Below, piece after piece: positions 1 through 64,000 of a stretch of DNA of 64,000 nucleotides. Every line of letters starts with the position of its first letter. Positions within the stretch are counted from its first letter, which is position 1. A model generated the notes under the pieces. It ran no database searches. It was not told the origin of the DNA and saw only the letters and a program-made list of their open reading frames with translations. This stretch comes from PVC group bacterium. Lineage in GTDB: Bacteria > Verrucomicrobiota > Kiritimatiellia > CAIKKV01. Made by a program: the position numbers and the translations under genes. The stretch is taken from contig CAMDGM010000004.1 in the NCBI GenBank assembly GCA_945898015.1, forward strand, positions 1 through 64,000, given 5' to 3'.

Positions 1-1402
1 TCAGGGCCAGGTTGGCGTAGTTGAGGATTTCCGCCAGTTCCAGCCAGACCGACCCCAGGATCAACGACAGACTACCGGTCAGCACGATCAGGAAGGACAT
101 CGGTATGGCCACCATATTGCCGATCAGGGACACCAGCGAGACGTTCCCGAAAAAATAGGCGCACAGCGGGAGCGAGGTGAACCAGGCGGCGGTGGACAGG
201 GACATGGTGGTCCAAACCGCCCGGAGCATTTGAAAACCGATTCGCTTCCAGGCTGGAATCAGGTCATCCGCGAGAAAAGGATCCGGCTTCAGGAAGGCCG
301 GCACGGTATGATGCAACAGGGGCGCGAACAGGATCAGTCCACCGACCAGGCAAAACGACAGGATGAATCCGCGATCCAGCACCTGGAATGGATCGAGAGC
401 CACGATCAGCAAGGCGGCCGCCGCCAGCCCGGACGGTCCGTCCGCGCGCCGGCCGGCCAGCGAGGCGGCGAAGAAAAGGCCCGACATGATGCAGGCCCGC
501 AGGGCGCTGGCCGACGCGCCGGTGCCCATGGTGTAGATCAGCAGCAGCGGCGCCAGGACGGGGAACCACCAGATCCGGCCCAGGCCGCAAACCCGCAGGA
601 TGCAGGCGAGCAGCCACGCGATCATGCCGACATGAAGCCCGGAGATGGCAATCACGTGAAACGTGCCGGTGATCATGAAGTCCTGGCGGATAGCCGCGGG
701 CATGCGGAGCCGGGTTCCCAGCAGGAGCGCCTGTAAAAGCCCCGATTCATCGGGGTGGTCGGCGATTCCGGCGGCGAGGATGCCAGACGCATCCCGGCGT
801 TGTCGCTCGCAGAACTGGCGGAATCGGTTGCCGCGCTCCCGCTCCTGAAAATAGGCGCCATAGGGGCCGGTCCTGATTTCAACCGGATCGCGGCGACTGA
901 TGAATCCATGAATGGACCAGCGTTCGCCGTAGGCGGGGGGCGGCACCGGACGGGGTTTCACCCAGGTGACCATCAGGGGCCCGCGGACGGAACGGGGCGG
1001 TGAGGATGTGCTCGTGCGAATGGATTCGATCATCATGGGAAAGCGAAGCGAAAAGGGGCCTTTTTTCTGGATGGGGATCGGATCGCCAGCGACGACGCCA
1101 ACGGCCTCCACGTAGCCGCCAGTCCCCTTCGGGAGCCATAGGCGAACATCGGACAGGGAGACGGGGGAGACCGCCAGGGAGGCGGCCAGGGCCGCCAGGG
1201 TGCCAGTCAGGACGAGTATTCCGGCCGAAACGAACCCCATTCGAGCCGAAGCTGAACGCCAGGCGAAGAGCGCATAGAGCAATGCGGTTAACAGAAAGAG
1301 GGCGGCGCCGAAGAGCCATAAAGGGTCGGGGCGGAAGAATAGTCCGGCGAGGGTACCCGCCATTCCGGCCGCCGCGATTCCGATCAGGGGCCGCCGCCGC
1401 AT
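1..1402 (-). CDS. comEC: ComEC/Rec2-family competence protein, N-terminal part (C-terminus beyond window start)
   Basis: Open reverse frame from ATG at 1402 to the window edge; encodes MRRRPLIGIAAAGMAG... and the motif FMITGTFHVIAISGLHVGMIA typical of ComEC; abuts argG. Confidence 0.85.
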   Translation of the reverse strand, partial: MRRRPLIGIAAAGMAGTLAGLFFRPDPLWLFGAALFLLTALLYALFAWRSASARMGFVSAGILVLTGTLAALAASLAVSPVSLSDVRLWLPKGTGGYVEAVGVVAGDPIPIQKKGPFSLRFPMMIESIRTSTSSPPRSVRGPLMVTWVKPRPVPPPAYGERWSIHGFISRRDPVEIRTGPYGAYFQERERGNRFRQFCERQRRDASGILAAGIADHPDESGLLQALLLGTRLRMPAAIRQDFMITGTFHVIAISGLHVGMIAWLLACILRVCGLGRIWWFPVLAPLLLIYTMGTGASASALRACIMSGLFFAASLAGRRADGPSGLAAAALLIVALDPFQVLDRGFILSFCLVGGLILFAPLLHHTVPAFLKPDPFLADDLIPAWKRIGFQMLRAVWTTMSLSTAAWFTSLPLCAYFFGNVSLVSLIGNMVAIPMSFLIVLTGSLSLILGSVWLELAEILNYANLAL

Positions 1403-2632
1403 TTACGGAATCTGGCCGGCCCGGGCCAAGGCGAGGGCTTCGACGCTTTGGATTTCGGCGAATCCCTGGGAGCTGACCGGGTTCAGCCCGGCGCTGGCTT
1501 CCATGGATGAGTCCGCCTCGTTATAGAGCGAGGCCTTGCAGTCGGTCAGGGACTGGAACAGGATGTTGCCCTTGTAAAGGCCCATGGAGACGGTTCCGGA
1601 GGCATGCGCGGAGAAGACGCCGATGGCGGCCCTGGCGGCCTGGGTGACGGGGTCGAAATAGCGGCCATCGTAGATTTGATCGGCCACCAGTTTGGACAGT
1701 TGCTGGAAGAGGAGGGTCGACCGGCGGTCCATGACGGCCTGGTAGACGTACCGGAGGGCGGTGCCCAGCAGTTCCATGCCCGGCGCCTCGTACACGCCGC
1801 GGCTCTTGGTGCCGACAATGCGGTTTTCCAGGGCATGCTTCATGCCGATGCCGTTCCGGCCACCCACCTGGTTGGCGGTGCGCATGGCGGAGATGGGATC
1901 CACAGACTGCCCGTTGATTTTCACAGCCCGGCCTTTTTCGAACCGGATCGTGACGGTTTCCACGGCATCGGGCGCCTGCATGGGCCAGACGCCCATGGTG
2001 GGTTTCACGATGGTCATGGCCGTTTCCAGGCTTTCCAGATCCTCGGCCTCGTGGGAGAGGCCGGCCAGATTGGCGTCGGTGGAGTATTTCTTTTTTCCGC
2101 CAACCGGCGCCGAAATGCCATGGGCGGCCAGGAATTCAGCCATCTGGGTCCGTCCCGGGAATTCCTTGAGCAGGCCCGGATCGCGCCAGGGCGCGTACAC
2201 TTTCATGCCGGGCGCCAGCACGTTTGTATACCGTTCAAAACGCATCTGGTCGTTGCCGCGTCCGGTGGCGCCGTGGGCGAGCACCGTGCATCCGCGCTTG
2301 CGCATTTCGGCCAGCAGGCCGCGGACGGTGACGGCCCGGGCGATTCCGGTCGAATTCCAGTAGCCGCCATCATACATGGCCTGCGCCTCCAGCACCTCGA
2401 AGCAGGCCTCGGCCATGGGCGCCTTCAGGTCCACGATGATCGTATCGACGCCACAGGGGGCCATCCGCGTGCGGATATCCTGGATGTCGGTTTCGTCGGG
2501 CTGGCCCAGATCGGCCGCGAAGGCGAGCACCGGCAGGCCGGAGTCGACCAGTTTCTTGCAGATGGTTCGGCTGTCCAGTCCGCCGGACACGCAGGCGCCA
2601 ATTTTTTCGTGCTTCAAGTCGGCTAGTTTCAT
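1403..2632 (-). CDS. argG: Argininosuccinate synthase
   Basis: MKLADLKHEKIGACVSGGLDSRTICKKL (PP-loop), GATGRGNDQMRFE and STDANLAGLSHEAEDLE motifs; 409 aa. Confidence 0.95.
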   Translation of the reverse strand: MKLADLKHEKIGACVSGGLDSRTICKKLVDSGLPVLAFAADLGQPDETDIQDIRTRMAPCGVDTIIVDLKAPMAEACFEVLEAQAMYDGGYWNSTGIARAVTVRGLLAEMRKRGCTVLAHGATGRGNDQMRFERYTNVLAPGMKVYAPWRDPGLLKEFPGRTQMAEFLAAHGISAPVGGKKKYSTDANLAGLSHEAEDLESLETAMTIVKPTMGVWPMQAPDAVETVTIRFEKGRAVKINGQSVDPISAMRTANQVGGRNGIGMKHALENRIVGTKSRGVYEAPGMELLGTALRYVYQAVMDRRSTLLFQQLSKLVADQIYDGRYFDPVTQAARAAIGVFSAHASGTVSMGLYKGNILFQSLTDCKASLYNEADSSMEASAGLNPVSSQGFAEIQSVEALALARAGQIP

Positions 2633-2646
2633 GGGAGTTCTCCGGA

Positions 2647-3864
2647 TCAGCCTTCTTCATCCTGGGGACGCGCCACGCCGTGCCACTCGGCCACGGCGTC
2701 CTCGATGATTTCGAGGGCTTCGTCGATTTCCGTATCCTTGACGGTCAGGGGCGGGAGGAACCGGACGACCGATTCCGCGGTGGCGAGCGAGATCAGGCCC
2801 ATGCCGCAAAGGGTTTCGACGAGCGGCTTGGCCGGCTGATCGAGCACGAGCCCAAGCATCAGGCCGGCACCGCGCACGGCCTTGACGTGCTCGTAGTTGC
2901 CGACGAGGGCTTGAAGTCCGGCCTGGAACCGGGCTCCGGCTACCGACGCGCGAGCCACGAGGTTTTCCTCCTCGATGACGGCGAGCATGGCCAGGGACGC
3001 GGCGACGCAGACGGGATTGCCGCCGAAGGTGCTGCCGTGTTTGCCGGGCTGGAACACGTCGGCCACGCGGGGCGAGGTCACGATGGCGCCGATCGGCAGG
3101 CCGGAGCCGAGGGCTTTCGCCAGCGAGAAGGCGTCGGGTTCGATACCGGCGGCCTGATAGCCGAACCAATGGCCGGTCCGGCCGAGTCCGCACTGCACTT
3201 CGTCGCAGAGCATGAGAATGTCCCGTTCCGTGCACAGGGCGCGGATGCCCTGAAGGAAGGCGGGATCGGCGGGAATGACTCCGCCTTCGCCCTGCACGGC
3301 TTCCACGAGGATGGCGGCGGTCTTGTCGGTCACCAGGGCGCGGACGGCTTCCAGGTCGTTGTAGGGCGCATGGACGAAGCCCTTGGGCATGGGCTCGAAG
3401 CCGGCCTGGTGCTTGGACTGGCCGGTGGCGGCCAGCGCGGCGAGGGTGCGGCCGTGGAAGGAGCCGGTCATGGAGATGATTTCCGTGCGCTTGCGGGCAT
3501 GCCCGTGCAGGCGGGCCAGCTTGATGAGCGCCTCATTGGCCTCGGCGCCCGAGTTGCAGAAAAAGCATTTCCCCTTGAGCGACAGGGCAGAGAGTTTCTC
3601 GGCCAGGCGGCCCTGCAGTTCGGTGTAAAACAGGTTGGACACGTGCATGAGCGTGCCGGCCTGATCACGGATGGCGGCCACCACCTTCGGATGGCAATGC
3701 CCCACATTTGACACGGCGATGCCGGCGATGAAGTCGAGATAGACATGGCCTTCCGCATCCCAGACGCGGGTGCCTTTCCCCTTCACGAGCGCCCGACTGG
3801 GGGACGCGTAGGTGGGGATGACGAACTGCGAGTAAAGGCTGGCGATCTGTTCGGTCTTAGTCAT
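2647..3864 (-). CDS. argD: Acetylornithine/succinyldiaminopimelate aminotransferase
   Basis: Class III aminotransferase motifs (DFIAGIAVSNVGHCHPKV, LCDEVQCGLGRTG, HGSTFGGNPV); start MTKTEQIASLYSQ chosen over the longer track ORF. Confidence 0.92.
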   Translation of the reverse strand: MTKTEQIASLYSQFVIPTYASPSRALVKGKGTRVWDAEGHVYLDFIAGIAVSNVGHCHPKVVAAIRDQAGTLMHVSNLFYTELQGRLAEKLSALSLKGKCFFCNSGAEANEALIKLARLHGHARKRTEIISMTGSFHGRTLAALAATGQSKHQAGFEPMPKGFVHAPYNDLEAVRALVTDKTAAILVEAVQGEGGVIPADPAFLQGIRALCTERDILMLCDEVQCGLGRTGHWFGYQAAGIEPDAFSLAKALGSGLPIGAIVTSPRVADVFQPGKHGSTFGGNPVCVAASLAMLAVIEEENLVARASVAGARFQAGLQALVGNYEHVKAVRGAGLMLGLVLDQPAKPLVETLCGMGLISLATAESVVRFLPPLTVKDTEIDEALEIIEDAVAEWHGVARPQDEEG

Positions 3865-4735
3865 TTTGGATAATCTCCGTGCCGACACCGGCGTCTGTGT
3901 AGATTTCAAGCAACAAGGAGTGGGGGAGCCGCCCGTCGATCAAGTGCACCTTGAAGACGCCGGATTCCAAGGCGTCCACTGCGCTTCGGATCTTGGGCAG
4001 CATGCCGCCGTCGATGACGCCGTCTTTCACCAATCCCTCCACATCCCGCACGCGCAGGGTGGAAATGATGGAATTCTCGTCCGGCGGGTTGCGCAGCAGG
4101 CCCGGCACATCGGACAGGTAAGCCAGTTTGCGGGCCTTGAGCGCCTTGGCCACGGCGGCGGCGGCGTCATCCGCGTTCAGATTGTACAGGTGGCCGTCGG
4201 GGCCCATGCCGAGGGGTGTGACGACGGGAATTTCCCCTGCCAGGAAGCACGCCTGCAAAGGGGCGGTGTTTACGTTGCGGATATCGCCTACAAACCCCCA
4301 GTCCAGGGTTTCGCCGGTCTGGGGGTCTTTTTCGACGCGTTTGACGACCTGGAAAACAGTTTCGCCCGGAATGCCGCGGGCGCGGGCGCCCTTGGCCTTG
4401 AGGCTGTCCACAATCTCGGGATTGATGACGGTTTGGATGACTTCGTGGACGATGGCGATTGTCGCTTCGTCGGTGACGCGGAGGCCTTTGACAAAATGGG
4501 CCTGGAGGCCGGCTTCCTTCATGCGCCGGGAGATGGCCTTGCCTCCGCCATGGACGATCACAGGCCGCATGCCCACGCAACTCATGAAGGTGAGATCGGT
4601 GAGAATGTTGTCGCTGTTGGCCTTCTCCTCCATGGTGCTGCCGCCGTACTTGATGACGACCACGGCGTCCCGGAAGGACTGGATATAGGGCAGGGCTTCG
4701 ATCAGGGTTCGGGCTTTGGCGATGATCGTTTTCAT
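3857..4735 (-). CDS. argB: Acetylglutamate kinase
   Basis: MKTIIAKARTLIEALPYIQSFRDAVVVIKYGGSTM, IVHGGGKAI; internal start chosen over the 521-aa track ORF; overlaps argD start by 8 nt. Confidence 0.93.
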   Translation of the reverse strand: MKTIIAKARTLIEALPYIQSFRDAVVVIKYGGSTMEEKANSDNILTDLTFMSCVGMRPVIVHGGGKAISRRMKEAGLQAHFVKGLRVTDEATIAIVHEVIQTVINPEIVDSLKAKGARARGIPGETVFQVVKRVEKDPQTGETLDWGFVGDIRNVNTAPLQACFLAGEIPVVTPLGMGPDGHLYNLNADDAAAAVAKALKARKLAYLSDVPGLLRNPPDENSIISTLRVRDVEGLVKDGVIDGGMLPKIRSAVDALESGVFKVHLIDGRLPHSLLLEIYTDAGVGTEIIQND

Positions 4736-4737
4736 AG

Positions 4738-5955
4738 TCAGGTCGTGTAGGATCCGTTGATTTTCACATACTCTTCCGAGCAGTCGCACGTCAACATGGT
4801 GTGCGACGCCTGGCCCAGATGCAGGGATACCGTGAGGGTGAAGGTTTTCCGAGCCAGGATTTTTTCCAGGGTGGACAGGGAGAACCCCGGCGCCCGGCGG
4901 CCGTTCTTCACGGCGCGCTTGCCGTCGTAGGCGATGTCGACCTTGTCGGGATCCAGGCGGGCGCCTGAATAGCCGGCCGCGCAAATCACGCGGCCCCAGT
5001 TGGGGTCGCCTCCGAACCACGAGGTTTTGACGAGCAGGGAATTGCAGATGGCCCGGGCCGCCCGGCGGGCGTCGTCGGGAGTGCGGGCGCCGTCCACGGT
5101 GACGGTGACGCACTTGGTGGCGCCTTCGCCATCGCAGACGACGCGGCGGGCCAGATCCAGGGTGATCCGGTTGAGGGCCTCGCGGAAGAGGGGCCAGGCC
5201 GGGTGGGCGGGGTTGAGCGGTCGATTTCCGGCGGCTCCGTTGGCCAGGAGAATCACCGTGTCGTTGGTGCTCATGTCCCCGTCGATGGAGATGCGGTTGA
5301 AGCTGTGTTCCACGGATTCGCGAAGGGCGGAACGGAGGGCGGCCGGGGAAATGGCGGCATCGGTGGTCAGGAAGCAGAGCATGGTGGCCATGTTTGGCTC
5401 GATCATGCCGGCGCCCTTGCACATGCCGCCCAGCGTGACGGTCCGGCCGTCGACCTGGAACCGGACGGCTGTTTGCTTGTCCACCGTGTCGGTGGTCATG
5501 ATGGCGCGGGCGGCCGCATCGCCGCCGGTGCGGGAGAGGGCGGCTACGGCGGCGGGAATGGCTTTGATGAGTTTGTCGACCGGCAGGGGGACGCCGATGG
5601 TGCCCGTGGAGCCGACCAGCACCGATTCAACCGGCAGGTTGAGCGCGGCTGCGGCGGCCCGGGTTGTGGCTTTGGAGTCCAGGAGGCCCTGCGGCCCGGT
5701 GCAGGCGTTGGCATTCCCGCTATTGATGAGAATGGCCTGGGCCCGGCCCCGTTTCAGGCGGGTCTGGCAGAGCAGGACCGGGGCCGCCTTGACGCGATTG
5801 GTGGTGAACAGGCCGGCGGCGGTGGCGGGGGTGTCCGAGACGAGCAAGGCCACATCGTTCCGGTCCGGATACTTGATTCCGGCGGCGGCGGCCGAAGCCC
5901 GGAAACCGGCCGGGGCGGTGACGCCTCCCGTTATTTCCTGAATGTGACGTGACAT
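4738..5955 (-). CDS. argJ: Bifunctional glutamate N-acetyltransferase/ornithine acetyltransferase
   Basis: MSRHIQEITGGVTAPAGFRASAAAAGIK, VLVGSTGTIG, MCKGAGMIEPNMATMLCFLTTDA (autoprocessing region). Confidence 0.94.
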   Translation of the reverse strand: MSRHIQEITGGVTAPAGFRASAAAAGIKYPDRNDVALLVSDTPATAAGLFTTNRVKAAPVLLCQTRLKRGRAQAILINSGNANACTGPQGLLDSKATTRAAAAALNLPVESVLVGSTGTIGVPLPVDKLIKAIPAAVAALSRTGGDAAARAIMTTDTVDKQTAVRFQVDGRTVTLGGMCKGAGMIEPNMATMLCFLTTDAAISPAALRSALRESVEHSFNRISIDGDMSTNDTVILLANGAAGNRPLNPAHPAWPLFREALNRITLDLARRVVCDGEGATKCVTVTVDGARTPDDARRAARAICNSLLVKTSWFGGDPNWGRVICAAGYSGARLDPDKVDIAYDGKRAVKNGRRAPGFSLSTLEKILARKTFTLTVSLHLGQASHTMLTCDCSEEYVKINGSYTT

Positions 5956-6040
5956 GAGAGCTCCTTGCGCTGTCGAGAAGAGGAGAGGAAAGTATCGGGT
6001 ATTTGAAGGAAAAGTCGAACGAAAAAGAGGGGATGCGGGC

Positions 6041-6074
6041 AAAAAAAAGGCCCCGGAATGTCCGGGGCCTTTTA
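6041..6074 (-). terminator. Rho-independent terminator after rpsI
   Basis: On minus strand AAAAGGCCCCGGA-CAT-TCCGGGGCCTTTTTTTT, 13 nt downstream of the rpsI stop. Confidence 0.85.
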
Positions 6075-6086
6075 CGAACAGGAGTT

Positions 6087-6485
6087 TTACCGCTTGGAGA
6101 ACTGGAAGCGGCGACGGGCGCCCGGTTGCCCGTATTTCTTGCGTTCCTTCATGCGGGGATCGCGAGTCAGGCAGCCGCTTTCCTTGAGGACCTTGCGGTT
6201 GGACGCGTCGGCCACGCAAAGGGCCCGGGAGATGGCGTGGCGCAAGGCGCCAGCCTGGCCGGTGACGCCGCCGCCGGTCAATTCGGCCTTGAGGTCGAAC
6301 CGGACGAGCGTGTCAGTGGCTTTCATGGGCTGCTGGATGTAGTTGATGACGGCTTCGGTGCAAAAATACTGCTCCGGCGTGCGCTGATTAACCTGCCACT
6401 TGCCGGTGCCCGGCACCAGATGCACGCGCGCGACCGCAGTCTTGCGGCGTCCGGTGGCGCTGAATTCGATTACTTTGTCGGCCAC
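6087..6485 (-). CDS. rpsI: 30S ribosomal protein S9
   Basis: TGRRKTAVARVHLVPGTG...GGGVTGQAGALRHAISRAL...RKKYGQPGARRRFQFSKR. Confidence 0.97.
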   Translation of the reverse strand: MADKVIEFSATGRRKTAVARVHLVPGTGKWQVNQRTPEQYFCTEAVINYIQQPMKATDTLVRFDLKAELTGGGVTGQAGALRHAISRALCVADASNRKVLKESGCLTRDPRMKERKKYGQPGARRRFQFSKR

Positions 6486-6506
6486 GATCTTATCTCCTTG
6501 CTTCGA

Positions 6507-6929
6507 TTAAATGGCTTTCGGGGCCTGGGCCTCGTGGGGGTGCGCGACTCCGGCATACACCTTGAGGCGCTTGAAAATATCGGCCGCGAGCTTGTTCTTC
6601 GGCAGCATGCCTTTGACGGCGGATTCCACCATGCGCTCGGGATGGCGCGCGCGCATCCGGGCGGCGGTAGTTTTGTGCAAGCCGTTGCGGAAGCCGGTGT
6701 AACGCTGGTAGACTTTGGTCTCTTCCTTGCGGCCGGAGAGCGCCACTTTTTCGGCGTTGATCACCACCACAAAATCGCCGGTGTCCATGTGGGGCGTGAA
6801 TGTGGGCCGGTGACGGCCGCGCAACACGTTGGCGATCTGGACGGCAAGACGGCCGAGCGGTTTGTTGGCGGCATCCACCAGAACCCAACCCCGCTTGATA
6901 TCTTTTTCAATGGGCAGAAATGTTTTCAT
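6507..6929 (-). CDS. rplM: 50S ribosomal protein L13
   Basis: MKTFLPIEKDIKRGWVLVDAANKPLGRLAVQIANVLRGRHRPTFTPHMDTGDFVVVINAEKV. Confidence 0.97.
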   Translation of the reverse strand: MKTFLPIEKDIKRGWVLVDAANKPLGRLAVQIANVLRGRHRPTFTPHMDTGDFVVVINAEKVALSGRKEETKVYQRYTGFRNGLHKTTAARMRARHPERMVESAVKGMLPKNKLAADIFKRLKVYAGVAHPHEAQAPKAI

Positions 6930-6997
6930 TCGTGACGTTTCCTTGCTGAGACAATGAACGGTGAAATCTATCTAAAACCCACCCAGCCTGTCAACTG

Positions 6998-9472
6998 CTA
7001 TTTGGCTGATTTTTCGTCCGCCACGATGGGCGGCGGGTTGGTCATGGCCGGGACGGCCTCGGTGACGGGGGGGGTGGCGGCGGAGTTATTGCCTGCTGGG
7101 TGGCGTCGGTCCAGTTTATCCTGGATTTTCTTCTGGCGGAGCTCCTGATCCGAGGGGTCGCCGAGTTTGCTGTTGGACCAGCCGCGTTTCCAGAGACCGG
7201 CCACGTCGGCGGAGTCCCGCCGGCGGATCGCGTCGTTCCGGATGTCCTCGGGGTTGTCCAGCACGTAGGGGGTGATGAAGACCATCAACTCTTCGCGTTT
7301 GTTGCCGCGCGTGGTGTCCCTGAAGGGGATGCCGAGAAGGGGTATGTCGGCCAGGAACGGAATCTTGGTGACATTGTTGATTTCGGTTTTTTTGGTCATG
7401 CCGCCGAGCATGATCGTATCGCCGCTGGTGACGGCGATCGAGGCGCTCATTTTGCGGCGGGACACGATTGGCCAGGGGGTGCTTTGGATGGTTTTCGTCT
7501 TATCGGCATCTTCCGTGTTCTGCTCGATTTCCATGACCACGAACTTATTCTTGTTGATGCGGGGCGTCACGGACAAGGTGGTGCCGACGGGAAGCCGCTC
7601 GATATCGTCGACATAGGTGACGCCGGTGCCATCGTTGACGGGTTTCTGCCCCTTGTAGAAATAAAGATCTTCGGACACATCGATGGTGGCTTTTTTGTTG
7701 TCGGTAGTCAGAATTACGGGGGAGGAGATGATGCGGGTCCGGTTGTCGCTGGCGGTGAGCTTGAGGACCACGTCCAAGTTGAGGTCGAAAAAGGTCATGA
7801 AATAGCCGAGGTTGCCGGGGACGGCAGACGGGGTGTTCAGCGCATTCATGGGCGCCCCGCCTCCGAGGGCGCTCCCGCCCGTGAAAGCGAAAAGGGGTTT
7901 CCGCACGCCGGCGGCATCCTGTTTGAAGGCGGTCATGGAGCGCTGGAGCCAGTCTACCCCTGTTTCTGAATTTTTATCGAGCGTGACGCCGAGGATGATG
8001 GCTTCGATCAGCACTTGCGAGAGCATGATGTCCATGTCCCGGATGATTTCCTCGAGGGCGGCCATGTCGCCTTTGCTGGCCATGATGACCAGGGCGTTGG
8101 ACCGTTTGTCCGAGAGGATTTTGACGCTCTGCGCGCTCAACTCGCCGACGTTGGATTTGACGGCGGCCGCTGCGGGCGCGGTTTTCTGCTGCATCTGCTT
8201 GATGTAATCGCTGAGCTCCGCGCTTCGCTCGGGCGCGACACCGCCGGCCGCGTCCTTGGCCGTGGCGGCGCCGGCGCCGGCCGCCGGGGTGGTTTCCTTG
8301 GAGGCTCCGATGAGCTTGCTGAGCATGCCTTCCACTTCGATGGCATCCGCATATTCCAGGCGGAAGACCTTGACGATGACGTTCGGCTCGACGCCGATGT
8401 CGATTGCTTCGACGATTTTGTTGAAGAATTCCATGTTTTCGGGCCGGGTGATGATGATGAGAATGTTGGCGCGGTCGTCTGCCACCAGTTTGACCTGCCC
8501 CTGGATCAAATCGCGTTTTGCTTCGGATTCCACCACGGGCGAGATCGCCCGGCTGACGGTGCCGGCCCGGATGACGCCGGGTGGCCCGGTGAGGGCGGGG
8601 CGCACCACGGTGGCCGGGGTTTTCTGCTGCTGGGCCTCCGTCTCCGCGATGATTTCCGCCAGGCGGGCCTTGATTTCGGAGGCCTTGGTGTGCAGGATGC
8701 GGACGATATGCAGCTCCTCTTTCATTTCGATCGGCTGGTCGATGAGGGCGAGGAGTTGCTTGACGCGCTCGATGTTGACCGAGGTGTCGGTCACGAGCAG
8801 GCTGTTGATCCGGGGCAGGGCCTGGATGTTGGCGTAGGGGTGGACGACGGTGGCGATGGCGGCCTGCGCGTCGGCCAGTTCGATGTGTTTGAGCGGGATG
8901 ATCTCCGAGACCAGGTAGCCGGTGTCCTTCGCCAGGGCGGCGGCGTCTTCGGTGCCGGTGCGAATCATGTCCCCTTCGGCCCGGACGGTGTTGATCTGGA
9001 CCACTTTGGTGAACATGTCGCCTTCCGTGACGAGGGCCACGTTGTTCATGGCGAGGATCGCTTCGATGGCGGCGATGGCCTGGGGAACCGTGACTTTTTT
9101 CTCGATGCGCAGTGTGATGTTCATCTTGACGCCCGGCGCCATGAGAATGGTGCGTCCGGTCAGCTCGGCGTAGCGATCGAGCACCATTTCAAGCGGGGAA
9201 TCGCTGAATTTCAGGGATAGCAGCTTTTCGCCGCTATCCGAGGGCGGGGCCGGATTGGCGGCCGCAGAATCTGCCCCGGAAGCGGCATCCGGAAGCGGGA
9301 CGGGCGCCGGCCGTGGCAGGTTCGGGCGGACCGTGGTGATGGCGTGGACAGGCGGGAGGGTGGGCGCGGGCGGATCGACCGGCGGAACCGGATCCTGCGC
9401 CGGAGCGTTCGTCGTGAAAGCCATCAGGAGGACGGCCAAAACTGACAGGGCCATGCTTTTCCAATGCGTCAT
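6998..9472 (-). CDS. gspD: Type II secretion system secretin
   Basis: 824 aa, signal peptide, repeated N-domains, C-terminal secretin core (TIMLGGMTKKTEINNVTKIPFLADIPLLGIPFR). Confidence 0.9.
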   Translation of the reverse strand: MTHWKSMALSVLAVLLMAFTTNAPAQDPVPPVDPPAPTLPPVHAITTVRPNLPRPAPVPLPDAASGADSAAANPAPPSDSGEKLLSLKFSDSPLEMVLDRYAELTGRTILMAPGVKMNITLRIEKKVTVPQAIAAIEAILAMNNVALVTEGDMFTKVVQINTVRAEGDMIRTGTEDAAALAKDTGYLVSEIIPLKHIELADAQAAIATVVHPYANIQALPRINSLLVTDTSVNIERVKQLLALIDQPIEMKEELHIVRILHTKASEIKARLAEIIAETEAQQQKTPATVVRPALTGPPGVIRAGTVSRAISPVVESEAKRDLIQGQVKLVADDRANILIIITRPENMEFFNKIVEAIDIGVEPNVIVKVFRLEYADAIEVEGMLSKLIGASKETTPAAGAGAATAKDAAGGVAPERSAELSDYIKQMQQKTAPAAAAVKSNVGELSAQSVKILSDKRSNALVIMASKGDMAALEEIIRDMDIMLSQVLIEAIILGVTLDKNSETGVDWLQRSMTAFKQDAAGVRKPLFAFTGGSALGGGAPMNALNTPSAVPGNLGYFMTFFDLNLDVVLKLTASDNRTRIISSPVILTTDNKKATIDVSEDLYFYKGQKPVNDGTGVTYVDDIERLPVGTTLSVTPRINKNKFVVMEIEQNTEDADKTKTIQSTPWPIVSRRKMSASIAVTSGDTIMLGGMTKKTEINNVTKIPFLADIPLLGIPFRDTTRGNKREELMVFITPYVLDNPEDIRNDAIRRRDSADVAGLWKRGWSNSKLGDPSDQELRQKKIQDKLDRRHPAGNNSAATPPVTEAVPAMTNPPPIVADEKSAK

Positions 9473-9492
9473 ACCGGATCCTTTGCTGGGCT

Positions 9493-10077
9493 CTAGGGAC
9501 GAGCTGTTGCCGTGGTCGCCGTCACGTTCGTGGACCCTCCCGGACCGCCCGCCGCTTTAAGGCGCAGGTACGAGCAGTTGATCGTGAAGGTTCCCTTTAA
9601 CAAGCCCCTGTTCTCGGACTTGATGTAAAGCTGGCTGATATCGAGCATACCATGATCCTCTTGCAGGGCAAAGAGGAAATGGGCCAGGGCGTCGAGAGAC
9701 CCTTCCCAGTTGCACTTGATATCCAGGGCGCCGATATCGCCGTGTCGCTTTTCCTTCTGCGGTTCCCGGCGTGTCAGGGTGAGGCTGTTCTGGGTGGCCA
9801 ATCCCTCGACCTTGATCAGCATGTCCGCGGTGACATCCTGGGATTCCGGGTACGCGGTGAGTGTTTTGAGCGCCTCGTTCAGCTTGGCCTGCCAGGCCCC
9901 CTTCTGGTCGGTCATGCGCCGTTCCGTTTCGAGCGTTGCGATCAAGCGCTCCTGGCGGTCGCGTTTTTCACGGACGGCGGTCAGTCGGGGATCGGCAAAG
10001 AAATACCAGGTGGGGAGGAAGACCAGGACAACCCCGGTGATCCACGCCAAGATCAATTCGCGCGGCGTCAGCTTCAT
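9493..10077 (-). CDS. GspM/PilO-like type II secretion inner-membrane protein
   Basis: N-terminal TM helix plus coiled coil; lies between gspL-like and gspD genes. Confidence 0.6.
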   Translation of the reverse strand: MKLTPRELILAWITGVVLVFLPTWYFFADPRLTAVREKRDRQERLIATLETERRMTDQKGAWQAKLNEALKTLTAYPESQDVTADMLIKVEGLATQNSLTLTRREPQKEKRHGDIGALDIKCNWEGSLDALAHFLFALQEDHGMLDISQLYIKSENRGLLKGTFTINCSYLRLKAAGGPGGSTNVTATTATARP

Positions 10078-11465
10078 TCCCCGCCCTCCTGGAAGAGCGC
10101 AATCGCGATCCGGAAGGTCTCCCGGTTTTTGGTGCGGATCGGGCCCTGTAGTTCGGTGCCGTAAAACAGGGTGGAGGCGTCCAGCGCTTTTTTGAAGTCA
10201 TAGACGGCCTGGGAGGCGGGTGCCTCTCCGGACAGGGCGATCGCTTTTCCCTTTTCGAACGTGATCTGGTTCAACTCGATGCCGGCGGGCATGAGCGAGG
10301 TGATTTCTCGGAGGCATTCCAGGGCGGATCGTGTGATGTCGCCAAACAGGTTCAGCGATTGTACCCGTTTGCGGTTGTCCCGGACGTCCTGGGCGGCCGG
10401 TTTCATGACGGCCAGCTGGGCTTCGAGGCCGGCCAGCCGGCGGGAATGAAATTCCTGCCAACCGAGCACCGCGCCGATGCTGAGAAGCCAGACGCCCAGT
10501 GCCACTCCCGAGGCCGCCGCCAGCCGCTGCTTGATCTGGCGGTTTTTTTCCGCGATCCGCCAGGTGTCCAGGACCAGGTCCAGCCGGACACCGGGGGTGT
10601 CAGCTTCCCGCCGCGCCACTCCCTCGCTCAGCGGACCCAGGGAGTCGAGCGGCTCGGCCTTGACCGGCCAGCCTCCGGCGGCGGTCAGGGCGGCCGGGAG
10701 TTCGGCCGGGGCGTCCGCGGCCATCCAGATGACAAGTTCAGAGATCGGCTGGGATCCGTGCTCCAGTTCGAGCGAGGTCATGGCGGAGGCGGTTTCCTCG
10801 GCAATGTCCTGAGCGAATTCGGCAGGGGACAATCCGTCGATTCGGGCGTGGGACCGGAATAACACGGGAGCGCCGGAATCGGCCACCAGCAGCTCGCAGG
10901 ATTGCGTTTCGGCGATCAGCAGGACCCGTCGGCCAGCTCCCATGATCTCGGGCCGGCGCCGCAGGATGTCCCACCAACCCAGGGTGCTGAGGGTGATCCG
11001 GTCGATCCGCAGCTTGTGCCGGCGAAGGGCGGATCCGATGGACTCCACGACGGATTTCTGGATGGCCGCGATCAGGACACGCGAATCGTTTTCACGGGTT
11101 TCCAGCACGTCGTAGGAATAGGAGACCGTTTCAGGGGGGAACGGGGAAAGGGCGTCGATTTGGAGTTCGACCATACCGGCTAATTCACGGGGCTCGACGG
11201 CGGGGAGGATGACGAGGCGCTGGATGGCGCTGGATCCGGGCAAGACCAGTGTGGCGTGGCGTCCGGGCATGGCGCGAACGGCCGCTTCGAGGGCGGCCTC
11301 CGCTTCGGGCGAAGGGGGCGCCGGCTTGCGCAGGAGATCTTCGCCGTCGGGCAGGGCTTCGCGGCCGGTGGCGTCCAGTTCCCAGCCCTCGCGGCCTTTT
11401 CGCAGGCGCGTCCATTCGATCGAGCTGCTCCGGAGCGCGATCGCCTGATATTCCGGCTTACCCAT
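10074..11465 (-). CDS. gspL: GspL (PilM/PilN-like) type II secretion protein
   Basis: Actin-like ATPase N-domain, central TM helix (LGVWLLSIGAVLGW), PilN-like C-domain; operon context. Confidence 0.7.
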   Translation of the reverse strand: MGKPEYQAIALRSSSIEWTRLRKGREGWELDATGREALPDGEDLLRKPAPPSPEAEAALEAAVRAMPGRHATLVLPGSSAIQRLVILPAVEPRELAGMVELQIDALSPFPPETVSYSYDVLETRENDSRVLIAAIQKSVVESIGSALRRHKLRIDRITLSTLGWWDILRRRPEIMGAGRRVLLIAETQSCELLVADSGAPVLFRSHARIDGLSPAEFAQDIAEETASAMTSLELEHGSQPISELVIWMAADAPAELPAALTAAGGWPVKAEPLDSLGPLSEGVARREADTPGVRLDLVLDTWRIAEKNRQIKQRLAAASGVALGVWLLSIGAVLGWQEFHSRRLAGLEAQLAVMKPAAQDVRDNRKRVQSLNLFGDITRSALECLREITSLMPAGIELNQITFEKGKAIALSGEAPASQAVYDFKKALDASTLFYGTELQGPIRTKNRETFRIAIALFQEGGE

Positions 11466-11474
11466 CCGACTCCT

Positions 11475-12566
11475 TTAAAGCGCGGTCTCTTCCTGCCAGC
11501 GGAGGATGCGGAAGGCGCCCTTGCTCTGTTCGGCGATGCAGGAAACGGTCCAGGTTACATCCCCGACGCGGCCGACGCTGGTGATCCGCAAAATCTGCGA
11601 CTGAGTGGTTATACGGTCTTTCAGCCGATTTCTCAAGTCCGGAAAATCGGAGAAGCGATTAAAGAAGTCTTCGGGGTTTTTATAAGAGGTGTCCTCGTCG
11701 GGGAATTCAGGGTCACCCTCGCGTTCCAGAATGATTTCGGAGGCCATGGGTTCATCGATGTCCAGCGAGAGGGCCATGAGCACCCGCAGGGAGGCGGCGT
11801 TGATGTTGACCTGGCGGCTGCCGTAGGTGGTGAGCAGGTCCGCGATGCCGCTGATCGTCTTGGGCGGCTCATCCGAATGGCCCCGTTCCTCCGGCGTCTC
11901 GAGCGTTCCGCCGTAGAGGTAGGTGTTGGTGAAGCCCTTGATCAGGAGCAACTCGTTCACCGTGTCGAGAGGGGCGTTTTTCGCGCGGTAAGGCTTATCC
12001 TGTTTCAGGTAGTAGTCGTCGCTTTCGGCGCCATCGGGGCAGGGGACATCGTCGGGGTCGATCCAGTCGATGAAGGCGTCGAACAGCTTGGGCCACTCCT
12101 CTTCAGGGATGCCGCCCAGGTCGAAAACCCCCTCCCAGTCGGCCAGCGTCTTGAGTTCGTTGACGTTGATCAGGGAGGGTTCGGGCACGATGGTGAGGTT
12201 CAATTCCCCCTCGCCCAGCGAATCGGTGATGCTGACGACGTTCAGGCCTTCCTTGAGCCGCTTGGCCTGGTCGAACCAGACTTTCTCCGCGTGGGCGTCG
12301 TCGGGGTTTTTCGGGTCGATTTGACTGCTGATGGCAAAGAGGAAACGGGCCTTGTCGATGCCGGACTGGGCAATCTGCTCGGCTTTCAGGCGCTGCCGGT
12401 AAAAACTGGCGATGCGGGATTCGAGCTTCATTTCGTAGGCGAACGAACCGATCATGAGGGAGAGCAAGGCGATGACCCAGACGGCCACGATCAGGGCGGA
12501 ACCGGAGCGGCTCCGACCCCGGGGTCGGGGCCGGCAGGCGGCGGGGCTGGATGCGGGCTGTTTCAT
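11475..12566 (-). CDS. gspK: GspK-like type II secretion minor pseudopilin
   Basis: SALIVAVWVIALLSLMIGSFAYEMKLE N-terminus; VNINAASLRVLMAL helix-hairpin-helix-like segment. Confidence 0.8.
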   Translation of the reverse strand: MKQPASSPAACRPRPRGRSRSGSALIVAVWVIALLSLMIGSFAYEMKLESRIASFYRQRLKAEQIAQSGIDKARFLFAISSQIDPKNPDDAHAEKVWFDQAKRLKEGLNVVSITDSLGEGELNLTIVPEPSLINVNELKTLADWEGVFDLGGIPEEEWPKLFDAFIDWIDPDDVPCPDGAESDDYYLKQDKPYRAKNAPLDTVNELLLIKGFTNTYLYGGTLETPEERGHSDEPPKTISGIADLLTTYGSRQVNINAASLRVLMALSLDIDEPMASEIILEREGDPEFPDEDTSYKNPEDFFNRFSDFPDLRNRLKDRITTQSQILRITSVGRVGDVTWTVSCIAEQSKGAFRILRWQEETAL

Positions 12567-12573
12567 GAGGGGG

Positions 12574-13263
12574 TCACCAGGAGAGCGGCGCGATGGGGAT
12601 GGCGACGATCCGCTCGACTTTGAGCGGTTCTTCGCCCGGTTCAGCGGGTTTGAGGTAGAGGCTCAGATGAAGGTAGGAGGGAATGCTGTTGGTCGGCTCC
12701 CATTCGTCTTCCCAGGAAATTTCGCCGAAGGCATCCACATTGGTGCTGATTTCGCAATCGAACCCCGCCACGGCCGAGGAAAGCAAGGTGAAGGGGGCGT
12801 CCTTGTCGGGATCGAAGTCCTCTTTTTGTCCGAATGGGCGCCAGGATTTGACCGCCGCGCAGGATCGGCCTTTTTCGTCGTCTTCCACCGTGAAGACGAT
12901 CCGGTGGAGGGAGGAGGCCTCGGTGGTGTCGGTGTCCAAGAGGGCGGACCCGGTTTTGACCCAGCTGATCCGGTCCCGGGCCGTGGGCCCGCTGCCGTCA
13001 TTTTCGAGCCAGAATCCGTAGACGGAGGCCGATTGCTTGCCCGCTTTTTTATAGTACGCGGACCGGAGCCCCGAGACGAGCTGATCCAGAATGGCGTCTG
13101 AGTGGTTGAGGTTGGCCGCCGCGGTGGTGCCATCGCGCCAGGCCCGGGAGACGTTGGAGAAGGTCATGACGATCACGGTCATGGCCATAGCGAGGATCGC
13201 CACAGCGATGGTGACTTCAAGCAGGGTGAACCCGGCGCGCCGGACTGGGAGACGTGGCGTCAT
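12574..13263 (-). CDS. gspJ: GspJ-like pseudopilin
   Basis: Prepilin cleavage motif RRAGFTLLEVTIAVAILAM; operon context. Confidence 0.75.
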   Translation of the reverse strand: MTPRLPVRRAGFTLLEVTIAVAILAMAMTVIVMTFSNVSRAWRDGTTAAANLNHSDAILDQLVSGLRSAYYKKAGKQSASVYGFWLENDGSGPTARDRISWVKTGSALLDTDTTEASSLHRIVFTVEDDEKGRSCAAVKSWRPFGQKEDFDPDKDAPFTLLSSAVAGFDCEISTNVDAFGEISWEDEWEPTNSIPSYLHLSLYLKPAEPGEEPLKVERIVAIPIAPLSW

Positions 13264-13667
13264 GGCTGGTCCGCCTCCGGCAGGTCGTTGGTGTAGTAGT
13301 AATAGCGGACCGTTTCTTCGTAGGTATTGCTGCCCCGGCCTTCCCAGGTGACCCGGTTGTGGAGGACGAACAGCCCCACGTCTTCGTAGTCCGGCTGGAC
13401 TTCGGCCACGCGTTTGAACAGGAAACCCGGGAGAATCTCGGTTTCGGGCACTTCCTTGTTCACCAGTTCGTCGTCCTTTTCAACGATGGGAAAGCGCAGT
13501 TCGGCCAATTCCAGGGCGTAGCGGGCCTGATGGTAGGACTTGGAGACGGCGACCAGGGCGAGGCAGCGCGAGGTGGCGGTGGCGAGCGCGGCCACGCCAA
13601 GCCCGAGGATGGCCAGGGCCAGCACGACCTCCAGGAGGGTCAGTCCGATGCGGCTATTTTTCCTCAT
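13260..13667 (-). CDS. gspI: GspI-like pseudopilin
   Basis: RIGLTLLEVVLALAILGLGVAAL; operon context. Confidence 0.7.
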   Translation of the reverse strand: MRKNSRIGLTLLEVVLALAILGLGVAALATATSRCLALVAVSKSYHQARYALELAELRFPIVEKDDELVNKEVPETEILPGFLFKRVAEVQPDYEDVGLFVLHNRVTWEGRGSNTYEETVRYYYYTNDLPEADQP

Positions 13668-14250
13668 GTTCGGCCTCGCCCAGGAAATCGACGGTGATCA
13701 CCGATTCATGGCCATCTTCATCCGCCAGCGTCACTTCATAGGGCGTGCAGGTGCCGTTGGTCTTGTACCGGACGGATGCCGGCCCTGCCTCTTCCGTGCC
13801 CGGATCGTCCCCGCGTGCGAGTTTCTTTACGATCACGCCGTCCAGTTTCCGGGCCAGGCCCCGGGGGGGAGAGGCCGGCGTGGCCGGTGTGCTGTCGGGC
13901 GGCCGGTTGGTGGCGAGGGTCTCAAAATCGGGCGTATTGGTGATGGCGGCCAGCTGATGGCGGGTGTAGACCTGAGCAACCGTTGTTTTGAGGGGCGGTC
14001 CTTCTTCGACGTTGATCTGGCTGCCGCCGAGGGTGAAGACCAGGTTCATGGGCCGCTGGCGCGAGACGGCCATGGTGTGGGCATACCGGCCGCAGGCCAT
14101 GACGGTTCGCGTGGCTTGCCGGAGGCGCTGGCCCTGAAGGGATTTTACAAACGCCGGCGTCGCGATGGCAGCCACGAAGCCGATGATCACCGTCACGAGC
14201 AGGACCTCGATCAGGGTGAACCCGTTTTTAGTTCGTGATGTCATCCGCAC
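13654..14250 (-). CDS. gspH: GspH-like pseudopilin
   Basis: KNGFTLIEVLLVTVIIGFVAAIATP; operon context. Confidence 0.75.
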   Translation of the reverse strand: MRMTSRTKNGFTLIEVLLVTVIIGFVAAIATPAFVKSLQGQRLRQATRTVMACGRYAHTMAVSRQRPMNLVFTLGGSQINVEEGPPLKTTVAQVYTRHQLAAITNTPDFETLATNRPPDSTPATPASPPRGLARKLDGVIVKKLARGDDPGTEEAGPASVRYKTNGTCTPYEVTLADEDGHESVITVDFLGEAEHEEK

Positions 14251-14620
14251 TGCCCATCACCTCGTCGGGCCCCCCCGAGACGATCGAGTAGCTTCCGTCC
14301 GTTTGGTTGGGCGTGTAGGTGAAGTCTTTTCCCCAGCCGTCTTTAGGCAGGGATTTGGCGTTTTTGAGGTAGGGGAGCAGGTCCTGCAGCGAGGGCGGCA
14401 GCTTGGCGCTGTGATCGAGCATATAGGAGTCGATGGCGGTGTCCATGGCCGAGATCGTTCCGCGGGTGGCGTTGATTTGCGCTTTTCCGAGGTTATGACC
14501 CAGTTTGGGCACGGCCACGGCCGCGAGAATGCCGATAATGACCACCACCAGCATGATTTCAATGAGGGTGAAGCCGGAGCGGCGTCGAGGGGTTTGATTC
14601 GTCATGGCAGTTCCTTCCAA
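14228..14620 (-). CDS. gspG: Type II secretion major pseudopilin
   Basis: RRRSGFTLIEIMLVVVIIGILAAVAVPKL and C-terminal DGWGKDFTYTP...GADDI-like end typical of GspG. Confidence 0.92.
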   Translation of the reverse strand: MEGTAMTNQTPRRRSGFTLIEIMLVVVIIGILAAVAVPKLGHNLGKAQINATRGTISAMDTAIDSYMLDHSAKLPPSLQDLLPYLKNAKSLPKDGWGKDFTYTPNQTDGSYSIVSGGPDEVMGSADDITN

Positions 14621-14682
14621 CTCGATTTATATTGGACAACTATAAGGCAAGTGAAAGCCCGGGGCAAGCCCCGTTTCCCGGC

Positions 14683-15969
14683 TCAGGCGCCCAGGCCGCT
14701 GGTCATTTCGAAGACGGCCATGAGCATGGAGATGGCCACGAATCCGACGAGGGCCGCAATGACGACGATCATGATGGGTTCCAGGAGGGTGGTGAAGATC
14801 TTGATGCTTCGGTCCAGCTCGTTTTCGTAGCGGTTGGCGATGTGGAGCAGGGAGCCGGACACGTCGCCGGTCTGCTCGCCCACGGCCAGCATGTCGGTGA
14901 TCATGGGGGGGAAAATGCCGCCGGCGGCGAGCGGCTTGGAGATGGTGGTGCCGTCGGTGACGCGTTCGCGGGCATTGTGGATTTCACGGGCCAGCACGTC
15001 GTTGCCGATGATCCGTTCGACGATGGCCAGCGATTGCAGCACGGGCACCCCGTTGGCGAGGAGCGTGCTGAGGGTGCGGGCGAACTGGGCAAAGGCGCTG
15101 GCCTGGACAATGCTGCGGATCACCGGGAGCTTGAGCTGGGTCTGGTGCCACCAGAGCCGCCCCTTTTCCGAGGCCAGGTACCGGCGGATCAGGACGCCGG
15201 CAATCACGAGCAGGGCGAGGATCAACAGGCCGTAGCGTTTGCAGATCATGCTGAAATCGATGAGAATCCGGGTGGGCAGGGGAAGCGTCCCTTTGAGTTC
15301 CTCGAAGATGATGGCGAACCGCGGGATCACGAACACCATCGAGAAAATGAGCGTGCCCATGCCCATCAGCATGACGATCGAGGGATACACCAGGGCCATG
15401 GCGACCTTTTCCTTAACCTCCTTGATGCGTTCGTAATGCGTGACCAGCCGCTGTAGCACGTCGGTCAGCGTGCCGCTGGCCTCGCCGGCCTGGATCATGG
15501 AAATATAGAAGGACGGGAAGGAGTCGGCGTGTTCCGCCAGCGCGTCGGACAGGGCCAGGCCGCGGTTGATTTCGTCGCGGATGGCGGCCACGAGCGGATG
15601 CTCGTCCCCCTCCTGGCCGCGCCGGGCGAGGGTGTTGAGGGCCTGGCTCAGCTTCATGCCCGAGGCCAGGAGGTCGGCCAGTTCGCGGGAGAAGATGAGC
15701 ATCTCAGTGTAGGTGAAGCGCATTTTCCGGGCCGGCGGCGTGAAATGGAGGATTTGCCGCCAGGATCGGGGGCGCTTTGCCGGGGCGGTGGCGGGGCCCC
15801 CGCCTTTGGCCGGGGGTTTGGCTGCCGCCGCGCCGTCTTCGGTCACGGACACGGGCACGGACCCGGCGGCCTGCAATTTTTGCAGCACGGTCCGGCGGTC
15901 GGGGGCGTCCATGACGCCTTCGGATTTCTCTCCGGTCCGGGAGCGGGCGGTGTAGGTGAAGCGGGGCAT
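14683..15969 (-). CDS. gspF: Type II secretion inner-membrane platform protein
   Basis: MPRFTYTARSRTGEKSEGVMDAPDR...FSRELADLLASGMKLSQAL; C-terminal EPIMIVVIAALVGFVAISMLMAVFEM. Confidence 0.93.
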   Translation of the reverse strand: MPRFTYTARSRTGEKSEGVMDAPDRRTVLQKLQAAGSVPVSVTEDGAAAAKPPAKGGGPATAPAKRPRSWRQILHFTPPARKMRFTYTEMLIFSRELADLLASGMKLSQALNTLARRGQEGDEHPLVAAIRDEINRGLALSDALAEHADSFPSFYISMIQAGEASGTLTDVLQRLVTHYERIKEVKEKVAMALVYPSIVMLMGMGTLIFSMVFVIPRFAIIFEELKGTLPLPTRILIDFSMICKRYGLLILALLVIAGVLIRRYLASEKGRLWWHQTQLKLPVIRSIVQASAFAQFARTLSTLLANGVPVLQSLAIVERIIGNDVLAREIHNARERVTDGTTISKPLAAGGIFPPMITDMLAVGEQTGDVSGSLLHIANRYENELDRSIKIFTTLLEPIMIVVIAALVGFVAISMLMAVFEMTSGLGA

Positions 15970-15972
15970 GGT

Positions 15973-17670
15973 CTACTCGGTTTCCTCGGTCACGCGCAAG
16001 ACTTCCTCGACCGTCGTGGTGCCGTCGAAGACTTTCGCCCAGCCGTCCTCGCGCAGGGTGCGCATGCCGTCGGCAATGGCCCGCTGCTTCAGGGCGGAGA
16101 CGGGCGCCCGGGAAACGATGAGCGGTTCGATGGCGTCGTTCACCGCGAGCACTTCGAAGATGCCGAGGCGGCCCCGGAACCCCGTGTGGCGGCATTTTTC
16201 GCAGCCGTTGGCCTCGTAGATCCGGGCCTTCAGCCGGGCCTCGGGATCGAGATGGAGCTCGGCGGCCAGCGCCTCGTCCACGGCCACCGGCTTGCGGCAG
16301 GCGGGGCAGAGGCGGCGCACCAGTCGCTGGGCGATGATGCCTTCGAGGGAGGAGGCCACCAGGAAGGGCTCCACCCCCATGTCGATCAGGCGGGTGACCG
16401 CGCCCGCCGAATCGTTTGTGTGCAGGGTGCTGAGCACCAGATGGCCGGTGAGCGAGGCCCGGATGGCCATTTCGGCGGTTTCGAAGTCGCGGATTTCACC
16501 CACCATGATGATGTCGGGATCCTGGCGCAGGATGTGGCGCAGGGCCGTGGCGAAGGTGAGCCCGATTTCCTGCCGGACCTGGATCTGGTTGATCCCGGCC
16601 ATTTCATATTCGATCGGATCCTCCACGGTGATGATGCGGTCTTCCACCGAATTGATTTCGTGGAGAAAGGCGTAGAGGGAGGTGGACTTGCCCGAGCCGG
16701 TGGGGCCGGTGACGAGCAGGATGCCGTTGGGCCGGCGGATCATCTTTTCGATGAGCCCGCGGTCCCGGGGGTTGAACCCCAGCTCCGGCAGCCCGATGTG
16801 CTGCTTGCCGCGCAAGAGCAGGCGGAGGGAGACGCTTTCGCCGTAGACCGTGGGCATGGTGGAGACTCGGATGTCGATGTCCTCGCCGCGGATGCGCAGG
16901 CCGATGCGGCCGTCCTGGGGAAGCCGCTTTTCGGCGATGTCCATGGTGGCCATGACCTTGATGCGCGAGAGAATGGCGGCCTGGAAGCGCATCAGCTGCG
17001 GGGGCAGCGGGGTGGCGTGCAGCACGCCGTCGATGCGGTACCGGATGCGCAGCTCCTTCTCCATGGGCTCGAAATGGATGTCCGTGGCCCGTTCCTGATA
17101 GGCTTCCCAGATGATCTGGTTCACGAACTTGACGATGGAGGCTTCCTGGTCGTCCTCGTTCAGCTCGGTCTTGAACTTGGCGGCGTCGTCCTCGACCTCG
17201 ATGCGGTTGTCCTGGATGAGCTGTTCGACGGTTTCGGCGCCGACCCCGTAGCGTTTCTTGGCGGTGCGGGCGATGTCGGAGGAGGCGGCCAGCACCAGCC
17301 TCACGCGCATGCCGGAGGCGAGGCGGAGGGAGTCGGTCAGGCCGGGGGTGAACGGGTCGCTGGCGGCGACGAGCAGGGCGCCGTTTTCGATGGCCAGGGG
17401 CAGGACGTTGTGCTGGAAGACCGCCTTGGTGGGCAGTTTTTCGAGCACGGCGGTTTCAATGGTGGCGGCGTCCAGTTCGCGGTAGGGCAGGTTGAGGGCG
17501 CGGGCCAGGGCGGCCAGGTATTCGGGCTCGGAGGCGACCCCCTCGGCGACCACGGTGGCGGTGATGCCCTGCCCGGATTGAACGCTTTTTTCGAGCACGG
17601 TGGCGATCTGTTCGGGCTTGAACAGCTCCGTGCGCTGGAGAATGGCCGCAAGGCTGGAAGGGACTGTCAT
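15973..17670 (-). CDS. gspE: Type II secretion ATPase
   Basis: Walker A GPTGSGKSTSLYAFL, EDPIEYEMAGINQIQV, LRQDPDIIMVGEIRDFETAEMAIRASLTGHLVLSTLHTNDS, CPAC...CEKC zinc motif. Confidence 0.95.
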   Translation of the reverse strand: MTVPSSLAAILQRTELFKPEQIATVLEKSVQSGQGITATVVAEGVASEPEYLAALARALNLPYRELDAATIETAVLEKLPTKAVFQHNVLPLAIENGALLVAASDPFTPGLTDSLRLASGMRVRLVLAASSDIARTAKKRYGVGAETVEQLIQDNRIEVEDDAAKFKTELNEDDQEASIVKFVNQIIWEAYQERATDIHFEPMEKELRIRYRIDGVLHATPLPPQLMRFQAAILSRIKVMATMDIAEKRLPQDGRIGLRIRGEDIDIRVSTMPTVYGESVSLRLLLRGKQHIGLPELGFNPRDRGLIEKMIRRPNGILLVTGPTGSGKSTSLYAFLHEINSVEDRIITVEDPIEYEMAGINQIQVRQEIGLTFATALRHILRQDPDIIMVGEIRDFETAEMAIRASLTGHLVLSTLHTNDSAGAVTRLIDMGVEPFLVASSLEGIIAQRLVRRLCPACRKPVAVDEALAAELHLDPEARLKARIYEANGCEKCRHTGFRGRLGIFEVLAVNDAIEPLIVSRAPVSALKQRAIADGMRTLREDGWAKVFDGTTTVEEVLRVTEETE

Positions 17671-18020
17671 AGCGGGTTATCATAGACCTTGCCGCAGGCC
17701 GCTTCAACCTTTTTTCCCGGTCTTGCGCGAGCGTTCTTCTCTTCTGGAGGGCGGCGGGCCTCCGCCGCCGTCTGGGTAGTGCGAGGCGTCCCTGCCGAGC
17801 CGCATGGCGGGTGTTTTGGCGGGTTGTGCCCCGCGAAAAAGCCCTCTGGATTTATTTATGGTGAGCCTGTGGATCTATCCCGGTGTTCATGCTGGCTGGC
17901 GAGTTCACCCGAGTGAGCTTTGTAGCAACATGCTGGGCAGCATATAGTTGCGTTAAAAAAGGTCACGCCACTTTTCGCTTTTTGTCCGTTACGGCGTTGT
18001 CTTCACGCTATCTTTATGCG

Positions 18021-18054
18021 TTGACATACATATGTGATATGCTAGTATGCGTTT
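18021..18054 (+). promoter_or_regulatory. Promoter/operator of first TA module
   Basis: TTGACA 18021-18026, 16-nt spacer, TAGTAT 18043-18048; palindrome ACATATGT in spacer; direct repeat TATGCGTT at 18015 and 18046. Confidence 0.55.
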
Positions 18055-18327
18055 ATGAGAACAACAATGGAACTGGATGACGATTTGGTTCAGGAGTTGA
18101 GAGATCGTTTGAGTCGAGAGGGCGGATCGTTGCGAAAGGCGCTGAATTCGGCCCTGCGAAAAGGGCTATACGACTCCGGTCGCCAATCACAGCCGGCGCC
18201 CTATCGCTGTCCGAGCGTGCATATGGGCATGCTGGTATCGCCGGGAATCGACCTTGACAAGGCCCTTGCGCTGGCGGCTGCCTTGGAAGACGCGGAGACG
18301 GCCGGGGAACTCGAGAGGCGGAAGTAG
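18055..18327 (+). CDS. VapB-like antitoxin
   Basis: MRTTMELDDDLVQELRDRLSREGGSLRKALNSALRKGL; directly followed by PIN-domain toxin. Confidence 0.75.
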   Translation: MRTTMELDDDLVQELRDRLSREGGSLRKALNSALRKGLYDSGRQSQPAPYRCPSVHMGMLVSPGIDLDKALALAAALEDAETAGELERRK

Positions 18328-18332
18328 CGGAC

Positions 18333-18764
18333 TTGAAACTCATCGACCTCAACCTTCTGTTATATGCCGTCAACGCCGACAGCGTCCAGCATGACCAGGC
18401 CCGCACGTGGCTGGAGACGGTGTTGTCCGCCAACGAACCGATTGGGTTTCCGTGGATGGTGCTGCTCGGGTTTCTCCGCGTCTCCACCCATCCCCGCATT
18501 TTGGCGAACCCGCTATCTCCGGGCCAGGCCATGGAGATTGTGGATGGCTGGCTGGCATTGCCGTGCGCGCGGATCCTGGCGCCACGAGAAGCGCATTGGC
18601 GAATTCTGAGAACGCTGCTTGAGGCAACGGGGACGGCGGGCAATCTCACTACGGACGCCCATTTGGCGGCGCTGGCGATCGAGAACGGGTGCGAGCTATG
18701 CTCGACCGACAGCGACTTCCATCGCTTTCCCGCGCTTCGCTGGGTCAATCCGCTGGCGAAATAG
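18333..18764 (+). CDS. VapC-like PIN-domain ribonuclease toxin (TTG start)
   Basis: LKLIDLNLLLYAVNADS..., ...TDAHLAALAIENGCELCSTDSDFHRFPALRWVNPL PIN motifs. Confidence 0.85.
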   Translation: MKLIDLNLLLYAVNADSVQHDQARTWLETVLSANEPIGFPWMVLLGFLRVSTHPRILANPLSPGQAMEIVDGWLALPCARILAPREAHWRILRTLLEATGTAGNLTTDAHLAALAIENGCELCSTDSDFHRFPALRWVNPLAK

Positions 18765-18802
18765 TAGAAGACAGAGGCCATTCGGCCATGCGCCCTTTAC
18801 CG

Positions 18803-18857
18803 AATATGCCAAAATGGCATATTGACACCATTTTCATGTAGATGTAATAATTTAAGC
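18803..18857 (+). promoter_or_regulatory. Promoter/operator of second TA module
   Basis: Perfect 8-bp inverted repeat AATATGCC-AAAAT-GGCATATT (18803-18823) overlapping TTGACA 18822-18827; 18-nt spacer; AATAAT 18846-18851. Confidence 0.6.
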
Positions 18858-19154
18858 ATGATCAGAACACAGATACAATTGCCGGATGAGTTATATCGCG
18901 AGGTGAAGCGCGTCGCCGCCGAGCGCGAGATGTCGCTGGCTGAACTAGTGCGGCGGGGGCTGGAGACCATCCTGAGCCGTTTTCCCTCACATCCTGAATC
19001 ACGCGCCACCTGGGAGTTGCCCAAACCCCGGCCGCTGGGGGGTGATGCGTTCTTCGAAAATCGGGATTGGCGTTACGATATTAACGAAGGGCGCGGAGTG
19101 GTGCGCGAGAAACCTTCAAACTACCGTACCCGGCGAAAGAGCGGAACGACATGA
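18858..19154 (+). CDS. Ribbon-helix-helix (CopG/VapB-like) antitoxin
   Basis: MIRTQIQLPDELYREVKRVAAEREMSLAELVRRGLE; 4-nt ATGA overlap with downstream PIN toxin. Confidence 0.85.
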   Translation: MIRTQIQLPDELYREVKRVAAEREMSLAELVRRGLETILSRFPSHPESRATWELPKPRPLGGDAFFENRDWRYDINEGRGVVREKPSNYRTRRKSGTT

Positions 19155-19597
19155 TGTCGTGCGATACCAACGTTCTATTCGCCGTGCTCGACAGCGAGTC
19201 CGCTCATCATGCGGCAGCCATCGCCTATCTGAATGGCGTGAGAGAGTCCGAGCAGTTTGGTCTCTGCGAGTTGGTGCTGGTTGAACTTTATGGACTTTTG
19301 CGCAACCCCACCGTTTCTAAACACCCGCTAAACGGAGCCGAAGCGGCGCGTGCCATTCAGCAATTCCGATCTCACCCGACGTGGTTGATTCTGGACTACC
19401 CGGGACCCCAGGCGGGGGTCATGAGCCGGTTGTGGGAACTTGCCGCAAAGGCGGATTTCCCGTACCGGAAGGTCTACGATGCGCGCCTGGCCTTGACGTT
19501 GCGGCATCACGGCGTCACCGAATTCGCGACGTGCAACGTGAAGGATTTTCAGGGGTTTGGCTTCAAGAGAGTCTGGAACCCCCTGGCGGCGGGGTAA
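19151..19597 (+). CDS. VapC-like PIN-domain toxin
   Basis: MMSCDTNVLFAVLDSESAHHAAAIAYL...YDARLALTLRHHGVTEFATCNVKDFQGFGF. Confidence 0.88.
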   Translation: MMSCDTNVLFAVLDSESAHHAAAIAYLNGVRESEQFGLCELVLVELYGLLRNPTVSKHPLNGAEAARAIQQFRSHPTWLILDYPGPQAGVMSRLWELAAKADFPYRKVYDARLALTLRHHGVTEFATCNVKDFQGFGFKRVWNPLAAG

Positions 19598-19733
19598 TCA
19601 AGGTTCTATGGCGGACAGGCGAGTGCGCAGGACATGCATCGTGGCTAGGTTGTTTATGCGCTGACCCCATTTTGCCTACCCCATTTCCTTGACCCGCGGG
19701 TCATTCCGATATAAATAGAAACGGATAGGACGA

Positions 19734-20228
19734 ATGGACTGGAGGATCAAGGTGATAGCATCCGAACGATTCAGGGTTGGCCGAACGGTTTCTGCTTGCA
19801 TGCTGTTGTGGCTGGCCGGTTGTTTGTCCGATCATCCCGGATCGAGCAGCCTGGCCTATGTGGATGTCGAGACGCCAAGCGTGGATGCCATTCAGGCGGA
19901 GATTATCCGCGTGTTTGAAGCTGACAATTATACGTTGTCGGACTCGTTTGGGAGCCTGGTGTTCGAACGCGAGGGCACCCAGCGAGACCGGGTGCTGTTC
20001 GGGCGATACGATGACGAGCGGCTGGTCATGCGGGTCGTGGTGTCGCTCGAATCCAGGCGGGTGGGTGGATATCTTGTTCGGGCGGACGTTTACGCGGTGC
20101 GCGATGGACGGGAAGAGTCCCTGTCCCGGCTGGCCAGTCGGTCTTATCAGAATCTGTTGAACCGGGTGAAGGCCAATTTGGCGACGTCGGGTGGCGCTGT
20201 CCAAGACGCGCGGCCGGCTCATCCGTAG
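19734..20228 (+). CDS. Putative lipoprotein of unknown function
   Basis: Lipobox-like LLWLAGC near the N-terminus; no recognised domain. Confidence 0.55.
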   Translation: MDWRIKVIASERFRVGRTVSACMLLWLAGCLSDHPGSSSLAYVDVETPSVDAIQAEIIRVFEADNYTLSDSFGSLVFEREGTQRDRVLFGRYDDERLVMRVVVSLESRRVGGYLVRADVYAVRDGREESLSRLASRSYQNLLNRVKANLATSGGAVQDARPAHP

Positions 20229-21334
20229 AATTTCGCGAGAAACGCGGGATTGGCTTCGGCATACAGGGTGGCGCCCACCCGGTCCGCCATGGCGATCGAC
20301 AGGCGCTCGTGGCGGCAGACGAGGCCGTCCACCCGGTCGATGGCGCCGGTGGTGGCGTAGTTGATACAGGAGCACCAGTTCATGCATCGGTCCCGGGAGG
20401 AACACTCCGCGCATTCCGGAACCCGGTTGCCCCGGCAGGCGAGGATGCCGGCCCGCTTGGCCCGGTCAAAGCCGTCGAACACGTTGCCGATCCGCAGCGC
20501 CTCGTTCGTGTCGTCCCCGACGATCCGTTCGCAGGGGTAAATGTTCCCGCTGGCCGCGATGGCGATTTCCTTCTCGCCGAATCCGCACTTGTCGCACGGG
20601 GCGTAACCCTCCTTGAGATGGACGCGGATCTTGCCGTCGATGACGTTAATGCGCTGCGGAATGCCTTTCCGGTAACAGCCGATGTAAAGATCGCCAATTT
20701 GTTCATAGGCCGCCTGCCAGGCGGCGAGCGCGGGTTCCGGCCAGGCTATGTAGAAATTCGGATTGAGCGAGATGGAGCGGATGTCCTGGGCGATCAGCCA
20801 CTCCACTGAATCGGCCAGATGCGCGATGTTCCGGGGATCCGGCACCATAATCACTTCGCCGGCCGCGGAAGGACCCCGGAAGAAGCGCAACGCCGCCGAG
20901 CAGGCGGCATGGGAGCCGCGCCCGTTGCGGAAGCGCCGCAGGGTGTTGTGCATGGACGCGTTGCCGTCCAGGGAGAGGCCCGCGTAAAAGCCGTTTTTCT
21001 TGAGCCAGGACGCCTTGGTTTCGTCCATCAAGGTCAGGTTGGTGGTGATGGTCTTGTTGAGCCGGATGCCCAGGCGTTCCGCCTCCGTGGCGGCATAGGC
21101 CGTGGCGCGTTGCAGCAGCGGCCATTCGAGGAGGGGTTCGCCGCCGAAGAATCCCAGTTGCGCCGGCGGGCTTTTTTCTCCGGTGAGGCGAGCCCGTTTG
21201 AGGGTGTTTTCCAGACAGAAGTCGATGGCGCGTTGGGCAACCGCCCAGGACATCCGGCGGTTGGATTTCGTCCCGGCATAACAGTATGCGCACCGCAGGT
21301 TGCAGGCGTGCGTCAGGCAGAGGGTGAAATCCAT
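20219..21334 (-). CDS. Radical SAM/SPASM domain protein (putative peptide maturase)
   Basis: CLTHACNLRCAYC (CxxxCxxC cluster), GGEPLLEW, C-terminal Cys-rich SPASM region (CDKCGFGEKEIAIAASGNIYPCERIVGDD; CAECSSRDRCMNWCSC). Confidence 0.85.
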   Translation of the reverse strand: MDFTLCLTHACNLRCAYCYAGTKSNRRMSWAVAQRAIDFCLENTLKRARLTGEKSPPAQLGFFGGEPLLEWPLLQRATAYAATEAERLGIRLNKTITTNLTLMDETKASWLKKNGFYAGLSLDGNASMHNTLRRFRNGRGSHAACSAALRFFRGPSAAGEVIMVPDPRNIAHLADSVEWLIAQDIRSISLNPNFYIAWPEPALAAWQAAYEQIGDLYIGCYRKGIPQRINVIDGKIRVHLKEGYAPCDKCGFGEKEIAIAASGNIYPCERIVGDDTNEALRIGNVFDGFDRAKRAGILACRGNRVPECAECSSRDRCMNWCSCINYATTGAIDRVDGLVCRHERLSIAMADRVGATLYAEANPAFLAKFYG

Positions 21335-21340
21335 GGGCGA

Positions 21341-21748
21341 TTAGGGCGTGCCGGCCGGTTCGCCGGGAACGCGCGGCAGGGGCATGCCGCCTTTCAGCCG
21401 GAGGGTGTCGCCACTCGGCGGCACGTTGGTGGTGGCGCAGGTGGTGGCCGTATTGGTTGGGGCGACCGGCGCGTTGGTGACGGCCGGCATTCGGCCTCTA
21501 AGGCGCACCGGTTCCACGGCGATTTCGCCGAGCAACTTGCCTTCCTTGACCGGTTCGGATTGCTTGACCGGCTTGGGTTCCTGAAGGGGCACTCCGGCCA
21601 GGGGTTTCGGCAGGTTATCCGCCTGCGCGCCGCAGGCCCAGGCCCCGAGCGCCAGGGCCGCCGCGCCGGCGATTTTCCGATGGCGAAGGAACTGCTGGCG
21701 GGTCGGATAGGCGGGCGTCTGGGCGGGATCGGTTTTGCTGACTTTCAT
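21341..21748 (-). CDS. Small protein adjacent to rSAM/SPASM gene; candidate precursor/substrate
   Basis: 135 aa; leader-like N-terminus (TRQQFLRHRKIAGAAALALGAWACGAQA), Pro/Thr-rich C-terminus with repeated RL(R/K)G(R/G)MP motif; 6 bp upstream of the rSAM gene. Confidence 0.5.
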   Translation of the reverse strand: MKVSKTDPAQTPAYPTRQQFLRHRKIAGAAALALGAWACGAQADNLPKPLAGVPLQEPKPVKQSEPVKEGKLLGEIAVEPVRLRGRMPAVTNAPVAPTNTATTCATTNVPPSGDTLRLKGGMPLPRVPGEPAGTP

Positions 21749-21860
21749 GAGGCACCCCTTTCCGGGCTGAAGTTGTCTGGATTTTGGCTCAAATGAGGCG
21801 CCGAGGCAAGCCTATTAGGAGTCGACCCGCGCGCGGAGTTGAAAAAACATGAAAATGGGA

Positions 21861-21890
21861 TTGACAGCAAGGCCCCTCATTTTCGACAAT
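21861..21890 (+). promoter_or_regulatory. Candidate sigma70-type promoter for ilv leader
   Basis: TTGACA (21861-21866), 18-nt spacer, GACAAT (21885-21890). Confidence 0.55.
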
Positions 21891-21896
21891 GACCAC

Positions 21897-22022
21897 ATGA
21901 AGATCATGAAGGACAGCTTCACCGTGAGCAACCGCGCCGCCGCTCCGTTTCAGACGGGGCTGGATGTCGTGGTTGTTATTCTGGCCGTAACAGGCCTTGC
22001 GGTGGGGGATCGCCCTTCCTGA
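21897..22022 (+). CDS. ilv leader peptide (attenuator control peptide), 41 aa
   Basis: ATG...TGA encodes MKIMKDSFTVSNRAAAPFQTGLDVVVVILAVTGLAVGDRPS with a VVVVILAV run upstream of ilvBN. Confidence 0.85.
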   Translation: MKIMKDSFTVSNRAAAPFQTGLDVVVVILAVTGLAVGDRPS

Positions 22023-22075
22023 GTTGGAGACCCAGATCAACAGGAAGCCCACCGCCGGAAGCGGTGGGTTTTTTT
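21999..22075 (+). promoter_or_regulatory. Transcription attenuator: mutually exclusive antiterminator/terminator
   Basis: CCCACCGC (22048-22055) can pair with GCGGTGGG at 21999-22006 (antiterminator, reinforced by CTTCCTG 22015-22021 : CAGGAAG 22041-22047) or with identical GCGGTGGG at 22061-22068 (terminator) followed by T7. Confidence 0.88.
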
Positions 22076-22089
22076 GTTAAGGAGAGACC

Positions 22090-23811
22090 ATGAGAACGGG
22101 TGCGCAGTGTGTGATTGACGGGTTGAAGGATGCGGGGGTGACCACGGTCTTCGGGCTTCCCGGGGGCGCGGTTTTGGATTTGTTCGACACCCTGTCCCGG
22201 GCGCCATTCGAGTTTGTGCTCGTGCGCCATGAACAGGGCGCCGCCCATATGGCGGATGGCTATGCCCGCGCCACGGGGCGGACGGGCGTCTGCATGGTGA
22301 CCTCCGGGCCGGGGGCCACGAACACGGTGACCGGCCTGGCCACCGCGCATATGGACGGCGTGCCCATCGTGTGCGTGACCGGCCAGGTGCCGAGCCATAT
22401 GATCGGCAACGACGCGTTCCAGGAAGCGGACACCGTGGGCATCACCCGCGCCGTCACCAAGCACAATTACCTGGTGCGCAATGTGGATGACCTTCCCCGG
22501 ATCATGGCCGAGGCGTTCAAGATTGCCCGCACGGGCCGTCCGGGCCCGGTGTTGATCGATATCCCCAAGGATGTGCAACGCGCCAAGACGGCGGCGGTGT
22601 TCACGGGCGATCCGGACATCCGCAGCTACAAGCCCATGGAACGCGGGCATCCCAAGCAGATCACCCGCCTGGCCCAGGCCATCAACAAGGCACGGAAGCC
22701 GTTGTTTCTCGTGGGGGGCGGCGTGATTGCGGGTGAAGCCTCGGCGGAATTGACCGAACTGGCCCGCAAGGCCGGGGTGCCGGTGGCCACGACCCTGCTC
22801 GGGCTCGGGGCGTTTCCCGAGACGGATCCGCTGGCGCTTCGCATGGTGGGCATGCACGGGTTTGTGGCGGCCAACCGCGCCATCAGCGCCTGTGACCTGC
22901 TGGTTTCCGTGGGTGCCCGCTTCGACGACCGCGTGACCGGCAAGATCTCGGAATTCGCGCCGCATGCCACGATTGCCCACATCGACATTGATCCCTCGGC
23001 CATCTCCAAGAGTGTGGAAACGCATATTCCTGTGGTGGGCCATGTCAAGCAGGTGTTGCAGGCGCTTCTCCTGGAGGTGCAATCCGTGGACCGGAGCGGG
23101 TGGCTGACCCAGCTGGACGAGTGGAAAAAGCAGAGCCCGGCCGCTTACGACGTCCACTCCAAGGTGTTGCTGCCCCAGTTCGTGATCGAGAAGATCTACG
23201 AGGTGTCGAAAGGCAATGCGATCGTGGTGACCGACGTGGGCCAGCACCAGATGTGGTCCGCTCATTTTTACAAATACACCCAGCCCCGGACGTTCCTGTC
23301 GTCGGGCGGCCTGGGCACGATGGGCTTCGGCCTGCCGGCTGCCATCGGCGCGCAGCTGGGCCGGCCCGACAAGCGGGTGGTCACGATCTGCGGGGACGGC
23401 GGCATCCAGATGAACTTCCAGGAGCTGGTGGTGGCGGTGGAGCACAAGCTGCCCGTGGCCGTCGTGATCCTGAATAACGGACGCCTCGGCATGGTGCGGC
23501 AATGGCAGGAGATGTTCTACGCCAAGCAGTATTCCGCGTCGATCCTGACGCCCGACGGCCGCCCGGCGAACGAGCGGATGGCGGATGCGAAGCCCGGCAA
23601 ATATCTTCCGGATTTCGTCATGATGGCCGAGGCGCATGGCGCGCTGGGCCTCCGCGTGACGCGCCAGGAGGAGGTGGTGAAGGCGCTCGAGAAGGCCTTC
23701 ACGGCCACCGGTCCGGTGGTGGTGGAATGCATCGTGGCCCCGGAGGAGAACGTGTACCCGATGGTGCCGCCCGGAGCGTCGTTGACCGAAATGATCCAGA
23801 GCATGGCATAA
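22090..23811 (+). CDS. ilvB: Acetolactate synthase large subunit
   Basis: MRTGAQCVIDGLKDAGVTTVFGLPGGAVLDLFD, VTSGPGATNTVTGLATAHMDGVP, ThDP motif GDGGIQMNFQELVVAVEHKLPVAVVILNN. Confidence 0.96.
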   Translation: MRTGAQCVIDGLKDAGVTTVFGLPGGAVLDLFDTLSRAPFEFVLVRHEQGAAHMADGYARATGRTGVCMVTSGPGATNTVTGLATAHMDGVPIVCVTGQVPSHMIGNDAFQEADTVGITRAVTKHNYLVRNVDDLPRIMAEAFKIARTGRPGPVLIDIPKDVQRAKTAAVFTGDPDIRSYKPMERGHPKQITRLAQAINKARKPLFLVGGGVIAGEASAELTELARKAGVPVATTLLGLGAFPETDPLALRMVGMHGFVAANRAISACDLLVSVGARFDDRVTGKISEFAPHATIAHIDIDPSAISKSVETHIPVVGHVKQVLQALLLEVQSVDRSGWLTQLDEWKKQSPAAYDVHSKVLLPQFVIEKIYEVSKGNAIVVTDVGQHQMWSAHFYKYTQPRTFLSSGGLGTMGFGLPAAIGAQLGRPDKRVVTICGDGGIQMNFQELVVAVEHKLPVAVVILNNGRLGMVRQWQEMFYAKQYSASILTPDGRPANERMADAKPGKYLPDFVMMAEAHGALGLRVTRQEEVVKALEKAFTATGPVVVECIVAPEENVYPMVPPGASLTEMIQSMA

Positions 23812-23830
23812 CGCGATAAGGAACCCGGCC

Positions 23831-24304
23831 ATGAAACATATCGTGACGTTGTTGGTGGAAAACAAGCCCGGGGTGCTGGCCCGGATCGTGGGCCTCATCT
23901 CGGGGCGGGGGTATAACATCGAGGGGCTGACCGTGGCGTCGACCCTGGACCCCGAGGTTTCCCGGATGACCATCGAGGTGCCCGGCGATGACCGCGTGAT
24001 TGAGCAGGTGACGAAACAGCTCAACAAGCTGGTCGACGTGATCAAGGTCGCGGACTTGACCGCGCAGCGTTACATCGGGCAGGAGCTGGTCTTTCTCAAG
24101 GTGGCGGTCGGCGAGGAGCAGCGGGGCGCCGTGATGGACCTGGTGGGGGTGTTTGGCGCCAAGGTGATCCTGGTGCAGCCCAATTCCCTGGTGATCCGCC
24201 TGGTGGATGAGCAACAGAAAATCGCGGATTTCCTCGACGTGATGAAACCCTATCGTGTGCAGGAGATTAATCGGTCGGGCCTGATCGCCATGGCGGCGGA
24301 TTGA
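23831..24304 (+). CDS. ilvN: Acetolactate synthase small (regulatory) subunit
   Basis: MKHIVTLLVENKPGVLARIVGLISGRGYNIEGLTVAST (ACT domain). Confidence 0.95.
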   Translation: MKHIVTLLVENKPGVLARIVGLISGRGYNIEGLTVASTLDPEVSRMTIEVPGDDRVIEQVTKQLNKLVDVIKVADLTAQRYIGQELVFLKVAVGEEQRGAVMDLVGVFGAKVILVQPNSLVIRLVDEQQKIADFLDVMKPYRVQEINRSGLIAMAAD

Positions 24305-24313
24305 GGAGTCGTC

Positions 24314-25183
24314 ATGGTGAGCGAGCTGGTCGCGATCGGCTATCCGTTTTTCACGTTGCTGGCGTTTTTCTGGGGCGCCTGCCTGGGCAGTTTCCTGAAT
24401 GTCTGCATCTATCGCATCCCGCGGCGCCTGTCCGTGGTGACGCCGCGCTCCCATTGCCCGGGCTGTAAGAATCTGATTGCGTGGTATGACAACATCCCGC
24501 TATTGAGCTGGGTGCTGTTGCGCGCGCGGTGCCGCCGGTGCGGCATTGCCATTTCGCCGCGGTACGTGATCGTGGAAGCCTTGACGGCGGTTCTGTTCCT
24601 GCTGGCGTGGTTCACGTATGGCGCCCAGCCGGGCGACCGGGTGCTGCATCTGGCGGGGGTGACCCACGTGGGGGTGGTGCCGGTCTATTGGCTGGCGATC
24701 AGCGGCCTCCTGCTGGGCGGGTTTGTGGATTGCCGGCACATGATCATTCCGGACCGGGTCAGTCTGGGCGGCATCGTGGCCGGCCTGATCCTGAGCCCGC
24801 TGGTGCCGGCCCTGCATGGGGCGAGCACGGCGTGGGGGGGGCTGCTCCAGGCCGCGTTCGGGGCCGCGTTCGGGTTCGGGTTGCTGTGGCTGGTGGCCCG
24901 GGTGGGCCGGATGATTTTCCACAAGGAGGCCATGGGTTTTGGCGATGTGAAGCTGATGGGGGCAATTGGCGCCTTTTTCGGGATGGCCGCGGTTTGCTTC
25001 ACGCTCTTTTTTGCCTCCCTGCTGGGCGCGATATTCGGCATCCTCTTTATTTTGACGGGCCGTCGGAAGCTCGGCCGGCATATTCCCTTCGGACCCTATA
25101 TCGTGTTCGCGGCCCTGATGTGGATGTTCTGGGGCCCGCGGTTTGTGGCGTGGTATGCCGCGCTCATGAGCCCCGCGTTTTAA
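24314..25183 (+). CDS. Prepilin peptidase / leader methyltransferase (GspO/PilD)
   Basis: GACLGSFLNVCIYRIPRRLSVVTPRSHCPGCKNLIAWYDNIPLLSW...CRRC; catalytic GFVDCRHMIIPD and GFGDVKLMGAIG. Confidence 0.94.
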   Translation: MVSELVAIGYPFFTLLAFFWGACLGSFLNVCIYRIPRRLSVVTPRSHCPGCKNLIAWYDNIPLLSWVLLRARCRRCGIAISPRYVIVEALTAVLFLLAWFTYGAQPGDRVLHLAGVTHVGVVPVYWLAISGLLLGGFVDCRHMIIPDRVSLGGIVAGLILSPLVPALHGASTAWGGLLQAAFGAAFGFGLLWLVARVGRMIFHKEAMGFGDVKLMGAIGAFFGMAAVCFTLFFASLLGAIFGILFILTGRRKLGRHIPFGPYIVFAALMWMFWGPRFVAWYAALMSPAF

Positions 25184-25205
25184 CGGAGTCACGGGAGTGT
25201 GTGTG

Positions 25206-26012
25206 ATGCAAGACGCGGAATGGATTATCATCCGGGATTGGTTTCAAGGATATGAAGCGTGTTTTTCCGGGCCGGACGGCAAACTGCCGCCCCTGCTTCA
25301 GGGCAAGGCCGGCCATAGCCGGCGCGTCTCGGCCAACGCCCGCGACCTGGCCGTGGACCTCGGCCATTCCCGGGGCGAGGTGCTTCACGCGCAAACCGCC
25401 GGCCTGCTCCATGACGTGGGGCGTTTTCCGCAATTCCGCGATTTTGGCACCTTTTCGGATCCCCGGTCCATTAACCATGGCGAGCGGGGATGGACTGTGT
25501 TATGCGAGGATCCGGATTTTCTACGGTTGTCCGTGTCCCGGCGCGGTGACCTGCTGGCGGCCGTCCGCCACCATAACTGCCGGGTGTTGCCGGAGCAGTT
25601 AAGCCCGTCCGAGCGGCATCTGACGGAGATTGTCCGGGATTCGGACAAACTGGATATTTTCAAAGTCATTCTCGATGCGATCCAAAGCGGGGATGTCGAG
25701 AAGAACGAGACGATTTTCCTGCATGTTCCGGCGGAGGGCGGTCCCAATCCCCTGATTGTGGAGTGTATCCGGAATGGGCGGACCGCGTCTTATGAGCATA
25801 TCCGGAATCGCACGGATTTCGGGCTGCAGCTTCTTTCGTGGGCGTTCGATCTGGCGTTTGACGCCACTTGTCGCCGCCTGATTGACCGGGGGCTGTTTGA
25901 TGCGATTATTGCGCATTTGCCTGACGATCCGACCGTGCGCGAGTCCGTGGATATTGCCCGGACGCATCTTCATCGCCGGGTGGCTGCCGCCGGCGCCGCC
26001 GGCCAGGCATAA
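25206..26012 (+). CDS. HD-domain phosphohydrolase
   Basis: GHSRRVSANARDLAVDLGHSRGEVLHAQTAGLLHDVGRFPQFRDFGTF; upstream in-frame GTG at 25197 also possible. Confidence 0.75.
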   Translation: MQDAEWIIIRDWFQGYEACFSGPDGKLPPLLQGKAGHSRRVSANARDLAVDLGHSRGEVLHAQTAGLLHDVGRFPQFRDFGTFSDPRSINHGERGWTVLCEDPDFLRLSVSRRGDLLAAVRHHNCRVLPEQLSPSERHLTEIVRDSDKLDIFKVILDAIQSGDVEKNETIFLHVPAEGGPNPLIVECIRNGRTASYEHIRNRTDFGLQLLSWAFDLAFDATCRRLIDRGLFDAIIAHLPDDPTVRESVDIARTHLHRRVAAAGAAGQA

Positions 26013-26044
26013 AAAAAGAGGGGAGCGGATGCTCCCCTCTTTTC
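26011..26044. terminator. Bidirectional Rho-independent terminator
   Basis: AAAAAAAGAGGGGAGC-GGAT-GCTCCCCTCTTTT between convergent genes. Confidence 0.85.
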
Positions 26045-26066
26045 ATGGGTCTTTACGACCGATCGA

Positions 26067-26363
26067 CTACCAGCGTCCGCCGCCTCCGCCACCACCGCGC
26101 GAGCCGCCGCCACCGGTCTTGGGCTTGGGCTGCGATTCGTTGACGCGCAGGGCGCGGCCGTTCAGGTCCTGGCCGTTGGTGCCCGCGATCGCCTTCTCGG
26201 CTTCGCTCTTGTCGGGCATTTCAACAAAGCCAAAGCCTTTCGCGCGGCCGGTATCGCGGTCCATGACGACGCGAGCGGACGTCACTTTGCCGAATTTCTC
26301 GAACATGGCCTGCAGGTCGCGGTCGGTCGAATCGTACGGAAGGTTTCCAACATAGATGTCCAT
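26067..26363 (-). CDS. RRM-type RNA-binding protein with Gly-rich tail
   Basis: MDIYVGNLPYDSTDRDLQAMFEKFGKVTSARVVMDRDTGRAKGFGFVEM (RNP1/RNP2), C-terminal GGGGSRGGGGGGGRW. Confidence 0.93.
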   Translation of the reverse strand: MDIYVGNLPYDSTDRDLQAMFEKFGKVTSARVVMDRDTGRAKGFGFVEMPDKSEAEKAIAGTNGQDLNGRALRVNESQPKPKTGGGGSRGGGGGGGRW

Positions 26364-26620
26364 AGCGTGAGCCTCTCCTGTGTCATGAGTCTGATTGATC
26401 CGATTCCCCATCTTGACACAAGCTGAAGCCCGGAAGCGGTCCTCCTGATGGCGCCGCCAAGTACAAAGGTCGTCCATTTGCGCCGTAATGTCAACAACCG
26501 TATTTCCCTCGTATTTCCCTCGCGGAATCCCCGCCTTGTTTTTCGAGCGCCACGGCTCCGAAAAAACCGTGTGCGGGGGCTTGCAGTCTGCGATGACCGT
26601 GCTATGCTAATTTCTCCATC

Positions 26621-27244
26621 ATGATAACCATTGTCGATTATAAAGCAGGCAACCTGACGAGCGTCCGGCTGGCCTTTGAGCACCTCGGCGTGCCGGTGCG
26701 GGTCACGGATGAACCCGCGCAGGTGCGGGACGCCGAGCGGGTGGTTTTCCCCGGGGTCGGAGCCGCGGCGTCGGCCATGGCCACGCTGGGGTCCTTCCGC
26801 CTGGTCGAGGCGCTGCGGGCCGTGGCCGGCCGGGGCGTGCCGTTTCTGGGCATTTGCCTGGGCACCCAGATCATCCTCGAACGCTCCGAGGAGGACGGGG
26901 GTGTACCGTGTATCGGCCTGATCCGGGGCCGGGTGCGCCGGTTTGAATTCGACAATCCCCGGATCAAGATTCCGCAGATGGGCTGGAATGCGGTCCGGCG
27001 TCTCCGGCCGCACCCCCTTTTCGAAGGTATTCCCGACGCCAGCGAATTTTATTTCGTGCACAGTTATTATCCCGATCCGGCAGAACCGTCCGAACGGCTG
27101 GCTGAAACGGAATACGGCGGCTTTTCCTTTGCCTCCGTCCTGGGCCGTCAAAACGTGGTGGCCACCCAGTTCCACCCCGAAAAATCGGGTCGCCTCGGGC
27201 TCCGCCTGCTCTCCAACTTCGCGACGTGGAACGGCCAATGCTGA
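26621..27244 (+). CDS. hisH: Imidazole glycerol phosphate synthase glutaminase subunit
   Basis: MITIVDYKAGNLTSVRLAFEHLG, FLGICLGTQIILE, ATQFHPEKSGRLGLRLL. Confidence 0.95.
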   Translation: MITIVDYKAGNLTSVRLAFEHLGVPVRVTDEPAQVRDAERVVFPGVGAAASAMATLGSFRLVEALRAVAGRGVPFLGICLGTQIILERSEEDGGVPCIGLIRGRVRRFEFDNPRIKIPQMGWNAVRRLRPHPLFEGIPDASEFYFVHSYYPDPAEPSERLAETEYGGFSFASVLGRQNVVATQFHPEKSGRLGLRLLSNFATWNGQC

Positions 27245-28017
27245 CCAAACGCATCATTCCCTGCCTGGACATCCGCAACAAGCGCGTCACCAAGGGCGTG
27301 AAGTTCCAGAACAACGTGGAACTGGGCGATCCCGTGACCATGGCCGCCGGCTATTGCGCGGACGGGTGCGATGAACTCGTGTTCTACGACATCACGGCCT
27401 CGGCCGAGCGGCGCCCGATCGATATCGAGATGGTCAAAGAGGTGGCCCGGGCCATCCATATTCCCTTTGCGGTCGGCGGCGGTATTTCGACCGTGCAGGA
27501 CATGTCCCGCGTGCTGCTGGCGGGCGCCGAAAAGATCTCCGTCAACTCCCTGGCCGTCATGAATCCCGCCATCATCGCCGAGGGCGCCCGGGCTTTCGGC
27601 CGGCAATGCATCGTGCTGGGCATGGATCCCGTGCGCGCCGGGGATCTGGTCCGGTTTCCCAGCGGCTACGAGGTCACCATCCGCGGCTTCCGGGAGCGGA
27701 CGGGACTGGATGCGCTGGCGTGGGCGAAGCGCGCCGAGGAACTGGGCGCCGGCGAGATCGTGGTCAATTCCGTGGACGCGGACGGCACGCGCCGGGGTTT
27801 TGAATTGGCGCTGACCCGGTTGATTTCCGAAGCGGTCCGGATTCCGGTGGTGGCGTCGGGCGGAGCGGGATCGCCCGCGCACGTGGTGGAGGTGTTCCGG
27901 GACGCCCATGCGGATGCCGCGATCGTGGCGGGCATGATTCACACGGGCGAGTATACGATTCAGGCGATCAAGGCGGCGATGACGGAGGCGGGCATCCCCG
28001 TCCGGCGGGTCTGGTAG
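27238..28017 (+). CDS. hisF: Imidazole glycerol phosphate synthase cyclase subunit
   Basis: MLTKRIIPCLDIRNKRVTKGVKFQNNVELGDPVTMA; overlaps hisH stop. Confidence 0.95.
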   Translation: MLTKRIIPCLDIRNKRVTKGVKFQNNVELGDPVTMAAGYCADGCDELVFYDITASAERRPIDIEMVKEVARAIHIPFAVGGGISTVQDMSRVLLAGAEKISVNSLAVMNPAIIAEGARAFGRQCIVLGMDPVRAGDLVRFPSGYEVTIRGFRERTGLDALAWAKRAEELGAGEIVVNSVDADGTRRGFELALTRLISEAVRIPVVASGGAGSPAHVVEVFRDAHADAAIVAGMIHTGEYTIQAIKAAMTEAGIPVRRVW

Positions 28018-28056
28018 GCAATCACGGGGCGCGGGCCTCAAGCGGCAGGTGGCGGC

Positions 28057-29985
28057 ATGAACATGAAAATTGATTCGCTCGAGCGTTGGACCGTGGACCA
28101 GGCGGTTGAGTTGTATGGCATCCGGACCTGGGGAAGCGGCTATTTTGACATTTCCCCCGACGGCGTGGTCACGGCGCGACTGTCCGGCCCGAACGGGGAG
28201 CCGGTGAAGGTCAAGTTCACGGACGTGATCGAGGGTCTTCGGGCCCGCGGCATGATGCTGCCCGTGGTGCTGCGGTTCATGGGCATCCTGGGCGACCGCA
28301 TCCGCCTGCTCAACGAGACCTTCCAGCGCGCCATCGATTCGCTGGCCTACAAGGGCCTGTATCGCGGCGTGTTCCCGATCAAGGTCAACCAGCAGCAGCA
28401 GGTGGTGGAGGAGGTGACCCGGCAGGGGCGGGCCTGGCATCACGGGTTGGAGGCCGGCAGCAAGGCCGAGCTGATTGCGGCACTGGCCTACCTGCACGAT
28501 CCCGAGGCCTATATCGTCTGCAACGGCTACAAGGATGAGGAGTTCATCCGCCTGGCGCTGTCGGCCCAGAAAATGGGGCTCCGCCCGATCCTGGTGCTGG
28601 AGATGCCCGGGGAGCTGGAGCTGATCCTCAAGGTGGCGTCCGAGATGGCGGTGCGTCCCTGCATCGGCGTGCGCGTCAAGCTCTCGGCCCGCGCGGGCGG
28701 CCGGTGGACGGAGTCCGGCGGCGACCGCAGCGTGTTCGGCCTCAATACCGCCCAGATCATCGATGTGGTGGATGAGTTGCGCCGGCGCGACATGCTCGAC
28801 TGCTTCCAGATGCTCCATTATCACCTGGGCTCGCAGATTCCCAACATCGACCACATCCGCTCGGCGATCGCGGAGGCGGCCCGGATTTATGTCGGCCTCG
28901 TCCGCGAGGGTGCGGCCATGGGCATTCTTGACATCGGTGGCGGCCTGGCCGTGGACTACGACGGGTCCCACACGAATTTTCCGAGCAGCAGCAATTATGA
29001 CGTCTTCGAATACTGCACGGACGTCATTGAGGGCATCATGCGCATCGCCGATCCCGCGGGCGTGGCCCATCCGGTCATCATCAGCGAATCCGGCCGCGCG
29101 CTGATCGCCTATCACTCCGTGCTGCTGTTCAATATTCTCGACACGGCCCGGTACAGTTCGCATCAGCCGCCCGAGGTGCTGGAGTCCGGCGCGCCCGAGT
29201 CTTTGCGCAACCTCAAGGAAGTGGCCGACGCCATCATGACCGCCAAGAACATCCAGGAATGCTACCACGATGCCGTGTATTACCGGGATGAGCTGCGCAC
29301 CGGCTTCCAGCATGGGGCCATCACCTTGCGCGAACGGGCGCTGGGCGAGCAGATATTCTGGCATATCGTGGAAAAGGCGGTCCGCCAGGCGCGGGATCTC
29401 AAGTATATTCCCGAGGAGCTGCAGAAGCTGGAGACCGTGCTGGCCGACATTTATTACGGCAATTTCAGCGTGTTCCAGTCGCTGCCCGACTCGTGGGCCA
29501 TCGGCCAGCTGTTCCCGGTCATGCCGATCCACCGGCTGGACGAACAGCCCACCCGACTGGCCACCCTGTCGGACATCACCTGCGATTGCGACGGCAAGAT
29601 CGACCGGTTCATCGACCTGCACGACGTCAAGGAAGCGCTTCCCGTGCACGAGCTGAAGGCCAGCGAGGACTACGTCATGGGCGCGTTCCTGGTCGGGGCC
29701 TACCAGGAGACGCTGGGCGATCTGCACAACCTGTTTGGCGACACGAACGTGGTCACCGTCACCTGCGACGCGGAGGGCGGCATCGAGTTCACGCACGAGA
29801 TCCACGGCGATTCCGTGGCGGATGTGCTGACGTATGTGGAATATGATCCCAAGGAAATGGTCGAGCGCTTCCGCGAACTGGCCGAGAACGCCGTGCGCAC
29901 GAAGCGGATTGCGCCGAACGAGCGGCGCGACATTCTTGACGCCTACTCGGCCGGCCTGCGCGGGTACACTTACTACGAGGCATAA
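28057..29985 (+). CDS. speA: Biosynthetic arginine decarboxylase
   Basis: GLYRGVFPIKVNQQQQVVEEV, GLEAGSKAELIAALA, ILDIGGGLAVDYDGS; 642 aa. Confidence 0.95.
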   Translation: MNMKIDSLERWTVDQAVELYGIRTWGSGYFDISPDGVVTARLSGPNGEPVKVKFTDVIEGLRARGMMLPVVLRFMGILGDRIRLLNETFQRAIDSLAYKGLYRGVFPIKVNQQQQVVEEVTRQGRAWHHGLEAGSKAELIAALAYLHDPEAYIVCNGYKDEEFIRLALSAQKMGLRPILVLEMPGELELILKVASEMAVRPCIGVRVKLSARAGGRWTESGGDRSVFGLNTAQIIDVVDELRRRDMLDCFQMLHYHLGSQIPNIDHIRSAIAEAARIYVGLVREGAAMGILDIGGGLAVDYDGSHTNFPSSSNYDVFEYCTDVIEGIMRIADPAGVAHPVIISESGRALIAYHSVLLFNILDTARYSSHQPPEVLESGAPESLRNLKEVADAIMTAKNIQECYHDAVYYRDELRTGFQHGAITLRERALGEQIFWHIVEKAVRQARDLKYIPEELQKLETVLADIYYGNFSVFQSLPDSWAIGQLFPVMPIHRLDEQPTRLATLSDITCDCDGKIDRFIDLHDVKEALPVHELKASEDYVMGAFLVGAYQETLGDLHNLFGDTNVVTVTCDAEGGIEFTHEIHGDSVADVLTYVEYDPKEMVERFRELAENAVRTKRIAPNERRDILDAYSAGLRGYTYYEA

Positions 29986-29986
29986 C

Positions 29987-31162
29987 ATGAAACGCATACT
30001 CATCATCGGGGCGGGGGGGGTCGGGGGCGTGGTCGTTCACAAGTGCGCGCAGGTTCCCGAGGTGTTCGGGGAGATCTGCCTCGCCAGCCGGACGGTGGCC
30101 AAGTGCGACCGGCTGGCCGCGCAGCTCAAGCGGCCCATCCGCACGGCGGCCGTGGACGCCGACGATCCGAAGCAGGTCGTGGCCCTGATCCGCGACTTCA
30201 AACCCGACCTGGTGCTGAACGTCGCACTCCCGTACCAGGACCTCTCCATCATGGAGGCCTGTCTGGAGACGGGGGTGAGCTATCTTGACACGGCCAATTA
30301 CGAGCCGCCGAACGTGGCCAAGTTCGAGTATTCCTGGCAGTGGGCCTACCGGGCGCGCTACGAGAAGGCGAACCTCATGGCCCTCCTGGGCTGCGGGTTC
30401 GACCCGGGTGTGTCCAACATCTTCATTGCGTACGCCCTCAAGCACCACTTTGACGTGATTCACGAGGTGGACATCATGGACTGCAACGCCGGCAGCCACG
30501 GCAAGGCGTTCGCCACGAACTTCAATCCCGAGATCAATATCCGCGAGATCACCCAGCGCGGCCGGTATTTCGAGAATGGCGCGTGGAAGGAAACCGATCC
30601 GCTGTCCGTCCACAAGACCTTCGATTTCCCGGAAATCGGCCCCAAAGAGATGTACCTGATGTATCACGAGGAGCTGGAATCCCTCGTCAAGAACATCCCG
30701 GGCCTCAAGAGCATCCGCTTCTGGATGACCTTCGGCCAGGAATATCTCACGCACCTGCGCGTGTTGCAGAACGTGGGCATGACCCGCATCGACCCTGTGG
30801 ATTACGAGGGCCATCAGATCGTGCCGCTCAAGTTCCTCAAGGCCGTGCTGCCCGAGCCCTCGTCCCTGGGCGAGAAATACACCGGTAAGACCAATATCGG
30901 CTGCATGATCAAGGGCGTCAAGGATGGAAAGCCCCGCACCTATTATGTGTATAACGTGTGTGACCACGCCGAGTGCTACAAGGAGGTCAAGGCCCAGGCG
31001 ATTTCCTACACCACGGGCGTGCCGGCCATGATTGGCGCCAAGCTCATGCTCGAAGGAAAATGGAAGAAGCCCGGCATCTGGAACACCGAGCAGTTCGACC
31101 CCGATCCCTTCATGGCCGATCTGGCCCGGTATGGGCTGCCCTGGGTGGAGACGTTCCTGTGA
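29987..31162 (+). CDS. Carboxynorspermidine/carboxyspermidine dehydrogenase (saccharopine dehydrogenase family)
   Basis: MKRILIIGAGGVGGVVVHKCAQ Rossmann start, CGFDPGVSNIFIAYALKHHFD; followed by nspC. Confidence 0.88.
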   Translation: MKRILIIGAGGVGGVVVHKCAQVPEVFGEICLASRTVAKCDRLAAQLKRPIRTAAVDADDPKQVVALIRDFKPDLVLNVALPYQDLSIMEACLETGVSYLDTANYEPPNVAKFEYSWQWAYRARYEKANLMALLGCGFDPGVSNIFIAYALKHHFDVIHEVDIMDCNAGSHGKAFATNFNPEINIREITQRGRYFENGAWKETDPLSVHKTFDFPEIGPKEMYLMYHEELESLVKNIPGLKSIRFWMTFGQEYLTHLRVLQNVGMTRIDPVDYEGHQIVPLKFLKAVLPEPSSLGEKYTGKTNIGCMIKGVKDGKPRTYYVYNVCDHAECYKEVKAQAISYTTGVPAMIGAKLMLEGKWKKPGIWNTEQFDPDPFMADLARYGLPWVETFL

Positions 31163-32298
31163 TCGACTGGCGGACCGTCCCCACGCCGTGCTATGTGGTG
31201 GACCTGCAGGCGTTGCGGGCCAACCTTGAATTGCTGGCCCGGGTCAAGGCCCGGGCCGGCTGCCGGATCCTGCTGGCCCAGAAGGGCTTTTCGATGTTCA
31301 GCGTCTACCCCCTGGTGCGCCAGCATCTGGACGGCGTCTGCGCCAGCTCTCCGCACGAGGCGCGGCTGGGGCGTGAGGAGATGGGCGGGGAGGTTCATGC
31401 CTTTGCCGCCGCCTACAGCGATTCCGATTTCACCGAGCTGGCCGGCTTGTGCGATCACATCGTGTTTAATTCGTTCGCCCAGTGGGAGCAGTTCAAGGGG
31501 CCCCTGGCGGCCGCTGGGCGCCGCCTCAGTCCGGGCCTGCGTGTGAATCCCGGCTATTCCGAGGTGGCGGTGGCGCTCTACAATCCCTGCGCGCCCGGCT
31601 CGCGGCTTGGCATCCGCCGCGCCGCCTTTGAAGGCCGTTCGTTGGAGGGAATCGAGGGGCTTCATTTCCATTGCCTGTGCGAGGAGAATGCCGATGCCCT
31701 TGAGCATGTGCTCGCCCATGTGGAGGCGCAGTTCGCGGACTTTTTCGGCCGGCTCCGCTGGATCAATTTCGGGGGCGGGCATCACATCACACGGCCGGAT
31801 TACGACGTGGAGAGGCTCATCCGCATCGTCACCGGATTCCGGGCCCGTTATCCGCATCTTCAGGTGTATCTCGAACCCGGCGAGGCGGTGGCGTTGAATA
31901 CCGGCTGGCTGGCGGCCACGGTGCTGGATGTCGTGCAGGCCGACAAGCCGGTGGCCATTCTCGACGCCTCTGCGGCGGCCCATATGCCCGATGTGTTGGA
32001 AATGCCGTACCGGCCGAATGTGCTGGGTGCGGGCAAGCCCGGGGAAAAGCCTTGGACTTGCCGGCTGGCGGGGCTGACCTGTCTGGCCGGCGATGTGATC
32101 GGGGAATACAGTTTTGACGCGCCGCTGAAAGTCGGCGACAAGGTGGTGTTTGCCGACATGGCCCACTATACGATGGTCAAGAACACCACGTTCAACGGCG
32201 TGCGGCTGCCGTCCATTGCCACCTGGGATGAGCTGGGCGGGGGCTTCCGTCTGGTGCGCGAATTCGGGTACGAAGATTTCAAACGGAGGCTGTCATGA
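31159..32298 (+). CDS. nspC: Carboxynorspermidine/carboxyspermidine decarboxylase (GTG start)
   Basis: IDWRTVPTPCYVVDLQALRANLELL, LAQKGFSMFSVYPLV, INFGGGHHITRPDYD. Confidence 0.9.
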   Translation: MIDWRTVPTPCYVVDLQALRANLELLARVKARAGCRILLAQKGFSMFSVYPLVRQHLDGVCASSPHEARLGREEMGGEVHAFAAAYSDSDFTELAGLCDHIVFNSFAQWEQFKGPLAAAGRRLSPGLRVNPGYSEVAVALYNPCAPGSRLGIRRAAFEGRSLEGIEGLHFHCLCEENADALEHVLAHVEAQFADFFGRLRWINFGGGHHITRPDYDVERLIRIVTGFRARYPHLQVYLEPGEAVALNTGWLAATVLDVVQADKPVAILDASAAAHMPDVLEMPYRPNVLGAGKPGEKPWTCRLAGLTCLAGDVIGEYSFDAPLKVGDKVVFADMAHYTMVKNTTFNGVRLPSIATWDELGGGFRLVREFGYEDFKRRLS

Positions 32299-33155
32299 AA
32301 CGCCTGCCTGGTTTTCTGGAATGCGATGTGCCCGCCGCGCCGCGCGAGACGGCCCGGTTTGAAATCATTCCCGCGCCGTTCGAGAAAAGCGTGTCCTACG
32401 GGCATGGCGCCGCGAAGGGCCCTCGCGCCATCCTGGAAGCGTCGCAGCAGCTGGAACCGTTCGACGGCGTCGGCGTGCCCGCCCACGCGGGCATATACAC
32501 CGGCCCGGCCGTGGATTGCCGCGGCTCGGCGGCCGCGGCGCTGGGCCGGATCCAGGCCCGGACGGCTGCAGCGCGGGCGGGCGGGCGAATTCCTGTGCTG
32601 CTGGGCGGGGAGCATACGGTGACACTGGGGGCGATCCGTGCGCTGGCGGCCACGGGAGGCTCGTTTGGCGTGGTTCAGTTCGATGCGCATGCTGATTTGC
32701 GGGACCGCTACGAGGATAATCCGCTCAGCCATGCCTGCGTGATGCGCCGGGTGGTGGAGGAAACCGGGGCGCCCGTGTTCCAGATCGGGTGTCGAGCCTA
32801 TTGCGAAGAGGAAGCGGCCTATCGGAAACGGAAAGGCATCCCTTTTCTGGATGCCGAGACGCTGGCGCTGACGGGCATGCCCCGGCGCGTGCTGCCGGCG
32901 GGTTTTCCGAAAACCATTTACATCACCTTCGACGTGGACGCCCTGGATCCCGCCGTCATGCCCGGCACGGGCACGCCGGTTCCGGGCGGATTGTTCTGGT
33001 ACGAGGCGCTGCGCCTCCTCCGGGCCGTTTCCGCTGGCCGCCGCATCGCGGGATTCGATGTGGTGGAGCTGGCGCCGCAGGCGGCCAGTCCCATCTCCGC
33101 GTTCACCGCCGCGCGCCTGGTGTATGCGATCATGGCGCTATGTTCGAAGGGGTGA
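32295..33155 (+). CDS. speB: Agmatinase/ureohydrolase
   Basis: LLGGEHTVTLGAI, VQFDAHADLRDRYEDNPLSHACVM, ITFDVDALDPAVMPGTGTPVPGGLFWYE. Confidence 0.93.
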   Translation: MKRLPGFLECDVPAAPRETARFEIIPAPFEKSVSYGHGAAKGPRAILEASQQLEPFDGVGVPAHAGIYTGPAVDCRGSAAAALGRIQARTAAARAGGRIPVLLGGEHTVTLGAIRALAATGGSFGVVQFDAHADLRDRYEDNPLSHACVMRRVVEETGAPVFQIGCRAYCEEEAAYRKRKGIPFLDAETLALTGMPRRVLPAGFPKTIYITFDVDALDPAVMPGTGTPVPGGLFWYEALRLLRAVSAGRRIAGFDVVELAPQAASPISAFTAARLVYAIMALCSKG

Positions 33156-33174
33156 GCCGAAAGGGATCTGAACC

Positions 33175-33903
33175 ATGTATCTGTTCGTTGCCGTGATGCC
33201 CCGCGAGACCTACTATGCCGACGGCCCGCAGGGCGCCAGCCGCGTGAAGGCCCGGCTGGAGCAGGCTTCGGGCGAGCGCTGCCTCATCGTGCCGTACCAG
33301 GAATTCGGGAGGGATACGGTCCGGGAATTCAAACCCCGTGCGGTGGTGATGTCCGGGTTCGGACGGCGGTTCGAGGATTATCCCGTGCGGGGGTTCTGGG
33401 GCATGGATGAGGTGCTGCGCACCGCCGACCTGCCGATCCTGGCGATCTGCGGCAGCCACCAACTCGCCGGATTCTGCTTTAACGGGAATTTGCGGAAGAT
33501 CCGGCGGCTGAAGGATCAGCCGATGCGGAGCCTGAAGCCGGGCGATCCCCTGCCGCGCCAGGCGAGCGGCAGCGATGCGGCCGGGTTGCGCCAGGCGGCC
33601 TGCTTCACCGCCAAGGGATTCTTCGAGATTGAACGCGTCAAGGCCGATCCGCTGTTTGCCGGACTGCCGGCTCGCATGACGCTCTGCTGTTCCCACTACT
33701 GCGAGGTTAAAAAGCTGCCGCCCGGCTTCAAGCTGCTGGCCCGCAGCGGGCATTGCGCCATCGAGGCTATGAAGCACCGGGAGCGCTGCTTGTATGGCGT
33801 GCAGTTCCATCCCGAGAAATTCGAGGCGCCGTTCTTTCATGGACGCAAGATGCTGGAGAATTTTGCCGGGATTGTGGAGAAGTTTTGGAATAAAAACGGG
33901 TGA
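33175..33903 (+). CDS. Class I glutamine amidotransferase-like protein
   Basis: LAICGSHQLAGFCFNG nucleophile-elbow-like region and YGVQFHPEKFE; no fused synthase domain. Confidence 0.7.
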   Translation: MYLFVAVMPRETYYADGPQGASRVKARLEQASGERCLIVPYQEFGRDTVREFKPRAVVMSGFGRRFEDYPVRGFWGMDEVLRTADLPILAICGSHQLAGFCFNGNLRKIRRLKDQPMRSLKPGDPLPRQASGSDAAGLRQAACFTAKGFFEIERVKADPLFAGLPARMTLCCSHYCEVKKLPPGFKLLARSGHCAIEAMKHRERCLYGVQFHPEKFEAPFFHGRKMLENFAGIVEKFWNKNG

Positions 33904-33937
33904 AGAAGAGGGTTCGGGGTTCAGGGAAGAGGGGCGG

Positions 33938-34003
33938 TAACTACGAAAATCGCGAAAGACACGAAAAAGAACCCGTTCGCGATTTTTGCGTGTTTCGTAG
34001 TTA
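33938..34003. repeat. Intergenic palindromic repeat 1
   Basis: TAACTACGAAA (33938-33948) / TTTCGTAGTTA (33993-34003) with inner ATCGCGAA / TTCGCGAT. Confidence 0.7.
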
Positions 34004-34053
34004 AGAAAATAACGTGAGGGTCGAGCCAGGATTCAGAGAATCACGAATGGACG

Positions 34054-34105
34054 CTAATGAACACGAATAAGAGTGATTTGATTAGTGTGCATTCGTGTTC
34101 ATTAG
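34054..34105. repeat. Intergenic palindromic repeat 2
   Basis: 15-bp perfect inverted repeat CTAATGAACACGAAT (34054-34068) / ATTCGTGTTCATTAG (34091-34105). Confidence 0.75.
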
Positions 34106-34129
34106 TGGTTGGTTTTCTTTGTCGGATGA

Positions 34130-35479
34130 GTGAATAAACGGGAAAAGGCGCGAATGAAGCGGAGCATTTTCGTCCTGGCGCTGATCGCCGCGGCCTCAAT
34201 GAAACGGAGTATTTTCGTCCTGGCGTTGATTGCCGCAGCCACGTGGCTGGGTCACGACATTTCCACGTTTGACGATCAGGGGCTGGGCAAGGAGCCGGCC
34301 ATGCTGGCGGCCGACCAAAACGCCTACCCGTTGCTGCTGGATGCCACGAACGTGTGGGTGAAGCCGCCCGAATGGGTGCGGGACTGGGCTGTGGCGGTCA
34401 CGAACTGGGACGCCTCCGCGGCCTCGAGTCTCGTGCAGTCCAATGCCGAATTCTACGCGCGGGTGGACAAGGCCCTGGCTCGTGAATCGTTCCAATCTCC
34501 GATTATACACAACTTTACGGATCTGATGCCTGGGATCGTATCCTATCGGGACATGGGCCGGTTGCTGAGGGTCAAGAGCGAATGGCATCTGAGACGAGGT
34601 GAGAAGGCGGCGGCCGTGGATGCGGCGGTCAAGCTGGTCCTCCTGGGGCACTTGATTGAGTCGGAAAACGGGAGCCTGATCGAATACCTGGTCGGGATTG
34701 CGATCAAAACCATGGGGCTGGACCAGGTTCTGGCCGTAGGTCTGGCACTTGACAGTCCCGAGTCGGTGCGGGTGCTGGGGAAACTATTGGAGTCTTACCG
34801 GGATGAGGCCGCCGGCTTTGAGCGGGCCATGCGGGCGGAATACCGATTCCAGGCAGGTGTGATTGATCAATTGGTCGGTGGCGATCTGACATTCCTGCAA
34901 CTTATGCAAGTCAATGAAGGCAACATGGACGTATCACATAAACCCGGCGCCTGGATGCCGGGCTGGATGCGCCGGGGGTTGATCCGGCTTGTGCTGCATC
35001 CGAACAGAACCAAGCAACAGCTTGCGGAGTATGACGCCGAGTTGATCGCCGGTGGAACCCATTCGCTTCAGAAGGCGTTCGGACCGCGGGTGGTGGCGGG
35101 CAGGGCGTACGCGAAGGATTTCGAGAAGGGCGGGATTGTTCGGCTGATGCATCGCAATCCGGTGGGGCTGATTTTGGTGCCCATCATGCTGTCGTCCCTG
35201 GATCTGATCCGGGAAAAAACAGCGCAAGTAGAAGGCAAGGCGAGTGGCGTGCGCCTGGTTCTGGCCTTACGGGCGTATGAGATGGAGAAGAAAACGCGGC
35301 CGGACAAGCTGGAGGCGCTGGCGCCGGATTATGTGCCGGCCCTCCCGCGCGATCCATTTGATGGGGCGCCGTCGTTCCGCTATGATGCGGCCCAGCGGCG
35401 GGTGTATGCCGTGGGGACGGATTTCAAGGACGACGGCGGGGACGAGGGGAAGGATAGGGTCTGGCATTTTGGGGAGTAG
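34130..35479 (+). CDS. Exported protein of unknown function
   Basis: 449 aa; N-terminus MKRSIFVLALIAAASMKRSIFVLALIAAATWLGH; true start likely 34154 or 34199. Confidence 0.6.
   Translation: MNKREKARMKRSIFVLALIAAASMKRSIFVLALIAAATWLGHDISTFDDQGLGKEPAMLAADQNAYPLLLDATNVWVKPPEWVRDWAVAVTNWDASAASSLVQSNAEFYARVDKALARESFQSPIIHNFTDLMPGIVSYRDMGRLLRVKSEWHLRRGEKAAAVDAAVKLVLLGHLIESENGSLIEYLVGIAIKTMGLDQVLAVGLALDSPESVRVLGKLLESYRDEAAGFERAMRAEYRFQAGVIDQLVGGDLTFLQLMQVNEGNMDVSHKPGAWMPGWMRRGLIRLVLHPNRTKQQLAEYDAELIAGGTHSLQKAFGPRVVAGRAYAKDFEKGGIVRLMHRNPVGLILVPIMLSSLDLIREKTAQVEGKASGVRLVLALRAYEMEKKTRPDKLEALAPDYVPALPRDPFDGAPSFRYDAAQRRVYAVGTDFKDDGGDEGKDRVWHFGE
34154..34243 (+). repeat. 45-bp tandem duplication of the signal-peptide coding segment
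   Basis: 34154-34198 and 34199-34243 encode MKRSIFVLALIAAAS and MKRSIFVLALIAAAT. Confidence 0.9.
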
Positions 35480-35514
35480 AAAGGCGATAACGGCGGAGGA
35501 CCGCCGTGTCCCTC

Positions 35515-36762
35515 TTACACGGAGCTGCCGCAACAGGATTTGAATTTCCTGCCGCTGCCGCAGGGGCAGGGGCTGTTCCGTCCGGCGGCGGGGGGGCGGG
35601 CCGGCATGGCCCTTTCAAAGGCCGCGTTCTGCAGGAGGCGGTCGCGGCGGATTTCTTCGGCCAGTTTCTGGAAGCGGTCCGCCGTGTGGCTGAAAAACCG
35701 CTTCCAGCCCGGGCATAGATAGCTCAGCCGGCCTGGATCGCGCGATCCGGCATAGCGGTGCTTGGGGCAGTCGCCCGCGCACAGGCCCACCCACGCGCAG
35801 GAGTCGCAGGCCGGATTCCACGCGGACTTGCAGGTGCCGAACGTCTTGAACACGGGCGAGTCGAACAAGTTGTCCCAGGAGTCCTGCAGGATGTTGCCCA
35901 GTTTCAGATCGGGCTCGGCAAAAAAATCGCAGGGATACACATCGCCGTTGTGCTCCACCAGGAAATACTGGCGGCAATCGCGACCCATGTGGCAGACATT
36001 GGACTGACCCTCCACCAGACGGAAGAGGATCGAGTCGAAGAGCCGGATGGAGACCCGGCGCGTGTCCGAGCGGTGCCAGAGGTCGAAGAGGGTGCAGAGG
36101 AACTCGCCCCACACCTCGGGTTTGACGCTGAAGGGGAGAGGGTTGCCCCGGGGATCGAACTCCACGCAGGGAATGTATTGGTGGAACAGGTGGCCGTCCG
36201 CCAGCAGATGCCGATACACGGCTTCCGGTTGGCGCGAGTTGAGGTCGTTCACCAGGGTCAGGATGTTGAACTCCACCGCGTGCCGGCGCAGGCAGGCGAT
36301 TCCGTCCTGAACTCGGGCGTGGGTGGGCCGGCCGTCGGCGGTGACGCGGTGGGGGTCGTGGAGTTCCGGGGGGCCGTCGAGGCTGATGCCGAGCAGGAAG
36401 TGGTAAGCGGCGAGGTGGGCGGCAAAGGCGTCGTCGAGCAGCGTGCCGTTGGTCTGGAGCCCGTTGGCCACCACGGCGCCGGGCCGGCCGTATTGTTTCT
36501 GCAATCCGGTGACTTTTTGGAAGAAATCGAGGCCCATCAGGGTGGGTTCGCCGCCCTGCCAGCCGAAGGCATATTGGGGCTGGTCGGTGGCCATGTAGGA
36601 GGCCACGAGGCGGTCCAGCACGGCCTCAGACATGCGGTGGCGGGGGGATTCGGGGTAGAGCGCCGCCTTGCCCAGATAGAAACAGTAGTCGCAACGGAGG
36701 TTGCAGTCGGCCCCCGCGGGCTTGATGAGCAGCGAAAAAGGAGGATGGCGGGGCGTTGGCAT
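35515..36762 (-). CDS. Radical SAM anaerobic sulfatase-maturase-like enzyme with C-terminal SEC-C motif
   Basis: LLIKPAGADCNLRCDYCFYLGK, FGWQGGEPTLMGLDFF, SPASM cysteines, terminal GRNSPCPCGSGRKFKSCCG. Confidence 0.88.
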   Translation of the reverse strand: MPTPRHPPFSLLIKPAGADCNLRCDYCFYLGKAALYPESPRHRMSEAVLDRLVASYMATDQPQYAFGWQGGEPTLMGLDFFQKVTGLQKQYGRPGAVVANGLQTNGTLLDDAFAAHLAAYHFLLGISLDGPPELHDPHRVTADGRPTHARVQDGIACLRRHAVEFNILTLVNDLNSRQPEAVYRHLLADGHLFHQYIPCVEFDPRGNPLPFSVKPEVWGEFLCTLFDLWHRSDTRRVSIRLFDSILFRLVEGQSNVCHMGRDCRQYFLVEHNGDVYPCDFFAEPDLKLGNILQDSWDNLFDSPVFKTFGTCKSAWNPACDSCAWVGLCAGDCPKHRYAGSRDPGRLSYLCPGWKRFFSHTADRFQKLAEEIRRDRLLQNAAFERAMPARPPAAGRNSPCPCGSGRKFKSCCGSSV

Positions 36763-36828
36763 AAGACTAAATAGAATACCATGCCGAAAGGCTGGACGTA
36801 AATAGGCAAAAATGCGAGACTGTCCGCC

Positions 36829-37764
36829 TTGACTGGGGTTGTTGGAGGACCACTTGTGGGCATCAAACAGGAAATTCCAAAACGGCAATATTATATGTTT
36901 GTCGTGGCAGAGTTTCTTTGCCGATTGTTTCCCCGTCGTTTTTGTTACTGGCTGGGTTTGCGGTTGTCGGACACCTTTTACCGGTCGGACGTGCGGGCCC
37001 GGAAGGCGGTCCGGGCCAACCTGCGCCGGGTGACCGATCATCTCGGGATGAATCTGGATGACGCGGCTTTGGAGCAGATGGTGCGCCGGGTCTTTCAGGG
37101 CTTTGCCAAATACCTGGTGGATTTTATCAGCCTGGGGCACATGACCCAGGCCGAGGCTGAGGCATTGGTGAAGCTCGAAAATCGGGAAGAGATCGAAAAG
37201 GTTAAGGCGTTGAACCGGGGCGCCCTGCTGGTGACAGCGCATCTAGGCAACTGGGAACTGGCGGGGGCGGTGATGGTGTCGCTGGGGTATCCGATCACGG
37301 CGGTGGCCCATTCGCAGGGGGCGAAGAAGTTGGACAATCTTTTCCTGAGTTATCGCCGCAAGCGAGGCATTACGGTGCTGCCGCTGGGGCTGATGGTGGT
37401 GCGCCAGTTGCTGGAGGTGCTGGAGAAGGGCGAGTTTGTGGCCCTGTTGGCGGACCGGGATTACACCCCGCGCAACCAGCCGGTGGACTTTTTCGGATCG
37501 CCGGCCAGTCTTCCCCGGGGTCCGGCGTGGATCAGCAGCCACTACAAGGTTCCGATCCTGCCTGGCTTTCTGTTGCGCCAGGAGGACGACACGTTTGTGA
37601 TGAGGATGTATCCCATCCTCAACGCGGAGGGCGACCAGGACGAGGAGTCGCTGCACCGGCAGTTGCGGGATGTGTTGCAGGACGGCATTCGCCGGGATCC
37701 GGGCCAGTGGTTCATGTTCGAGGATTTGTGGGATGGCAATCCCTATCGGGGTTGGTATCGGTAA
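36829..37764 (+). CDS. LpxL/HtrB-like lysophospholipid (lipid A) acyltransferase
   Basis: LLVTAHLGNWELAGAVM (HxxxxE), ADRDYTPRNQPVDFFGSPASLPRGPAW; start codon uncertain. Confidence 0.85.
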   Translation: MTGVVGGPLVGIKQEIPKRQYYMFVVAEFLCRLFPRRFCYWLGLRLSDTFYRSDVRARKAVRANLRRVTDHLGMNLDDAALEQMVRRVFQGFAKYLVDFISLGHMTQAEAEALVKLENREEIEKVKALNRGALLVTAHLGNWELAGAVMVSLGYPITAVAHSQGAKKLDNLFLSYRRKRGITVLPLGLMVVRQLLEVLEKGEFVALLADRDYTPRNQPVDFFGSPASLPRGPAWISSHYKVPILPGFLLRQEDDTFVMRMYPILNAEGDQDEESLHRQLRDVLQDGIRRDPGQWFMFEDLWDGNPYRGWYR

Positions 37765-37774
37765 GGGAGGGTTT

Positions 37775-38509
37775 ATGGCGGCACAATCCGGGCGGCGGAG
37801 CGAGCGCGAGATTCGCGGGGCACAACGCGGCTGTGTGCTGATTCCGGGCTATAACGAGGCGGGCCGGATCGGGGCCGTGGCGCGCCGGGTTCTGGAATTT
37901 CTGCCCGATGTGGTGGTGGTGGACGATGGGTCTGCGGATGCCACGGCGGACGAGGCGCGCGCCGCAGGCGTGGCGGTGCTGCGGCACGAGGTGAACCAGG
38001 GCAAGGGCGCCGCGCTGGCCACGGGCTTTGCGTATGCCCGGGCCAAGGGGTTTGCCTGGGTGATCACGCTGGATGCGGACGGGCAGCACGATCCGGCGGA
38101 TATTCCCCGGTTTGTGGAGGCGTATGTGCGGACGGGCATCCCGGTGCTGGTGGGCAACCGGATGGGGGATACCGCGACCATGCCGCGCATCCGGCGCTGG
38201 ACGAACACCTACATGAGCAACCTGCTCAGTCGCGAGATGGGCCAGTATGTGCCCGACACGCAGTGCGGGTACCGGCTGTATCGCATCGATGTGCTGCCGT
38301 TCCTGGAGTCGCACTCCACCCGGTTTGCGGCGGAATCGGAATCGCTGTTGAATGTGGCGGCGCGGGGCCTGACGATCGGGCCCGTGCCGATTTCGGTGAT
38401 TTACCTGGAAGGGCGGGAGAGCCACATCCATCCGTTCCGGGACACGATCCGTTTCTTTTCCATGCTGTCGGACTATCGCCGCCGCCATCGGCACCCCTCG
38501 GACGAATGA
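37775..38509 (+). CDS. Family 2 glycosyltransferase
   Basis: CVLIPGYNEAGRIGAVARRVLEFLPDVVVVDDGSADAT, LDADGQHDPADIPRF, DTQCGYRLYR. Confidence 0.88.
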   Translation: MAAQSGRRSEREIRGAQRGCVLIPGYNEAGRIGAVARRVLEFLPDVVVVDDGSADATADEARAAGVAVLRHEVNQGKGAALATGFAYARAKGFAWVITLDADGQHDPADIPRFVEAYVRTGIPVLVGNRMGDTATMPRIRRWTNTYMSNLLSREMGQYVPDTQCGYRLYRIDVLPFLESHSTRFAAESESLLNVAARGLTIGPVPISVIYLEGRESHIHPFRDTIRFFSMLSDYRRRHRHPSDE

Positions 38510-38617
38510 CCGGGCGCGGGCCGGTTTTTCTTTTTTGCGGGCCGTGAAGCCTTTTCCTTTGACTATTTTCCGGAATCCGGTATCTTACTTGCCTGTTTGT
38601 TTTGGCATCTTGTTTTT

Positions 38618-38694
38618 CGGGGCGTAGCGCAGACTGGTAGCGCGTTTGGTTCGGGACCAAAAGGTCGAGGGTTCAAATCCCTCCGCCCCGACCA
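38618..38694 (+). tRNA. tRNA-Pro(CGG), CCA encoded
   Basis: CGGGGCG...CGCCCCG-ACCA acceptor stem, anticodon loop TTCGGGA, GGTTCAAATCC T-loop. Confidence 0.93.
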
Positions 38695-38701
38695 TCTGTA
38701 A

Positions 38702-38733
38702 CCTCAAGAACACTAATGTTCTTGAGGTTTTTT
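38702..38733 (+). terminator. Rho-independent terminator after tRNA-Pro
   Basis: CCTCAAGAAC-ACTAAT-GTTCTTGAGG-TTTTTT. Confidence 0.88.
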
Positions 38734-38858
38734 GTTGCTCAAAAAAGGAAGCATAATTGAACCCAAATAAAAATGGCTATAATTTGGCGTTTCTTTGACA
38801 CTTTGCCCCTTTTCTGCATAATATTTCATGGCGTTTCATTCCGTTCAGGAGTTTTCAA

Positions 38859-40451
38859 ATGGCATCTTTGGAAATGCGGAAGGATTCAAAATGGTGGTAC
38901 GGGCGCTGGCGTGCCCGGAACCAGCTTTATGTCCGGAACCTCGATGTCGTGATCGATGGCATACGCCCCGCTTCCGTCAAACAGACCAGCGACCGCCGAT
39001 TCGAAGCGTCCCGAGCCATCGCCATGGCGAAGCTTAATGAATTGGTGGGGCAATCCAAGAATCGGCGTGCGGAAGAGCTGGTCCAGACGCTTCATGAGAT
39101 TCGGACGGGCTCCCGTGTCGGCGCCATTGCGATCGACCAGATGTACGATCGATGGATCCGGATTCCCAGGCGCCGAGGTCGTCTGAGCGAAACCTACAAA
39201 CAGGTGGCCGAAACCATTTTCACCCGTTTCCGAGAGTTCCTCGCAGAGCAGCATCCGGATGTGCGGGAGATGGGCCAGGTGACTCACGCGATGGCCATCG
39301 CTTTCATAGTCGCCGAGGAAAACCGTGAAGTCGCCGGCCGAACCCTCAACTCGGTGTTGAGCTTGCTTAAGGGCGCGTTTCATAACCTGCGCCGGGAAGG
39401 CGGGTTCATCGAGAATCCGTTCGATGGGATTGTCACCAGAGACGAGGAGACGATCCATCGCAAGCCGTTCTCGGTGGAAGAAATTCGTGCGATCGTGGAT
39501 GCCGCGCAGCAGAACGACTTGTTCCGGAATCTTATCATCACGGGACTTTGCACGGCGATGCGGCGCGGCGACGTGTGCCAGTTGAAGTGGGCTGACGTGA
39601 ATTTGGCGAAGCGGATGATCAGCGTGAAGACGGCCAAAACGGGGGAACGGGTTTGGATCCCGATCTTCCCCTTGCTGTATGACGAATTAAGCAAGCTGCC
39701 GCACGAGGGGGAGTATTGCTTTCCGGAAGCCGCCTGGCTTTACCAAAGGAAGCCCGACGACGTCAATCGCCGGCTGAATGCCGTATTCCGTGCGGCCGGA
39801 TTTGTCGAACTCGATGAAGAGGGGAAGGTCCGGGCCAGCGAGCCGAACATCGTCGCACCCGAAGCACTGGCGAAGGCCCGTGAGGCGCTGGGACGCATAG
39901 ACCCCAGGACATACACCCGAAAGGTGCGGGAAAACCTCCTGCGCGTGTTCGACCTTTATGCCTCGGGGCTGGCTTACAATGCGCTTGCTCCGAAACTGGG
40001 GATAAGCAAGGGATCGGTTTCAAACTATTTGACGCGAATTGAAAAAATTGTGGGATTCCCGATCGTTCGGACGGCCAAGGTTGCGCCGCCGCAGGCGGCT
40101 GATGTGCTGGGGTACTTGCATGAGAAGCGAGAAGGCGGCGCGCACCGGGTCAACATTCACGGATTCCACGCGCTCCGATCAACCTTTGTGACGCTGGCCT
40201 TGACCGCCGGCGTGCCGGTGGAACTCGTTAAAGCGGTCACCGGCCACACGTTGACGGAAACCGTAATCGCGCACTATTTCCGTCCGAACCAGGAGCAGAT
40301 GCGCGCCGCGTTACAGGCCGCCATGCCAAGGCTGCTCATGAACGGGGGGCCGACGCGGGATGAGCAAGTCCGGCAGATTCTCGACGGCATGACCGCGAAG
40401 ACATGGAAAAAAGACCGCGAAAAAGTCCTTGCGTTGCTTGCGGGTGGATAG
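38859..40451 (+). CDS. Tyrosine recombinase/phage-type integrase with internal HTH-like insertion
   Basis: TAMRRGDVCQLKW, HALRSTF, GHTLTETVIAHYF (R..HxxR..H..Y order); downstream of tRNA-Pro 3' end. Confidence 0.9.
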   Translation: MASLEMRKDSKWWYGRWRARNQLYVRNLDVVIDGIRPASVKQTSDRRFEASRAIAMAKLNELVGQSKNRRAEELVQTLHEIRTGSRVGAIAIDQMYDRWIRIPRRRGRLSETYKQVAETIFTRFREFLAEQHPDVREMGQVTHAMAIAFIVAEENREVAGRTLNSVLSLLKGAFHNLRREGGFIENPFDGIVTRDEETIHRKPFSVEEIRAIVDAAQQNDLFRNLIITGLCTAMRRGDVCQLKWADVNLAKRMISVKTAKTGERVWIPIFPLLYDELSKLPHEGEYCFPEAAWLYQRKPDDVNRRLNAVFRAAGFVELDEEGKVRASEPNIVAPEALAKAREALGRIDPRTYTRKVRENLLRVFDLYASGLAYNALAPKLGISKGSVSNYLTRIEKIVGFPIVRTAKVAPPQAADVLGYLHEKREGGAHRVNIHGFHALRSTFVTLALTAGVPVELVKAVTGHTLTETVIAHYFRPNQEQMRAALQAAMPRLLMNGGPTRDEQVRQILDGMTAKTWKKDREKVLALLAGG

Positions 40452-40471
40452 CACCAGAAGCCGCCAGGCTG

Positions 40472-41384
40472 CTACAAACCCAGGGCCGTCTTAAGCTTTG
40501 CCAATGCCGTCTTGCGCTTGTCCGCTTCCATCCGACGGATGTTCTGGAGCTTCCATTGCAACGCCGGCAGTTCGCGCAGATGCGCGATCCCGAGCGCGTC
40601 CCATTGCGGTTCGCCTTGCTTCATGGACACGAGAAAGCGTTTCTCATCCGCATCGAGTTCCTCACGAATCAGGGACACCAGTTTTTCTCGTGTTTCGCAT
40701 AGAGCTTGGACCGGCACCGCGTCGCGGGTCATGCCGGCAAATTCGTCCGCATAGACCTTCGCGATGTCTTTGAACTGCGGATCAAGCAACTCGTGCATGG
40801 GCCGGTCGTGCGAAGCCAGGTACACCACGAAGGCGCGTCTGACCTGTGGCGTCAGGCCCTCGTTTGCCAGGAGGAGGTGCACGTCGTACAAGTCCCGCGG
40901 ATGCTGCCGATCCAGTGCGGCACACAATTTGCCGCCGTAGATATCGGCCAGGGAAAGCGTCTGTGCAGCCACGAACAGTTCGAAGAACGTCTGCGCCTCT
41001 ACACACAGATCCCGCGCCTCCGGCGGATAGACACTCCCGCGCAGGACCTGGTTCGGCTCGATTTTGATTTGGACCTCGTCCAGCGAAACCGCGAGTCTCG
41101 TAGCTGTTCCATGGGACCGGCCGAATTGGACCCGAGCGCCGGCGATCCGATGCGTCACGTCTTTGGCGATGGCCTCCAACGTGCGCGAGATGTCGGCCAA
41201 CGCCTCCTCGCGTCCGGACAACGGCAGATAGGTCAGGTCAATGTCCACCGACAACCGGGGCATGGACCGGAGAAACAGGTTGATGGCCGTCCCGCCCTTG
41301 AGGGCGAAGCAGGGCTGCTTGCCGATCTCGGGGAGACATCGCAACAGCAACTTCGCCTGCCGAACATAAACGGGGTCAAACATG
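40472..41384 (-). CDS. AbiEii-family nucleotidyltransferase toxin
   Basis: CFALKGGTAINLFLRSMPRLSVDIDLTYLPL motif plus RDLYDVHLL; paired with AbiEi. Confidence 0.88.
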
Positions 41385-42146
41385 GGCCGTTTCCTCCGAC
41401 TTCGGAACGGTGATCCGGTATTTCGGGTCATACTGTCCGCCTCGATAGAGAGAGCGTTTTCCCTTTCCGAGGTCGAGGCGCTCGGGCGAAAGCCGGCTGA
41501 CCCATTCATGCCCCGCGGACTCTGCCGCCCAGAGGAAGAGCCGTTTGACTTTGACCGACCGGCAGCTCTCCAGCAGGGATTGCAGAACAGCCGGCCGCAA
41601 TGTGCTTAAACCGCTTATGAGTTCAACCGCATGCGTGATCGCGTCATTCGTGGTGGCCAGAATGAGAACCTCCAGGATCGCGCGTTCCGGTGCGGATATC
41701 CGGACCGAGAACTCACCGCTCTTGAGTTCCGTGAACCCAACCGGATCGGCCGATTCGAAGAGCCTCAGGCTGTGATGTCGGATGCGCACACCCCAAGCGC
41801 GCTGAATGAACCATTCGGGCAGTTTCTCCCGGGGTTCACTGAAAAGGGTGACCACGGAGTCAACGCCCAGAGGCAGATAGTGCCCCAAACCGTTCAACGA
41901 CAACGCCGTGCCGCCTCCCGCATACACGCTGAGCCCCAGTTGAGTCTGAAGCGAGTAAACACCCCCGAGCCAGTCCACCGTGTCTCCGGTGCGCAAGAAA
42001 GCTCCACGGCCTATGGACTGGATCCAGCCGGATGCGCCATAACGCCGAGCCAACTGGCGGGACACGCCGTGCTTGTATAACCATGGCGATGTCGCCACGG
42101 CGCCCTTTGGCCATTGCATCAGTAGTTGGTTTATCTTGGTCTTCAT
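41376..42146 (-). CDS. AbiEi-like transcriptional regulator antitoxin
   Basis: N-terminal HTH (SPWLYKHGVSRQLARRYGASGWIQSIGRGAFLR), upstream and overlapping AbiEii by 9 nt. Confidence 0.82.
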   Translation of the reverse strand: MKTKINQLLMQWPKGAVATSPWLYKHGVSRQLARRYGASGWIQSIGRGAFLRTGDTVDWLGGVYSLQTQLGLSVYAGGGTALSLNGLGHYLPLGVDSVVTLFSEPREKLPEWFIQRAWGVRIRHHSLRLFESADPVGFTELKSGEFSVRISAPERAILEVLILATTNDAITHAVELISGLSTLRPAVLQSLLESCRSVKVKRLFLWAAESAGHEWVSRLSPERLDLGKGKRSLYRGGQYDPKYRITVPKSEETAHV

Positions 42147-42219
42147 GATGAATACTCCAGGTTTACATCAGCGACTTGCAATGAACCGTCGTTGGGCATT
42201 AGTTCGAAATGATGCAGAT

Positions 42220-42250
42220 AATGTATACATTAGATTTACAAAAGTAAATC
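42220..42250. promoter_or_regulatory. Candidate operator palindromes upstream of abiEi
   Basis: AATGTATACATT (42220-42231) and GATTTAC-AAAA-GTAAATC (42233-42250). Confidence 0.5.
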
Positions 42251-42290
42251 AATAAAGAACAGAAGAGCGGGGACGCTTGATCGGGCCACA

Positions 42291-42345
42291 GCGTTGCAGT
42301 CCGCCATGCCAAGGTTGCTCATGAACGGGGTGCCGACGCGCTCTT
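42291..42345 (+). pseudogene. Fragment of a second integrase 3' region
   Basis: 42291-42340 matches 40308-40357 at 46 of 50 positions; reads ALQSAMPRLLMNGVPTRS-stop versus ALQAAMPRLLMNGGPTRDE. Confidence 0.8.
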
Positions 42346-42474
42346 AGAAGAATAAGAGCCCCTCCAACCGCCTTTTAATTGCCATGATTGCACAAAACAG
42401 GGGTGTGTTTTGGTATTATATTGATGTTTTTCAGGATATGAGTCATCATCTGAAGTCGAAAGATGAGGTGATCC

Positions 42475-43839
42475 ATGAAAAGGTTGGCAGAACGGAATCT
42501 CCAGACTTGGTATCAGAACTCCGGGCACAAGCCCCTGGTGATCCGTGGGGCAAGGCAGGTCGGCAAGTCAACGCTTGTCCGTAATTTTGCGCGCGAGCAA
42601 GGCCTTGATCTGATCGAAGTCAATCTGGAGAGAAATCGCCGGCTCAATGACCTTTTTGCCACGCAGAAAATGGCGGATATCTGCAGGGAAATCGAGATCA
42701 TAGCCGACAAATCGCTGTCTCCCGCCGGTGGCAAACTCCTCTTTCTGGATGAAATCCAGGCGACACCGGCGGCTATTCCCTGTCTGCGCTACTTCTACGA
42801 GGACAGGCCAGACTTGCCCGTCGTCAGCGCCGGGTCGTTGTTAGAGTTCGTGCTGGCCAAGCATAGTTTCGAGATGCCTGTCGGCCGGGTGGAGTATCTA
42901 TTCCTCGGTCCGATGAGTTTTCAGGAGTATCTCCTGGCTCATGGTCAAAACCGGCTCCTTGACCTGATCGATGATTTCAAATGGGACGATACCTTCTCCG
43001 ATGCCGCACACGAGAAGCTGCTGACTACGCTCCGTGAGTTCCTCGTTGTCGGCGGCATGCCGGAAGCCGTACAGAAGTCCGTTGACGGGCAGGGTCTGAA
43101 CAAGGTGCTGGACGTTCAAGCCTCGATCTGTGAGACCTACCAGGACGATTTCGCCAAATATGCGCGCGACAGCCAACTGATCCTTCTCCAGAACCTCTTT
43201 CGGCATGTCCCGGTGAATGCCGGCGACAAGGTCAAGTATTCCAATATCGACCCCCACCGCCCCGCCCGGCAGGTGCGAGAGGCGATTGACCTCCTGGTCA
43301 AGGCGGGGATCTTTTATCGCGTGACGCATTCCGATGCGGCAGGCATGCCGCTGAATGCCAGGGTCAACCCCAAGTTGTTCAAACTCTATTTTCTGGATGT
43401 CGGTCTTCTGAATTTCCTCTGTGGCACCAAGTATATTGCCCCCGAAGCGATCAGGGCCATGGACTTCATCAACAAGGGCAACGTGGCGGAGCAATTCGTC
43501 GCCCAACACCTATTCTTCGCCGGCCGCGTGAACTGCGCGCCTGAGTTGTTCTACTGGCTGAGGGAAGGCAAGGCGGGGAATGCGGAGGTGGATTTTCTCG
43601 CCGCCGATGCGCAGGGAGTGCTGCCCCTCGAAGTGAAAGCCGGCCAAAGCGGCGCCCTTAAGTCGCTCCACCAGTTCGTCCTGCACAAGAAGGTCTCACG
43701 GGCGGTGCGGTATGACTTGAACAAACCCTCCCGGCAAACGGTTACCTGTTCCGTGTCTTGCGGTGCCGGCGCTACCCCCGTGGATTTCACGCTGACCTCA
43801 TTGCCGCTATACATGATTCATCGAACCGATCTCTGGTAG
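42475..43839 (+). CDS. AAA_14/DUF4143 ATPase
   Basis: PLVIRGARQVGKSTLVRNFA Walker A, KLLFLDEIQATPAAIPCLRYFYED Walker B, C-terminal AEVDFLAADAQGVLPLEVKAGQSG. Confidence 0.9.
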   Translation: MKRLAERNLQTWYQNSGHKPLVIRGARQVGKSTLVRNFAREQGLDLIEVNLERNRRLNDLFATQKMADICREIEIIADKSLSPAGGKLLFLDEIQATPAAIPCLRYFYEDRPDLPVVSAGSLLEFVLAKHSFEMPVGRVEYLFLGPMSFQEYLLAHGQNRLLDLIDDFKWDDTFSDAAHEKLLTTLREFLVVGGMPEAVQKSVDGQGLNKVLDVQASICETYQDDFAKYARDSQLILLQNLFRHVPVNAGDKVKYSNIDPHRPARQVREAIDLLVKAGIFYRVTHSDAAGMPLNARVNPKLFKLYFLDVGLLNFLCGTKYIAPEAIRAMDFINKGNVAEQFVAQHLFFAGRVNCAPELFYWLREGKAGNAEVDFLAADAQGVLPLEVKAGQSGALKSLHQFVLHKKVSRAVRYDLNKPSRQTVTCSVSCGAGATPVDFTLTSLPLYMIHRTDLW

Positions 43840-43997
43840 AGGCTGTTGTTCGGAGGGCGCCGGCAAGGGCGCCTGGTGCCTGACAGTCTCGTATCCGTTT
43901 CTTGTGAGTTATTGACGATAAGCGTCAACGGATACCGCGGGCCAACGCCGGCGAGAACCGCACCGACCGGGGCTATGAAAAAATCCCTGAAAAAATA

Positions 43998-44031
43998 GTA
44001 ATAGTTTAGCGCGTTGAAGCGGCGGGGGCGG
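43998..44031 (+). repeat. IS left terminal inverted repeat
   Basis: Exact 34-bp match to reverse complement of 47451-47484. Confidence 0.97.
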
Positions 44032-44107
44032 AAAGATTTTGATCGGGCGGCGGGGGCGCTCGATTTTTTTGTTGCATTCTTACCTAAGCATGATATAGTG
44101 CATAGGC

Positions 44108-44449
44108 ATGAATGAACGGCTCGATTTTGAAGGATTGCTGGAGGAGCGCCGCCGGCTCTTGGCGCGATTGGGCGCCTGGCCGCCGGTCTTGCGCGGCTCG
44201 TTGCGCGAACACTTGGGCCGATGCGGCAACCCCACCTGCCGGTGCCATGCCAAGAAAAACCCTGTGCTTCATGGGCCGTATCGGTATCTGTCACACCGCT
44301 ACCAAAACCGGACCCAAACCATTTTGCTGACGAAAAGCAAGCTGCCGCATGCGCGGGCCGGCGTGGCCAACTACAAGCGCCTGATTGTTGCGAAAATCGC
44401 CGGTGAGTCCATTTTTCAGGTAAAAACGGGTGACGTTTTTGTTGGCTGA
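44108..44449 (+). CDS. Small Cys-containing protein, DUF6788-like
   Basis: LRGSLREHLGRCGNPTCRCHAKKNPVLHGPYRYLSHRYQNRT; inside the IS. Confidence 0.65.
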   Translation: MNERLDFEGLLEERRRLLARLGAWPPVLRGSLREHLGRCGNPTCRCHAKKNPVLHGPYRYLSHRYQNRTQTILLTKSKLPHARAGVANYKRLIVAKIAGESIFQVKTGDVFVG

Positions 44450-45492
44450 ACGATCTTCATGAGGCCATTATCCTGTAACCATGCTTCGATCGCCTGACGC
44501 CGTGCGGCCTCCCTTGCACGACGGCTATCCTTTGGCATCTGGGCCACTATAGTCCTTGTCTGGTCTTCTATCCAGTTTTTTACCTCCTTTCTCCTATTGA
44601 GGGTGAAGTTCCGTAGGAACGCCTGATCGGAGTTGAAGAAGGTATACTCGGCGGTGTGACCATCGAGACACGGCCGGGGGTGCGCGTTGAGCAGGCTCGG
44701 GGCCGTCGCCAAGGCGGTGGTGATCGGCGTTCCAGCGAGCGTGAGCAGATCGACGGCGGCCTTGATTTCAAGTTGGGCGTATTCGATCGCGCCGTTGTAG
44801 CGGGGATAATAGGGTGGCGAGGTCAAGGCAAGGACCCCATAGTCGTCGAACACGCCATCAACCATCGCCTGCACCAGATTGCTGCCGTTGTCACGCTTCA
44901 TAACAAGCGGAGCGCCGAAGCGGTCGAACAGGAACTGCAACTGCATCGCGATCCGGGCCGCCGGCAGTTCCCACGCGACCAACAGGTCGAAGCGAAAGCG
45001 CGAGGCCAGGTCCCCCACGAGGTTCCAGAAGAGCCGGCCGTATTGGGCGGGATCCATGGCCCAGACCGCGCCCGGGTGAAGCCACACGAGGTGATAAAGA
45101 CTGGCCTGTTGATCGCGTTGGTGTTGCAGCCGGTGCTCCCGGACCCGGCGCGTAAACTCCCGCCGTGAGATGTCGGCTTGCCACTGTCGCCACAGGGCCG
45201 GGGCGCCCGGGCTGCGATGCACACCGTGGCGCAGGTCCGCGATGGCCTTGTCCAACGCCTCCGAGACGTGCTGCGCGGTCTTGCGGACGAACGGCTGGAC
45301 GGCCGTCTCCCCCCGACGAAGACGGCCGGACCAGCGCCGGACACTGGAACGCGACAGTTCCAGCGCCCGGCTCAGCCTTCGTTCCGACCAGCCCAGGCGG
45401 CCTTTCAACTCTTGGAGGATCTGCACCACGGTGCTCGCTGCCTTATTTTTTTTTGGCGCGGTCCTTACCCCCGGCCATCGTTTTCCACACAC
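44416..45492 (-). CDS. DDE/rve-fold transposase-integrase (second IS transposase)
   Basis: HTH N-terminus, VWAMDPAQYG / VMKRDNGSNLV / RYNGAIEYAQLEIK acidic motifs. Confidence 0.8.
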   Translation of the reverse strand: MCGKRWPGVRTAPKKNKAASTVVQILQELKGRLGWSERRLSRALELSRSSVRRWSGRLRRGETAVQPFVRKTAQHVSEALDKAIADLRHGVHRSPGAPALWRQWQADISRREFTRRVREHRLQHQRDQQASLYHLVWLHPGAVWAMDPAQYGRLFWNLVGDLASRFRFDLLVAWELPAARIAMQLQFLFDRFGAPLVMKRDNGSNLVQAMVDGVFDDYGVLALTSPPYYPRYNGAIEYAQLEIKAAVDLLTLAGTPITTALATAPSLLNAHPRPCLDGHTAEYTFFNSDQAFLRNFTLNRRKEVKNWIEDQTRTIVAQMPKDSRRAREAARRQAIEAWLQDNGLMKIVQPTKTSPVFT

Positions 45493-45757
45493 GCCACCGT
45501 TGCTCCAACAACAACACCTGTTGCTGGAGCTGCTGGTTCTGCGCCTGCATCTGCGCCAGCGGGCCGTCCCGCGTCGAGGGGGGGCGTCCGGCCTGGCCCG
45601 GACACAGTGCGCTGTGCATGCCCCGCAACGCCCGTGCCTCCCACTGGTAATACGTCTTGCGGGAGATCCCCAGGCGCTGGGCAGCCTGGGCCGCCGTCAG
45701 GCTCCCGGCCAACCGTTGCAGGATGACCGGCATCATCTGCTGTGGACTCGCGGGCAT
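45443..45757 (-). CDS. IS-encoded HTH/coiled-coil protein (orfA-like)
   Basis: RLAGSLTAAQAAQRLGISRKTYYQWEARAL; C-terminal coiled coil. Confidence 0.65.
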   Translation of the reverse strand: MPASPQQMMPVILQRLAGSLTAAQAAQRLGISRKTYYQWEARALRGMHSALCPGQAGRPPSTRDGPLAQMQAQNQQLQQQVLLLEQRWRVWKTMAGGKDRAKKK

Positions 45758-47312
45758 GGTCGCTCCTTTCCGCCGGCGGCGTCACCGTCACGGCGCCGGC
45801 TTCTCCGACTCCGGCTTGGGCTTCGCGCCCAACCGGGCGAGCCGGCTGGTCAACCGCACGGCCTTGCGCTCCAGCAGCTTCTCCATGCGCGGCGGCAGCA
45901 TCGGCCCGCGCTCCTCCTGTCGGCGGCTCTGCGGCTCCAGCGCCTGCAGTATACCCTCCATGGCCCGTTCCTGCCAACCGCTCAGCAAGTTCGAGGGGAT
46001 GGCCAGCTCCCGGCAGATCTCCGAGGGCCTGCGCCGACCCGTCCATAACGCCAGCACCGCCTGGCACTTCTCCCGGGCGTTGTACACCCGGCGCTCCCGC
46101 TTCGGCTTCTCCGCTGCGTCCATCCCGACCTCCCGGCGCCTCCTGGCCGTCCACCAGGATGCGCACCTGTCCCCGATCCGCCTGCAACACCACGTTTTGC
46201 TCGCCCACCCGGCCCACCATGTAAAAGGGCGTCTGGGGCTTGCCCCGTAACGCCAGTTCCTTCACATTGGCTTCGACTCCCCGTTCCACCACCGCCCGCA
46301 CCTCTTTCTGGAGCGAGAAGTATCGGTCGGCCGGACAGAGCCCGTCGATGCCCTGATGGGGGCGTTGATGGTTGTAGTACTTCACCCAGTAGGCGATCCG
46401 TTCCTGAGCGTTCTCGAACGTATCGAACCGCGCCCGCTCCAGGAACTCCTCCCAGATCGTCTTCCAGAACCGCTCGATCTTCCCCAGCGTCATCGGGTGA
46501 TGCGGCGCGCTGCGGATGTGGTGGATCCGGTCCTTGGCCAGTTCCATCTGGAAGCGGGTTTTCCCTTTCCAGGCCGCATATTGCTTCCCGTTGTCCGTCA
46601 GCATCTCCTTCGGGATCCCATGATCGCCGACCGCCCGCCGATAGACTTCCATCACGTTCTCCGCCGTCTGGGATCGGCACACCCCGAGCCCCGTGATGTA
46701 GCGGGAGTGATCGTCGATGAACCCGATCAGGTAGCAGGCCTGCCCGTTCACCCGAAAGGTGAAGATGTCGCTCTGCCACATCTGGTTGGGCGTGGCCCGC
46801 TCGAAAAACCGCGGCTTCGGGGGATTCCTCCGGATTTTCCGCCGCACCGCCACCGGCATCGCCTGGTGCCGGTGCAGCGTCTGCCTCACAGTCTCCGCGC
46901 TGCCCGGAAGAAACAACGTCCGTCTCAGCCACTGGGCGATCTTGCGCACCCCGAAGGTGGGATGCTCTTGCTTAACGTCCATGATCGCCTGATGCACCGC
47001 CGCCGGTAATCGGGGTTTCCGCTTTCCGGCCTGGGCCTGGCGTGTGGCCAGCCCCGCATCGCCCGCCTGTTGATAACGCTCCACCCACTTGCGAAGCGTT
47101 GTGCCGGTCACCCCCAGTTCCTCGGACACGACCTCCAGGGGGATCCCTTCTTCCAGATGCAACTGCACCGCCTTGCGGCGCATCTCGACCGGGTGCGGGC
47201 TCGTGGATCGACCGCGTCTTTTCCCGCGCCGCTGTCCCGCCCCCCTCGGGGGGCGGGACACGCTCCCCGTCTTCTCACTGGCTATCCTGCTCATGGGTAA
47301 CACTCCCTTCAC
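45465..47312 (-). CDS. DDE/rve-fold transposase (first IS transposase); 3' end uncertain
   Basis: HTH N-terminus, NQMWQSDIFTFRVNGQACYLIGFIDDHSRYITG / LTDNGKQYAAWKG / GKIERFWKTIWEEF; C-terminal 200+ codons overlap two other ORFs and look non-native, so the true end is probably near 46.1 kb. Confidence 0.7.
   Translation of the reverse strand: MKGVLPMSRIASEKTGSVSRPPRGAGQRRGKRRGRSTSPHPVEMRRKAVQLHLEEGIPLEVVSEELGVTGTTLRKWVERYQQAGDAGLATRQAQAGKRKPRLPAAVHQAIMDVKQEHPTFGVRKIAQWLRRTLFLPGSAETVRQTLHRHQAMPVAVRRKIRRNPPKPRFFERATPNQMWQSDIFTFRVNGQACYLIGFIDDHSRYITGLGVCRSQTAENVMEVYRRAVGDHGIPKEMLTDNGKQYAAWKGKTRFQMELAKDRIHHIRSAPHHPMTLGKIERFWKTIWEEFLERARFDTFENAQERIAYWVKYYNHQRPHQGIDGLCPADRYFSLQKEVRAVVERGVEANVKELALRGKPQTPFYMVGRVGEQNVVLQADRGQVRILVDGQEAPGGRDGRSGEAEAGAPGVQRPGEVPGGAGVMDGSAQALGDLPGAGHPLELAERLAGTGHGGYTAGAGAAEPPTGGARADAAAAHGEAAGAQGRAVDQPARPVGREAQAGVGEAGAVTVTPPAERSDHARESTADDAGHPATVGREPDGGPGCPAPGDLPQDVLPVGGTGVAGHAQRTVSGPGRTPPLDAGRPAGADAGAEPAAPATGVVVGATVACVENDGRG
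45788..46123 (-). CDS. IS-encoded HTH protein (transposase orfA-like)
   Basis: MDAAEKPKRERRVYNAREKCQAVLALWTGRRRPSEICRELAIPSNLLSGWQERAMEG. Confidence 0.65.
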   Translation of the reverse strand: MDAAEKPKRERRVYNAREKCQAVLALWTGRRRPSEICRELAIPSNLLSGWQERAMEGILQALEPQSRRQEERGPMLPPRMEKLLERKAVRLTSRLARLGAKPKPESEKPAP

Positions 47313-47450
47313 TCCAGAGTGTCACCCCTTTTCTACCTCAAACTGGACTCACCTCCCGGCGGCTGGCGCACCTCCAGAACCTCAATCCCTTGACCGTCCT
47401 CTTCCAACTGCTGGCCCACCCCGAAATCGTCGCCGCCGCCATCCTCTCGT

Positions 47451-47484
47451 CCGCCCCCGCCGCTTCAACGCGCTAAACTATTAC
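47451..47484 (-). repeat. IS right terminal inverted repeat
   Basis: Exact 34-bp match to reverse complement of 43998-44031. Confidence 0.97.
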
Positions 47485-47564
47485 AAAAAATATCTGTTGA
47501 CGGCCTGACCTTTTAACGTTTATATTACTGCGCATTATCAAATGAATAATAGGAGGTAACTCTA

Positions 47565-48683
47565 GTGAAACTAGATTTCTTACAGCAGCGTGCCGAGGCG
47601 CCCGAGGTACAGATCACGCGTTTCTTACGCCGCCAGATCGTGACTGGCGCCTTCGATCCGGGTGAGCGCCTGCCGTCCACCAGCGAGCTCGCGCGCCGCT
47701 GGCGGGTCAGCAACAGCGTCATTCAGCGCGCGATCGAACCGCTTGCAGCCGAAGGGCTGATGGCGCGGCGTGCCGGTGTGGGAACGTTTATTCAACCCTC
47801 CACGGAGAAGGCATCGGTTGCCCTTGTTTTCGGGCCCTCGCTGGTGGAGGAGTCGGCGCATTTCTATCGCGCCATGCAGAGGGGGCTTCAGGAGGAAATT
47901 CGGACCCACTCCTGGTCATGCCGCGTCTATGAGGGGCTCAATCCTTCCCCGGATGTCGATGCCTCGCACATGAAGGACGTGGCGACCCACATCGAGCACG
48001 ACCTTCAGAACCATGCATTCAAAGGCCTCGTTCTCGTCGGCATGCACGTGAACCTCTCGAAACTGCTGGAACGGGATATCGACCTGCCCATTGTTGTCTG
48101 CCATGACGCGGTGGTGCAGGACAGCGCCGATTTTCTGCGAACGAGCGTCGTCTACCTGGCGCGGGACGGCCGTCGCCGGCTGGTTTTCCTGGAGTCGTGT
48201 TTGACGGACTTCGCGAGGGCGCCAGGTGACCCCGTACTGGAAGCGCTGCAAACCGCCGCGAAGAAACAGGGACTGCCTCCGGTCGACCGGGTGACGCTCC
48301 CGAGGCCGGGCTCCGCATTCGACAACGATACGGCGACGCAGCAGCGGACATTGGCGGCAATCGCGGCGTGGCGCGCCCGGCCCGAAGGCCTGCCGGACGG
48401 CCTGATCGTGAGCGACGACATCGCCATGCGCGGCGTGGCCTTTGGCCTGATGCGCTCCGGCGTCAACGTGCCCGAAGAGGTGAGGATCGTGACCCACGCG
48501 AACGATCGGGTGCGCATGAACTACGGCATCCCGGTCACGCGGTACGAGTTCCCCGTCGAAGAAACGGCGAAGCGAAGCGTCGAGATTCTGTGGAAGCGGA
48601 TTCTCAACGAACCTCTGCCGCCGCTGCCCATCGTGCTCAAGGGAACGATGCGGGAGGATGGCGGGCAGTGTGCGGTTGCCTGA
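47565..48683 (+). CDS. GntR-type HTH + LacI-type ligand-binding regulator (GTG start)
   Basis: ITRFLRRQIVTGAFDPGERLPSTSELARRWRVSNSVIQRAIEPLAAEGLMARRAGVGTF; sugar-binding-like C-domain; SD AGGAGG upstream. Confidence 0.85.
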   Translation: MKLDFLQQRAEAPEVQITRFLRRQIVTGAFDPGERLPSTSELARRWRVSNSVIQRAIEPLAAEGLMARRAGVGTFIQPSTEKASVALVFGPSLVEESAHFYRAMQRGLQEEIRTHSWSCRVYEGLNPSPDVDASHMKDVATHIEHDLQNHAFKGLVLVGMHVNLSKLLERDIDLPIVVCHDAVVQDSADFLRTSVVYLARDGRRRLVFLESCLTDFARAPGDPVLEALQTAAKKQGLPPVDRVTLPRPGSAFDNDTATQQRTLAAIAAWRARPEGLPDGLIVSDDIAMRGVAFGLMRSGVNVPEEVRIVTHANDRVRMNYGIPVTRYEFPVEETAKRSVEILWKRILNEPLPPLPIVLKGTMREDGGQCAVA

Positions 48684-48735
48684 CGGGAATGTGGGTGGGC
48701 GGCGAACGGAAAGCAACGAACATAGGAGGCGAGCG

Positions 48736-50559
48736 ATGAATGGAGCAAAGACACTAGACGGTTGTCGGCGGTTTCTGAGGCGGGCCGGTGTTGCGATCAT
48801 TGCCGGGGCGGCGCTGCTGCCGATCTTGTCGGCGCAAACCGCACTCGGTTTGCAGTGGGTTGCTGCGACGGGCGGCGACATGACCAACGACGTCGGCCTT
48901 TATCGGATCCACACCTTCACGAACACGGCCATCACCGGCAAATTCGATGTCGCGTCCGGCGGCTCCGTCGAGGTGCTGGTCGTCGGCGGCGGTGGCGGCG
49001 GTGGCGGTGGCGGCTACGGTTCAGGGGGTGGCGGGGCGGGCGGGTTGATCTACTCGAACCACTATGCCGTGACCGCGGGCGCACTCATTGACGTCACCGT
49101 CGGCGCGGGAGGTATTGGCGTTTCCGGTACGGGGTATTCGACGACCATACACAACGGCTCCAATTCCGTTTTCGGCTCGTTGAACGCTTACGGCGGCGGG
49201 GGCGGTTCGAGCGGGAACACGAACGGCGGGACGGGCGGCTCGGGCGGCGGGGGTAGTGGAGGATATCGCACTGCCGGCGGCGGCGGCATATCCCCGCAAG
49301 GAAATGCCGGAGGCAGTGGTGCCGGACCGTACTCTGCGGGCGGCGGCGGGGGTGGCGCAGGAGAACCGGGAGGAGTAGGAGGTGCCACCTACGTCGCTGC
49401 CGATGGCGGCGATGGGTTGATGTACAACATCTCGGGCTCCAACTTCTACTATGCCGGCGGCGGGGGCGGTGGAACGCATAGCTACTACTATTCAGGCGGC
49501 CAGGGTGGCCTGGGGGGCGGCGGGAATGGCGCTTATCCGTATGGTGCCCCGTCCAAAGACGGCAGCAATGCCGTTCCCTGTACGGGCGGCGGGGGTGGCG
49601 GCGCTGGCGGAGGCAACGTGAGTTTGACTAAAGGCGGCGACGGCGGCTCCGGCATCGTGATCGTGCGGTACCTCCTGCCACCGCCTCCGGGGGCCGCCGC
49701 GATGGGAGGCGACACGATCGATATCGTCGGGAAGGACTACGTCCACACTTTCACGAACACGGCGATTCCCGCCGACTTTGTCGTCGTCAATCCTCACATC
49801 CTTTCCGTCGAGGTGCTGGTCGTCGGCGGCGGTGGCGGCGGTGGTGGCGGCGTCTACGGTTGTGGGGGCGGCGGCGCGGGCGGGCTGATCTACTCGAATC
49901 AGTATGCCGTGACCGCGGGGACGGTATATGACGTCACCGTCGGAGCAGGAGGTCTTGGAATCACCGGTTCGACGTATTCGGTGGTCATCTCCAACGGCGC
50001 CAATTCCGTTTTCGGAACGCTTATCGCTTACGGCGGCGGGGGCGGTGCGAGCGGGAACACGAACGGCGGGACGGGCGGCTCGGGCGGCGGGGGTAATGGA
50101 AGCTATCATCTTGGCGGAGGCAGCGGCATCTCACCGCAAGGCAATGCGGGCGGGAATGGCGCGGTTCTGTCCGGCTGGTACGCCGGTGGCGGCGGTGGCG
50201 GCGCCGGGGAAGCGGGGGGTGTAACACTCGGGTACAGGGACGCCGCCGATGGCGGCGACGGGTTGATGTACGACATCTCGGGCGCCGACATCTACTATGC
50301 GGGCGGCGGCGGCGGTGGGCCCTACGGCTACTACTACTCAGGTGGCCAGGGGGGATTGGGGGGAGGCGGGAATGCCGGATATCTCTACGACGCCGTCAAC
50401 CCTAATCGGAACGGCACCAATGGCGTTGCCGCTACGGGCGGCGGGGGTGGCGGCGGGGGCGGCACAACCGGCAGCAAAGGCGGCGACGGCGGCTCCGGCA
50501 TCGTGATCGTTCGGTATACGCTCCCGAAACTTGCCGGCACGGTCATCACGATTCGTTGA
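48736..50559 (+). CDS. Exported glycine-rich protein with two internal repeat domains
   Basis: Signal peptide; two blocks of VEVLVVGGGGGGGGG...GGGAGGLIYSN-YAVTAG...GGDGGSGIVIVRY. Confidence 0.85.
   Translation: MNGAKTLDGCRRFLRRAGVAIIAGAALLPILSAQTALGLQWVAATGGDMTNDVGLYRIHTFTNTAITGKFDVASGGSVEVLVVGGGGGGGGGGYGSGGGGAGGLIYSNHYAVTAGALIDVTVGAGGIGVSGTGYSTTIHNGSNSVFGSLNAYGGGGGSSGNTNGGTGGSGGGGSGGYRTAGGGGISPQGNAGGSGAGPYSAGGGGGGAGEPGGVGGATYVAADGGDGLMYNISGSNFYYAGGGGGGTHSYYYSGGQGGLGGGGNGAYPYGAPSKDGSNAVPCTGGGGGGAGGGNVSLTKGGDGGSGIVIVRYLLPPPPGAAAMGGDTIDIVGKDYVHTFTNTAIPADFVVVNPHILSVEVLVVGGGGGGGGGVYGCGGGGAGGLIYSNQYAVTAGTVYDVTVGAGGLGITGSTYSVVISNGANSVFGTLIAYGGGGGASGNTNGGTGGSGGGGNGSYHLGGGSGISPQGNAGGNGAVLSGWYAGGGGGGAGEAGGVTLGYRDAADGGDGLMYDISGADIYYAGGGGGGPYGYYYSGGQGGLGGGGNAGYLYDAVNPNRNGTNGVAATGGGGGGGGGTTGSKGGDGGSGIVIVRYTLPKLAGTVITIR
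48960..50520 (+). repeat. Two-unit internal duplication, period 840 bp (280 codons)
   Basis: GCGAGCGGGAACACGAACGGCGGGACGGGCGGCTCGGGCGGCGGGGGTA-type segment at about 49207 recurs at about 50047. Confidence 0.85.
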
Positions 50560-50578
50560 CGCGACGTGAGGCCTGGAG

Positions 50579-50680
50579 AACGGCGACCTGTCTTCGCGCA
50601 AGCGCTACGGCAGTGCACGCGAGAACGGTGAACGAGGCGGCAACCCAATCGTCGTCCGCTCCCGCGCGCCTCGCCGTAGC
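50579..50680. repeat. Dispersed intergenic repeat, copy 1
   Basis: AACGGCGACCTGTCTTCGCGCAAGCGCTACGGCAGTGCACGCGAGAACGG... alignable with 52326-52424. Confidence 0.75.
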
Positions 50681-50775
50681 CCGTAGGGCGAAGGCGGGTC
50701 GCCGCTCTCTTTAACCGAGCGGGATCGCGAACGGAGTGAGAGAGAAGAGAGTACGGAAGGAAAGACCATAACAGC

Positions 50776-52269
50776 ATGAAAAAGACGGATACCACAAACT
50801 CCGCGCGCGTTTCGTTCCATGACAACCGGGATCTCGAACAGATCGTCGATCTGGATCTGGCCTACGGGCCGGTGGAGAAGATCGGGCCGCTGATGAGCGC
50901 GGACCGGCCGAGCGATCTCGGGTACATGTGTTGCTTCGCGGGAACGGTGGCGCCGCTCGATGACGGGCGCTGGCGGCTGTATCACTCCGTCTATGGACAG
51001 GGCTCGCGGATTGCCGTGGCCGAGTCGGCCGACGGCCTGCGCTGGGACAAGCCCGCCCTGGGCCAGAATCCGTGGCAGGGTCAGGACACCAATCATCTGC
51101 GCATCGAAGGGTTGGATGCCGCCGAAGGCATCATTCAGCCCCAAGTCGTGCGTCTGGATGATGGGGGGTGGCGGATCTATTTTTGGCTGCACGGCTGGGA
51201 CCGGGGCATGGTGCGTTTTGTTGCCGCCGACAGCGCGGACGGGTTGCACTTCCGGGTTCGCAACGTTGATCGGCCCTGCCTTTTCCACCCGATGGACCGG
51301 GAAGTGGGCGGGGTTTCCTGGACCGCGGGATTGGTTCCCGGGGCGGAAGGAAACGGCAAGTTCGATCATTTGCGTACTTACGATTTTATGGAAGCCAAGC
51401 GCCTGCGCTCCAACGACGCCACGTTTGTCTATCGCGATCCGAGGACCGGCGAGTTCGAGATGTACTCCGTCTGGCTGATGCCTAACGACGCGGGCACGGG
51501 CTGCCAGGTGTCGTTCGACAACGCCCCTGGGGCCCGGCGCACGTTGCACCGGCGCACCAGCGAGGATGGCCTGGCCTGGAGCGATCCGGAATTGATTCTG
51601 ACGCCGGACGAGCATGACCCCCGGCACATGCAGTTCTACCACTTGGCCGTGCATCGCGCGGGCGACTGGCGGATCGGCCTGCTGGGCCACTATCGCTGCT
51701 GGGAACAGACCATGGACATGGAACTGGCGTTCAGCCGCGACGGCCGCCACTGGTTGCGGCCGCTGCGGGGTGGCTGGATTCCGCGCGGGGGGCCGGACGC
51801 CATCGACGCCATGAGCATCTATCCCACCAGCCGGTTCATCAACCTGCCGGACGGTCGCCTGCTTCTGCTCTACGACGGGCATAATCAAAGACATGACGGC
51901 AAGCTGCCCGACGGGGTGACCGAGAAGAGGCGGGCCGTCATGGGCGCCGTGTGCCGTCCGGGCCGCTTCGCCGGCCTGGCCACACGGCCGCGCACCGTCG
52001 GGAGAATCACCCTCAAGCCGTTCATCCTGGGCTCGGACGAGATTCGAGTCGACGCCGACATCCGGGGCTCCGTGCTTGCCGAGCTGTGCGACCCCTATGG
52101 CCGGCCGCTGCCCGGGTACGGCATGGCGGAGTCGGTTCCATTGATCGGCGACTCGGACGCGCATGTGTTGCGCTGGCAGGGCGATCGGACACCGGCCCCG
52201 TATCGTTACGATGCGGTGATGCTGGTTCTGGAAGCGAAGGACGCGACGGTGTACGGGGTTGAGCGGTAG
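50776..52269 (+). CDS. Predicted five-bladed beta-propeller glycosidase-like protein (GH43/GH32/GH130-like)
   Basis: Repeated blade-like motifs (GRWRLYHSVYGQGSRIAVAESADGLRWDKP; GWRIYFWLHGWDRGMVRFVAADSADGLHF). Confidence 0.6.
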   Translation: MKKTDTTNSARVSFHDNRDLEQIVDLDLAYGPVEKIGPLMSADRPSDLGYMCCFAGTVAPLDDGRWRLYHSVYGQGSRIAVAESADGLRWDKPALGQNPWQGQDTNHLRIEGLDAAEGIIQPQVVRLDDGGWRIYFWLHGWDRGMVRFVAADSADGLHFRVRNVDRPCLFHPMDREVGGVSWTAGLVPGAEGNGKFDHLRTYDFMEAKRLRSNDATFVYRDPRTGEFEMYSVWLMPNDAGTGCQVSFDNAPGARRTLHRRTSEDGLAWSDPELILTPDEHDPRHMQFYHLAVHRAGDWRIGLLGHYRCWEQTMDMELAFSRDGRHWLRPLRGGWIPRGGPDAIDAMSIYPTSRFINLPDGRLLLLYDGHNQRHDGKLPDGVTEKRRAVMGAVCRPGRFAGLATRPRTVGRITLKPFILGSDEIRVDADIRGSVLAELCDPYGRPLPGYGMAESVPLIGDSDAHVLRWQGDRTPAPYRYDAVMLVLEAKDATVYGVER

Positions 52270-52325
52270 GGCGGCGGTATTGCCGGAACTTCCGAAGAAG
52301 GCAGCGAGAGGAATCGGTGTACGAT

Positions 52326-52424
52326 AACGGTGACCTGCCTTCGCGCAAGTGCTACGGCAAGGCCCGCGAGAACGGACAACGAGTAGAGAGCATCCGATCG
52401 TCCACCGTTCGCGTCGCCGTAATC
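52326..52424. repeat. Dispersed intergenic repeat, copy 2
   Basis: AACGGTGACCTGCCTTCGCGCAAGTGCTACGGCAAGGCCCGCGAGAACGG... Confidence 0.75.
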
Positions 52425-52457
52425 GTCCACCGAAATGGCAGCAGAAAGGATCATGAA

Positions 52458-55400
52458 ATGAGGCGGGTAGCGGGTACGATGGTGCTATTGCTGCTGGGAT
52501 TGCTGGTTGCCGGGCCAATCACGGCCGAAGCCGACGCCGCCGCGGGGGCGATCGCACGCGATCTGGTCTTCTATCAAGGTTTCGACGCCGAGGGCGTCGC
52601 GGTCCTGCGGGGGGGCATCGCCTATTCCTTTGACCTTCGTGATGACGATCTGATCGACGGCAAGTTCGGCAGAGGGTTTCGCTGCGAGCCGCCATACGAG
52701 AACCTGCTGACGCCGGAGACGGCCAGCCCCACTCCGGACCGGGCGGGGTTCGAGGAGGGCGTTGGGGTGAAGCTGCGGACGGCGGACAGGGGCGGTTACC
52801 GCGATCTGCCAAGGCTCGTGGCCCAGGGCGCCACCGGCGTGCTGTGGTCCACCCGGCCCGTGGAGCTTACAAACCTGGGCAATCCGCACCGTGACCGGAA
52901 GTCTTTTCTCGCTTCGCTCTATCTGCGGGCGCCCCAGCCCGGCGCCAGAATACGCCTGACATTGACGGACGATATCGATCGGATCCCAGCTTCGAAAGAC
53001 AAGAAGGAACCCGATTTGGATGAATTGTTGACGGATGCTCTCGCCGCGAAAAACAATATTCTTGAGGATGTTCCGACGGTCGCGCCAAGCCTCTATGTCG
53101 AAACCGTCAGCGAAGCCGGCGAGATCACGCTGACGGGCGGCTGGCAGCGGGTCACCGCCGCCGTGCGGGTCGACACCCGCCGGCCGGCCCAGCGGTTGCG
53201 GCTCACGTTGACCTTGCTGGAACCCGCGGCGGCAGCCATCGAAGCATCGGCGTTGCAGGTGGAGCAGCATCCGCGGTTCCCGGACGGGAAGTCATACGCG
53301 GGTCCTTGGATTCCCGGAGGGACGCGCCGGGAGGGCAACAGACTGCACATGCCCTTGCGGCCTGTTGCCTTCAACGCCAAAGCGGGAACAATGGCCTGCT
53401 GGGTGCGCTATCCCCCTCTGGAAGGGGGCGGAAATCGCGATGGTCGCTCCCTCGTAACCGTGGGGTCCGGCTGGTGGGCGCCGGTCTGGACGTTGTCGCC
53501 GAACTACCCTTGCTACGTGGGCGATGCCGCTCGCGAGAAGTATGCGGCGGGGGCGGGAAGCGTCATCTCGCCCGGCGGCAGCAAGTACGGGGACGGCGCC
53601 TGGCATCACCTTGCCCTGACGTGGGCGGATGAGTCGTGCGCGCTCTATCTGGATGGCGAAGAAATCGGCCGCGCCGCCTATCTGTGCAAAGATCCGACCG
53701 AGCTCGCTTCGCTGGTGATCGGCGCCACCGTGCTCGATGGCATCCACGCCTCGGCCTATCTGGATGAAGTGGCGGTCTGGCGCCGCGCCGTCACGCCTGC
53801 GGAGGCGAAGGAGCTGGCTGCGATGCCGACGCCGCTGGTGGCCGGGCTGCCCCCCTGGCTGTTGCAGCGGCCCGCGCGGCTGCTGTACCACCGGGGGGAG
53901 GAGCGGGCCACGCTGGACCTGACCGTTGTGCCGCTAACCCCCACGGCGAACTCGGTGGCGGCCACCCTGAGCATTCCGGCGCTCGGCATTGCCCAGCGGG
54001 TTATCCTGACGCCCGGAAAAGAACACCGGATTCCTTTCCAACCCTGGCTTGCGGCGCCGGGCATCTATTCATTGTCGCTCCGCTCGGACGACGGCGCCCT
54101 GGACGCCACTTCGGAACTGGAGATTGTGCCGACGCTTCCTTCGCGCGACTTCGTCATCCTGTCATGGAGCGCCGGCAGCGACGTTCCCGGCTACGGCTTC
54201 ACCGCCGCTCTCAGCGACAATTGGGAGATCGAGTCGACGATGCGGCGGGGTTTGCTGGCGAGTCTGCGATTCGATGTCCGCCGCTGGCATCCCCTCCAAC
54301 CCGAACGGCCGCGGGAAAGTCTGGCGGCCGCGCAACGGGCGGCGGAGGCCGTCGCGCCGTTTCCGAATGTCTACGCGTGTCTGTTGAACACCGAGGTCGG
54401 CATTCCCGACCCATCCGGCAACCCCTGGTTCCTCACGCATTTGAAGCGGCAGACGGGCCTGGCTGAGATTCCGGCGGGTTTGCGTTTCGAGCCGCTGCGC
54501 ATCGTCAATCAGGCCACGAATCCTCCGGTCATACCGGAGAGCGACCCCTCGCTGCGGTTCGCCCGCTGGTATCGGGGCGAGGGCAAGGGCTGGCCGGAAC
54601 TGAACGCGCAAGTCGCGAAGGGCATGCGCGCGGCGGGCCTCACCGACACCCTCTTCTATACCGACCAGCCGGAGACAACCGCCGACCTGAAAGGGCTGGA
54701 GTCCGTTGACGTCTGGGACTATCCTCACGCGTCCGCGGGGCTGCCGGCAACGTTCAACCGAGTCTGCAACCTCGCGGAATTGGCGGGCAAGAAGGTCTCG
54801 TTGACGCCCGGCACGATCTTCTGGGATCCCTGGCCCTTCAAGATTGAAGGCAAGATCGTCTGCCTTTCGCCCGACATGATGCGCCAGTACCTGTGGATCG
54901 CTGTTGCCCATCCCCTCGACCACCTCGGGGCATACGGGATGGGGGAACTGCGCGACGGTTTCGAGCCGGCCGACACGAAACAGGCGTTGCGTGAAACGCT
55001 GGGCGCGGTTTATCCGATCGGCCTGTTGACCGGGGGGCTCCCGCAGGGGGCGCGGTCGGTGGCCTATCTGCGCTCGGACGGGCTGCTCTGGCAAGGCGCG
55101 GGCGACAACCAGTTTATCGACTTCTGGTTCACCCGGGCGGCGACTCGAGCGTTGGCGGAGGCGCGCGTGCGCTATGATGTCATTGGAGACGAACATCTGC
55201 GAGCCGGATGGCTGGCCCGTTACAAAGCCGTCGTCATACCTGGCACGCTGCGCATACCCGGGGATGCATACCGTTGTCTGACGGATTTCGCGAAAGCCGG
55301 CGGCACGGTCGTTGTCGACAAATATTGCCGCGCGGAGTTCCCCGGCGCGGTGGTGCTGGACTACGCCAATCGCGGCAAGCAGGCCGAGGCGGTCAAGGCC

Positions 55401-56093
55401 CTGCAAGCCTGGGCGAGGGAATTCGAGGCGACGCATCCCGAGCCGCTGCGCCTGCGCGCGGGCGACGACGCCTGGTTGCTGGACAAGGTCGACGGAGCGG
55501 CGCGTTTCGTCTTTGTCGTGAATGACCGCATGGAACCGGGGCGCTTGGGCAGGGAGAAGAACCTGAAGGCCGCCATCATCACGAGCGGCGAGCAGATCCC
55601 GCTGCGGGACAAGGGCCAGCCCCAGACCGTCGAGCTTACGTTCCCGCCTCTGGAACGAATGACGGTCTACGATGTGCGCTCGCATGCCGCGCTAGCCCCG
55701 GAAGAGAACCGCCTGAAAATCGACCTGGCGCCAGGCGACGCCGCGGTCCTGGCGGTCCTGCCGGAGCCGATCGGCGGCATCGAAGCCGAACTTCCCGCGA
55801 ATCTCGATGCGGGAGGCGAAGCCGAGTTGCGCGTGACCGTGCGTACGGTGGCCGGCGGACTGATCGCGCATCGCGATGTCCTGGAGCTTGCCGCGACCGA
55901 TGCCCGCGGCGTGCCGCTCGACTTGCCGCGATACCACCGGGTCGACCGCGGCCGGGCCTCAATCCCGATTCGCCTGCCGCTGTCCCTTGCGGCTGGGGAC
56001 ATCAAGATCGAGATCAAGGAATGGATCGGCGGAAAGACAAGAACGCTGACCCTGAAATGCGGACACGGAGCAGCCGACAGGCGGAAGGAGTAG
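52458..56093 (+). CDS. Large exported LamG/concanavalin-like domain protein
   Basis: MRRVAGTMVLLLLGLLVAGPITAEA signal; GDGAWHHLALTWADESCALYLDGEEIGRA and AYLDEVAVWRRAVTPAEAKELA LamG motifs; C-terminal flavodoxin/GATase-like segment. Confidence 0.75.
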   Translation: MRRVAGTMVLLLLGLLVAGPITAEADAAAGAIARDLVFYQGFDAEGVAVLRGGIAYSFDLRDDDLIDGKFGRGFRCEPPYENLLTPETASPTPDRAGFEEGVGVKLRTADRGGYRDLPRLVAQGATGVLWSTRPVELTNLGNPHRDRKSFLASLYLRAPQPGARIRLTLTDDIDRIPASKDKKEPDLDELLTDALAAKNNILEDVPTVAPSLYVETVSEAGEITLTGGWQRVTAAVRVDTRRPAQRLRLTLTLLEPAAAAIEASALQVEQHPRFPDGKSYAGPWIPGGTRREGNRLHMPLRPVAFNAKAGTMACWVRYPPLEGGGNRDGRSLVTVGSGWWAPVWTLSPNYPCYVGDAAREKYAAGAGSVISPGGSKYGDGAWHHLALTWADESCALYLDGEEIGRAAYLCKDPTELASLVIGATVLDGIHASAYLDEVAVWRRAVTPAEAKELAAMPTPLVAGLPPWLLQRPARLLYHRGEERATLDLTVVPLTPTANSVAATLSIPALGIAQRVILTPGKEHRIPFQPWLAAPGIYSLSLRSDDGALDATSELEIVPTLPSRDFVILSWSAGSDVPGYGFTAALSDNWEIESTMRRGLLASLRFDVRRWHPLQPERPRESLAAAQRAAEAVAPFPNVYACLLNTEVGIPDPSGNPWFLTHLKRQTGLAEIPAGLRFEPLRIVNQATNPPVIPESDPSLRFARWYRGEGKGWPELNAQVAKGMRAAGLTDTLFYTDQPETTADLKGLESVDVWDYPHASAGLPATFNRVCNLAELAGKKVSLTPGTIFWDPWPFKIEGKIVCLSPDMMRQYLWIAVAHPLDHLGAYGMGELRDGFEPADTKQALRETLGAVYPIGLLTGGLPQGARSVAYLRSDGLLWQGAGDNQFIDFWFTRAATRALAEARVRYDVIGDEHLRAGWLARYKAVVIPGTLRIPGDAYRCLTDFAKAGGTVVVDKYCRAEFPGAVVLDYANRGKQAEAVKALQAWAREFEATHPEPLRLRAGDDAWLLDKVDGAARFVFVVNDRMEPGRLGREKNLKAAIITSGEQIPLRDKGQPQTVELTFPPLERMTVYDVRSHAALAPEENRLKIDLAPGDAAVLAVLPEPIGGIEAELPANLDAGGEAELRVTVRTVAGGLIAHRDVLELAATDARGVPLDLPRYHRVDRGRASIPIRLPLSLAAGDIKIEIKEWIGGKTRTLTLKCGHGAADRRKE

Positions 56094-56096
56094 TCT

Positions 56097-57200
56097 ATGT
56101 CATCACTGGAGATTGTTGCCCACTCCACCGTTTACCGCAATCCGGAACCGAACCGGGTCAGCGAGTACGTCGCGTTCCCGTGCATTCAGGCGTTGCCGGA
56201 CGACACGCTTGTCTGCATGTGCCGCCACGGCTCGGCGCGGGAAAGCGCGGACGGACGTGTGCGGGTGCACCGCTCGACCGATGGCGGTCGGGGCTGGCAA
56301 ATGCTCCCCGCGTTGCCCGATCCCGCAGGCGATCTGGCCGGGTGGTGGCTGCCGGGCGGCTTCGGGGTGACGGCCGGCGGCGACGTTCTCGCCTGGGCTA
56401 TCCAGGACGGCCCCGTGCGCACGCGCATTCACCAGTACCGGTCGTCCGATAACGGGCTCACCTGGCAGCCGCCGGCGGACATCGACCATGCCCCCTTCGA
56501 CAAGGTCGGTCCGGGCGGCAACATGGCCATGCTTGCCGACGGGACGCTGATTTCCGGAGGCGAGTGCGAAGGCGGCGGGCCCGGCGCCCGGGAGGCCGCC
56601 TGGGTGTCGCTAGTTACCCGCTCGACCGACGGCGGGAAGACTTGGGCGCCTTTCGCCCCGGCGCATCTTTCCACGCGGCCGCATTACTTCGACCTGCGGC
56701 TCGCCGCGTTGCCGGGAAACCGTCTCGTGGCGGCTTACTGGACGCAGGACATGCAGGCCAACGAAGGGCTGAACGTTCATCTCTCCTGGTGCGGCGATGC
56801 CGGCCGCACGTGGACGCCGCCGCGCGATGCCGGTTTCTGGGGGCAGGTCACGGACATCCTCGCGCTTCGTTCCGGCCGCGTCCTGGCGGTGACCAACCAC
56901 CGGCGTCCGCCGCTGGGCATCCGGGCGATCCTGTCCGATGAGGGCGGGGAACGGTTCGATGAGGCCGCCGCCGTCGAGCTGTGGGGACTTGAGCCCGGCC
57001 GCACGCGGAGCGCCCCCGCGCTGGCCGCCGACCGGGACGTTTCGGACAATGCGCCGCAGGCGTACCACCATTTCACCTTCGGAACCCCCTCGATCGCCCA
57101 GCTCGGCGACGGCACGATCGTGGTCGCCTTCTACGTGACTGAAGCCAACGTGACCTATACGCGCTGCTGCCTGTTGCGGGAAAGTAGACCATGCAACTGA
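56097..57200 (+). CDS. Sialidase-like (BNR/Asp-box) protein
   Basis: Asp-box-like repeats RSTDGGRGWQML, RSSDNGLTWQPP, RSTDGGKTWAPF, WCGDAGRTWTPP. Confidence 0.85.
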   Translation: MSSLEIVAHSTVYRNPEPNRVSEYVAFPCIQALPDDTLVCMCRHGSARESADGRVRVHRSTDGGRGWQMLPALPDPAGDLAGWWLPGGFGVTAGGDVLAWAIQDGPVRTRIHQYRSSDNGLTWQPPADIDHAPFDKVGPGGNMAMLADGTLISGGECEGGGPGAREAAWVSLVTRSTDGGKTWAPFAPAHLSTRPHYFDLRLAALPGNRLVAAYWTQDMQANEGLNVHLSWCGDAGRTWTPPRDAGFWGQVTDILALRSGRVLAVTNHRRPPLGIRAILSDEGGERFDEAAAVELWGLEPGRTRSAPALAADRDVSDNAPQAYHHFTFGTPSIAQLGDGTIVVAFYVTEANVTYTRCCLLRESRPCN

Positions 57201-57285
57201 CGAAAACGTGGCGGTTGGCGCCCGATCCCGAGGACCGCGGGCGGGAGACAACCTGGCAACATCACAACACAGAGAAGCGGATGAA

Positions 57286-58395
57286 ATGAAAAAACTGAAA
57301 ATTGGTTATATCGGATGGTTAATGCATGATGAGGGGCCGGAATGTACGACGGTCGCGTGGTGCGATATCGACGCCCGGAAACTTCAGGACCCGGCCAAAC
57401 AACATCCCAAAATCGCCATGTTCACCGATTATCGGGACATGCTCCGCACGTGCGAATTGGATTTGGTGGTGATTTCCACTCCAAATTTTGTGCATGCGGA
57501 ACAGGCCGTGGCGTTCCTGGAGGCTGGCAAGCATGTGTTCCTGGAAAAACCCATGGGCGTCAACCGGGCGGAATGCGACCGGATCATGGGAGCGTGGAAA
57601 CAGAGCGGCAAGAATCTGGGGATCGATTTTGAGATCCGCGTGTCGCCGTGCGCCCGCCGGCTCAAGAGCCTGATCGACAGCGGCGAGTTCGGCCGGTTGC
57701 GGCGCATCGAGTACCTGCACCACCAGGGCACTTGGCCGAAGACCGGAGGAAATGGCGGCTGGCGGATCGATCCGAAGACGAGCGGGGGGCTGCTGTTGGA
57801 GTGTCCGATCCATTACATCGACATCTTCCGTTTCTTTGCCGGGGAGGTCGAGTGGGTTCAGAGCACGGTGGGGCCCAACGTGCTGCCGCACTACGGCTTC
57901 GAGGACAACATCTGCGCGCATTTCTCCTTCGCGAACGGCGTGCTGGCGACGATGCTCAACACCCACACGCACAGCGCCATACCCGTTGTTCCCGGACAAT
58001 GGCGGGACACCAAGGAACACATGAACGCCATGGGTCACGACATGACCATGATCTTCACGCTGACCGGCGGGTCCATCGCCGTGGACTTTATAAAGCCCTC
58101 GATCATGATCAACCGGATCGAGGAATGGCCGGCGGGCTCCGGCGGCGTGCGGGTGATCCAGGAGCGGACTGAGGACTTCAGCCGTGCGGGCTACGGGTTT
58201 TACCACGATTCCGACGTCATGCGCTGGGAGTTCATCCGCCGGTGCGCCGCCGGAAAGCCGCCGGTGCAGGATCCCCTGGACGCCTGGCGTTCGCACATGG
58301 TCTGCCTGGCGGCCGAGCAATCCGCGAAAGAGGATTTCCGCCGAGTGAAGGTGGATTACGCCCCGCCGAAGGGCTTGAAGCCGACCGCAGGCTGA
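57286..58395 (+). CDS. Gfo/Idh/MocA family oxidoreductase
   Basis: LKIGYIGWLMHDE, LDLVVISTPNFVHAEQAVAFLEAGKHVFLEKPMGVNRAE. Confidence 0.92.
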   Translation: MKKLKIGYIGWLMHDEGPECTTVAWCDIDARKLQDPAKQHPKIAMFTDYRDMLRTCELDLVVISTPNFVHAEQAVAFLEAGKHVFLEKPMGVNRAECDRIMGAWKQSGKNLGIDFEIRVSPCARRLKSLIDSGEFGRLRRIEYLHHQGTWPKTGGNGGWRIDPKTSGGLLLECPIHYIDIFRFFAGEVEWVQSTVGPNVLPHYGFEDNICAHFSFANGVLATMLNTHTHSAIPVVPGQWRDTKEHMNAMGHDMTMIFTLTGGSIAVDFIKPSIMINRIEEWPAGSGGVRVIQERTEDFSRAGYGFYHDSDVMRWEFIRRCAAGKPPVQDPLDAWRSHMVCLAAEQSAKEDFRRVKVDYAPPKGLKPTAG

Positions 58396-58424
58396 TGCGG
58401 ATATAACACAGCAAAGGAGCTCTT

Positions 58425-60509
58425 ATGCGTAAAATGCGTTGGATATGTGTGGTGATGATGACCGTCTGTGTCAGTGCGGTCAGGGCAACGGCCGCGCCGC
58501 CGGCGGTGGCGCGCGCGGCGTCCGGCGTCTTGGACGCCGAAGGGGAGTGCGGCTATCTGAAGCGCGCGGTGTGCGCGGCGGAGGCGGCCCACAGCGGAGC
58601 GCGGGGTTACGCGATCCCCTGCGTCAAGTATGCGGCGGACTACGCGTATGTCTCGGATTTCATTGAGATCGACCCCGGCCTCCGATATGAACTGTCGGGT
58701 TGGCTGCGGAACGGCGGCGCCGAACCGGTGACCGCCCATTTCGGGATCGAATCGTATGATGCGAACAAACAGCGCATCGAGCTGGTTGAGGTGCGATATC
58801 ACGAGTCGACGTTCAGCCGGTTGGCGGCGGACGCCAAAGCGGGCGACGACTCCATTCTCATCGAAGGGTCGTTGAAAGCTTATATCGGACATCCGTGGAT
58901 GCCTGTCGCTTTCCATGCCGACGCAACGTTTGCCGATCTGCCCAATCGCGACCTCTCCCCACCTCCCGCGGCTGTCTGGTCGGAGGAAGCCGGGATACGG
59001 GTCAAATTCGCATCGCCGCTGACCAACCATTACCCGAAGGGTACGGCCGTGCGGCAGCATAACCGGTTCGGCGCTGTTGAGCAGCCGTGGGCGTGCTTTT
59101 TCGGAACGGAACTGACCCGTGAATGGAAGGAGTATCGCAACGTCATCGAGGGCGGCAGCGCCTACCAGACCCGAGTGGACCGCTTCCGTCCCGGCACGCG
59201 CTATGTGCGTCTCATCATGTGGGCTCGGGCGAACGGCGGAAAGGAGGGCGTCGTGTATGCGGACGAGCTGGCGCTGAGGGCGGTCGGGAAGGCCGTTGCG
59301 GAGCCGGCCTATATCCACGTGCCGTTCTGCCTGGTCAAACTCGACCGGTTCGACGCGCTCTATCGCTGCGGCGAGAAGGCTGAGTTCAGGATTGTCAAGA
59401 AGGTGCGGGGACTGGACGAAATCACGAACGGGACCCTGACCGCGGTCTTTACACTGGACGGCGGGCGGGTGATCGCAACGCGCACGGCGGATGTGGCCGG
59501 TCCGCCGGACGCGCTCGTGTTCCGCGAGACGCTCAATGAGCCCGGCTTCCTGCGGTGCAACGTGACCTACGCCGACGGCGCCAAGGTCTATAGCAGCAGA
59601 GTCGTGGCGGCGGGATTCGATGTCGAACGCATCAGGCCGGGGGACCAGGCGCCGGCCGATTTGGCCTCCTACTGGCACGGCGAACTGGCACGCCTGGAGA
59701 AGGAAGTTCCCTTTGATTTGCGCATCGCCGTAGAGAAGGAAGACGGGGAATTCACATATTATCGGTTGAGCGGCGCGAATTTCGACGGCACCCGGATCAC
59801 GGCGGGCCTGACCGTGCCGAAAGCGAAGGGCCCGTTCCCGATCCGCGTGTTCGTTCCGGGCGCCGGCCCCGACAGCACGCCGATGGTAACGGTTCCGGGC
59901 TGCGTCGGGTTATCCATCAGCGTCTTTGACCGGATTTTTGGGCCCGGCGAATATGAGGCGTTCAATAAAACTCAGTGGTATTTCTACAAGGGCGCGGAAT
60001 CGCGCGAGACCTATTACTACTACAAGTCGATTCTGGGGGCGATGCGCATGGTCACTTACGCCATGACCCGGCCGGAATGGGACAGGAAGAACCTGTTCGT
60101 GACGGGGGGCAGCCAGGGCGGCGGGTTCTCCCTGATCATCGCCGGGCTGTTCTCCGATTCCGTCACCGGCGTGGCCGCCGCTGTGCCCGCGCTCTGCGAT
60201 CATAACGGCAAGGCCAACGGACGCACCGCCGGTTGGCCGCAACTGATGACGGCTCACTCGAATGTGGCCAACTACGCCAAGTATTACGATGCCGCGCTGT
60301 TCGCCACCCGCATCAAATGCCCCGTGATCGTCAGTGTCGGTTTCATTGACACGATGTGCGTCCCGAGTTCCGTGTATGCCGCTTACAACGGCGTTTCTTC
60401 CGAAAAACGCATATTCAATGCCCCGTTGGGCGGCCACGGCGACGGCGTGGCTTCGCAGGATAATTTTTCGGAGGACAGAAAGGTGTTTTTCGAAAAGTGC
60501 AAGAAGTAG
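58425..60509 (+). CDS. Exported alpha/beta hydrolase, acetylxylan-esterase-like
   Basis: FVTGGSQGGGFSLIIAGLFSDSVTGVAAAVPALCDHNG; CPVIVSVGFIDTMCVPSSVYAAYN; LGGHGDG. Confidence 0.82.
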   Translation: MRKMRWICVVMMTVCVSAVRATAAPPAVARAASGVLDAEGECGYLKRAVCAAEAAHSGARGYAIPCVKYAADYAYVSDFIEIDPGLRYELSGWLRNGGAEPVTAHFGIESYDANKQRIELVEVRYHESTFSRLAADAKAGDDSILIEGSLKAYIGHPWMPVAFHADATFADLPNRDLSPPPAAVWSEEAGIRVKFASPLTNHYPKGTAVRQHNRFGAVEQPWACFFGTELTREWKEYRNVIEGGSAYQTRVDRFRPGTRYVRLIMWARANGGKEGVVYADELALRAVGKAVAEPAYIHVPFCLVKLDRFDALYRCGEKAEFRIVKKVRGLDEITNGTLTAVFTLDGGRVIATRTADVAGPPDALVFRETLNEPGFLRCNVTYADGAKVYSSRVVAAGFDVERIRPGDQAPADLASYWHGELARLEKEVPFDLRIAVEKEDGEFTYYRLSGANFDGTRITAGLTVPKAKGPFPIRVFVPGAGPDSTPMVTVPGCVGLSISVFDRIFGPGEYEAFNKTQWYFYKGAESRETYYYYKSILGAMRMVTYAMTRPEWDRKNLFVTGGSQGGGFSLIIAGLFSDSVTGVAAAVPALCDHNGKANGRTAGWPQLMTAHSNVANYAKYYDAALFATRIKCPVIVSVGFIDTMCVPSSVYAAYNGVSSEKRIFNAPLGGHGDGVASQDNFSEDRKVFFEKCKK

Positions 60510-60601
60510 AGCGGGGCGGACGCGACGCTCTACGGGCTTGGACGGGGAAAGATTCAAACGTTAACCAAGGGTTGAACGGACACAGTATCAGAACGGACAC
60601 A

Positions 60602-63600
60602 ATGAACATGACAACTGCAGCGCACACGTTAAGGCGGACGATGATCGGATTGCTGATCGCATGGTCGATGGCGGCCAGGGCTGAGGTGACCCTGACCCAG
60701 GACGGAAAACCCGTCGCCGTGTTGGTCCACAATGGATACACCAACCAGGCCGCGTCCCTGCAGACCTACCTGGCCAAGATCACGGGCACGAATCTGCCCT
60801 TCGTGGCCACGGCAGCCGAGGCCGCCGGCCGGCCGGCCATCGTCTTGGAGATCGTGGACAAGGTTCCGGGCGCCGGCGCCCGCCCGGAGATCGCGCGGCA
60901 GGCGTACCGGATCGTGACCGAAGGCCAGGTTCTGCGCCTCACCGGCGGCTCGGACATGGGCCTGACCTACGCGGTCTGGGGATTTCTGGAGGACCATCTC
61001 GGCTGCCGGTTCTACACGTTCAAGGCAACGAGTCTGACGTACACGGGGCCCGGCTTCGAGGTCGTGCCCTCGCAGCCCACATTGAAGATCGGCAAGATCG
61101 ACGACTTCCAGCAGCCCGCCTTCGCCCAGCGGGGAATGACAGCGCCGGACGCTCCGACGTGGATGTCGAAGAACCGCGCCGGCGGCTATCCGATTAACGC
61201 GGGCTACGGAAGTCTCTCCGCGACTCACAACTTCCATCATCTGGTTCCGCCCACGGACCGGGGCAGCCGCAAGGGGCTGTTCGCCGAGCACCCGGAGTTT
61301 TATCCGCTCAATAAGGCCGGCAAGCGTGAGGTGACCCCTGCCATGGGGCTTTGCGGCGCCAATCCGGACCTCCCCAAGTATCTGGCCGCCGCGCTCCAGG
61401 AAGACATCGAGCAGAACATGGAGTCTTGCGCCAAGCGGGGTGTCAAGTATGACCCCGGTGTGCCGATGGCGGTTGGGCAGGGCGATGGGTTTTCCGGCTG
61501 CCTGTGCGACGCCTGCCGCAAGCTTGTGAAGGATGAGCAGTCGGAGGCGGCGCCCTACATCCTGATGCTGAACCGCGCGCTCGATATTTTGGCTGCGAAG
61601 TACCCGAAACAGCAGGTCATCACGTTTGCCTATTTCGCCACGCTGCCCGCCCCCAAGACGATCCGGCCCCATAAGAATCTGTGGGTCTGCATCGTGACCA
61701 GCGACCTGGCCGCCATGGCCGCCGGCGATACGGTCGGTCCGATGCTCGGTAATCCCGCCAACCGCGACTACGCCGCTGCGTTGCGGGACTGGTGCAAGAT
61801 TGCGCCGAACCGCGTCGCCAACTACCACTGGACGCAGGGGCCGGTGTGGACGCAGGACATCACGGAGTGGCCCGTCATCTTTTACTGGGCCGACACGATG
61901 CGCTACTGGCAGGAATGCGGACTATACGGCGTCAACCAGTATCTTTACACGGAGAACTGGAAATGGCTGGATGGCTGGGTTCACTACAAACTGGCCTGGA
62001 ATCCGAAGGCCGACGCGGATGCGTTGATCCGGCAGTTCCTGGAGGACAACTACGGCAGGGGCGCCGCACCGTATGTATGGGACTATCTGAAGCTGGCTCA
62101 GGCGGCCTATGCCGACAGCGGCCATGTGCCGAATCCGTGCCGGTGGACGGGTTTCCTCACGACCACGCGGCTCAAGATATATTCCCCCTCGGTGCTGAAA
62201 AAGATGACGACCCTCATGGACAAGGCCATGAACGCCGCGAGGAAGGAGAAGAATCCCGCCCTGTTCACGAACCTGGTCGAGGCCCGAGGCAGTTCCGTCG
62301 ATCACCTCACCATCGACGCCGCCAGGGCGGAGGGCAACTGGGGGCCGGTGAAGAATCCGGAAGACGGCAAGCGCTGGTTCGTCCCCGCGGCAGACCCGCG
62401 CATACCCGCTTGCCTGGCGCGGGTCAGGCAGAGCATCGTAGCGGGCGGCGGGGGCGAATTCGGCTTCCCGCGCAATTTGACCGCGTTCTCATGCGAAAAA
62501 GGCGGGCCAGTAGTGGACTTGGATTCCGGCACGCTGTCGGCGGCGGTGTGTCCGGACCTCAAGGGGCAGGTGACGAGCGCGATGGATAAACGCAGCGGCA
62601 AGGAACTGTTGGCCGTGGTGGGCGCGGAAACCGGCTATCGTGACATGTTCTCCGTCACCGCCCAGATCTGGCTTCCCGTTCCCGTGGCCGAGAAGGGCTA
62701 TAACCAGCCGGGGTCGGAGTGGCTGGACGTCTGGAGCCGGTTCGTCAATCCATCCGGCAATAGCCTTGAAACCGATCTGACCCTCTCGCCGTCCTACTGG
62801 GGGTTCGATCCCAACAATCACCTGCGTCGTTCCGTCACGGTCGGTGAAGGAGGGTTGAAAATCGAGCGGACATATGTCCAGAGCAAGGGCGGGAAGATGC
62901 CCAGTCCCACCCGGTTTACGACCCGCTGGCTGCTGGCCGTGCCCGATCCCGCCAAGGCCAATGTGGCCGTGAGCGGCGGCGGCATCGCAAAGACGTTCGA
63001 TCTGCGGTCCGTGGCGTCCGCTGGAGTCGCCGGTGTCGCGAAGGCCGGCGAACGGAAGAGCGTGAGCGCCGCAACCGACAGGTTCGTCGTGGACAACGTC
63101 ACGGGCGCCGACGGGATGCCCGTCGTGCGCACGATTGCACTGCCGGTGGCAAGCAACAGCACGGACACGATCACGATCCAACTGGACCGTGGCGACGGCG
63201 TGGCGACCGTTCTGTCCACGCCTGCCGCGGGCTGGGCCACGGTGGAACTGCAACCCGTGGTGGACAAGAAGCACGTGCGCGTGACTCTGGTCGGCGTTCC
63301 GGTGGCCATGGGACCGGATCCTGTGACCAATGCCTTGCCGGCGCAAACGCTGAGCGCGAAGAAGGTGCCGGTGGTGAAGGTATTGTCCGACACGTCCGAC
63401 ATGAAACCAGCGACTCCCAAAATCAAGGATCTCGGAAACGGCCGCGCCATCAACGAACTGGACGGCGCCGAACTGGTGTGGATCCCCGCCGACGAGTTCT
63501 TGCGCGGCAGCCCGGAAGGCAAGGGGTGCAGCGACGAACGGCCCCAGAAGAAGATCTTCCTCGATGGCTACTGGATATACAAGCATCCGGTGACGCTGGC

Positions 63601-64000
63601 GCAGTACACGAACTTCTGTGCCGCCACGGGCAAGAAATTCGAGCCGACCTGGGGCCAGGACATGCATGCCGAGCCTGTTGGCGAGGCCGGAACCTATGCC
63701 GCGCTGATGAACTGGTTCGAGGCGGACGCCTATGCCAAATGGGCGGGCGCGGCCCTGCCGAGCGAGGCCCAGTGGGAGAAGGCCGCCCGGGGCACGGACG
63801 GCCGCGAGTACCCGTGGGGCAACGACTGGGACCCGGAGAAGGCGGTGGGCCTGGAGCGCACAACCTATCGCTTCACCTCGGGCCTGATGCCGGTGGGAAG
63901 CTCGCCCGCGGGCGCGAGCCCTTACGGGGTCGAGGACATGGCCGGCAACTGCTGGGAATGGGTGGCGGACTGGTATGCCCATGAATACTACGCGACGGCG
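60602..64000 (+). CDS. DUF4838-type glycosidase-like protein with C-terminal formylglycine-generating-enzyme (FGE/SUMF1) domain, truncated at window end
   Basis: Open frame to window end (1133 codons); GLTYAVWGFLEDHLGCRFYT, DACRKLVKDEQSEAAPYILMLN; C-terminal WIPADEFLRGSPEGKG...LPSEAQWEKAARGTDGREYPWGNDW...GVEDMAGNCWEWVADWY. Confidence 0.85.
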   Translation, partial: MNMTTAAHTLRRTMIGLLIAWSMAARAEVTLTQDGKPVAVLVHNGYTNQAASLQTYLAKITGTNLPFVATAAEAAGRPAIVLEIVDKVPGAGARPEIARQAYRIVTEGQVLRLTGGSDMGLTYAVWGFLEDHLGCRFYTFKATSLTYTGPGFEVVPSQPTLKIGKIDDFQQPAFAQRGMTAPDAPTWMSKNRAGGYPINAGYGSLSATHNFHHLVPPTDRGSRKGLFAEHPEFYPLNKAGKREVTPAMGLCGANPDLPKYLAAALQEDIEQNMESCAKRGVKYDPGVPMAVGQGDGFSGCLCDACRKLVKDEQSEAAPYILMLNRALDILAAKYPKQQVITFAYFATLPAPKTIRPHKNLWVCIVTSDLAAMAAGDTVGPMLGNPANRDYAAALRDWCKIAPNRVANYHWTQGPVWTQDITEWPVIFYWADTMRYWQECGLYGVNQYLYTENWKWLDGWVHYKLAWNPKADADALIRQFLEDNYGRGAAPYVWDYLKLAQAAYADSGHVPNPCRWTGFLTTTRLKIYSPSVLKKMTTLMDKAMNAARKEKNPALFTNLVEARGSSVDHLTIDAARAEGNWGPVKNPEDGKRWFVPAADPRIPACLARVRQSIVAGGGGEFGFPRNLTAFSCEKGGPVVDLDSGTLSAAVCPDLKGQVTSAMDKRSGKELLAVVGAETGYRDMFSVTAQIWLPVPVAEKGYNQPGSEWLDVWSRFVNPSGNSLETDLTLSPSYWGFDPNNHLRRSVTVGEGGLKIERTYVQSKGGKMPSPTRFTTRWLLAVPDPAKANVAVSGGGIAKTFDLRSVASAGVAGVAKAGERKSVSAATDRFVVDNVTGADGMPVVRTIALPVASNSTDTITIQLDRGDGVATVLSTPAAGWATVELQPVVDKKHVRVTLVGVPVAMGPDPVTNALPAQTLSAKKVPVVKVLSDTSDMKPATPKIKDLGNGRAINELDGAELVWIPADEFLRGSPEGKGCSDERPQKKIFLDGYWIYKHPVTLAQYTNFCAATGKKFEPTWGQDMHAEPVGEAGTYAALMNWFEADAYAKWAGAALPSEAQWEKAARGTDGREYPWGNDWDPEKAVGLERTTYRFTSGLMPVGSSPAGASPYGVEDMAGNCWEWVADWYAHEYYATA

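Follow-up and report, generated by a model that had tools for sequence, protein, structure and literature searches.

A candidate attenuator ahead of ilvBN

The valine/isoleucine/leucine biosynthetic genes ilvB and ilvN, which encode acetolactate synthase, are preceded in the genome studied here by a short valine-rich open reading frame (ORF) and by two copies of one sequence that can pair with the same partner. This raises the question of whether the region is a ribosome-mediated transcription attenuator, as a preliminary description had proposed from the DNA letters, and how widely such control may be spread among related bacteria. The locus lies within a window of 64,000 nucleotides (contig CAMDGM010000004.1, assembly GCA_945898015.1), the whole stretch of DNA that was analysed. 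The host, an uncultured bacterium that the preliminary description had conditionally called PVC-like, does belong to the PVC group, class Kiritimatiellae. The parts of the locus are the following, in window coordinates:

21861-21890, + strand: promoter, composed of TTGACA (21861-21866), an 18-nt spacer and GACAAT (21885-21890), 6 nt upstream of the leader ATG
21897-22022, + strand: leader peptide ORF of 41 codons, ilvL-like, MKIMKDSFTVSNRAAAPFQTGLDVVVVILAVTGLAVGDRPS, predicted leaderless and without a Shine-Dalgarno sequence
21966-21989, + strand: putative control codons inside the leader ORF, Val4-Ile-Leu-Ala-Val (GTC GTG GTT GTT ATT CTG GCC GTA)
21999-22021, + strand: segment 2, 5' arm of the putative antiterminator, GCGGTGGG (21999-22006) plus CTTCCTG (22015-22021)
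22041-22055, + strand: segment 3, the shared arm, CAGGAAG (22041-22047) plus CCCACCGC (22048-22055), which can pair with segment 2 or segment 4
22048-22075, + strand: predicted intrinsic terminator, CCCACCGC-CGGAA-GCGGTGGG-T7 (segments 3:4), conserved in relatives
22082-22086, + strand: Shine-Dalgarno-like GGAGA ahead of ilvB (AAGGAGAGACCATG)
22090-23811, + strand: ilvB, acetolactate synthase large subunit (TIGR00118, 793 bits, cut-off 538)
23831-24304, + strand: ilvN, acetolactate synthase small subunit (TIGR00119 / NF008864, above cut-off)

The 41-codon leader with VVVVILAV, both copies of GCGGTGGG, CCCACCGC and the T run were all found where the preliminary description had placed them, segment 4 being the second copy of GCGGTGGG (22061-22068) and T7 occupying 22069-22075. 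Flanking A-T pairs lengthen the terminator stem. As had also been proposed, the Val/Ile/Leu codons lie just before the antiterminator arm, and the CTTCCTG part of segment 2 overlaps the leader stop codon (22020-22022). The antiterminator, estimated earlier at about 15 bp, has indeed 15 pairs, all Watson-Crick, but an 8-nt bulge (22007-22014) interrupts it. TTGACA-18-GACAAT is the sole consensus promoter within 21500-22300 (800 bases scanned). The locus presents the features by which attenuators are recognised: end-product codons clustered upstream of an operon, an antiterminator and a terminator that exclude each other, the corresponding placement of control codons and stop codon, and codons that match the pathway.

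Predicted regulation and RNA folding

On the basis of all these parts, their conservation, the covariation of the arms, the placement of the promoter and the codon content in relation to the downstream gene, the locus is very probably a ribosome-mediated transcription attenuator, through which the availability of charged Val (and Ile/Leu) tRNA would govern transcription of ilvBN. From the sequence we infer that ribosomes stall, that transcription terminates and where exactly it starts. RNA polymerase would begin at the leader AUG or a few bases from it, and the ribosome would load directly on the leaderless 5' end. When Val-, Ile- or Leu-tRNA is short, the ribosome would halt at codons 24-31 and leave segment 2 free to pair with segment 3 once this is transcribed; with segments 2:3 paired, no terminator would form and ilvBN would be transcribed. 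When the tRNAs are charged, the ribosome would reach the stop codon and cover segment 2, segments 3:4 would pair, and transcription would end at the T run near 22075.

The computed free energy of the antiterminator as drawn is -22.1 kcal/mol (-26.5 with the inner hairpin) versus -20.2 for the terminator. In the RNA model, when the ribosome is halted at the Val/Ile codons, segments 2:3 form while segment 4 has yet to be transcribed (-27 to -35 kcal/mol over the exposed region), and when it stands at the stop codon only the terminator (segments 3:4) is left. At equilibrium, the modelled full transcript adopts the terminator fold even if segment 2 is left uncovered; antitermination must therefore be kinetic, as in known attenuators.

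Conservation of the leader among Kiritimatiellae

The regions upstream of ilvB were gathered from about 60 members of the class, and a promoter, an ORF and a terminator were sought in each. The preliminary description had named homologous loci without the Val-rich ORF and competing stems as evidence against attenuation; the opposite was seen, since 43 ilvB loci, each in a different genome and together representing 22 family-level groups, keep the full set of parts. This comparison across relatives strongly supports the ribosome-mediated attenuation of ilvBN that had been proposed. No clear antiterminator pairing was found in some relatives (L016, L127), and no leader was found upstream of ilvB in some class members (e.g., L111, L128, and L019-L021). 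In L111 (G124), where IlvB is 73% identical and the attenuator is absent, short AAGATTA-like repeats are found immediately ahead of the gene.

Covariation in the regions upstream of ilvB had been suggested as a check. Because leader lengths vary too much for a covariance model, we chose a cross-pairing permutation test, in which segment 3 of each species was matched both to the segment 2 region of that species and to the segment 2 regions of other families. Arms 1 and 2 do covary: the mean pairing energy is -19.7 kcal/mol for native pairs versus -15.9 for cross-family pairs (set of 42), native pairing is favoured in 19/22 families (Wilcoxon p=7e-4), and against dinucleotide shuffles the median z is -2.1 to -2.2 (about -2.1 at the family level). 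Segment 2 starts in leader frame 0, 1 and 2 in 18, 15 and 9 cases, respectively; as all three reading frames occur, what is conserved is the RNA, not a peptide.

The placement of the codons is conserved as well. Of the 15 codons preceding segment 2, 52% encode Val, Ile or Leu, versus 30% earlier in the leader, and across relatives the distance from the start of segment 2 to the start of the stop codon is 8-33 nt (median 23). Every Val, Ile and Leu codon has T at position 2. Among four members of family f28, position 2 shows no change in three of the six pairs, against 5-9 changes at positions 1 and 3, a pattern that points to selection in favour of codons for Val, Ile and Leu.

We also searched 58 related genomes for the arm pattern CGGTGG-N(22-52)-CCCACCG-N(3-11)-CGGTGGGTTTTT, using the reversed pattern as control. 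There were 14 exact matches and none for the control. All but one of the matches lie directly upstream of ilvB, leuA or ilvC (13/14); the 14th (G015:C60) sits at the end of a contig and agrees in sequence with the ilvB leaders of sister genomes. The leader architecture is more than chance.

In other classes of the same phylum, one branched-chain amino acid (BCAA) leader was found among about 40 upstream regions. This leader (L225), located before ilvB of G277, reads ...LPVVTGLLSVVVVIL, has a terminator and a Shine-Dalgarno-like box, and is apparently not leaderless. At the Desulfobacterota loci L066, L074 and L084, ilvB is preceded by short Ile/Leu-rich ORFs that carry CE or ACE close to their ends, two of the ORFs finishing in GLIMA, and that are followed by strong terminators; these are probably BCAA attenuators too.

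Codon content and downstream gene

Leaders are also present before leuA, 32 in total, in 14 family-level groups. Most of them came from a relaxed scan for promoter, start codon and terminator that imposed no amino acid requirement and that recovers 43/45 known leaders; a strict-stem terminator finder combined with a Leu/Val-run filter had missed them. Some of the leuA matches (e.g., L299, L319 and L362) may be due to chance. The leuA leaders are Leu-rich and Val-poor (for example MIRSGLLRRLLLLLLLEG), and the ilvB leaders are rich in both Val and Leu: the median V/(V+L) is 0.18 in the former versus 0.57 in the latter (family-level Mann-Whitney p=4e-6).

The leuA leader of this genome (L155, G000:C11) is MKWITNLILPEGLLGLFSSPGRISRT, with six Leu and no Val. 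The second ilvC copy of the genome has an Ile leader, MMNRTTPQLTVPSQASFRENGTRAIIGIISSPGAVEMLAS (...RAIIGIISSPGAVEMLAS), in which four of five successive codons are Ile:

L271 1398-1590 (G000:C3 near 89720-89915): Ile-rich attenuator before the second ilvC copy, predicted leaderless

This second copy is followed by a LeuA-family gene, perhaps a citramalate synthase. Among 28 class members, no ilvC leader was found other than that of this second copy, and neither trpE nor hisG has such a leader in this genome or in 20 relatives.

Three genomes (G005, G009 and G053) lack the window-type ilvB and have a homologous-looking attenuator directly before leuA, in which Val is lowered relative to Leu in comparison with sister genomes. 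The leader set offers a case of control codons changing along with the downstream gene.

Leaderless start of the leader peptide

For 45 leaders, we picked the promoter independently of the ORF. In 40 of the 45, 5-11 nt separate the end of the -10 hexamer from the leader start codon (shuffled sequences: mean 1.5, maximum 5 of 45); in the window, this distance is 6 nt. An AGGAGG-like box (5 of 6 positions) precedes none of the 45 leader starts, and 20/45 structural genes have one. With the -10 box so near to the leader AUG, the predicted transcription start is at the AUG or within a few bases of it, and the ilvB leaders are predicted to be leaderless or nearly so. About 75 leaders with the start codon at the predicted transcription start give a clean comparative example of coupling between leaderless translation and transcription.

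The predicted leaderless form, the codon content that tracks the downstream gene and the two further leaders in this genome (ilvC and leuA) go beyond the preliminary description.

Alternative explanations

The Val-rich ORF could be translated without acting as a sensor, the hairpins being a terminator with fixed readthrough or one that responds to the general translation or ppGpp state instead of to specific charged tRNAs. A similar ilvB leader, that of Streptomyces coelicolor, gives this explanation some ground: as cited in PMC1262725, replacing its putative control codons left regulation unchanged, so that anatomy alone is no proof that a codon sensor works. We nevertheless consider it unlikely, as the codons track the downstream gene over family-level groups (Leu for leuA, Val and Leu for ilvB, Ile for ilvC; p=4e-6) and the V/I/L enrichment is strongest just before segment 2.

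Terminator/antiterminator architecture is shared by T-boxes, and the leader RNA could be a T-box or riboswitch, binding tRNA or a ligand, with the ORF incidental. This is very improbable, given that neither the window nor any of 20 related loci reaches the gathering score for an Rfam family other than tRNAs, that no T-box match appears at E up to 10, and that the ORF fills the distance from promoter to arm, with the arm in all three frames and no sign of a conserved aptamer. The Rfam leader families are likewise below the gathering score in the window and the 20 loci (best, Phe_leader, 24.9 bits versus 55), and the ilvB-named families do not match the window leader at E up to 10. GC-rich terminators like this one are common, and the hairpin might have been an ordinary terminator of another transcript accompanied by chance Val codons. 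This we regard as having almost no probability: conservation refutes it, all 14 pattern matches belong to BCAA genes (13 by position and one by sequence) with none for the reversed control, and the gene upstream of the leader is divergent, so the terminator cannot end its transcript.

Comparison with known attenuators

The enterobacterial ilvB (ivbL), ilvGMEDA (ilvL) and leu attenuators have a BCAA-rich leader peptide and a 2:3 antiterminator set against a 3:4 intrinsic terminator, and their leaders have an ordinary 5' UTR with a ribosome binding site. The window leader is like them in leader peptide, competing segments and target pathway; it differs in that its predicted transcription start coincides with the ORF start or lies a few bases from it, and in the absence of Rfam-level sequence similarity.

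Leaderless leader peptides are described in Streptomyces lividans, where IlvL, LeuL and TrpL precede ilvBHC, leuA and trpE, with an intrinsic terminator after some (PMC8079986). That species belongs to another phylum, its leader peptides are short (12-18 aa for Leu/Trp/Ilv), and its leuA leader is without a typical terminator (PMC8079986). The trpL attenuator of Sinorhizobium meliloti, whose RNA 5' end is the AUG of the leader ORF, resembles the window in the AUG 5' end predicted here; it senses tryptophan, however, and is from another phylum (PMC7298713). According to the accessible part of PMC10272879, a uORF rich in BCAA codons precedes ilvB in the ilvB-II, ilvB-OMG and Leptospira ilvB motifs, a BCAA uORF precedes ilvB in Corynebacterium, and a terminator/antiterminator is shown for ilvB-II. 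The window leader shares such a uORF with the three motifs and matches no ilvB-named Rfam family at E up to 10; that part of the paper makes no mention of Kiritimatiellae. Within the PVC group, the YtgR/trpRBA system of Chlamydia trachomatis links amino-acid-dependent ribosome stalling to transcription termination, but it acts in trans via a repressor, and a cis-acting trpL is only putative (PMC7755916).

A search of mostly open-access papers turned up no earlier account of attenuation by leader peptides in either Kiritimatiellae or Verrucomicrobiota. The class probably has a class-wide regulon of leaderless attenuators, before ilvBN, leuA and sometimes ilvC, with codons tuned to each product, for which we found no earlier PVC report, and with two probable natural cases in which ilvBN was lost and the attenuator now precedes leuA. 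The mechanism is an ordinary one; what is new is its phylogenetic place, its spread across the class, the predicted leaderless form there and the clean match between codons and downstream gene. Classical attenuation is placed in a bacterial class from which no earlier report was found, and in which it is widespread.

Neighbouring genes

A prepilin peptidase gene (PF06750/PF01478; 24314-25183, + strand) starts 10 nt past ilvN, and the next gene encodes an HD-domain protein (25197-26012, + strand). Both are possibly co-transcribed with ilvBN, in which case they would be under attenuator control. On the - strand, window positions 20219-21748 hold a gene for a radical SAM/SPASM protein similar to PapB-type ranthipeptide maturases, below the curated cut-off, next to one for a 135-aa protein. 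The latter has a basic N-terminus, after which comes a hydrophobic stretch, and repeated L[RK]G-x-MP-like motifs (LRGRMP, LKGGMP); the two could form a RiPP precursor-maturase pair.
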